Shown: in pieces, positions 1-40,745 of the stretch
Layout of the letters: each line of letters starts with the position of its first letter
Numbering within the stretch: position 1 is the first letter of the stretch
From: an uncultured Granulosicoccaceae bacterium
GTDB lineage: Bacteria > Pseudomonadota > Gammaproteobacteria > Granulosicoccales > Granulosicoccaceae
DNA length: 40,745 nt
Reading direction: 5' to 3'
Assembly: GCA_937923565.1 (NCBI GenBank)
Contig: CALDTX010000072.1
Coordinates: 1-40,745 of the forward strand
Made by a program: the position numbers and the translations under genes
The notes under the pieces: generated by a model
What the model was told of the DNA's origin: nothing
What the model saw: the letters and a program-made list of their open reading frames with translations, nothing else
The model's database searches: none

Positions 1-81
1 CGTGCGCAACACATTGGCAAGAAACTGAGCTGTAAAAAGTGCGAGCAAAACCTGCCCCCAGATACCAAACCTTCAGATTAA
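1..81 (+). CDS. C-terminal fragment of an unidentified protein (5' end outside window), ending ...RAQHIGKKLSCKKCEQNLPPDTKPSD*
   Basis: Frame 1 is open from base 1 to TAA at 79-81. It contains a CxxC pair (CKKC). Convergent with the next gene. Confidence 0.4.
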   Translation, partial: RAQHIGKKLSCKKCEQNLPPDTKPSD

Positions 82-1025
82 AAAACAACATCGCCAAAAT
101 TAATACCAACTTCTGCACACCAAACACTGATGCTATCTATATCGTCCAGTGTAGTGCCTTCGGGTAACTTTAGCCGAATAACATCATTGCTAAAAACAGT
201 GCCGTTGAGACGTTCACCCAGAATGATGGCATCCGAGCCACTATAGTTTCGCGCCTTTGCCGCATAGAAGTAAACTTGCGGGCCAAGCCCATCATAAAAG
301 AAGTTCGTAATTTCAATGGTGCAGTCATCGAGTACTTCTGCGTTACCAGCCACATCATGAAAAAGCATAGAAAACGCTGCTGACGCCCCTACCAGCGAAT
401 GTGTTTTTGTACAGCTACGGCTGGTATCACCTAAACCATAAGTTTGCAGTGTTGCTTCTAAATGCGTTTGGGCTGCTTCAGCATCGATAAGCTCACCATT
501 ACCCGCACCTGAAATTGCCAGAAAATTTGCAGCAATAACATCAAATTCAGCTGAGCTGAAGTCGGCACCAGAGAGCTCACCTAATTGCGATGTTAATGCA
601 GCAGCGTCCATTTCCGGAAGCTGGATACCGTTATCCAAATTTGAATCACTATCGAGCGACTGGAGCAATCGGGCAAGGTTAACACCAGAACCTGTGGGTT
701 GAGCATTACTATCAAAAATAGAAAATGGCGTTATTAAAGATGCCGCAGGAACTGACGGTAACGTCCAATTCGCAATAGTAAAAGTGATCGTCTCTCCTGG
801 TTTATAAAAAAACCGGCCTTCACTATCTGTAGTTGCCGAACCGGATTCAGTTCGGTAAGCTAAACCTGAAACTTCAGCATCAAGAAACTGCCCTGAGCGA
901 TCATTATCGTTATTGTTTTCAATGCCGACATTGCTATCTTCATTTCCAGAACCTGAACAGGCTGACAGAGTCAGCAACAACAACCCCAACATAGTGAGCT
1001 TATTACGTAGCCTTAAGTTACTCAT
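78..1025 (-). CDS. Hypothetical secreted lipoprotein
   Basis: Long ORF with a signal peptide and lipobox-like LLTLSACSGSG. The likely start at 1025 overlaps the upstream gene's stop (ATGA). Confidence 0.75.
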   Translation of the reverse strand: MSNLRLRNKLTMLGLLLLTLSACSGSGNEDSNVGIENNNDNDRSGQFLDAEVSGLAYRTESGSATTDSEGRFFYKPGETITFTIANWTLPSVPAASLITPFSIFDSNAQPTGSGVNLARLLQSLDSDSNLDNGIQLPEMDAAALTSQLGELSGADFSSAEFDVIAANFLAISGAGNGELIDAEAAQTHLEATLQTYGLGDTSRSCTKTHSLVGASAAFSMLFHDVAGNAEVLDDCTIEITNFFYDGLGPQVYFYAAKARNYSGSDAIILGERLNGTVFSNDVIRLKLPEGTTLDDIDSISVWCAEVGINFGDVVF

Positions 1026-1858
1026 GAAGATCCCCAACGCGTTAAACGACGAACAACACCAAAAACGATACTCAAGAATATCAATGGAAATACAATGGTT
1101 TGCATAATAAACACCACGATTAACTGAATGGCGTTTTCACTGATCGACGATGCGGCAATTTTGTATTGTTCAAACCGTTTTTCTATATCTACGTTTTCAA
1201 CAACTTGCTTATATAAACCTCTGGCCTTATCAACGAAGCCGGAACTTTCAGAAGGTACAGTAGATTGTGTAGAACGATTAATACTGCCGATTTCCTGTTG
1301 AGCTGTTTGCAGTTCAGCGGTAGCTTCTAAATAATCCGATTGTAAAAACGTTTCATACACCCAGTTATTGCCAATGGCTATGGCAGGCATCATAAATCGC
1401 AGTATCAATAAAAATAAAAAGACTCTGGCAAAGGCTGCTCTAAGCCGCTCACTTTTAAGAAAAACATGACTGACAACAACCAGAACAGTCATGAGCAACA
1501 GAGCCAGCAACAGGCCATGCCAGGCACTCATGGAAAGCAGCACTTTTTGCACGCCCAACGAGCTGGTAGCGAGCAGCATCACCCAGGAGAAACGTTCTAT
1601 TAGATCGTTTACCGGGTCTAGAATTTCACCGGGTGAAAAATTAATGCCGACCCCTGCGGGTTGCACTGCAACTTCGGTCCCCTGAGCCACTGAAATAACA
1701 CCGTTTAGCCCTCTGGCCACCGCAAAGCTAACCAGGGCACGTTTAAAGGATGCATCAATATAGTTTTCACCCACTTCATCGGTTACTGGCACCACGGCGA
1801 GTAAGAAAGCGAAAACGACGGCGACAATGGTATAAATGGAGCTTTTGCTTAATTGCAT
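1022..1858 (-). CDS. Hypothetical multi-pass membrane protein
   Basis: 278 aa ORF with several hydrophobic segments. Translationally coupled to the downstream lipoprotein. Confidence 0.75.
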   Translation of the reverse strand: MQLSKSSIYTIVAVVFAFLLAVVPVTDEVGENYIDASFKRALVSFAVARGLNGVISVAQGTEVAVQPAGVGINFSPGEILDPVNDLIERFSWVMLLATSSLGVQKVLLSMSAWHGLLLALLLMTVLVVVSHVFLKSERLRAAFARVFLFLLILRFMMPAIAIGNNWVYETFLQSDYLEATAELQTAQQEIGSINRSTQSTVPSESSGFVDKARGLYKQVVENVDIEKRFEQYKIAASSISENAIQLIVVFIMQTIVFPLIFLSIVFGVVRRLTRWGSS

Positions 1859-1885
1859 AGGCCAAGCTTAGCTAAGTTTCACATG

Positions 1886-2272
1886 CTATGTGGATCTTAA
1901 ACGAGCAGTCACTTCAATTTCAATGCGCATGGCTGGGTCTATCAGATTGGCAATAAACATGGTGGCAGCAGGTCTGACTTCTCCGAAGAACTCACGTAGC
2001 ACTGGCCAACACGGCTCGAAATCTTCAGCATTAGGCAAAATGTAATGCACGCGCACAACGTCAGCCAAGCTGGCACCAGCCTCAAGCAACGCAGCCTCAA
2101 TATTCAGCAAACACTGCCGGGCCTGCAACGCTACTTCCTCCGCTCTTTCCATTTTGCTGTAGTCGTAACCGGTGGTGCCTGACACAAAAACCCAGTTTCC
2201 ATCGACGACCGCCCTTGAGTAGCCTATGTTTTCTTCGAACGGAGAACCTGAACTGATCAGTTTTCTTGCCAT
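1886..2272 (-). CDS. RidA / YjgF-YER057c-UK114 family protein
   Basis: MARKLISSGSPFEENIGYSRAVVDGNWVFVSGTTGYD...RPAATMFIANLIDPAMRIEIEVTA is a characteristic Rid family pattern, including RPAxT. Confidence 0.9.
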   Translation of the reverse strand: MARKLISSGSPFEENIGYSRAVVDGNWVFVSGTTGYDYSKMERAEEVALQARQCLLNIEAALLEAGASLADVVRVHYILPNAEDFEPCWPVLREFFGEVRPAATMFIANLIDPAMRIEIEVTARLRST

Positions 2273-2326
2273 GTTAATCCTCAATACGCACTGCGCCAAT
2301 AAGCTCTGAGAGAAGACGCATTACTA

Positions 2327-3259
2327 CTACGTTTGTTGTCGACCGTGATATAAGTTTACAACATGACGTGCCTCTGCGAAGAATAGCCAACGTTCCACAA
2401 ACACACCCACGTAGGCACTGAACGCTGCTGCAATTAAATGGATAAACCCAACCTCACCAATAACACCCGAAACTAAAAATGCCGGAACGACAAAGGCCAG
2501 TAAAACACATAGGCAACGCAACCAAATAAGCCTGGCCCGAGCGACTTCATAACCGAACTCTTTGTTTAGAAAGGTGTCGGAGCTATGCCCAACATCGAGT
2601 ATGCGCACCGTTGCGCGAGTAAAGCCTAGAGCCGTATTAATAGTTGGTCCGGCAGGCTGACCAATCCAGACAAAATATATTATTTTTGTTAACGCCGAAA
2701 GCGATATCAAAAAGACACTGATAACTATTAATCGTGACACCACTATATTTTGCTGGTGGAGCATTAACAATAAAATCAATGAACCCAGCAATAAACCAAG
2801 CAATATAAAGTTTACTGTTGTTAAAGGGTTATTCCATTGACGAATGGTTTTCAACGACGCGTAAATCATGGCGGTACAAACAAGAATCACAATTGACATC
2901 ACCGCAACAAACAACCCCAAAACCAGACTAAGCGTGCTGTTGCCAACGGCCCATACAACGGCCAACCAAACTAAACAGATGGGGTAAAACAAAATAGCGA
3001 ACACGGCCTCACGCGATAGCCAAGAGGTTTTGAAACGAGCAAAAGAGCGCCATGCGTTCTTCGGATTGGCTAAATGCAACGTTGAAGACAACAACCCAAG
3101 CGTTACCAACACCAGTCCCACAATACCGGCAAAAAGAGTTTGATTCGAGCTGATTTCAGGTGCGATACCGCTTAAACGTGCAGAGCCTAATAGCAATAAT
3201 AAGCCATACCCTGCTCCAGAGGTTACCGTAAAAAAAATGACCGATAAAGCGGGATGCAT
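2327..3259 (-). CDS. soeC: DmsC/NrfD-like membrane anchor subunit of a molybdopterin oxidoreductase (SoeC-like)
   Basis: 310 aa polytopic protein with DmsC-like motifs (LHLANPKNAWRSFARFKTSWLSREAVF). Last gene of an overlapping A-B-C set. Confidence 0.65.
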   Translation of the reverse strand: MHPALSVIFFTVTSGAGYGLLLLLGSARLSGIAPEISSNQTLFAGIVGLVLVTLGLLSSTLHLANPKNAWRSFARFKTSWLSREAVFAILFYPICLVWLAVVWAVGNSTLSLVLGLFVAVMSIVILVCTAMIYASLKTIRQWNNPLTTVNFILLGLLLGSLILLLMLHQQNIVVSRLIVISVFLISLSALTKIIYFVWIGQPAGPTINTALGFTRATVRILDVGHSSDTFLNKEFGYEVARARLIWLRCLCVLLAFVVPAFLVSGVIGEVGFIHLIAAAFSAYVGVFVERWLFFAEARHVVNLYHGRQQT

Positions 3260-3978
3260 CAGCCTTCCCCTAACTGATTAAACGCATCTTTTTGGCGCTT
3301 TAACCATTTAGCGATAAGACCACCACTGTCTTCGCTCTGTTTTGCTGCCACAGTGGGTGCTTTTGGTCGCTGCCGAGGTGGCAGGTATTTATTCACAGGC
3401 TGGTACCCCAGCTCCGGCATCATTGCATACCCACCGCGCTCTCGAACCAAGCTACTTACTTCGGATTGCGGATCATCGAAGTCTCCAAAAAAACGCGCAT
3501 GGCTTGGGCAGGTTAAAACACAAGCAGGCTTACGCTCTTCTTCGGGTAAATTCTCATCGTAAATTCTGTCGACACAAAGCGTGCATTTTTTCATGACGCC
3601 CGCCTCCTCATCCAACTCACGGGCACCGTAGGGACAAGCCCAGGAGCATAAGTTACACCCCATGCACTTGGACTGATCCACCAACACGATGCCGTCTTCT
3701 TCGCGTTTGTATGAAGCACCTGTAGGGCAAACAGTGACACATGCGGCATCATCACAATGCATACATGACATGGGCGCATTAATGGTTTTGTTGGTTGGAT
3801 AGTCACCAACTTCGTAGTGTCGAATACGGTTAAACCAAACGCCACTGGGTTCTTCACCATAGGGCTGATAATCACTTAACGGCCCAGTAGTGCCTGATGT
3901 ATTCCACTGTTTACAGGCAACGGCACAAGCGTGACACCCAACACAGGTATCAAGATCAATGACTAAACCAAGCTTCAT
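3259..3978 (-). CDS. soeB: 4Fe-4S ferredoxin electron-transfer subunit (DmsB/SoeB-like)
   Basis: Multiple cysteine clusters: CVGCHACAVACKQWN, CMHCDDAACVTVCPTGA, CMGCNLCSWACPYGARE, CTLCVDR. Overlaps its neighbours by 4 nt and 1 nt. Confidence 0.75.
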   Translation of the reverse strand: MKLGLVIDLDTCVGCHACAVACKQWNTSGTTGPLSDYQPYGEEPSGVWFNRIRHYEVGDYPTNKTINAPMSCMHCDDAACVTVCPTGASYKREEDGIVLVDQSKCMGCNLCSWACPYGARELDEEAGVMKKCTLCVDRIYDENLPEEERKPACVLTCPSHARFFGDFDDPQSEVSSLVRERGGYAMMPELGYQPVNKYLPPRQRPKAPTVAAKQSEDSGGLIAKWLKRQKDAFNQLGEG

Positions 3979-6869
3979 CGCAAGCCACCTCGCTTAATGA
4001 CGTCAGACATCGATCGTTCGATATTTACCGCCGTATGTGTTGCATATTTCAGCACAGAGGGTGTATCGCTCATACTAGGCAGTGGTTTAATCGTGTCAAA
4101 TTCAGGGTAAACACCTGTCTCACCAGGAGCCGCCAAACGAATGTTTACTTTTAAGTCGTACCATGCGGCCTGGCCGGTAACAGGATCGGAGTTTGTTAAT
4201 CGTCGTTCACCCTCTACCGAAGGCAATAGTTCAGATATCAGGTGATTCATCAAAAAACCACGCTTTGATTCCGGTGCGTTTTTATCTAAGCCCCAGGCAC
4301 CACTCTGCTTCCCAATGGCATTCCATGTCCAAACAGTATCTGGATTGCACCCTTCCATCAGCTTCACCTGACAACGAATTTCACTATGATGTGAGCTAAC
4401 CCAAACCCAAGCGAGGTCCTCAATACCCATCGACAACGCTTTCGCCCTGTTCATGTACAAATAGTTATGCGTCATGATTTGACGCAACCAGGCATTTTGC
4501 GAGTCCCAGGAGTGGTACATAAACATTGGTCTTTGATTCACTGCGTGAAACTCAAATGCTTTGTTGTCGATACGTTGTTCTTCCAGAGGGACATACCAAT
4601 CGGGAAGTGGATCGAAATAATCAATTAAACGCTGTTTATCAACATCAGCTTTGGGCAGTGGTCCGTCATATAAGCCCTGCCCTGCTAACTTGAATTTCTG
4701 CAAAGTTTCTGAATAAAGCTCCATAACAATCGGACCATCATGTGCATTAAACCCAACTGATTTAGCCCAAGCCAAATAGTCTTTATTCGCAAAACGATAA
4801 TAGCGCTGGTTCACGGGTAACTTATATTCAAAAAAGCAGTCGTTTTCGATATACGCGTCCCATTTATTTTGGTTGGGTTCACCAAGCATGCTTTTTTCGC
4901 CGTTCTCGCCTCTGAAGCCTGCCAGAAATCCAATACCGGGCGCTTTTTCCCAGTTAACAATAAAGTCTTTGTAGTCTTTGAATTTAGCCGAACCATCTTC
5001 GTTACTTAACGCAGGAAAACCCAAGCGCGTACCCACATCAATTAACACTTCCTGCCAAGGGCGAACATCACGATCGGGCTCTATACTCGCTTGCCTGATG
5101 GAGTCGCACGCAGCGTGCGGTTCAGATATCGGTCTATCTAACAACGAAATGGTGTCGAAGCGTTCCAGGTAAGTTGTGTCGGGCAATACTAAATCCGAGA
5201 AATTAACCATTTCCGAATGAAAAGCATCACAGGTTACGATAAACGGCAAACAGTACTCACCATCGTCATTTTTCTTCTTCAATAGTTGTTGAACTTCAGC
5301 AGTATTCATACTGGAGTTCCACGACATGTTTGCCATGAATAAAATCAAGGTATCAATGCTATAAGGATCACCCTTCACAGCATTGTTTATCACCATATGC
5401 ATCATGCCATGATTGGCAATTGGTGCTTCCCATGAGTACGCTTTATCAATCCTGAGCGGATCACCGTTATCATCGATAACAAGATCTTCCGGCCCCATGG
5501 GAAAACCTAACGGAGGCGACGCCAAAGGCGTATTAGGCGCCATATGTTTTGCAGGCTTAACCGGTGGTGCAACATGTTTTGGAAAAGGCGGCTTGGCTAA
5601 ATGACTACCAGGGCAATCCACCGCACCCAATAGTATTTGAACCAGATGAATGGCCCGACAAGTTTGAAAACCGTTAGAGTGCGCTGAAATGCCGCGCATT
5701 GCATGCATGGCCACAGGACGCCCAACAAATTTTTCGTGCTTACGCCCTGCCCAATCTTCCCACGGTGTATCGATGGTTATGGTTTCCTTAAACGCAACAT
5801 GTGCCATTTCCAAGGCCAGTCGTTCGATGGTGCTTGCATCCACACCCGTGCGTTGCGCAACATTCTCAGGCGCATAGTCGTCGCTTAGATATTTTTCCAC
5901 CAGCAAGGTCATCACTGTTTTGACTTGTACACCTTCGACGGTTTTAAACTCGCCAAACAAGGCGGCAGAAACACGCGTATCAACCCAAGCATCAGGCGCA
6001 TTCGTGGCTTGATTCCAAACTTGCAACTCACCACTGCCATCACGCAAAAGTAAACCATGCTCTGATGTGCCCGGCGCATCAATGACCAACTGAGTTGAGT
6101 TGGTGTAGCGGCTTAAAAAATCCCAATCGAATTGCTCGTTTTTCAACAGCACATGCACGAACGCCAAGGCCAGCAAACCGTCAGTTCCCGGTCTGATACC
6201 AATCCATTCATCTGCAATAGCCTGGTAACCAGTGCGAACAGGGTTTATTGCTACAAACTTGGCTCCGCGACGTTTTAATTTCTCCAGACCGATTTTGATG
6301 GGATTTGAAGCATGATCTTCGGCAACACCCCACAGCATGAAGTACTTGGCATGATCCCAGTCGGGGTCTCCAAATTCCCAAAACGATTGCCCCGTCATAT
6401 ACAGACCGCCAGCGGCCATATTCACGGAGCAAAAGCCACCGTGTGCAGCCCAATTGATGGTGCCAAATTGAGATGCCCAAAGCCCGGTTAATGCCTGCAT
6501 TTGATCTCGGCCAGTGAAAAACGCCAACTTCTTTGGGTCGGTGGCTCTTATCTTTCGAAGCCGCTGCGTTAGAAGATCAAGCGCTGTATCCCACGATATG
6601 GGTTCAAACTCGCCACTACCACGTTCTGTGCCTGCCTTTCTCAGCAACGGCTGAGTTAATTTTGCAGGCGATTTCTGCTTCATAATGCCAGCGTTGCCTT
6701 TGGCACAAAGCACACCCTTGTTTACCGGATGTTTTGGATTCCCCTGAATAAACCTAACCTCATTGCCTTCCAGAGTCACTTTGATACCGCATCGGCACGC
6801 ACACATGTAGCATGTGGTGGTTTTGATGCTTTGTTGAGCATGGTTTTCGAATTCAGGTAACGCTGCCAT
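3975..6869 (-). CDS. soeA: Molybdopterin (bis-MGD) oxidoreductase catalytic subunit, probable cytoplasmic sulfite dehydrogenase SoeA-like
   Basis: 964 aa. N-terminal 4Fe-4S motif CYMCACRCG...GVLCAKG, no Tat signal, GGFCSVN (possible Mo-ligand Cys). Operon with DmsB- and DmsC-type subunits. Size and architecture fit SoeA; substrate not proven. Confidence 0.65.
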   Translation of the reverse strand: MAALPEFENHAQQSIKTTTCYMCACRCGIKVTLEGNEVRFIQGNPKHPVNKGVLCAKGNAGIMKQKSPAKLTQPLLRKAGTERGSGEFEPISWDTALDLLTQRLRKIRATDPKKLAFFTGRDQMQALTGLWASQFGTINWAAHGGFCSVNMAAGGLYMTGQSFWEFGDPDWDHAKYFMLWGVAEDHASNPIKIGLEKLKRRGAKFVAINPVRTGYQAIADEWIGIRPGTDGLLALAFVHVLLKNEQFDWDFLSRYTNSTQLVIDAPGTSEHGLLLRDGSGELQVWNQATNAPDAWVDTRVSAALFGEFKTVEGVQVKTVMTLLVEKYLSDDYAPENVAQRTGVDASTIERLALEMAHVAFKETITIDTPWEDWAGRKHEKFVGRPVAMHAMRGISAHSNGFQTCRAIHLVQILLGAVDCPGSHLAKPPFPKHVAPPVKPAKHMAPNTPLASPPLGFPMGPEDLVIDDNGDPLRIDKAYSWEAPIANHGMMHMVINNAVKGDPYSIDTLILFMANMSWNSSMNTAEVQQLLKKKNDDGEYCLPFIVTCDAFHSEMVNFSDLVLPDTTYLERFDTISLLDRPISEPHAACDSIRQASIEPDRDVRPWQEVLIDVGTRLGFPALSNEDGSAKFKDYKDFIVNWEKAPGIGFLAGFRGENGEKSMLGEPNQNKWDAYIENDCFFEYKLPVNQRYYRFANKDYLAWAKSVGFNAHDGPIVMELYSETLQKFKLAGQGLYDGPLPKADVDKQRLIDYFDPLPDWYVPLEEQRIDNKAFEFHAVNQRPMFMYHSWDSQNAWLRQIMTHNYLYMNRAKALSMGIEDLAWVWVSSHHSEIRCQVKLMEGCNPDTVWTWNAIGKQSGAWGLDKNAPESKRGFLMNHLISELLPSVEGERRLTNSDPVTGQAAWYDLKVNIRLAAPGETGVYPEFDTIKPLPSMSDTPSVLKYATHTAVNIERSMSDVIKRGGLR

Positions 6870-7066
6870 AAACTAATTCCTTGAGCTTGGTAACTAGCAT
6901 GGACCGAGAAGCAGGGCCGGTTCAAATGATATATTTCTGCGGGGGCATCAATATTTCCTGTGCGATGGCCGCAAATAATAAACAGTACAACGCGTTTTAC
7001 CGCCAGCATGCGTTTTTAAGGCAAAATAGCGTGTTGGAATTCAGCTTAAAAAGAGAACCAATCATC

Positions 7067-8039
7067 ATGTTAGACGCTCGCGTTACATTGCTCGGTGGAA
7101 CCGGTTTTGTGGGTTCTCAGCTCACTTATCATTTGTCGCAGCACTTCTCAGAAGTCGTGCTACTCACACGCAGAAGTCAACGCTCGCGGCACCTCAAAAT
7201 ACTCAGCAACGTGCAGGTGCAGGAAACAGACGTGCACGATAGCCTTGCCCTCGAAGCGGCACTGCAAGGCACAGATATTGTGATTAACCTGGTAGGCATT
7301 CTGAATTCAAGCGGTGCTTCGGGCAATTCTTTCGCCGATGCACACACAGAGTTAACGCGCAAAGTCGTGGACACTTGCGGGAAACTCGGCATAACAAGGT
7401 ATTTACACATGAGCGCACTGCACGCCGATGCTCAAAATGGCACTAGCGAATACTTAAAAAGCAAAGGTAAAGCTGAGGACATTGTGCGCGGAAGCAGTGA
7501 ACTGAATTGGACTATGTTCCAACCATCGGTAATTTTCGGGGAAAAAGACGCTTTCTTGAACCGTTTTGCCGGACTTCTGGAAATCATGCCGATCTTTCCA
7601 TTGGCCTGTCCGGATGCCAAAATGGCTCCTGTTTATGTTGGTGACGTGGTCGGCAGCATGCTCAATGCAACCACCGACTCAAGCACGCACGGAGCCACCA
7701 TTTGCCTCTGTGGCCCCCAAGATTACACACTGGAAGAGCTTGTTAAATACACAGCAACTACCGCAGGGCTTAATCGGAAAGTAATAGGCTTACCCGATTT
7801 TCTTTCGCGATTGCAGGCTCGCATAATGGAGTGGGTGCCCGGAAAACCTTTTTCCATGGACAACTATTTATCGCTACAAACCGATAGCGTTTGTGCAGAC
7901 AACTGCGAACGACAACCTACATCGCTACAAGCCGTTGCACCACGTTATTTAGGTAAAGGTGGCGGCATCAGCGGCCGGTACCAAACGCATAGAAGAATGG
8001 CTCGCCGGTAGCTGGTGGAACAATATTTATGACGATTAA
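7067..8039 (+). CDS. NAD(P)-binding epimerase, complex I NDUFA9 subunit family, with an apparent frameshift near the 3' end (ORF as read stops at 8011)
   Basis: Rossmann motif VTLLGGTGFVGSQL; NDUFA9-like QPSVIFGEKDAFLNRFAGLL. The as-read frame ends ISGRYQTHRRMARR*. Removing one C at 7975/7976 gives ISGGTKRIEEWLAGSWWNNIYDD* ending at 8039. Confidence 0.8.
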
Positions 8040-8347
8040 TAGCAACTACTAGCGGTTTGTACGATATTTCTCACACTAATATGGTATTTTGTAATTACGC
8101 AATACTTTAAAAGGGTTATTGATTCTATAATTGTCGCTATACGAAAAAAAATAGTCGCATATTAGCAATAATAGACAAAACACATAACATAATGTCACAA
8201 TTAACCACACTAATTTCCGTGCTTTCACGGTAATCAGGCGGTTTTTTGATCATTTCGCACCACAAGTTAAGTGTTGAGTGCGGTCGCGCAATTTTTCGGA
8301 CAAATGCATCACCAAGGAGCCCAACTGTCATACATTTGGGGCAGTGA

Positions 8348-9247
8348 ATGAATTTCGGACTAAAACACATTGAGCACTTCATATTAGTTGCAAGAGAACT
8401 GCACTACCGCCGTGCAGCTGAACTTGCCGACGTGCCCCAGCCCGCCATCAGTCGCTCAGTTCAGTTTCTGGAAAACGAACTTGGCGTAGAACTGCTGGCA
8501 AGAAACAATCGCACAGTCAAACTGACAGACGCCGGCAAAAAATTCCTTGAGGGCTGTATTCAATATACCCATAAAATGAGCAACACTATCGAGCAAACCC
8601 AATCGATAGGCGCGTTACAAAACGACGCTATAAGAATTGGCTACACCAGCTTTGCAATGCGAAGCCAGCTGCCTCAGCTACTCGGCCAGTTCAATAAAAA
8701 ATACCCAGATATAGTAACGGTCCCTATCCACTTAAACACTACCGAACAACTCGAACAACTCAAAAACAAAAAGCTTGATGCTTGTTTTATAACAAAACCA
8801 GCACATGCTATCGATGCAGAATATTTTAATATTCATGAGGAAGAAACCTGTGTGGTGGTTAATGACAAGCATCCCATCGCTCAACGCGATTCCGTTGCAA
8901 TGGCTGAATTAAAAAATGAAAACATTATCATTGCCACCGAAGAAGACCACATGCGATTCCACCAGAATGTGCGCAGCTTATGCACGCAAGCCGGAGTGAA
9001 ATCCAAGAACATTAAACTCACTACAAGCAAGTTAGGCGCGCTAGGATTAGTAGCGAACGATTCAGCTATTACTTTTTCTTCAAAAGGCTGCCCAACACCC
9101 AATCAATACGGATTGAAATCAATTCCAGTTAGCGACGATGCTGCAGCACTGAAAACAGTAATGGCCTGGAACCCTGACGATCAATCGGAAACACAGAGAG
9201 TATTTCTCCAATTTTTCAAGGATGCTCTGAATAATGACGGGCTCTGA
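8348..9247 (+). CDS. LysR-family transcriptional regulator (first of a tandem pair)
   Basis: N-terminal LysR wHTH: LKHIEHFILVARELHYRRAAELADVPQPAISRSVQFLENELGVELLARNNRTVKLTDAGKKFL. Confidence 0.92.
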   Translation: MNFGLKHIEHFILVARELHYRRAAELADVPQPAISRSVQFLENELGVELLARNNRTVKLTDAGKKFLEGCIQYTHKMSNTIEQTQSIGALQNDAIRIGYTSFAMRSQLPQLLGQFNKKYPDIVTVPIHLNTTEQLEQLKNKKLDACFITKPAHAIDAEYFNIHEEETCVVVNDKHPIAQRDSVAMAELKNENIIIATEEDHMRFHQNVRSLCTQAGVKSKNIKLTTSKLGALGLVANDSAITFSSKGCPTPNQYGLKSIPVSDDAAALKTVMAWNPDDQSETQRVFLQFFKDALNNDGL

Positions 9248-10179
9248 TGAACTTCGGACTACGACACGTCAGACACTTCGTTCTAGTTGCGCAAGAGCTG
9301 CACTTTCGTCGTGCTGCGCAAATTGCTAACGTCGCTCAACCTGCACTCAGCCGCTCAGTTCAGTTACTAGAGAATCAACTCGGCGTTGAGCTGTTCGAAC
9401 GCAACAACAGAAATGTCAAGCTTACAGCCGCAGGCAAGCAATTTTTGGAAGGCTGCCAAGACCTAACCAAATTAATGGAAGATACGGTTCTGCTCACGCA
9501 AAAAGCGGGAGCCGGAGAAACAGGCAAACTGATTATTGGCTATACGTACTTTGCTATGTGCGGCCAACTACCCGACCTGCTTAATCAATTCAAGGTAGAA
9601 AACCCCAGTATTGAAATTGAATCAGTGCATGCTTCAACCACCAAACAATTGGATTGCCTGAACAAAAACCTGATGGATTTTTGCTTTTTGACAGGCCCGA
9701 TAAATATTCCACACGTTAATACCTTACCCTTTCAGCAAGACGATTTTGCCGTCATTGTGCACAAACAACACAGGCTTTCGCGCCGCCAGTCTGTTTCGGT
9801 TTTAGAGCTTAGAAACGAAGAGTTTATTCTCGGAGTGCAACCTCACTCCGCGCTATTCAATAATCATGTTTTTTCGCTGTGCCAGGATGCTGGCTTTGAA
9901 CCCAACGTCATTAGAACTGATGAAAATCACGTTGGAATTCTAGGGCAAGTGGCATGCACTCGAGGCGTGGCACTTACCTCGGCAAATTACGGCTGCATTT
10001 ACAGCAATAAACTGCGCAGCATTCCAATCACTGGAACTGATCAAAATATCCCTACAGTACTGTCTTGGCAGGGCAGTCAACCAGCAAGGTCTCAACAACT
10101 GTTTCTGGATTTTGTGCAAACGTGGGTAGAACAACACCACCAGACCGATACAACCCTAACGGTCGCCAAACGCTACTAA
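9247..10179 (+). CDS. LysR-family transcriptional regulator (second of a tandem pair)
   Basis: LysR wHTH closely similar to the preceding gene. Its start codon overlaps the previous stop by 1 nt (TGATG). Confidence 0.92.
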   Translation: MNFGLRHVRHFVLVAQELHFRRAAQIANVAQPALSRSVQLLENQLGVELFERNNRNVKLTAAGKQFLEGCQDLTKLMEDTVLLTQKAGAGETGKLIIGYTYFAMCGQLPDLLNQFKVENPSIEIESVHASTTKQLDCLNKNLMDFCFLTGPINIPHVNTLPFQQDDFAVIVHKQHRLSRRQSVSVLELRNEEFILGVQPHSALFNNHVFSLCQDAGFEPNVIRTDENHVGILGQVACTRGVALTSANYGCIYSNKLRSIPITGTDQNIPTVLSWQGSQPARSQQLFLDFVQTWVEQHHQTDTTLTVAKRY

Positions 10180-10285
10180 ACACCATCGGCACTTGCAACA
10201 GCGCTTTGTGAACCAATAGCGATTTCTTAAGCTTTAGCTGCTTACGTCGCTATAGACGGTTAAACACAGTGAGTTTCTTTTACCA

Positions 10286-11443
10286 ATGAAAATGCCTAAT
10301 CCTGCTGTAACCGCGCGGGCCGTGCTAAAAAGCCTTTTGCTATTAACGCTAAGCCTGAGCGCATCCACAAGCCTTGCGCAAACCATAGAGTTGCAGGCGA
10401 TAACTGACTTTCCGGTTATCGACAGTGGTGAAGTGCCTTATTACAAAGACATAGCTGGCGAGCGTAATGTGCTGGCGATCAATGCGGCTGATGAAAATTA
10501 TCGGGAAAAATTTGCTCGCGCTGATCATGTTTTTAGTGGCGCAAGTGGCGTCTACACGGTAACGATTCGGGCTCTGGGCGAAATTGACGGAGATTGCGAG
10601 TATCGCCTTTTGGTTAACGGTGTTCTAATTGGTTCAATGGCAAACCCATCGGTAGAAGAAGATTACACGGTGGTTGATCATGCATTTGAAGGTGTCGCAA
10701 TAGCTACAAATGATGTAATCAGCGTTGAGTCAAATGCGTTGTCTAACGGGCTAATTCCAGAAGGTGATGGCTTTGCATTTGCGCGAGGCAGATGGCGAAC
10801 ACTCATACTTGATCAACAATCCGAACTCACCACAGATAACGCAAACAACGTAGATCTTAGCCTGACAGTTAGCGCCGACAGCACCAACACGACTCTCGGT
10901 GTACCTGTTGAAATTTCGCTTGTTGTCAACAATGCCGCTAACATGGCTGTCGCAAGTAATGCTGCTATAGAAACGACCCTACCCGACTCGCTTTCGTTTT
11001 TCAGCAGCGAAGCCTGTCTACAAGATAACCAGAACGCTCAATTAATCAGCTGTGCTTTACCCGAGTTGGCAGCAGGCCAAAGCCAGAACGTTAGCTTGTC
11101 GGTTATCACAACAGTTGCTGGAGACAGCGAAGTCACGTTCACCCTAAATGCAGACCAAGCCGACAACAATCTCGAAGATAACAGCACCACAATGACACTA
11201 ACGGCAGCCGAAGCCGATATAAGCACTACCAGCGGCTCATCGACAGGTTCTGTAAGTACCGGCACGGAAACCAACACAACTGAAACAGGCAATACAGATA
11301 ATACGAACAACGAAAGCGAGAGTGAAACCAACAGCATGAACTCAACTAGCACGAATGCAGCAAGCAACTCAGGCGGCGCTTTAAGCTTGTGGTTTTTGCT
11401 GTTAGCTATTTGGCCAACCTTACGTCTAACACGATTACGTTAA
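10286..11443 (+). CDS. Secreted protein with DUF11-like repeat region and putative GlyGly-CTERM sorting tail
   Basis: Signal peptide (LLLLTLSLSASTSLAQ). DUF11-like segment (LSLTVSADSTNTTLGVPVEISLVVNNAANMAV...). S/T/N-rich linker, then SGGALSLWFLLLAIWPTLRLTRLR. Confidence 0.7.
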   Translation: MKMPNPAVTARAVLKSLLLLTLSLSASTSLAQTIELQAITDFPVIDSGEVPYYKDIAGERNVLAINAADENYREKFARADHVFSGASGVYTVTIRALGEIDGDCEYRLLVNGVLIGSMANPSVEEDYTVVDHAFEGVAIATNDVISVESNALSNGLIPEGDGFAFARGRWRTLILDQQSELTTDNANNVDLSLTVSADSTNTTLGVPVEISLVVNNAANMAVASNAAIETTLPDSLSFFSSEACLQDNQNAQLISCALPELAAGQSQNVSLSVITTVAGDSEVTFTLNADQADNNLEDNSTTMTLTAAEADISTTSGSSTGSVSTGTETNTTETGNTDNTNNESESETNSMNSTSTNAASNSGGALSLWFLLLAIWPTLRLTRLR

Positions 11444-11451
11444 GCTGCACT

Positions 11452-12498
11452 CTATAAATACTGTTCCAAGCGTTTGCGTCGTTCAGCAGGTGGTAATGCC
11501 GCCACCTGCTTCGCCAGCTCGTAAAATGCGCTCATCGATTGCGAAGACTCTTCATACAAGGCTGCAAAAGCCGGAATAAAGCGTTGGTAGGTAGCAACCG
11601 ACACCAGTCGCGCATTATTGAGATCGCGTTTAAACCATCCATCGTAGCCAGAATACCCATTCCAACTCTCTTTTAACTCAGCGTAATCTGCTCGCATCGT
11701 TTCAAACGCTTGCACTTTTTTTTGCCGCTTTGTGTCGACTGATTCTGTGCCTGCGTATATTTTCCGTAACGCTAATTGGGTTTTCTTGAGTAAAGCGGAA
11801 AAGTCGTTGCTGCGCTTTAAATGTGCATCATACCGCTCGATACGCGCCTGTTCTTGTCGCTCAGTTAACCAAATACGGATTCCTTGCTGTTGTACGAATG
11901 AGGCGAAGGCCTCATTGAAATTACTGTCGTCTTGCACATACAGCACTTGGTGCGCTAACTCATGAAACAGGACGCCTACATAATTGATATCCCCACCTGC
12001 AAGCATGGTGTCTAAAATTGGATCATCGAACCAGCCCAAGGTTGAATAGGCTGAAGCGCCTCCAATGGTTACGTCGAAGTTGTCTTCGGCCATTTTCTGG
12101 GCGTAGGCTTTGGCATCTTCTTCCGCGAAATAACCACGGTAGTTAACGCAACCTGCTACAGGGAAACACCACGTATGCGGCTTAAGCGAAAACTCCTCGG
12201 CAGCTACCACATTCCACGTGACATAGCGCTTGCCGGTGGCTGCATAGCTTGAATAGCTATCGTTTTCGGGTAAGCCTAAACGCGTTACAGCGAACGAACG
12301 AGCATCCACCAACGTTTGCAATTTGTTGCGCAGCTCCGGATCGGTTTGTTCGTTTTCGAGTAATTTATCCACGGGTTCGCGCGCGCTCATGAGCTTCAAA
12401 TGCCCGCTGATCGCCTGCGAGTAGTAGCCAACTGAGCTGCACCCGCTGGCAAAAATGAGCACAAATAAAACAAGCGTTAATCTGAAATGTCGAGACAT
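11452..12498 (-). CDS. Putative zinc aminopeptidase lipoprotein (PF10023-like family)
   Basis: Lipobox FASGCSSVGYY. Zn motif HELAHQ with downstream NEAFASFVQQQG. Likely start at 12498 rather than 12609. Confidence 0.75.
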   Translation of the reverse strand: MSRHFRLTLVLFVLIFASGCSSVGYYSQAISGHLKLMSAREPVDKLLENEQTDPELRNKLQTLVDARSFAVTRLGLPENDSYSSYAATGKRYVTWNVVAAEEFSLKPHTWCFPVAGCVNYRGYFAEEDAKAYAQKMAEDNFDVTIGGASAYSTLGWFDDPILDTMLAGGDINYVGVLFHELAHQVLYVQDDSNFNEAFASFVQQQGIRIWLTERQEQARIERYDAHLKRSNDFSALLKKTQLALRKIYAGTESVDTKRQKKVQAFETMRADYAELKESWNGYSGYDGWFKRDLNNARLVSVATYQRFIPAFAALYEESSQSMSAFYELAKQVAALPPAERRKRLEQYL

Positions 12499-12570
12499 TG
12501 GCTTTATCTGGATATCCATACAACTAGAAACGTCAAACACGACTAATAAAGGCAGTGTAACATTCACTCC

Positions 12571-13812
12571 ATGGATATTTACCTTGTCGGCGGCGCTGTA
12601 AGAGATCAACTACTCGATTTACCAGTCATTGATAAAGACTGGGTCGTTGTTGGCGCATCAGTGCAACAAATGCGCGATGCCAATTTCAAAGAAGTTGGCA
12701 AAGACTTCCCCGTGTTCTTGCACCCCGACACCAAAGAAGAGTATGCGCTGGCAAGAACCGAGCGCAAAACCGCGCCAGGCTATACAGGCTTTGAATTCGA
12801 TACCAGCCAACACGTAACCTTAGAGCAAGACCTAATGCGTCGCGACTTAACCATCAATGCGATCGCACAAGACTCTCAGGGCAAGCTGATCGATCCATTC
12901 AACGGCGTTCAGGATATCAAAAACAAAAAGCTTCGCCATGTATCCGATGCGTTCTCTGAAGACCCGGTTAGAGTACTAAGGGTAGCGCGATTCATGTCCA
13001 GATTTAGCGCCTTGGGATTCAGCGTTGCCGACGAAACTCTCGAGCTTATGCAACAAATGGTAAGCAATGGCGAGGTTTCGCATTTGGTGCCCGAACGCGT
13101 TTGGCAAGAGATGGAACGTGCACTGAAAATGGCAGCACCTGGTGCATTTATTGAAACACTCAGAGCATGCGGCGCTCTTGCGATTTTGTTGCCGGAGGTC
13201 GATGCATTGTTTGGTGTACCCCAACCACCACAATGGCATCCGGAAATTGATTCAGGCATTCACACGCTAATGGTGCTTAATGAGGCCTGCAAACTGAGCG
13301 ATAACGCCGAGGTAAGATTCGCTGCACTGGTGCACGATATCGGCAAAGCGCTTACACCAAAAAACGAATGGCCTGCCCATAAAATGCATGAAAAGCGCGG
13401 TGCAGACATCATGGATGCATTGTGCGACCGATTACGCGCACCGAAACGTTTTAGAGACCTTGCAAAAATTACGGCCGAGCTTCATCTAAAGTGCCATAGG
13501 GCTTTCGAATTAAAAGCAAGCACACTGCAAAAATTTCTGACGAGGCTAGACGTTATAAGAAAGCCTGAACGCTTTGAACAATTTCTTCTGGCCTGCACCG
13601 CTGATGCGCGTGGCCGACAAGGCGCTGAAGATAATCCATACCCTCAGGCCGACTACCTTCGTAAGGCTGTAGTGGCGTTCAATAATGTTGATGCCAGCGC
13701 AATAGCCAAAGCAGTTACGCGGCCCTCAGACATTGCAGATGAGATTCGACTGGCACAGCTTAAAGAGTTAAAACAATTTATTAAATTAGAGAACGAGCGC
13801 TCAACGCCATAA
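12571..13812 (+). CDS. cca: Multifunctional CCA tRNA nucleotidyltransferase with HD domain
   Basis: MDIYLVGGAVRDQLLDLPVIDKDWVVVGA, DLMRRDLTINAIAQD, and the HD-domain signature AALVHDIGKALTP. Confidence 0.96.
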   Translation: MDIYLVGGAVRDQLLDLPVIDKDWVVVGASVQQMRDANFKEVGKDFPVFLHPDTKEEYALARTERKTAPGYTGFEFDTSQHVTLEQDLMRRDLTINAIAQDSQGKLIDPFNGVQDIKNKKLRHVSDAFSEDPVRVLRVARFMSRFSALGFSVADETLELMQQMVSNGEVSHLVPERVWQEMERALKMAAPGAFIETLRACGALAILLPEVDALFGVPQPPQWHPEIDSGIHTLMVLNEACKLSDNAEVRFAALVHDIGKALTPKNEWPAHKMHEKRGADIMDALCDRLRAPKRFRDLAKITAELHLKCHRAFELKASTLQKFLTRLDVIRKPERFEQFLLACTADARGRQGAEDNPYPQADYLRKAVVAFNNVDASAIAKAVTRPSDIADEIRLAQLKELKQFIKLENERSTP

Positions 13813-14421
13813 CGTTCGCAGTAAGCTCAACGCGATAACCCACATGAACACACCGATTACGGTATCGAGTATTTTCCAAGCTCTTGGGTTTTCAAACAAT
13901 GGCGCCAACAAGCGTCCGGCAAAAGCTAATGAAAAAAACCAGACAAACGATGCGCATATAGCACCCACTGCAAAATATGCAGACTGAGGGACAGGCAGCT
14001 GAGCTCCAACGCTGCCTACCAACAGCACAGTGTCCAAATACACATGCGGATTTAACACACTAATACCTAACCCGGTTAAGAGCACAGTTAGCTTGCGTCC
14101 CACACTGGATACATTCTGCGCTTGCATACCGACGGGCCTATAGGCCCGTTTGAACGCAAGCAAACCATACCAGAATAAAAACAGGGCTCCGGCGAGGCTA
14201 AAAAAAGTGAGTAAATTAGGACTGTGCTTAATAAATTCGCCAAGACCCAGCACGCCAATCAATATTAAAAGCGCATCGAACAAAGCGAATACAAACGCAA
14301 GACTTAGCTCGTGACGACCGCGAATAGCGTAGCCAAGTAGATAGGCATTTTGCGCGCCTATGGCAACAATTAGCCCGCCACCAAGTGCAAAGCCTTTAAA
14401 AAATGCTAGAGCTTCAACCAT
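13801..14421 (-). CDS. argO: LysE/ArgO-family amino acid exporter
   Basis: GFALGGGLIVAIGAQNAYLLGYAIRGRHE, typical LysE/ArgO N-terminus; polytopic membrane protein. Confidence 0.85.
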   Translation of the reverse strand: MVEALAFFKGFALGGGLIVAIGAQNAYLLGYAIRGRHELSLAFVFALFDALLILIGVLGLGEFIKHSPNLLTFFSLAGALFLFWYGLLAFKRAYRPVGMQAQNVSSVGRKLTVLLTGLGISVLNPHVYLDTVLLVGSVGAQLPVPQSAYFAVGAICASFVWFFSLAFAGRLLAPLFENPRAWKILDTVIGVFMWVIALSLLRTLWR

Positions 14422-14443
14422 GGCGCGCTGAAATCATACAGCG

Positions 14444-14893
14444 CTAAGACTCAGCTTGCTCTTTTGAGGCTGGTAAGAAAAGAGATTCAAAGCGGCTAAG
14501 CAGCGTGCCCACCCAAGTATAACCAAGCGCCCACGCTAACAATACACCGCTGGTGTTGGCAACCATGTCCAGAAACTCGAACTTACGCGAAGGTGTAATG
14601 CCTTGCAGGAACTCGATGCCAATACCCATCGCTGTTAACAATAAAACGATAACAAGGCGCGTGAGATCGTGGCGAAATATCTGAGAGAACCAACCCATTA
14701 AGCAGGCATAAACAGCCGCATGGATCAGCTTATCGTGAAACATAACTTGCTTAACCGACCCAGGCACATCCACGACAGACGCAAGCGTTACGCCACTGAT
14801 CAGGAACAAGCCAATTGCCAGCCACAGACGTTTAAATCTGAGGTGGCGCATATTGAGCAAACCTTGTGGAGTGAAATCAAATTTCATCAGCAA
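14444..14893 (-). CDS. VanZ-like family membrane protein
   Basis: MFHDKLIHAAVYACLMGWFSQIF...GIGIEFLQGITPSRKFEFLDMVANTSGVLLA is a VanZ-like pattern. The start could also be at 14851. Confidence 0.8.
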   Translation of the reverse strand: MLMKFDFTPQGLLNMRHLRFKRLWLAIGLFLISGVTLASVVDVPGSVKQVMFHDKLIHAAVYACLMGWFSQIFRHDLTRLVIVLLLTAMGIGIEFLQGITPSRKFEFLDMVANTSGVLLAWALGYTWVGTLLSRFESLFLPASKEQAES

Positions 14894-14922
14894 ACCCTCA
14901 AACCACTAACGAAATATAATTG

Positions 14923-14943
14923 CGACACGATTATCATTATTCT
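14923..14943. promoter_or_regulatory. Possible Fur-box-like A/T-rich site upstream of the vanZ-like gene
   Basis: The minus strand reads AATAATGATAATCGTGTCG, matching about 13 of 19 positions of GATAATGATAATCATTATC. Confidence 0.25.
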
Positions 14944-15006
14944 TATTATTTAACCTAACCCACTTTCATCAGTATCGGTTCTAACGCGGCTCAAATGAAG
15001 CCGTCC

Positions 15007-15330
15007 CTACAGACGCACTGTAATATATATTGATGCTGTGAGCAAAATAGCAACAAGAATATGACCGTAGCTGGAGATCATCAATATGTGGTACCAGGAA
15101 GCCTTCTTCAACTTTGCGTAAAGCATCACAACCAGGCAGTAAGCAACAATGCCAACACAGACCCAGCCGCCAACCTCTAACGCTTCTAGCGACCAATTAA
15201 GCTTATCCTTCCCGTCCAGTATCCAGCCTGTTAGTGAATAAACCAAATAGAAGCACGTCATAACCATTGGCGTGAGCAACAATGCAAACTGTGCAACGGG
15301 TGAAACTTTCGCTTGGGAATTATTTGGCAT
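15007..15330 (-). CDS. Small hypothetical membrane protein
   Basis: About 107 aa with three hydrophobic segments; no family recognised. Confidence 0.5.
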   Translation of the reverse strand: MPNNSQAKVSPVAQFALLLTPMVMTCFYLVYSLTGWILDGKDKLNWSLEALEVGGWVCVGIVAYCLVVMLYAKLKKASWYHILMISSYGHILVAILLTASIYITVRL

Positions 15331-15487
15331 GTTACAGGTCATAGGTTGAGTGGATCTGCAAACTCAAATTCTAACAGCACATTCGCTGGATGCGCTTATT
15401 GCTTGAGTTAATATAATTAAATTACAGTAAAGAGCGGGCCGAGAGCAAACCTCTGACCAACAAGACTGAGCTAGTAAAGGAACATTC

Positions 15488-15850
15488 ATGATATACAAAC
15501 TAATTGCCCTGGTTGCACTTTCTACTGTTGCACTACTGAGCTTTGCTGGTGAAGCCGATGTGACCAACGTCAAAATTCAACACCTCGGCGACAGAGAATT
15601 TCAGATCAGCACAACGGTTGCTCACGCCGATACCGGCTGGGACCACTACGCCAACCGCTGGGATGTTCTGGACGAAAATGGAGATGTACTGGGCAGTCGC
15701 GAACTGGCCCACCCGCACGTCGACGAGCAACCTTTCACACGCTCGCTCAGGCTAACCATCCCTGCATCAGTCAAGGTAATCACGGTTCGTGCAAACGACT
15801 CCGTACATGGCCTGGGAGGAAAAACATTTACGCTGGAGCTACCCAACTAG
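15488..15850 (+). CDS. Small secreted/periplasmic hypothetical protein
   Basis: Signal peptide MIYKLIALVALSTVALLSFAGEA, then a compact soluble domain (HADTGWDHYANRWDVLDENGDVLGSRELAHPHVDEQPFTRSL). AAAGGA RBS-like sequence upstream. Confidence 0.7.
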   Translation: MIYKLIALVALSTVALLSFAGEADVTNVKIQHLGDREFQISTTVAHADTGWDHYANRWDVLDENGDVLGSRELAHPHVDEQPFTRSLRLTIPASVKVITVRANDSVHGLGGKTFTLELPN

Positions 15851-15897
15851 CAATATCAGCTGTTTATACACTGAGTTTAGGGAAGTGGATCAAAGGC

Positions 15898-16695
15898 TTA
15901 TAAAAACACCCACAACAACACCAAGCCAAGTAGCAAACGATAAATAACAAAGGGCAACATGCCCATCTTATTGATCCACGACAAAAAGAAGTGGATGCAT
16001 ACAAAGGCACTAATGGCGGCCACCAAGGTACCCAACAGTAACGCAAACGTATCGATAGCGACATCACTGGCCAGCATATCGCCTGTTACGGCTAACCCGG
16101 ACAACACAATAATGGGTATAGACAATAAAAACGAATAACGCGCAGCCGCGGTTCGTGTCAAACCCAACAGCAATCCAGCAGTTATCGTAATGCCAGAACG
16201 TGATGTGCCAGGAATAAGCGCCAACGCTTGGGCTGCGCCAATGAATGTGAAATCTTTCCAACTGAGTGTTAGCTCATCGCGTATCAACTTCGCGCGCCTG
16301 TCGGCATACCAAAGCAATAAACCGAAGATGATCGTGGTTGCAGCAATGACCAACGGAGAGCGTAGGTAGATTTCGATGTAATCTTTGAAAAGCAAACCCA
16401 CCAAACCCGCTGGGATAGTACCCACTACCACGCCCCAGGCAAGTTTCGCTTCAGCACTGAAACCTTTGCCTGTAATTGAGTCCAGCCAAGCCAGAAACAG
16501 CTTTACGATGTCTTTTCGGAAATAGCTGACAACCGCTATCAGCGTACCCAGATGCACGGCCACATCGAAGGTGATACCTTGATCTTCCCAGCCCAACAGG
16601 CTCGGTACGAGTATCAAATGCGCTGAACTGGATATGGGTAGAAACTCGGTAAAACCCTGAACCAATGCCAGCCAAATTATTTGTGCTATTTCCAT
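15898..16695 (-). CDS. uppP: Undecaprenyl-diphosphatase (BacA family)
   Basis: [31 protein letters not shown] and [19 protein letters not shown] are BacA/UppP signatures. Confidence 0.97.
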
Positions 16696-16738
16696 TAGAA
16701 ACTTATCGGCCGTAAATTAAAAAGATTGCCCGGATTTA

Positions 16739-17947
16739 CTACAAACGGTGCGACAAATCAGTGCCCAGAAACCCGATCGGCGCAATATCGACCCCTTTGG
16801 CCAAACACATCACTTGAAATCGCTCACCCATTTCGCCAGGTAACGTTAACGTTTTGAGCTCACGGGCTACCTGTAACTGCTCAGAGGTTGTTGCACAGCT
16901 TTGTTGACGCTGTTGTGCCAGCTCTGTGATACCCAGCTCCAGCAGGAACGATGCCTGAGAAGTGTAGCCAATAAATTCCAGATCGGCTGCCACCGCCGAT
17001 TCCACAATCTGCGTGAAATCAACATGGGCGGTAATATCTTGGAGCCCGGGGTATCGAAACGGATCGGGCACGCTGTGGTGAGCGTAGTAGCAATTGAGCG
17101 TACCTTGGCATCGCTCAGCCATATAGTATTCACGGCGCCCATAGCCGTAATCGATGAGCGTAATGACCCCATTACTAATACATTGCGCCAAACTGCCAAT
17201 CCAGGCAGGTGCAGCTTGATTAATCTCCGAGACATACCCTTCCGCAAAGCGGCTACCTGTTTCATGCTCAATAGACTCAACTGCCGCTTGCAACTCAGAG
17301 GGCGCCTGTAAATTGGTTAAACGAAATTGATCTGCGTTTGGGCATTTTTCAACACCCAACTGCTTAACCTTTGAGTCGACTATGTGAAATCGCTCTACCG
17401 GCATCGCATCCAAGACTTCGTTGGCAATGCAGTAGCCGCTGAATTCTTGCGGCAAACGGTTTAGCCACGTGACTTGCAACTTAGCACTTGGCCCGGCGAT
17501 CGATTCAATCAAGCTTGCTTGCCGGTACTGTAGTTCCGCACTGGGTTCCAGGATGTAATAGTGGAGATCGGGTACATCACCAAGCGCTTTCAACAGATCT
17601 GCCGCCAAACGGCCACTGCCAGCACCAAATTCTAATATTGCGTTTTCTGTACACTCAAAAACGGCTCTGGCGTGTTCGGCAAGGCAGAGCGCGAACAGTT
17701 CAGACACTTCAGGTGAGGTAATGAAGTCTCCTTGAGAACCGAACTTATTCGTTCCGGCCATGTAGTAACCCAAGCCCGGCTCATACAACGCCATTTGCAT
17801 ATAACGAGCAAAGCTTATAGGCCCGTGCGCTAACTCACGTGCAATAAGGCTTGCAAGTTTTGCACTGTGTTCAATGGCTTCAGAATTGGGTTCAGGCAAG
17901 CTCGATGGTGGGCGATTATTCAAATTAGCTCTTTTGGCCTCGCTCAA
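16739..17947 (-). CDS. SAM-dependent methyltransferase, MidA/NDUFAF7 family
   Basis: GPISFARYMQMALYEPGLGYYMAG...GDFITSPEVSELFALCLAEH...LEFGAGSGRLAADLL, characteristic of the MidA family. Confidence 0.92.
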   Translation of the reverse strand: MSEAKRANLNNRPPSSLPEPNSEAIEHSAKLASLIARELAHGPISFARYMQMALYEPGLGYYMAGTNKFGSQGDFITSPEVSELFALCLAEHARAVFECTENAILEFGAGSGRLAADLLKALGDVPDLHYYILEPSAELQYRQASLIESIAGPSAKLQVTWLNRLPQEFSGYCIANEVLDAMPVERFHIVDSKVKQLGVEKCPNADQFRLTNLQAPSELQAAVESIEHETGSRFAEGYVSEINQAAPAWIGSLAQCISNGVITLIDYGYGRREYYMAERCQGTLNCYYAHHSVPDPFRYPGLQDITAHVDFTQIVESAVAADLEFIGYTSQASFLLELGITELAQQRQQSCATTSEQLQVARELKTLTLPGEMGERFQVMCLAKGVDIAPIGFLGTDLSHRL

Positions 17948-18281
17948 TTATCAAACCGACATCGGTGTTTCCGCTGAGTGCATTGGGCTTGTGCAACGTA
18001 AGCTTTACCCACTGAACCGCAAAATCTTTTTGTATCATTTCACAGATTTTCTCAGCAAGCGTTTCAATCAGCAGGAATTTACTGTGCGCTACAAACTCTC
18101 GCAGATCGTCGGTTAACGTTTTGTAGTTCAGTGCGTCATTGATATTCTCGCTGTTGGCGGCAGCGCCGATATCGAAGCCCATATCCAGATCAATAACTAA
18201 CGGTTGAGGCGTTTCTCTCTCAAAATCGTAAATACCGATGATGGCATCGACTTCCAATTGACGAACGAACACAATATCCAT
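17925..18281 (-). CDS. folB: Dihydroneopterin aldolase
   Basis: MDIVFVRQLEVDAIIGIYDFERETPQPLVIDLDMGFD...LNYKTLTDDLREFVAHSKFLLIETLAEKI. Confidence 0.93.
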   Translation of the reverse strand: MDIVFVRQLEVDAIIGIYDFERETPQPLVIDLDMGFDIGAAANSENINDALNYKTLTDDLREFVAHSKFLLIETLAEKICEMIQKDFAVQWVKLTLHKPNALSGNTDVGLIIERGQKS

Positions 18282-18384
18282 AGCCACCTCTTTCATTAGA
18301 ATCTAATTACGCCCTGACTCGACCACAGCCAAACCAGTTAAAAGCCCGACTGTCAACGCGCAAATCAGGCATAAATGCCACGCA

Positions 18385-18415
18385 CAAAAAAGCCCGATCT
18401 GGCCGGGCTAATTTT
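18385..18415 (-). terminator. Rho-independent terminator of rpmB-rpmG
   Basis: Read on the minus strand: AGCCCGGCCAGATCGGGCTTTTTTG, a GC stem (AGCCCG/CGGGCT) followed by six T, just downstream of rpmG. Confidence 0.8.
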
Positions 18416-18455
18416 TAACAACTGTGCTGGCAACAGGCCAGCTAAGTTAGCGAAC

Positions 18456-18611
18456 TTACTTAATTTTCGCTTCCTTATACATAACGTGCTTGCGAATTTT
18501 TGGATCAAATTTTTTGATCTCGAACTTGCCAGTCATGGTTCGTTTGTTTTTAGTTGTTGTGTAGAAGTGGCCAGTACCAGCGCTAGACACTAATTTGATT
18601 TTATCTCTCAT
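18456..18611 (-). CDS. rpmG: 50S ribosomal protein L33
   Basis: Translation read by hand: [51 protein letters not shown]. Absent from the supplied ORF track because of its short length. Confidence 0.96.
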
Positions 18612-18657
18612 GGAGCTTGCCTCTTAACTTTCGCTTATTTAGTTAGCGTATCGAGCC

Positions 18658-18888
18658 TTATTTGGCTCGCGATCGGACTTCAGACAACACAGCGTCGATA
18701 CCGCGCTTGTCAATAATACGCATGCCTTTTGATGAAACCCGTAACGATACGAAACGGTTCTCACTAGCCACCCAAAAACGGTGGGTATGCAAATTAGGTA
18801 AAAAACGACGACGGCGCCGGTTTTTAGCGTGTGACACATTATTGCCTGACATTGGCGCTTTGCCTGTCACTTCGCACACTCTAGACAT
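18658..18888 (-). CDS. rpmB: 50S ribosomal protein L28
   Basis: [65 protein letters not shown]. Confidence 0.97.
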
Positions 18889-19250
18889 CGAACTTTGCTC
18901 CGAAAAAAATTTACTAACGCTTAGCCCTGCAAGGATAGCTAATTGTCTGCCAACGCTCAAGCACTATTAGGCTTTTGCATCGAAATAAATACAATTTCAC
19001 GCAAGAACTCTTGTGAATGAAACGAATCAGTAACACAAACGATAGCACAAATTACAATATATCTAACAATATCAACAACTTAGAATATTTCCGGATTTTA
19101 AGCCGTTCTGCACACAACTAACGAATCGGGCATTGGTCTGATCAGCTTAAACCCGACAAATTCGCGCAACGTTCAGATTGGGTCAGGCTCAACTATACTC
19201 AGCCCAATAAACCGCTGAATGCGCGCCCGTTCACACAGCACTACCCTCTG

Positions 19251-19994
19251 ATGTCTGAATCACCCAAAAACATATTGCAAGCGAAAGAAATAACCTGCCT
19301 GCTCGCAGAGAATGCCGGCATCCGGGATATTAGCCTGTCTTTAAAGCGCGGCGACATTCTGGGCTTGCTCGGGCTGAACGGTGCTGGCAAATCCACCACA
19401 CTGAGAATTATCAGCGGGGTTATCGCACCGCAAAAAGGCGAAGTTTGGATCGACGGTATTAATATGCAGGATGATCCACTCAATGCACGAGCACGAATTG
19501 GCTACCTGCCCGACACCCCGCCTCTTTACAACGACATGCGCGTTCTGGATTATCTGGTACTGGCTGCAAAACTCAGGCGAGTGCCTAAAAGCACCCTGGA
19601 TGATCAAGTGCAGTCTGTACTAAGCAGTTGCGACCTGCACAATGTGAAACAACAGCGCATCGAGAAGTTATCCAAAGGCTATAAGCAACGCGTGGGTTTA
19701 GCGCAGGCCATGGTGCACAAACCCGCCCTGTTACTGCTGGATGAACCCAGCAATGGTCTCGACCCGCAACAAATGCAAGGCATGCGCGAGGTGATACAAC
19801 AAGCCAGTGAGTCACAAGCCATAATATTTTCAACGCACTTACTGAATGAGGCACAAACCGTTTGTAATCGATTAGCCGTGCTACACAACGGCCAACTCAA
19901 ACACGACGACTCATTAGACAGCGGCAATAGCACCAACGTACAAACGCTATTCAATGCCTTGCTCCAGGAGCATTCGGATGTTGCAGAACAATGA
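19251..19994 (+). CDS. ABC transporter ATP-binding protein (GldA-like)
   Basis: Walker A GLNGAGKSTT, signature LSKGYKQRVGLAQA, Walker B LLLLDEPSNGLDP. Confidence 0.93.
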   Translation: MSESPKNILQAKEITCLLAENAGIRDISLSLKRGDILGLLGLNGAGKSTTLRIISGVIAPQKGEVWIDGINMQDDPLNARARIGYLPDTPPLYNDMRVLDYLVLAAKLRRVPKSTLDDQVQSVLSSCDLHNVKQQRIEKLSKGYKQRVGLAQAMVHKPALLLLDEPSNGLDPQQMQGMREVIQQASESQAIIFSTHLLNEAQTVCNRLAVLHNGQLKHDDSLDSGNSTNVQTLFNALLQEHSDVAEQ

Positions 19995-20740
19995 CACTGA
20001 CTATTGCCAGCCACGAATTTAAAGCACTGTTGCGTTCAGCCCAAACCTGGGTGCTCGCCGCTCTAATTTCCATCGTATTCGCTTATCAGTTCTTACAAGC
20101 ATTAGAAACGTTTTTGGACATTCAACCGAAACTGGCTTTGCAGGATCACCCATTAGGACTTACTGGTTTTCTATCAACACAGTATCTTGCGCCGCTGGCT
20201 TTTCTTTTGGCTTTAATTTGCCCGCTGCTTGCTATGCGCAGCTTCAGTGATGAGTTCCGGCAGCAAACCATGCCGCTGTGGCAATCTTCGCCGATATCCA
20301 CAACCTCACTGGTTTTGGGAAAGTTTTTAGGGGTGTTAGGAATCTGCATATTGATCGTTGCGATCGCTTGCGTCATGGTGTTGAGCATGCAGCTGTTCGT
20401 CACGATCGATCTCGGTGTATTGGCGGCAGCGTTTGCTGGCATGGTGTTATGTGCGGCAAGCTTTGTTGCTATCGGATTATTTTTTTCATCGTTAACCAAA
20501 CAAGCCATCATTGCCGCTGTTGCCAGCATTATGTTAATCCTATTACTTTGGCTAATCGGTAGCGCGGCAGAAGCCAACCCCTCGTTACAAGCATTGGTAA
20601 GTTTGGCAATACCCACACATGTAGCCGGTTTCTTTCAAGGCTTTATAGCCAGCGCAGACATCGCCTACTTTGCTTTGCTGATTATTTTGTTTCTTGGCCT
20701 TTGTATTATCAGGCTCGACGCTTTGCGCAATGTATCGTAA
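19991..20740 (+). CDS. ABC transporter permease (ABC-2/GldF-like)
   Basis: Polytopic; LAPLAFLLALICPLLAMRSFSDEFRQQTMPLWQSSPISTTSLVLGKFLG. 4-nt overlap with the ATPase gene. Confidence 0.9.
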   Translation: MTLTIASHEFKALLRSAQTWVLAALISIVFAYQFLQALETFLDIQPKLALQDHPLGLTGFLSTQYLAPLAFLLALICPLLAMRSFSDEFRQQTMPLWQSSPISTTSLVLGKFLGVLGICILIVAIACVMVLSMQLFVTIDLGVLAAAFAGMVLCAASFVAIGLFFSSLTKQAIIAAVASIMLILLLWLIGSAAEANPSLQALVSLAIPTHVAGFFQGFIASADIAYFALLIILFLGLCIIRLDALRNVS

Positions 20741-20743
20741 GCC

Positions 20744-22093
20744 ATGAAAAAACCAGCCCACGCCCAAGCATTGTTGAATGCCAGCCTGCTGTTGCTAATT
20801 TTACTGGCCGCCGGTGCTTTGTTGAATCAATTCAACTTTACGAAAGACGTTACTGCCAATAGCCGGCACCAATTAACCACCGGCACCCATGAAGCAGTTA
20901 AAGGGTTATCGGGTGCTGTGGAAATTATTGCGGTGCTTGGGAAGAACGCTGTTCAACGTAACGCTTTAACTGAGCTGGTTGATCGCTACAAAGCCATTAA
21001 CCCGCTTATTACGCTACGCTTTATCAACCCCGAAACCGATCCTGAAGGCGCGCGTTCGCTTAATGCCTCGGCCAGCGGCGAACTTATTATCAGAGGCATG
21101 GGGCGCGAACAAAGGTTAACGTCCGTTTCAGAAAGATCCCTTACCGGTGCACTTCGACAGCTTAATCGCGAAGGTGAACGTAAGTTGGCGTTTGTTACCG
21201 GCCACGATGAGCGCTCACCGGTAAAAGCTGAAGCCCCGCATTGGCAATCGATCAGTGAAAACCTGGCGCGCATTGGCATCCAAAGCGAAGAACTTAGTTT
21301 GGTAAGCCAGCCACGCATTAACGACAGTGTAAACGTGCTGGTATTAGCCGATCCCAGACGCCCCTATTTTCCGGGGGAAATAGCAAGTTTATTAGAGTAT
21401 GTAAACCTGGGTGGCAATTTACTGTGGTTGTTAGAAACTGATATACAAAGCCAAACGGGATCTCGATTACAAGCCTTAGCGCTTGAACTGGGTATCGACA
21501 ATTTAGCCGGAACCGTGATCGATACGGCCAGTCAGAACGCACTGCAAGGGCAAAATTCAACGGTGCCCAATTTAGTATTGCTGGATCGCTTCACACGACA
21601 CCCGGTTTCACAAAACCTAACAAGCCCATTGTTAATCCCACAAGCGAAAGCTTTATCAGTGACACCTCTGGCAGGGCAAACCCTGCTACCGTTATTGCAA
21701 ACACCAGAGGCAAGCTGGACTGAAACCGGCAAGCTCGAGGGCGCCATTAAATTCGATAGCAACACGGCTGAGCAAACGGGCCCACTCACGCTCGGTATAA
21801 CAATTGAACGCAACATCAACAATAAAACACAACGAATTGCAGTGATTGGCGATGCAGATTTCGCCTCCAATCAATTTGTAGGCAACGGCGGTAATCGCGC
21901 TTTCACAGAGAGCCTGATACTCTGGCTAAGCGGCGACGTCGATGCATTGAACTTCGTTACCCAAGCAGCTCCCGACTCGCAGCTGATACTCAGCAACACC
22001 AACATTCTGTTCTTAAGCGCAACCTTGTTGGTGGGCATACCCTTACTCCTGCTGCTTAGCGCTCTAGTGATAACCCTCAGGCGACGTCGCTAA
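20744..22093 (+). CDS. GldG-like / ABC_transp_aux domain membrane-anchored protein
   Basis: N-terminal TM, LRFINPETDPEGAR..., LVLADPRRPYFPGEIASLLEYVNLGGNLLWLLE, C-terminal TM with an RRRR end. Confidence 0.85.
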   Translation: MKKPAHAQALLNASLLLLILLAAGALLNQFNFTKDVTANSRHQLTTGTHEAVKGLSGAVEIIAVLGKNAVQRNALTELVDRYKAINPLITLRFINPETDPEGARSLNASASGELIIRGMGREQRLTSVSERSLTGALRQLNREGERKLAFVTGHDERSPVKAEAPHWQSISENLARIGIQSEELSLVSQPRINDSVNVLVLADPRRPYFPGEIASLLEYVNLGGNLLWLLETDIQSQTGSRLQALALELGIDNLAGTVIDTASQNALQGQNSTVPNLVLLDRFTRHPVSQNLTSPLLIPQAKALSVTPLAGQTLLPLLQTPEASWTETGKLEGAIKFDSNTAEQTGPLTLGITIERNINNKTQRIAVIGDADFASNQFVGNGGNRAFTESLILWLSGDVDALNFVTQAAPDSQLILSNTNILFLSATLLVGIPLLLLLSALVITLRRRR

Positions 22094-22110
22094 GCCATGA
22101 AAACCATGCC

Positions 22111-22911
22111 ATGAAAACCCACGCGCAGAAACGCAATACCTTAACGCGGTTAATGGTGCTATTGCTTATCGCGCTGGGGGTCGCATTAATTGTTGTGCAA
22201 CGCTATACACCAAGCGACAACCAAAAAGAATCTGCCAACCAAGCCGACATCCAACACATCAGCATTAGCCTGCCAGACAAACCCCTAATTGAACTGCAAC
22301 GGCTTGAACACAGTAACGCATGGCAAATGAATAAGCCTGTACATCTTCCAGGACAAAACCAGCGCATAGAGCCCTTGGTTAATCTGCTGAGCCAATTCGA
22401 AGGCAGCTATGAGTTATCAGAAGTCAAACTAGAGGATGCAGGTTTAAAGCCATCGAGGGCCAGCATCACAATCAACAACACAGCATTTTTGATTGGTGGC
22501 AAAGACCTCAGCGGTGAAAGACGCTACGCTCTGTACAACGATAAAATCGGCTTCGTACCCGAATGGACGCTATCGCTAATTACTGGCGGTATAAGCGCGC
22601 TTGCGCATCTCAATGTGTTCGAACGGCTAGCGCGCCCAACTCACTTACTCGACAGTGCAGGCGGTACGATCGAACTGGAGAACCCAGGCAATTGGCAAAT
22701 GCTAACTGCGGAACAAATCGTATCCACCAATGAAGTTAACATTGATCCGAAGGCTATCGTTTTTAAAGTACTCAGCAAAGAACCCACCGAGAAACAGCTC
22801 GGTGAACTTTTTGTGCAACAGCCGTTCTCGCTGCTAAAGCTGGATGAGACTTTCGTATACGTGCTAAGTAATACGACGATCAATACTTTGCTACCTAACC
22901 TTAAACGTTGA
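22111..22911 (+). CDS. DUF4340-like membrane-anchored protein
   Basis: N-terminal TM followed by an extracytoplasmic domain. Position downstream of a gldG-like gene fits DUF4340 partners. Confidence 0.7.
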   Translation: MKTHAQKRNTLTRLMVLLLIALGVALIVVQRYTPSDNQKESANQADIQHISISLPDKPLIELQRLEHSNAWQMNKPVHLPGQNQRIEPLVNLLSQFEGSYELSEVKLEDAGLKPSRASITINNTAFLIGGKDLSGERRYALYNDKIGFVPEWTLSLITGGISALAHLNVFERLARPTHLLDSAGGTIELENPGNWQMLTAEQIVSTNEVNIDPKAIVFKVLSKEPTEKQLGELFVQQPFSLLKLDETFVYVLSNTTINTLLPNLKR

Positions 22912-22920
22912 GTTACTAGC

Positions 22921-23733
22921 ATGCCGGAGCTTCCCGAGGTTGAAACAACTCGACTAGGCATTAGCCCATACTTGCTGGGCCAGAAAATCCAACGCATCAG
23001 TATTCACCAGCCGCGCTTACGCTGGCCCATACCCAAAGCGGTGTTATTACTCGAAGGCACAACCGTTCAGGATATAACCCGCCGGGGTAAATACATTTTG
23101 ATGCACACCAGTAAAGGCACCGCCATTTTGCATCTGGGTATGTCCGGTAGCTTGCGCATTGCTAATCCAAGTGAGCCGAAGCGCAAGCACGACCACGTAG
23201 AGCTGCATATAAACAAAGATACCGTATTGCGCTTTCACGATCCGCGGCGATTTGGCTGCTTGTTATGGCAAGAAGCGGGAGCACCGGAACACAGTTTGCT
23301 GGCAAACCTTGGCCCTGAACCACTTAGCGACGTGTTTAACACCGAGTATCTTTTTCGCGCAAGTAGAAAACGAAAAGTTGCCATTAAACTGCTGATCATG
23401 AACAGCCAAATCGTTGTTGGCGTTGGCAACATTTACGCCAGTGAATCCTTATTCGACGCAGGCATTCGCCCAGGTGTTGCATCACAGCGCATCACCAAGC
23501 TGCAGGCGCAAGCTTTAGTCGAGGCCATCAAAAAAATATTGCAACGATCCATCGAACAAGGTGGAACCACCTTGCGTGATTTCGTCAACAGCGATGGTCA
23601 GCCGGGCTATTTCCAGCAAACGTTAAATGTTTATGGCCGTGAAGGAGAAGCTTGCAATACTTGCGGCACAATGATTAAGCAAAAAGTGATGGGGCAACGC
23701 TCAACATTCTACTGCCCGAGTTGCCAGCGTTAG
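22921..23733 (+). CDS. mutM: Formamidopyrimidine-DNA glycosylase
   Basis: PELPEVETTRLGI N-terminus and C-terminal zinc finger CNTCGTMIKQKVMGQRSTFYCPSCQR. Confidence 0.98.
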   Translation: MPELPEVETTRLGISPYLLGQKIQRISIHQPRLRWPIPKAVLLLEGTTVQDITRRGKYILMHTSKGTAILHLGMSGSLRIANPSEPKRKHDHVELHINKDTVLRFHDPRRFGCLLWQEAGAPEHSLLANLGPEPLSDVFNTEYLFRASRKRKVAIKLLIMNSQIVVGVGNIYASESLFDAGIRPGVASQRITKLQAQALVEAIKKILQRSIEQGGTTLRDFVNSDGQPGYFQQTLNVYGREGEACNTCGTMIKQKVMGQRSTFYCPSCQR

Positions 23734-23756
23734 CCTTTTGGCTTGTGTTCGATAGC

Positions 23757-25187
<1,431 letters not shown>

Positions 25188-25251
25188 GTTGAGAACCTCA
25201 ACGTTAAATTCGAAGTGTGATCGAAAATGCCCAATGTTTCAACGAGCACGG

Positions 25252-25881
25252 CTACTGGCTGAACGTAAATAAAAACACCATCACATCCCCGAACGTTTTT
25301 TGCTTGCTCAACTCAACACTTTGAGCAAAAGCTGATTGCTCCAGCTGGCTCAGTAAATCGTTTTTCTTGGGTGCTTCAACATAGATTAACGCCCCGGCGG
25401 CTAGGTGACCACTTAGCAGTTGAGCCAGCGTTTCAAACTGCAGGTTTTCGGCAAATGGCGGATCAACGAACACAATATCAAAAGCTTGCTGGTTTAATTC
25501 CAGAAATTCTGCAGCCGCCATGCGTTTTAGTATCAGGCTAGCATCTGCAGATAAAAGCGCCAAGCTAGCCTCAATTTGTCGGGCCGCCACCTCGTTTGGC
25601 TCCACGAACGTGACGCTGGCGGCCCCTCTGGATGCTGCCTCCAAACCCAAAGCGCCGGTGCCTGCAAACAAGTCCAGACAGTGACTGCCCGGCGCCTGCA
25701 TCTGAAGCCAATTGAACAAGGTTTCCCGAACTCTGTCGCCGGTAGGTCGCAAGCCTGGCACAGTGGCCACCGGTACTCGCCTGCCCCGCCATTGGCCGGC
25801 AATAATACGCAGCTCACCCAAAGCCGATTTTTTCGGCTGACGGACAGGCTTAGATGAGCTACGTTTAGAACGGCGAGGCAT
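25252..25881 (-). CDS. rsmD: 16S rRNA (guanine966-N2)-methyltransferase
   Basis: LRIIAGQWRGRRVPV...LRPTGDRVRETLFNWLQ...CLDLFAGTGALGLEAASRGA and the catalytic DPPF motif. Confidence 0.96.
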   Translation of the reverse strand: MPRRSKRSSSKPVRQPKKSALGELRIIAGQWRGRRVPVATVPGLRPTGDRVRETLFNWLQMQAPGSHCLDLFAGTGALGLEAASRGAASVTFVEPNEVAARQIEASLALLSADASLILKRMAAAEFLELNQQAFDIVFVDPPFAENLQFETLAQLLSGHLAAGALIYVEAPKKNDLLSQLEQSAFAQSVELSKQKTFGDVMVFLFTFSQ

Positions 25882-25922
25882 ACTCAGTGTTACGATACTT
25901 AAAACCAAGACAATAACATTTG

Positions 25923-26996
25923 ATGGGCATTTTCAGTTTTCTAAAAAAGCAAAAGGCTGACCGGGCTGGTGCCGCCAAAGCGGTTGAGTCCGGCACAAGT
26001 GATACACCCGCTGTAGCGGCTAACAGCGCCAACAGCGAAACAGCCACCGGTGCAAACAGCGAAACTATCAGCGCCGCCAAGCCATTGCAAAGTAAGCTCG
26101 GGCGCACACGTGGGCGCTTCAGGGACAACCTGCTCGGGCTATTCAGAAGCTCCAAGCCCATCGATGCAGACTTACTCGAAGAGCTTGAGAGCCAACTGAT
26201 CATGGCCGATCTCGGCGTTTCCGCAACGCAGAAAATCATCACCTCGCTGGAAGCGCAAGCAAAAGCTGCAAAAATTACCGACGCACAAGCGTTGCAGGAT
26301 TTACTGCACGCAGAACTTACCAGCCTACTGCGCGACGTAGAAAAACCGCTGGAAATTCCGGATCAAAGCACCCCCTTCGTTATTTTGGTGGTCGGTGTAA
26401 ATGGTTCAGGCAAAACCACCACCATTGGCAAGCTGGCCAAACAACTTCAGGACGGTGGCAAATCAGTCATGTTGGCAGCAGGCGACACCTTCAGAGCAGC
26501 TGCCATCGAACAACTGCAAACCTGGGGTGAGCGAAATCAAGTGCCGGTGATTGCACAGGAAATGGGGTCCGATTCTGCGTCGGTTATATTCGATGCACTG
26601 CAGTCGGCTACCGCTCGTGGCATTGATGTCCTTATTGCCGATACCGCCGGGCGGTTACATACTCAGGCCGGCTTAATGGATGAGCTGCGTAAAGTTAAAC
26701 GGGTACTGGGCAAGTTGGACGAATCTGCACCACACGAAACGCTCATTGTGCTCGATGGAGGAACCGGACAAAACGCGCTGAGTCAGGCGGAAGAGTTCAA
26801 TGAAGCCATGGAGCTCGACGGATTGATCGTCACCAAGCTCGATGGCACCGCCAAAGGTGGCGTCGTTTTCGCCATTGCGGAAAAAACCGGCCTGCCCATT
26901 CGCTTCATCGGTGTTGGCGAACAAGTAGCCGACCTTGAAGTTTTCGAAGCCGAGCGCTTCGTTAATGCATTGATCGAAAAAGAGGATGTGGCTTGA
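25923..26996 (+). CDS. ftsY: Signal recognition particle receptor FtsY
   Basis: SRP GTPase motifs GVNGSGKTTTIGKLA, AAGDTFRAAAIEQL, ADTAGRLHTQ, TKLDGTAKGG. Short Ala/Ser-rich N-terminal A domain. Confidence 0.97.
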   Translation: MGIFSFLKKQKADRAGAAKAVESGTSDTPAVAANSANSETATGANSETISAAKPLQSKLGRTRGRFRDNLLGLFRSSKPIDADLLEELESQLIMADLGVSATQKIITSLEAQAKAAKITDAQALQDLLHAELTSLLRDVEKPLEIPDQSTPFVILVVGVNGSGKTTTIGKLAKQLQDGGKSVMLAAGDTFRAAAIEQLQTWGERNQVPVIAQEMGSDSASVIFDALQSATARGIDVLIADTAGRLHTQAGLMDELRKVKRVLGKLDESAPHETLIVLDGGTGQNALSQAEEFNEAMELDGLIVTKLDGTAKGGVVFAIAEKTGLPIRFIGVGEQVADLEVFEAERFVNALIEKEDVA

Positions 26997-27769
26997 TCCG
27001 TTTTGAAAATGTAAGCCTGGAATACACGCCGGGGCGCTTCGCTCTGCACGATGTTAGTTTCAGCCAGCCAGCCGGTGCTTTCACGTTTTTAACCGGACAC
27101 TCAGGTGCTGGAAAATCTTCTTTGTTAAAGCTGATCGCCCGATTGGAAAAACCCACCGCTGGGTTTATCAGCATCGACACAATCGATTACGACACACTAA
27201 AGCCCCGGCACGAACCGCTGCTACGACAGCAAATGGGCATTGTATTTCAGGACAACCAGCTACTTAATGACCGCTCGGTGTTCGACAATGTGGCGTTGCC
27301 GTTGATTATTGGAGGCTACCGATACAACGACATAAAAAAACGCGTGGCGGCTGCATTAGAACGCGTCGGTTTGGCCAGCAAAGCCTTTGAACTCCCCATC
27401 CGACTATCGGGTGGGGAGCAACAAAGAGTGGGTATTGCCCGAGCCGTTGTCGCCAAACCCAAAGTGCTACTGGCCGATGAACCCACGGGTAATCTTGACG
27501 CGCAAATCAGTGCTGAGATTATGCAGCTACTGATGCAGTTCAGTGCATCCGGCGTCACCGTTCTGGTAGCTACTCACGATCAAGGCTTATTGGAAACGTT
27601 CGACTTTCCTCAGCTCACGCTGCACGGTGGCAAACTGGTAGACATCCATAACAGCTCACAAGCCACGGCCCACACACAAAATACATGGCAAGAACAGCCA
27701 TCGTCCCAACCAGCCGCCAGAGAGTCCCGCATCAAACGACGTCAAACGAGCAGCCGCCATGGCGAATAG
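26993..27769 (+). CDS. ftsE: Cell-division ATP-binding protein FtsE
   Basis: MIRFENVSLEYTPGRFALHDVSF, Walker A GHSGAGKSS, signature LSGGEQQRVGIARA, directly between ftsY and ftsX. Confidence 0.96.
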   Translation: MIRFENVSLEYTPGRFALHDVSFSQPAGAFTFLTGHSGAGKSSLLKLIARLEKPTAGFISIDTIDYDTLKPRHEPLLRQQMGIVFQDNQLLNDRSVFDNVALPLIIGGYRYNDIKKRVAAALERVGLASKAFELPIRLSGGEQQRVGIARAVVAKPKVLLADEPTGNLDAQISAEIMQLLMQFSASGVTVLVATHDQGLLETFDFPQLTLHGGKLVDIHNSSQATAHTQNTWQEQPSSQPAARESRIKRRQTSSRHGE

Positions 27770-28745
27770 ACGCACATCTGAAACCGCCTTAACTAATGCT
27801 TCTTTGGCCGCCGGACCAAAATGGACCTACACACACCGCGGTTACGCTTTAGCCCAAAGTTTTCGGCAGCTGCGACAACGAAAGTTTGCAAGCTTCATAA
27901 CGCTGATGGTATTCGGTATTAGCCTTGCACTTCCGGCCATTATTCTGTTCAGCGCTGGCTCTCTGGCAAAACTTGGCAATCACAATATCGAGCAGGAAAG
28001 CCTCACTGTTTACTTGTCAATGCAGGTTAACGACCTGGATGGCGCGTCCTTAGCCCAGCAACTACTGCTCAGAGAAGGTATCGACCGCACTAGCTATGTA
28101 TCGCGTGATGAGGCTTTGGCGATGTTTAAAGAACAATCCGATATCGGCGATGCATTAGCGGCCTTGGGCAATAACCCGCTGCCAGGTGCCATCATTGTTT
28201 ATCCCGATGTCGACATGCTGGGCGCTGTAGGCTTAAAACAACTGGCCAATTCGCTGGCAATGTCACCCAGCATCGATCGCGTGCAGTTCGATTTTCGCTG
28301 GGTGAAACGCCTACAGGCCGTTTTATCGCTGGCACGGCTAGTGGGCTGGGTACTGGCCGGTTTTCTTACGTTGAGTGCCTTACTGGTTATCGGGAATACG
28401 ATTCGACTGGAACTCCTGCGAAAACAAACAGAATTGGATGTATCGCGCCTGTTGGGCGCTAAACGCAGCTTTTTGGTTCGTCCCCTGGTGTATACCGGAG
28501 CGCTTTACGGCTTTCTGGGCGGCCTGGTTGCTTGTGTGATTGCGTTAATCACCATTAGCTGGATAAAAACGCCGGCCGATCAGCTTTCAGGCCTTTATCA
28601 GAGCGCATTTCAGCTCGAAATGCCAACTGCATCACAGTGTTTTACTGTACTGCTGATAGCCACTTGTCTCGGCGTTTTAGGCTCAATTGTCAGTTTGGCG
28701 CGTCCGTCAAACCATTTGTTACCTTTTGGTACAAAACCCGTTTAG
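27759..28745 (+). CDS. ftsX: Cell-division permease-like protein FtsX
   Basis: RQLRQRKFASFITLMVFGISLALPA...YVSRDEALAMFKEQS...LGNNPLPGAIIV; ftsE neighbour. Confidence 0.96.
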   Translation: MANRRTSETALTNASLAAGPKWTYTHRGYALAQSFRQLRQRKFASFITLMVFGISLALPAIILFSAGSLAKLGNHNIEQESLTVYLSMQVNDLDGASLAQQLLLREGIDRTSYVSRDEALAMFKEQSDIGDALAALGNNPLPGAIIVYPDVDMLGAVGLKQLANSLAMSPSIDRVQFDFRWVKRLQAVLSLARLVGWVLAGFLTLSALLVIGNTIRLELLRKQTELDVSRLLGAKRSFLVRPLVYTGALYGFLGGLVACVIALITISWIKTPADQLSGLYQSAFQLEMPTASQCFTVLLIATCLGVLGSIVSLARPSNHLLPFGTKPV

Positions 28746-28840
28746 CTACTCTAAGTCACTGAATAATATATATTTTCATCCATTTCTTTCCAATAATTGC
28801 TCTTAAAACAGGTTAAATTCGAGCGGAACTTGGCCGATTA

Positions 28841-28867
28841 TTAGCACTCTAAGTCCTCGAGTGCTAA
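28841..28867. promoter_or_regulatory. CIRCE operator (HrcA-binding site) upstream of rpoH
   Basis: TTAGCACTC TAAGTCCTC GAGTGCTAA: perfect 9-bp inverted repeat with 9-nt spacer, identical to the CIRCE consensus arms. 37 bp separate its end from the rpoH start codon. Confidence 0.93.
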
Positions 28868-28904
28868 AATTGCTTTATCAGGAACAACTTTGGGAGATAC
28901 CAGC

Positions 28905-29774
28905 ATGAGTAACGCCCTTACTACAAACAAATCCACAATGGCCTTACCCGCCGTTGCTGACGATCTAAACGGATACTTATCCAAAATCTCGACCATTTCT
29001 TTATTGTCAAAAGAAGAAGAAAGAGAGTTGGGACGACGCTTACGCGATCACGAAGATATCGATGCAGCTCGCGACTTGGTTATGTCACAGCTCCGCTTCG
29101 TTGTGCATATTGCCCGCACCTACAAAGGCTATGGTTTACCACTAGCTGACTTAGTGCAAGAAGGCAACATTGGCTTAATGAAAGCGGTAAAACGATTCGA
29201 TCCAGAACTAAACGTTCGATTGATCTCCTTCGCGGTACATTGGATTCGCGCCGAGATCCACGAATATGTCATTCGCAACTGGCGCATCGTGAAAGTCGCT
29301 ACAACGAAAGCGCAACGCAAATTGTTCTTTAAGTTGCGTAGCGCGAAAAAAGAGCTGAACTGGTTTAGTCCAGACGAAGTGCAAGCGGTTGCCGATGACT
29401 TAGGTGTTGATCCACAGGTTGTTGTGGAAATGGAATCGCGAATGCATGGCCACGACAGTGCCTTTGATGCGCCTGTTGGACGCAGCGAAGACCAACGTGC
29501 GCTAGCGCCTGCTGATCTGCTGCACACCGACAACAACGATCCGTTATCGGTTGTTGAGTCGGCTGATGTTAAAAACCAGGCATTAGAAGGTTTAGCATCT
29601 GGCATGGATATTCTGGACGAGCGTAGTCGTACTATTTTGGAACGACGTTGGTTGCAAGACGACAAATCAACCTTGCATGAACTGGCCGACGAATACGACG
29701 TTTCAGCTGAACGTATAAGACAAATTGAAAAAGCTGCAATGAAGAAGCTTAAAGCGCATTTACTGGCTGCATAG
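28905..29774 (+). CDS. rpoH: Heat-shock sigma factor RpoH (sigma-32)
   Basis: LADLVQEGNIGLMKAVKRFDPELNVRLISFAVHWIRAEIHEYVIRNWRIVKVATTKAQRKLFFKLRS contains the RpoH box. GGGAG RBS at 28892-28896. Confidence 0.98.
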   Translation: MSNALTTNKSTMALPAVADDLNGYLSKISTISLLSKEEERELGRRLRDHEDIDAARDLVMSQLRFVVHIARTYKGYGLPLADLVQEGNIGLMKAVKRFDPELNVRLISFAVHWIRAEIHEYVIRNWRIVKVATTKAQRKLFFKLRSAKKELNWFSPDEVQAVADDLGVDPQVVVEMESRMHGHDSAFDAPVGRSEDQRALAPADLLHTDNNDPLSVVESADVKNQALEGLASGMDILDERSRTILERRWLQDDKSTLHELADEYDVSAERIRQIEKAAMKKLKAHLLAA

Positions 29775-29801
29775 CTCTCAGGCTTTCCGGCTACACTATT
29801 T

Positions 29802-29829
29802 AAAACCGCCTCCTCGGCGGTTTTTTTTT
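29802..29829 (+). terminator. Rho-independent terminator of rpoH
   Basis: AAAACCGCC-TCCTC-GGCGGTTTTTTTTT, a GC stem followed by nine T (29821-29829). Confidence 0.9.
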
Positions 29830-29842
29830 GCGTGAAATAACG

Positions 29843-30685
29843 ATGAGCCTAACTGTATTTTTGCTCGTGCTGGCCGCCGCCTTGCTCCACGCACTGTGGA
29901 ATGCGATGTTAAAGGGCAGCGGCGATAAACAAATTACAATGTTGGCTGTGGTTATCGGGCATTTACCGCTCGCTTTGCTGGCTCTTTTGTTTGTGGAAGC
30001 ACCCGCTGCTCAAAGTTTGCCGTATATGCTGGCCAGTATTGCTTTACATACCGGCTACCAGTTATTTTTAACACGTGCTTACCGAGTGGGCGATTTAAGT
30101 CAGGTTTACCCGATAGCCAGAGGCATCGCACCGCTGATCGTTATAACCATTTCTGTGGTTGTTCTGAACGTCAATCTGAGCCTGTTGCAATCGCTGGCTG
30201 TTGTTCTGCTAGCCCTCGGCATCATGAGTTTGTGTTTCGACTCAGATAGTTCGAAAAAAACCAACTACAGCGCTGCCGGACTGGCAGTGGTAACGGGTTG
30301 CTTTATCGCTGCGTATTCCATTGTGGACGGACTCGGTGCAAGACAATCGGAATCATCCGTTGCGTACTACAGCTATTTATCGATCGGCAATGCCATGCTG
30401 TTTAGCCTTATAACGCTGCTAAGCCACAGAAAAGGTCAGTTCACAGTACTATTTACGCACTACCGTAAGCATCTACTGATCGGAGGCTCCTTCTCATTTA
30501 TTGCGTATGCCTGCGTCACATGGGCATTCACACAAGCCCCAATTGCATTGGTTACGGCTTTAAGAGAAACCAGCATATTGTTCGCCTTACTGATTGGTGT
30601 GTTTCATTTAAACGAGCGATTAAGCCCACTGAAGCTTATATCCTGTTTAATTGCCATGCTTGGCGCAGCGCTAATTAGGCTGTAG
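29843..30685 (+). CDS. EamA/DMT-superfamily permease
   Basis: Ten-TM-like hydrophobic pattern; LLHALWNAMLKGSGDKQ...RAYRVGDLSQVYPIARGIAPL, typical of EamA transporters. Confidence 0.9.
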   Translation: MSLTVFLLVLAAALLHALWNAMLKGSGDKQITMLAVVIGHLPLALLALLFVEAPAAQSLPYMLASIALHTGYQLFLTRAYRVGDLSQVYPIARGIAPLIVITISVVVLNVNLSLLQSLAVVLLALGIMSLCFDSDSSKKTNYSAAGLAVVTGCFIAAYSIVDGLGARQSESSVAYYSYLSIGNAMLFSLITLLSHRKGQFTVLFTHYRKHLLIGGSFSFIAYACVTWAFTQAPIALVTALRETSILFALLIGVFHLNERLSPLKLISCLIAMLGAALIRL

Positions 30686-30842
30686 TAGTAACAACAATTG
30701 GCGCCCCGACAATATCGAACCGTGCGAATTGTGAATTTGCTTTAAACACGTCGCACATTGGGCCATTCTTGGTATTCCTACCTAGTGAATGTTGTATGCC
30801 TCTGATAACGTTACATCATTAAGCATTAGAACAAAATAAACT

Positions 30843-33275
30843 ATGGATTTCATGAAAACAGGCAAGCAAACTGCGCACACCAGCTTGCTGCAGAGCATAT
30901 TGCTTTTAGGCATGCTTACCGGTAGCCATACAGCGATCGCTTCTCCACCAAGCCAACCAACGCAGCTAGCCGCAGAACGATCAACAAGCGATGTTTCGTT
31001 AAGCTGGGCAGCGTCTTCCGACAACATTGGCGTTGCCGGCTACAACGTCTACCGCAACGATGCTTATCTAACAACTGTGTCAGCGACGAACTACACAGAC
31101 ACGGTTAGCAACGAACAAACCTACAGCTATTACATTGTGGCTTTCGATACCCCGGCAGCAGGAGAGACTCGCCTTTTTTCAAGCCGCTCTAACCTTATAG
31201 AAGTTGTGCCTGCTAGTGATAACAACGGCTCCGATAATAATAACAATGGCCCAATTCCAACCGCGCCAACACAGCTAACTGCCAACGGATCTGTCGATCA
31301 AGGCAGCATTACTTTAAGCTGGCAAGCTGCAACAGATGATGAAGCGGTCACCGGATACAACGTTTATAAAAACAATCAGTATTTAACTACAGTTTCATCG
31401 CTTAGCCTCACAGACAACGCCGTCGAACCCAACACGACTTACCAGTACTATCTGGTTGCATTCGATGAACCGCGTAACTTCTCAAACCGTTCGGAAGAAA
31501 TTAGCGCTACGTTGAGTAGCAACGATAATAACGGAGATAACAACGGCGACAATAACGAAAACGGTATTGACAACAACGCGCCGGATACCCAAGCACCTGC
31601 CCGCGTCACCGGTTTAAATGCAGGTGAAATTTCGCGCGACAACGTCGAGCTGTTTTGGACGGAAGCTTCAGATGATCGTGCAGTTGAAGGTTACAATGTT
31701 TACCGCGATGGCAACTACCTGGACACTGTATTTACCAACGCTTACCAAGATAGCTTCCCAGATAATGTTGACGATCTTAGCTACCAAATTGTGGCCTTCG
31801 ATGCAGCCAAAAATTTTAGCGCCCGATCCGCCAGCCTACGCGTATCACTGCGTGACAACGTTGGCCGACCACCGGTTTTGAAAGACCCGTTTGCAGCAGC
31901 GATTCCAAGCCCGTCACCATCAGACCCGTTTGGTGTGCTATTGGAAATTGACGACGAAGTTGCTATTGAAGGTGCGGCGCCTACGAAACCAAAAAATTTA
32001 CGCGCAGAGCTGGTATCAAACGATTGGGCTGAAATAAATTGGGCGCCTTCTAACGATGACAATCGCGTAGTGCAATACCGCATATACCGAAGCGACGGCG
32101 TCATCTATAAAATCAACAACGTGGAGACCGAAGCCGATAGCAATGTACAAAGTGAACTGGATCGCTACTGGCGTACCACCTCGTTCGTTGATTGCAATTA
32201 CACACGATTTTTCGACCGCTACTTTGAATGCAGTGTTACAACGCCAAAGCCTGGGCAATCACTCAGCTATGAAGTCACCGCTGTTGATAATGAAGGTCAG
32301 GAGTCTGAACGATCAAACTCGATCACCATCGACTTTCATTTAGAAGAAAATGCACCCATTCCTTACTACGACGATTTTTATAAAAACGGCGATGATCGGT
32401 TTGTACAAGAACACGATTTAAGTCGGGTTCAGTATTTTATCGACGACTATACGCAAGTATTCGAAGAAGAATTTAATGGCGACAGCATTGATGCCAACCG
32501 CTGGAATACCGGACTTACCTGGGGTGACAATCGCATTATCAATGGAGAGCAGCAGTACTTCGTGAATACGCTATCTGACCCAAACTTCGGCTACGACCCG
32601 TTTAAACTCACCGGCTCATCTCTCATTATCGAAGCGATACCCACGCCTACTGAGTTAGTCGACTCTTTGCCCCCAGTATGCGACGAAGCAGATCCATTCG
32701 GCTTTGAACGCTGCGCGTTTCTTTCAGGTGCGTTGTCGAGTCATGATAGGTTCGGAATAACGTATGGCTATGTTGAAGGCCGTATAAAAGCCAGTACCGC
32801 GGTTGGTGCTTTATCGAGTTTCTATTTGTACCATCGTTATCCCGGCACCGGCATTAACTATCACGCACCGGAAATTGACATCCTGGAATACTTGGGCGAA
32901 AACCCGTTTGGCCGTGAAGATGCATTTCAAACTTATCACTATGCCAACAGCACAGACAATTCAATTAACTCAGCGCCAACCATGTTTTACACCGACCCGT
33001 CCGGGGCTAACTTCGGTGATGATTTCCATACTTACGGTGTGCTGTGGGAACCGCAACTGGTTATTTGGTATATCGACGGTAAAGAAATAAAACGCATCAC
33101 TGGACCACAGGTTGGACGCCAACAAATGAATATTGTGGCGTATCTGGTCGCCGGCAGTGCCTGGGCACCTACGCCCGACATCAATAGCGATATATTTCCA
33201 TTGCAAATGGAAATTGATTACATAAAGGCGTACCAGCGACCACCATTTAACACTAATGGTTTGTACCCCGAATGA
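30843..33275 (+). CDS. Secreted multi-FN3 glycoside hydrolase family 16 protein
   Basis: Signal peptide. About four FN3-like repeats (GYNVYRN..., GYNVYKN..., GYNVYRDG..., YRIYRSDG...) joined by Asn/Asp/Gly-rich linkers. C-terminal GH16 domain with catalytic EIDILE. Confidence 0.9.
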   Translation: MDFMKTGKQTAHTSLLQSILLLGMLTGSHTAIASPPSQPTQLAAERSTSDVSLSWAASSDNIGVAGYNVYRNDAYLTTVSATNYTDTVSNEQTYSYYIVAFDTPAAGETRLFSSRSNLIEVVPASDNNGSDNNNNGPIPTAPTQLTANGSVDQGSITLSWQAATDDEAVTGYNVYKNNQYLTTVSSLSLTDNAVEPNTTYQYYLVAFDEPRNFSNRSEEISATLSSNDNNGDNNGDNNENGIDNNAPDTQAPARVTGLNAGEISRDNVELFWTEASDDRAVEGYNVYRDGNYLDTVFTNAYQDSFPDNVDDLSYQIVAFDAAKNFSARSASLRVSLRDNVGRPPVLKDPFAAAIPSPSPSDPFGVLLEIDDEVAIEGAAPTKPKNLRAELVSNDWAEINWAPSNDDNRVVQYRIYRSDGVIYKINNVETEADSNVQSELDRYWRTTSFVDCNYTRFFDRYFECSVTTPKPGQSLSYEVTAVDNEGQESERSNSITIDFHLEENAPIPYYDDFYKNGDDRFVQEHDLSRVQYFIDDYTQVFEEEFNGDSIDANRWNTGLTWGDNRIINGEQQYFVNTLSDPNFGYDPFKLTGSSLIIEAIPTPTELVDSLPPVCDEADPFGFERCAFLSGALSSHDRFGITYGYVEGRIKASTAVGALSSFYLYHRYPGTGINYHAPEIDILEYLGENPFGREDAFQTYHYANSTDNSINSAPTMFYTDPSGANFGDDFHTYGVLWEPQLVIWYIDGKEIKRITGPQVGRQQMNIVAYLVAGSAWAPTPDINSDIFPLQMEIDYIKAYQRPPFNTNGLYPE

Positions 33276-33281
33276 ACTTAT

Positions 33282-33308
33282 AACTGCAACTGCAACTGCA
33301 ACTGCAAC
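33282..33308. repeat. Hexanucleotide microsatellite (AACTGC)4.5
   Basis: AACTGC x4 plus AAC, perfect, starting 7 nt after the GH16 stop codon. Confidence 0.97.
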
Positions 33309-33329
33309 CATAATGTTAAAAGATTGCGA

Positions 33330-33366
33330 TTGAAAAGCAAACTGCCTTGCGTCATTCAAGGCAGTT
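33330..33366 (-). terminator. Probable Rho-independent terminator downstream of ctaB
   Basis: 10-bp perfect stem AACTGCCTTG/CAAGGCAGTT with 7-nt loop. On the minus strand it is followed by TTTGCTTTT. Confidence 0.65.
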
Positions 33367-33380
33367 CATTGAATTCAGAC

Positions 33381-34301
33381 TTAGTTGAACAGCCGGGATA
33401 TTGCGGGAATATAGTGGTCTAGCAACATAACAGCAAACAACCACATTAAATAATTAATCGAAAACACAAACGTTTTCATGGGCTGTTTTTCAAGCTTGGC
33501 GTTGAACATTTTTATTACATGATATAAAAACATTAAGCCCAGCAATACTGCCGCTGCAAGATACAACAAGCCACTCATGCCAATCAGGTAAGGGAAAATA
33601 CTCACCATAATTAGCAACACGGTGTACAGCAATATTTGCACACGCGTGAACGGAATGCCATGCGTTACAGGCAGCATTGGAATATCAACCTTTGCGTAGT
33701 CGTCTCTGCGATGTATCGCCAAAGCCCAAAAATGCGGGGGCGTCCAAATAAAAACGATGAGAAAAAGTAACAATGCACCGGCTGTTACTTCACCGGTTAC
33801 CGCAGCCCAACCCAACACTGGGGGCATGGCACCTGCCGCGCCACCGATAACAATATTCTGAGGTGTTGCGCGTTTTAGGTACACCGTGTAAACCACCGCA
33901 TACCCAATCAAAGAAAGAAAGGTCAGTACAGCGGTCAATGGATTCACCAAGACCACCAGCATGATCATCGCCAGCACGCACAACCCAATAGCAAACACCA
34001 TACATTGCTTAGTACTCAGAGCACCTTGCGGTATGGGGCGGTTTTTCGTGCGACCCATCAATGCATCAGATCGTTGATCTATGACGTGATTGATTGCAGC
34101 CGCTGAACTGGAAGCTAAGCCTATACCCAATAAACCGAAGAACGTTTCCTGCAATGGCGGCCATGCAGGTACTGCCAATGCCATACCCACAAGCGCTGTA
34201 AACACCAACAACAAAACCACTTTGGGTTTCGTTATTTCAAGATAATCTCGCCAATGCGAGACCGCATCTGCAACCGGATTTTGGATACTGGCACTTTTCA
34301 T
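33381..34301 (-). CDS. ctaB: Protoheme IX farnesyltransferase (heme O synthase)
   Basis: [51 protein letters not shown], typical CyoE/CtaB. Confidence 0.97.
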
Positions 34302-34320
34302 GGTGTTTGGTTATAGCAAG

Positions 34321-35037
34321 CTAAAGCACATTAATGTTTTTACCACTTAACAGCGTCACTTTTATCGGGCAATCAAAAAAGTGATTATGTTGTGTGGCTA
34401 ATTGCTCGAATTTCTCTTTAACAGCAGGCCTTTGTACATCTTCGGCCGTATAGGCGTTTGTGTTATAAGACTTTCCTGCGTAGCTATTGCAGAAATCATC
34501 CCAGCTGCTGTGCTCAACATTGTAATGGTAATTGATTACCTGTATTTGATCGAAAACCGCCGGGGCTTGCAGATCTAAATATTGCTGTACCTCGGCTCTT
34601 ACCTTCGATTCATCGTGAAACAAGCGTATTACATCGTTTAATGCACCAGACGCCACCGGCTCCATGATATAGACAAAACCTGTTGGTTTCAGAATCCGCT
34701 GCAGCTCAGTAAACACATCATCAAGCTTTTCAGCAGGAATATGATGCATCGAATAGGGAAACAACACACCATCAATCGAGTTATTGACCACTGGAATATT
34801 GTCAGCGCCTGTTTCTGCAAACCCTACATTGGCCGTTATGGGTGCTGCACGGTTTTTCTCAGCCTGCACCGGATCCGGATCGATGGCAAGAACATGCGCA
34901 CCCCGTTTTGCCAACGCGCGGGATAACCCCATGTCGCCGCAGCCGGCATCTATAAGGAATTGATCTTTAACGCTTATGTGCTTATCGATAACGTCGATAT
35001 CGCGCATTTCACCTAAATTTGTAGTAGAAGGATTCAA
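34321..35037 (-). CDS. Class I SAM-dependent methyltransferase
   Basis: Motif I FLIDAGCGDMGLSRALAKRGAHVLAIDPD; SMHHIPAEKLDDVFTELQRILKPTGFVYIMEP. Confidence 0.85.
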   Translation of the reverse strand: MNPSTTNLGEMRDIDVIDKHISVKDQFLIDAGCGDMGLSRALAKRGAHVLAIDPDPVQAEKNRAAPITANVGFAETGADNIPVVNNSIDGVLFPYSMHHIPAEKLDDVFTELQRILKPTGFVYIMEPVASGALNDVIRLFHDESKVRAEVQQYLDLQAPAVFDQIQVINYHYNVEHSSWDDFCNSYAGKSYNTNAYTAEDVQRPAVKEKFEQLATQHNHFFDCPIKVTLLSGKNINVL

Positions 35038-35135
35038 TTCAAACTCCAGCGTGAATGATCAATCAAAGGCTCGGCCATTGGCTCTTTTCAACATTAGACC
35101 TTTTCAACCATAGAATGCTAACCAAGAACAGATAA

Positions 35136-35795
35136 CTAACCGATACGTGACACTTTAAGTAGGTGCTTTAAGTCTTTAAACAATGGTTTAGGCAATAAGT
35201 CGGCAGTGTAACGCATCATTAAATTGCCTAACGGATCGATTAAATAGATAAGCTCTTGCTTGGTTTCCATTGTTTTTTGCGCGTCCGTAATTTGGTCGAG
35301 CAACGCACTACTTTGCTGAGCGCTGGCGTCAACCATAATCAAACCTGCATGCGCAGCTAGCAATTCATCGTTGAGCGCATTGTCGCTAGCAAATATAGCC
35401 ACTCGTTGTACACGTTCCATGCGGTGATTTAAAGCGAGTCTGGCTTGGCGAATTTTGTAGAGTGTATCCTGGCACGTTTCGGTACAGTCGCCTTCAGGCA
35501 CGTAAAGGATTGTCCACTTGCCGCGGATTTCATCCAGATTCAACACCAGATCCGAATCGGTTGCTACAGAAAACTCCTGCAATGGGTATGCGGGAGATAT
35601 CAATTCACCATTAGAGGTATTGCCCCATTGCCCACCGCCCATTTTGAGCATTTGCATCCAAATTGTAGCCAGCAACAACGGCACAAAGAACAGTGCAAAA
35701 ATAAGAATGAGTTTTTTACGCGATGCCTGCCGCGCCAGTTCTTCACTGTTTACGGTGCTGGCTGAATTTGTGTTGTTTGAATCACTCATTTTCAT
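35136..35795 (-). CDS. Sco-like/thioredoxin-fold membrane-anchored protein of the cytochrome oxidase cluster
   Basis: N-terminal TM, then GKWTILYVPEGDCTETCQDTLYKIRQ (CxxxC as in Sco proteins), then ELIYLIDPLGNLMMRY. Confidence 0.7.
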   Translation of the reverse strand: MKMSDSNNTNSASTVNSEELARQASRKKLILIFALFFVPLLLATIWMQMLKMGGGQWGNTSNGELISPAYPLQEFSVATDSDLVLNLDEIRGKWTILYVPEGDCTETCQDTLYKIRQARLALNHRMERVQRVAIFASDNALNDELLAAHAGLIMVDASAQQSSALLDQITDAQKTMETKQELIYLIDPLGNLMMRYTADLLPKPLFKDLKHLLKVSRIG

Positions 35796-36546
35796 TCACA
35801 ATTTTTTTGGTGTTGTACACAAGGTATAAAACGCAGAGCGCAAATGCCATGGCAAACCACTGAAAGGCGTAGCTGTAGTGCCTGGCTGGTCCTATTGACG
35901 CCGTTGGCTCCCAATTAGCAATAAGGTAGTCGGGTCGTTGCACGGGAACCTCCACAGTCTGTGGCTGAACAATTACGTCGATAAGTTCTACACCCAACAA
36001 GCGTTCTATATCGTTGTAATCAAAAAACTGCAGCACTTTGGGCCAGGCATCGCTCGGCGCTACTGATTCTCCTGATGCCAAACCTTTCGACGGTCGCGAC
36101 ACCAAACCGCTAAATTCGATTGGAGCACTTTCTAACATGGCAGGCGGTAAACTCACTTGCGGTAAGTCTTGCCTTGAACTGCCAGGTGCCACCCACCCTC
36201 TGTTAAGCAAAACCACTTTGCCATTGCTTAATTGCACCGGGGCAATGACTTCATAACCTGCCTGACCTTTATGGACCCGATTATCCCATAGGAACTGGTG
36301 CTGCTCAGTATATTTACCGCTAAATTTCACTTTTGTGTGTTTTACAGCGGCAGTTGCAAGGTCATTTACACTTTCTATGGCCACGGCCGCAGTGGACGCC
36401 GATTCGGCAGCGGCTGCTAGAATGATGTTTTTTCGCTCCGCCTGGTCTAGTTGCCAAACACCCAGCCGTAACATGCACAGAAACATGGCGACGAACACAG
36501 CAGAAACAAACCAGCTAGCACGGAACTTGTAGCGACCTACACGCAC
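35782..36546 (-). CDS. SURF1 family cytochrome oxidase assembly protein
   Basis: LRLGVWQLDQAERKN...FLWDNRVHKGQAGYEVIAPVQLSNGKVVLLNRGWV and C-terminal TM HYSYAFQWFAMAFAL. Confidence 0.95.
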   Translation of the reverse strand: MRVGRYKFRASWFVSAVFVAMFLCMLRLGVWQLDQAERKNIILAAAAESASTAAVAIESVNDLATAAVKHTKVKFSGKYTEQHQFLWDNRVHKGQAGYEVIAPVQLSNGKVVLLNRGWVAPGSSRQDLPQVSLPPAMLESAPIEFSGLVSRPSKGLASGESVAPSDAWPKVLQFFDYNDIERLLGVELIDVIVQPQTVEVPVQRPDYLIANWEPTASIGPARHYSYAFQWFAMAFALCVLYLVYNTKKIVNENE

Positions 36547-36619
36547 TTAAGAAAACGCCCTTGTAAAAGCTGCCAATTTGCTAGACTGCACTAAGCCAGC
36601 GGCACTTCTTAGGAAAGCA

Positions 36620-36889
36620 ATGCTATTTGTTAAATTCATCGTAATACTACTGCTCGTTTTTATTCTGATTAGTTTATTCAGCGGTCTGTATTTTCTCGTT
36701 AAAGACAAAGGACAAACCAAGCGCACCGTAAATGCGTTAACACTGCGAATTGGTTTGTCGGTGCTAACGATCGTGGTCATTCTCATTGCCGCAGCTACCG
36801 GTGTCATTGAACTCAAACAGAATCCGTCGTACAGTAAAAATGCACCGGCCGAATCGTCTACTTCCAGCTCCAGCCAGCAGAGCCAGTAA
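36620..36889 (+). CDS. DUF2909-like twin transmembrane protein
   Basis: MLFVKFIVILLLVFILISLFSGLYFLVKDKGQTKRTVNALTLRIGLSVLTIVVILIA, divergent from surf1. Confidence 0.85.
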   Translation: MLFVKFIVILLLVFILISLFSGLYFLVKDKGQTKRTVNALTLRIGLSVLTIVVILIAAATGVIELKQNPSYSKNAPAESSTSSSSQQSQ

Positions 36890-36913
36890 CAACACACGCC
36901 GCTGGTTGAACCG

Positions 36914-37498
36914 CTAATTTCGAACAATCAGCTTGGCTGTTCCCGGCGCTTTAAATTCTCGCATTTTTTGTATAACCTCCTGAGGAGATTCGCTCGAGAG
37001 CAATAGTTGCCGGTGTTCGTTTCGCATAAATTGCTCAGCTGCGGCATTATCCAAAAAACCCAATAGTTGATCATAAAACCCGTCGATATTGAGCAAACCA
37101 CACGGCTTATCATGAATACCAAGTTGCGACCAGGTAAGCACTTCGAACAGTTCTTCGAGCGTACCCAGACCGCCGGGTAAAGCAATAAAGCCATCGGACA
37201 GCTCGGCCATCTTTGCTTTTCGCTCATGCATATCTTTTACGATAAATAGCTCAGTTAGACCATCGTGAGCAACTTCCAGATCAACTAATGCGGTAGGAAT
37301 TACGCCATATGCCCGACCACCCAGTTCAAGCAAGCGATCCGCGATGGCACCCATCACACCAATGTGTGCACCACCATAAACCAGGCTGATGTCTTGTTGG
37401 TGTAGTTGCTCGGCCAGAGCGTGAGCCGACTGTTTGTAAACCGGTAAGCGCCCAGGGCTGGACCCGCAATAAACACAAATGGCTTTTAACGCGCGCAT
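36914..37498 (-). CDS. LOG-family protein (TIGR00730 / cytokinin riboside 5'-phosphate phosphoribohydrolase-like)
   Basis: ICVYCGSSPGR...LVYGGAHIGVMGAIAD...MHERKAKMAELSDGFIALPGGLGTLEELFEVLTW (PGGxGTxxE motif). Confidence 0.95.
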   Translation of the reverse strand: MRALKAICVYCGSSPGRLPVYKQSAHALAEQLHQQDISLVYGGAHIGVMGAIADRLLELGGRAYGVIPTALVDLEVAHDGLTELFIVKDMHERKAKMAELSDGFIALPGGLGTLEELFEVLTWSQLGIHDKPCGLLNIDGFYDQLLGFLDNAAAEQFMRNEHRQLLLSSESPQEVIQKMREFKAPGTAKLIVRN

Positions 37499-37542
37499 GG
37501 AAAAATTCCACTGAAACAATAGTAGGACGATACTAACAGACA

Positions 37543-37576
37543 AAAAAAACCCCGGCTCGAAAGCCAGGGTTTTTGC
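37543..37576 (-). terminator. Rho-independent terminator downstream of ctaE
   Basis: Minus strand AACCCTGGCTTTCGAGCCGGGGTTTTTTTT: stem with one mismatch, then T8. Confidence 0.85.
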
Positions 37577-37600
37577 AAAACATGAGGTGGTTTATCGCAG

Positions 37601-38470
37601 TTAAACGAGATAAACGAAAACAAACAATCCCAACCAAACCACATCAACAAAGTGCCAATACCAGGCGGCGGCCTCGAACGCGAAATGATTCTCGGCAGTG
37701 AAGTGCCCTTTCATTCCACGAAGCATAACCACTAATAGCATGACCGCACCCATGGTTACATGGAAGCCATGAAATCCTGTGAGCATAAAGAACGTTGACC
37801 CGTAGATACCACTGGTCATTTTAAGATTCAAATGAGCGTAGGCCTCGTAATATTCGAACGCCTGACAAGCAACGAAGATAAAGCCCAGTGCAACTGTTGC
37901 GCCTAACCAAACAACCATTTTTTTACGGTTGCCTTCTTTGATAGCGTGATGCGCAATGGTGCATGTAACACCACTGGTTAACAGCAATAAGGTGTTGATA
38001 AGCGGTAAGCCGAACCAACCCATTTGACGGTATTCACCGCCCAACTTACCAGGACCATCACTTGGCCAAACGTAGTCGTGACCTACCCACAATACGGCGT
38101 TAGTAACATCGGCACCGCCGCCACCTTCCCCGCCAAGCCAAGGGCCGGAGAAAATACGCGCATAGAACAGTGCACCAAAGAACGCCGCAAAAAACATGAC
38201 TTCAGAGAAGATGAACCACATCATGCAAAGCCTGAAAGAGCTATCGACTTGCGTGTTGTAGGTGCCCGCTTCACTTTCTTTGATAACAGTTGCGAACCAG
38301 CCAAACATCATAAAAATGACGATGGCCATACCCAGAAAAAAGGTTTCTTTGCCTAATGCGCGGCCATTAAGCCAGTTAGCAAAGCCCATAAAAAACACAA
38401 ATAATCCAATCGAGCCAACGATTGGCCATTTGGCTTCATGCGGAACGTAATAATCGGTAGCACCACTCAT
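37601..38470 (-). CDS. ctaE: Cytochrome c oxidase subunit III
   Basis: YYVPHEAKWPIVGSIGLFVFFMGFANWLNG...SEVMFFAAFFGALFYAR...YWHFVDVVWLGLFVFVYLV. Confidence 0.97.
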   Translation of the reverse strand: MSGATDYYVPHEAKWPIVGSIGLFVFFMGFANWLNGRALGKETFFLGMAIVIFMMFGWFATVIKESEAGTYNTQVDSSFRLCMMWFIFSEVMFFAAFFGALFYARIFSGPWLGGEGGGGADVTNAVLWVGHDYVWPSDGPGKLGGEYRQMGWFGLPLINTLLLLTSGVTCTIAHHAIKEGNRKKMVVWLGATVALGFIFVACQAFEYYEAYAHLNLKMTSGIYGSTFFMLTGFHGFHVTMGAVMLLVVMLRGMKGHFTAENHFAFEAAAWYWHFVDVVWLGLFVFVYLV

Positions 38471-38507
38471 CGGGTAGTCCTGTAAGCTAAAATAATCGGT
38501 ATCGCGG

Positions 38508-39083
38508 TCAGCTAGGCTGATCAGGCGATTTGAAAAAAGTATAAGACAACGTTATACGGTCGACATTGATCGGCAAATCTGCATCCACAATGAACGTTAA
38601 CGGCATGTCTCGTGAACCCTTGGGTTCAAATTCTTGTCGGGTAAAACAAAAACATTCGGTTTTATTGAAGTATTTAGAGGCCGCAAACGGCGTAACACTT
38701 GGCGTTGCCTGGCCAACTACAGCACGATTCGATAAATTTTCGGCATAGTAGCTGGTTTCATACATTTCGCCAGGCTTCACAGACATGGTTTTTACATTGG
38801 GCTTAAACACCCATGATCCACCCTGATTAACGCTTGCAACAAATTCAACAATAATTTCACGGTCTTCAGCAATTTGCGCATTTTGCGCTTCTTGAATGCT
38901 GACACGGCCTGTTTTGCCATTTAGCCCGGTAACTTCACAAATGATGTCGTAAATCGGCACCATCAGATAGCCAAAGCCAAACATCGCAGCGGCCAGTACC
39001 AGCATTTTTCCGGCAACCAGTTTATGCGACCGGCGTAATCCGTTTTTGGCGTCGAGCTCGGTTTTTGAGTCGTTAGTTGTCAT
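38508..39083 (-). CDS. ctaG: Cytochrome c oxidase assembly protein CtaG/Cox11
   Basis: LVPIYDIICEVTGLNGKTG...YFNKTECFCFTRQEFEPKGSRDMPLTFIVD (Cu-binding CFCF motif). Confidence 0.97.
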   Translation of the reverse strand: MTTNDSKTELDAKNGLRRSHKLVAGKMLVLAAAMFGFGYLMVPIYDIICEVTGLNGKTGRVSIQEAQNAQIAEDREIIVEFVASVNQGGSWVFKPNVKTMSVKPGEMYETSYYAENLSNRAVVGQATPSVTPFAASKYFNKTECFCFTRQEFEPKGSRDMPLTFIVDADLPINVDRITLSYTFFKSPDQPS

Positions 39084-39085
39084 GG

Positions 39086-39211
39086 TTAAGACACCTGACC
39101 TCGTCCGTAGACCATCCAAACAATACTGGATAAGTACAGACACAAAGCAAGAACACCTAGCACAATCGGCAGCTTATAACGCTGCCAAAAAGTCGGTTTT
39201 GGTGAATTCAT
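39086..39211 (-). CDS. Small single-TM cytochrome oxidase-associated protein
   Basis: MNSPKPTFWQRYKLPIVLGVLALCLYLSSIVWMVYGRGQVS, between ctaD and ctaG as in other proteobacterial cox clusters. Confidence 0.6.
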   Translation of the reverse strand: MNSPKPTFWQRYKLPIVLGVLALCLYLSSIVWMVYGRGQVS

Positions 39212-39301
39212 AGTTACAGCACCATTAGCAATGCCAGCTGCGCAAACGGGTTGCGCAGCATGAGCGGATTGAATCGTTGATGGATTCGACATTGCAATCG
39301 A

Positions 39302-40744
39302 TTAACGAGTGACTGTTGTAGATGAAATTTCAGGTGCAACTTCAAACGTGTGATAAGGCGCAGGTGAAGGCACAGTCCATTCCAGACCACGAGCCCCTTC
39401 CCACACTTCATCGGTTGCTTGCTCACCACCTTTAACACACTTAACAATGATGTAAACAAACAGTAGTTGCGAGAAACCAAAACCAAAGGCACCGATTGAC
39501 GCAATGAAGTTCCAGTCAGCAAACTGCAGGCTGTAATCGGGGATACGACGTGGCATACCCGCTAACCCTACAAAGTGCATTGGGAAGAACAATACGTTAA
39601 CGAAAATGGTTGAAATCCAGAAGTGGATTTTGCCCAGTTTTTCGTCGTACATGTTACCGGTCCATTTTGGAATCCAGTAATAAGTAGCTGCCATTAACGA
39701 GTAGATGGCGCCTGGCACCAACACATAGTGGAAGTGCGCCACAACAAAGTAGGTGTCGTGATACTGGATGTCGGCAGGTGTAATTGCCAACATCAAGCCC
39801 GATAGACCACCGATGGTAAACATGATGACGAAGCCGATCGCAAACAACATAGGCGTTTCGAATGTCATTGAGCCTTTCCACATGGTGGCAACCCAGTTAA
39901 ACACCTTAACCCCGGTTGGCACCGATATCATCATGGTGGAGAACATAAAGAACAGCTCCCCCGCCAACGGCATACCAGTAGTAAACATGTGGTGCGCCCA
40001 AACAATGAACGAAAGGAACGCGATTGAAGCGGTTGCATAAACCATTGAGTCGTAACCGAACAGTGGCTTACGGGCAAACGTTGGAATGATCGAAGATACG
40101 ATACCAAACGCTGGCAAAATCAAAATGTACACTTCAGGGTGACCAAAGAACCAGAAAATGTGCTGGAACATAACTGGATCGCCACCGCCGGCCGCGCTGA
40201 AAAAGCTGGTGCCGAAAAAGCGGTCTGTAAGCAACATGGTTACCGCGCCTGCGAAAACCGGGATAGTGGCAATTAACAAATAAGCAGTGATTAACCAAGT
40301 CCATACGAACATAGGCATTTTCATCATCGTCATGCCGGGAGGGCGCATGTTGAAGATCGTTGCCACGATGTTGATTGAACCCATGACAGACGAGATGCCC
40401 ATAAAGTGAATAGCAAAAATAACAAACGCAAAGCTATCGCCCATTTGCAGAACAAGCGGTGGATATAGCGTCCAACCACCGGCTGGGCCGCCACTGTCCA
40501 TAAACAGAGTGGCAAGCATGATGGTGAATGCGAAAGGCATTATCCAAAAGCTCCAGTTATTCAAACGTGGCAACGCCATATCAGGTGCGCCAATCATCAT
40601 TGGAATCATCCAGTTGGCCAAACCAACGAACGCTGGCATAACCACACCGAAGATCATGACAATGGCGTGCATGGTTGTCATGGAGTTAAAGAACATTGGG
40701 TCGAGGAACTGCTGACCGGGCGAGAACAATTCAAGCCTGATTAG
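39302..40744 (-). CDS. ctaD: Cytochrome c oxidase subunit I (5' end beyond window)
   Basis: HHMFTTGMP, WFFGHPEVYILILPAFG, ITPADIQYHDTYFVVAHFHYVLVPGAIY. The frame stays open to the window edge (LIRLELFSPGQQFLDP...), so the track's start at 40729 is artificial. Confidence 0.97.
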   Translation of the reverse strand, partial: LIRLELFSPGQQFLDPMFFNSMTTMHAIVMIFGVVMPAFVGLANWMIPMMIGAPDMALPRLNNWSFWIMPFAFTIMLATLFMDSGGPAGGWTLYPPLVLQMGDSFAFVIFAIHFMGISSVMGSINIVATIFNMRPPGMTMMKMPMFVWTWLITAYLLIATIPVFAGAVTMLLTDRFFGTSFFSAAGGGDPVMFQHIFWFFGHPEVYILILPAFGIVSSIIPTFARKPLFGYDSMVYATASIAFLSFIVWAHHMFTTGMPLAGELFFMFSTMMISVPTGVKVFNWVATMWKGSMTFETPMLFAIGFVIMFTIGGLSGLMLAITPADIQYHDTYFVVAHFHYVLVPGAIYSLMAATYYWIPKWTGNMYDEKLGKIHFWISTIFVNVLFFPMHFVGLAGMPRRIPDYSLQFADWNFIASIGAFGFGFSQLLFVYIIVKCVKGGEQATDEVWEGARGLEWTVPSPAPYHTFEVAPEISSTTVTR

Positions 40745-40745
40745 A

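Follow-up and report, generated by a model that had tools for sequence, protein, structure and literature searches.

A perfect CIRCE operator nested with a sigma-E type promoter upstream of rpoH, and the predicted control of this gene by HrcA, in a Granulosicoccaceae bacterium and other Proteobacteria

The gene for the heat-shock sigma factor, rpoH, of an uncultured Granulosicoccaceae bacterium is preceded by a perfect CIRCE inverted repeat, which is overlapped by sequences matching a sigma-E type promoter and by a putative sigma-70 promoter. The DNA analysed, hereafter the window, is a stretch of 40,745 nucleotides. The elements themselves, their conservation and fixed geometry, the association with hrcA and the presence of rpoE were directly observed. 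We propose, with a probability of about 0.83, that HrcA represses rpoH by occluding the nested sigma-E and sigma-70 promoters, in a feed-forward loop with groESL that also receives an envelope-stress input. The features concerned are as follows.

25920-26996, ftsY, and 26993-27769, ftsE, both 5′ of ftsX (profile matches above cut-off)
27759-28745, + strand, ftsX, the upstream neighbour of rpoH (profile match above cut-off)
28825-28831, + strand, sigma-E type -35 element GGAACTT, its GAAC being found at a fixed place in 25 of 25 genus loci
28841-28867, + strand, CIRCE operator (predicted HrcA site), TTAGCACTC-N9-GAGTGCTAA, both arms perfect
28841-28846, + strand, putative sigma-70 -35 element TTAGCA, within the left arm of CIRCE and weak alone
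28848-28852, + strand, sigma-E type -10 element TCTAA, spanning the junction between the CIRCE left arm and the spacer
28865-28870, + strand, putative sigma-70 -10 element TAAAAT, formed by the last TAA of CIRCE and AAT, with a spacing of 18 nt
28892-28896, + strand, Shine-Dalgarno GGGAG of rpoH, read from the sequence
28905-29774, + strand, rpoH, sigma-32, 289 aa (TIGR02392, 388 bits, cut-off 323.1)

CIRCE is the operator of HrcA, known to control the groESL and dnaK operons. Positions 28841-28867 of the window read TTAGCACTC TAAGTCCTC GAGTGCTAA, with 0 mismatches to CIRCE by pattern matching, and no second match was found in the window even when up to 3 mismatches were allowed (0.01 expected from shuffles). 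The operator lies between the end of ftsX (28745) and the rpoH ATG (28905), 37 nt before the latter. The initial annotation had reported this perfect CIRCE, 37 bp 5′ of the ATG, together with the TAAAAT box and TTAGCA 18 nt upstream of it, and was exact as to coordinates, spacing and sequence.

Gene order in the window is ftsY-ftsE-ftsX-rpoH, with ftsX, ftsE and ftsY matching TIGR00439, TIGR02673 and TIGR00064, all above cut-off in the profile search. Another start for rpoH, the TTG at 28890 given in the list of open reading frames, is unlikely, because GGGAG fits the ATG at 28905 and an ATGAGTA start is conserved in relatives. The initial annotation had suggested that a short leader would leave less room for an enteric-style thermosensor 5′ of the start, but the enteric rpoH thermosensor resides mostly within the coding region anyway. 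A fold of the rpoH start region of the window was no better than shuffles (z = −0.15; one fold of 293 nt). Further downstream, an ORF of 810 aa (30843-33275) has glucanase-type (beta-glycanase) and CbhB-like matches, unrelated to CIRCE. One genome of the same genus encodes a second RpoH-like protein, 46% identical, at a locus devoid of CIRCE (L111, G020:C77:8513-9322).

The initial annotation had called for a search of the genome for hrcA and other CIRCE copies, and for an alignment of the ftsX-rpoH regions of relatives. The genome, a draft of 3.2 Mb that is about 75% complete, encodes HrcA (PF01628, 210 bits, profile search) and contains two exact CIRCEs, that of rpoH and a second 5′ of groESL (reversed-pattern control, 0). 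Further copies could be present in the missing part of the draft; the more complete genomes of the family also hold two. Exactly two were found per genome in 7 of 7 family genomes at 2 mismatches or less, and none with the reversed pattern, their placement before rpoH and groESL being determined by BLAST in six relatives and from the sequence in the genome of the window. Among relatives, the inverted repeat before rpoH was kept at each of the 43 loci of the genus and family for which the upstream sequence was usable. At a locus from the other genera of the family, which ends at a contig edge, the right arm alone is visible. The window site thus combines an inverted repeat without mismatches, an hrcA gene in the same genome, a position 5′ of a heat-shock gene and conservation among relatives, which supports its assignment as an HrcA operator on rpoH, with binding and repression predicted.

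The GGAACTT and TCTAA elements are 16 nt apart, an exact match to the sigma-E (ECF02) consensus that is conserved in the family. The genome also encodes RpoE (TIGR02939, 311 bits for a cut-off of 236, profile search). Before this rpoE gene itself, a search for a sigma-E autoregulatory promoter gave a weak match at best, which was not used as evidence. Across Proteobacteria, CIRCE was found at 42 of 80 rpoH loci, and these were compared to a control set of 36 groES CIRCEs from the same genomes. With related genomes treated as independent in the p-values, GAAC was found 14-16 nt before CIRCE at 22 of the 42 rpoH loci and none of the 36 groES CIRCEs (p = 4×10−8), and a CIRCE spacer starting with TnA at 18 of 42 versus 0 of 36 (p = 2×10−6); the -35 and -10 elements moreover co-occurred, TnA being present in 14 of the 22 rpoH loci with GAAC versus 4 of the 20 without (p = 0.005). 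The CIRCE of groES begins right after a promoter of the CTTGAAA...CCCTATTA type, in a fixed geometry unlike that of rpoH (L119-L154). The exact composite sigma-E/CIRCE pattern was detected in 67 of 369 genomes of the class, at one site each (reversed control, 0), and all 30 sites inspected were directly 5′ of rpoH. Overlap with sigma-E is not universal at CIRCE-rpoH loci, since GAAC is missing at the nested place in about half of the wide set (20 of 42). Many genomes devoid of hrcA have a sigma-E-like promoter before rpoH, the operator being absent. One locus labelled Verrucomicrobia (L050) has a proteobacterial rpoH with CIRCE and the sigma-E box; its contig is probably misassigned.

A second promoter, TTAGCA-N18-TAAAAT, of the sigma-70 type, is likely rather than shown to lie over CIRCE, because its -35 is inseparable from the operator. 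NAT directly follows CIRCE at 35 of 42 rpoH loci versus 1 of 36 groES loci (p = 5×10−14, related genomes being again treated as independent). In the wide rpoH loci, this tail completes TAANAT 18 nt after TTAGCA or TTGGCA, irrespective of the sigma-E -35 (18 of 22 loci with GAAC, 17 of 20 without). NAT as an extension of the operator was considered and rejected, as no mirrored ATN precedes the left arm and groES CIRCEs occur without NAT. The TTAGCA hexamer is a poor match to sigma-70 and indistinguishable from operator sequence; not being independent of the HrcA constraint, it is weak evidence by itself. The suggestion of the initial annotation that the operator overlaps a promoter therefore gains comparative support as far as TAAAAT is concerned, but was incomplete, the sigma-E type promoter having been overlooked. 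Of the overlapping promoters, the latter is the more diagnostic, its use in the cell being predicted from sequence.

It could be argued that HrcA and the sigma-70 promoter alone matter, and that the GGAACTT/TCTAA match is a coincidence made up mostly of the CIRCE arm and chance spacer bases. CIRCE itself does supply the TC of the -10, and most of the 20 wide loci lacking GAAC (17) keep TAANAT. GGAACTT nevertheless lies outside CIRCE, yet at one fixed distance in the family, and GAAC recurs at 22 of 42 distant loci, paired with the spacer TnA, and at 0 groES CIRCEs. We consider a coincidence unlikely.

Anchoring the 43 genus and family loci on CIRCE gave the consensus gGAACTt-gccg-TTAGCACTCtna-GAGTGCTAA-aAT. 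Information content was 1.63 bits per column for the GGAACTT box, 1.98 for the CIRCE arms and 1.58 for the three bases after CIRCE, and fell to 0.18 upstream and 0.20 downstream, meaning that conservation is confined to gGAACTt, CIRCE and aAT. These values bear on the possibility that HrcA at CIRCE is a roadblock, stopping transcription initiated farther upstream (ftsX or the 5′ part of the intergenic region), with no promoter overlap. CIRCEs within transcribed leaders are known elsewhere in bacteria, but here the 60 nt upstream are otherwise unconserved, while promoter-like boxes are conserved in the CIRCE register, and a roadblock appears very improbable.

Among the 50 genomes sampled, hrcA was detected in all 21 that have CIRCE at rpoH, versus 5 of the 29 that lack it. 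That CIRCE at rpoH is a relic out of use by HrcA is scarcely credible: hrcA-less genomes have rpoH without CIRCE and manage, but every member of the family preserves the arms despite a variable spacer and variable flanks, and the presence of CIRCE tracks hrcA.

Several observations were made on individual lineages. Xanthomonas (L010), one of the five hrcA-positive genomes without CIRCE at rpoH, has an altered operator in that position, likewise preceded by GGAACTT. A symmetric variant, TTAGCAGTC-N9-GACTGCTAA, degenerate to varying degree, was found before rpoH in Luteimonas, Lysobacteraceae, a MAG and Xanthomonas (L009, 1931-1957; L047, 1948-1974; L077, 1937-1963; L010, near 1949). In the three variant-operator genomes examined, the sequence of the HrcA helix region is GS[QK]TL...RNIL, as opposed to GSRTL...RNVM in four genomes that have the canonical operator or belong to other lineages; as judged from the sequences, this difference suggests a co-evolved change in recognition. 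Pseudoalteromonas luteoviolacea (L024, 1887-1913; L160; L157) has one CIRCE in its genome, at rpoH, and none before groES. Its HrcA is very divergent (46.6 bits), the gene being located beside nadK- and grpE-like genes, and HrcA may control rpoH alone in this species. A few strings suggestive of CIRCE relics were seen in hrcA-less enterics, such as CACTCTAA in Pantoea and Dickeya; we do not claim that they are relics.

Returning to occlusion by HrcA, the sigma-E -10 and the sigma-70-like -35 and -10 overlap CIRCE, so that HrcA bound there would block both promoters by physically excluding RNA polymerase. Bacillus HrcA needs GroEL to stay active. We infer a similar titration by GroEL at rpoH, leading to heat induction: once misfolded protein engages GroEL, HrcA would be released and rpoH and groESL would be opened together, after which RpoH would add to groESL transcription. 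The other CIRCE of the genome is that of groESL, which in relatives has a sigma-32-like promoter of the CTTGAAA/CCCTAT type just before CIRCE, and the circuit would therefore be a coherent feed-forward loop, groESL being repressed by HrcA directly and via rpoH. Under envelope stress, a larger share of rpoH transcription would come from sigma-E. The initial annotation had proposed a cascade from HrcA to RpoH. Its first part, HrcA over rpoH, is supported by the presence of hrcA and the conserved repeat, but a simple cascade misses sigma-E. Because the more diagnostic of the overlapping promoters is of the sigma-E type, the gene is probably controlled by HrcA together with sigma-E.

Compared to HrcA and CIRCE at groESL and dnaK operons, the window has an identical operator, an hrcA gene and a second CIRCE at groESL in the genome, but its target is the heat-shock sigma factor, and the operator lies across promoters of the sigma-E and sigma-70-like types. 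The guess that CIRCE-rpoH links had already been predicted by comparative genomics was right: one was proposed in 2004 for Geobacter sulfurreducens (Rodionov et al., PMC545781). As in the window, a perfect CIRCE precedes rpoH in that species (position -51) and further copies lie at groESL and hrcA-grpE-dnaKJ, but it is a deltaproteobacterium, and an overlapping sigma-E promoter was not described (PMC545781). The Geobacteraceae locus of our set (L081) differs from the window in lacking a GAAC box at this nested position.

The P3 promoter of E. coli rpoH is transcribed by sigma-E. Bordetella SigE transcribes its rpoH gene (fam) in vitro (PMC3490749), and sigma-E of Vibrio alginolyticus binds the rpoH promoter as seen by ChIP (PMC4890791). 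The window resembles these three cases in having a promoter of the GGAACTT-N16-TCTnA type upstream of rpoH. By contrast, hrcA and CIRCE are both absent from the enteric and Vibrio cases sampled, and in a Bordetella-labelled locus (L062) CIRCE is present, GAAC being absent at the nested place. No description of the nested CIRCE/sigma-E architecture at rpoH was found in the literature searched. A related survey of beta- and gammaproteobacteria by Permina and Gelfand (2004, pmid 15153770), outside this search, may already list CIRCE-rpoH in the group. What is new is the nested architecture and its wide recurrence, CIRCE-rpoH itself having been predicted in Geobacter sulfurreducens.

The textbook view of sigma-32 control comes from E. 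coli, in which regulation acts chiefly on translation and protein stability and less on rpoH transcription. Because the arrangement recurs in many beta- and gammaproteobacteria, our comparison suggests that much of this group, unlike E. coli, gates rpoH at transcription. A tentative extension, to which we give slightly less than even odds, is that the HrcA-gated sigma-E promoter is the old rpoH arrangement in beta- and gammaproteobacteria, the E. coli pattern, a sigma-E promoter with no operator, having arisen when hrcA was lost. In lineages keeping hrcA, the HrcA regulon could then be as small as groESL and rpoH, or rpoH alone. If HrcA gates rpoH in much of the beta- and gammaproteobacteria, the two textbook heat-shock systems, HrcA repression and sigma-32 activation, would be connected serially in addition to acting in parallel, and envelope stress would feed into the same promoter.
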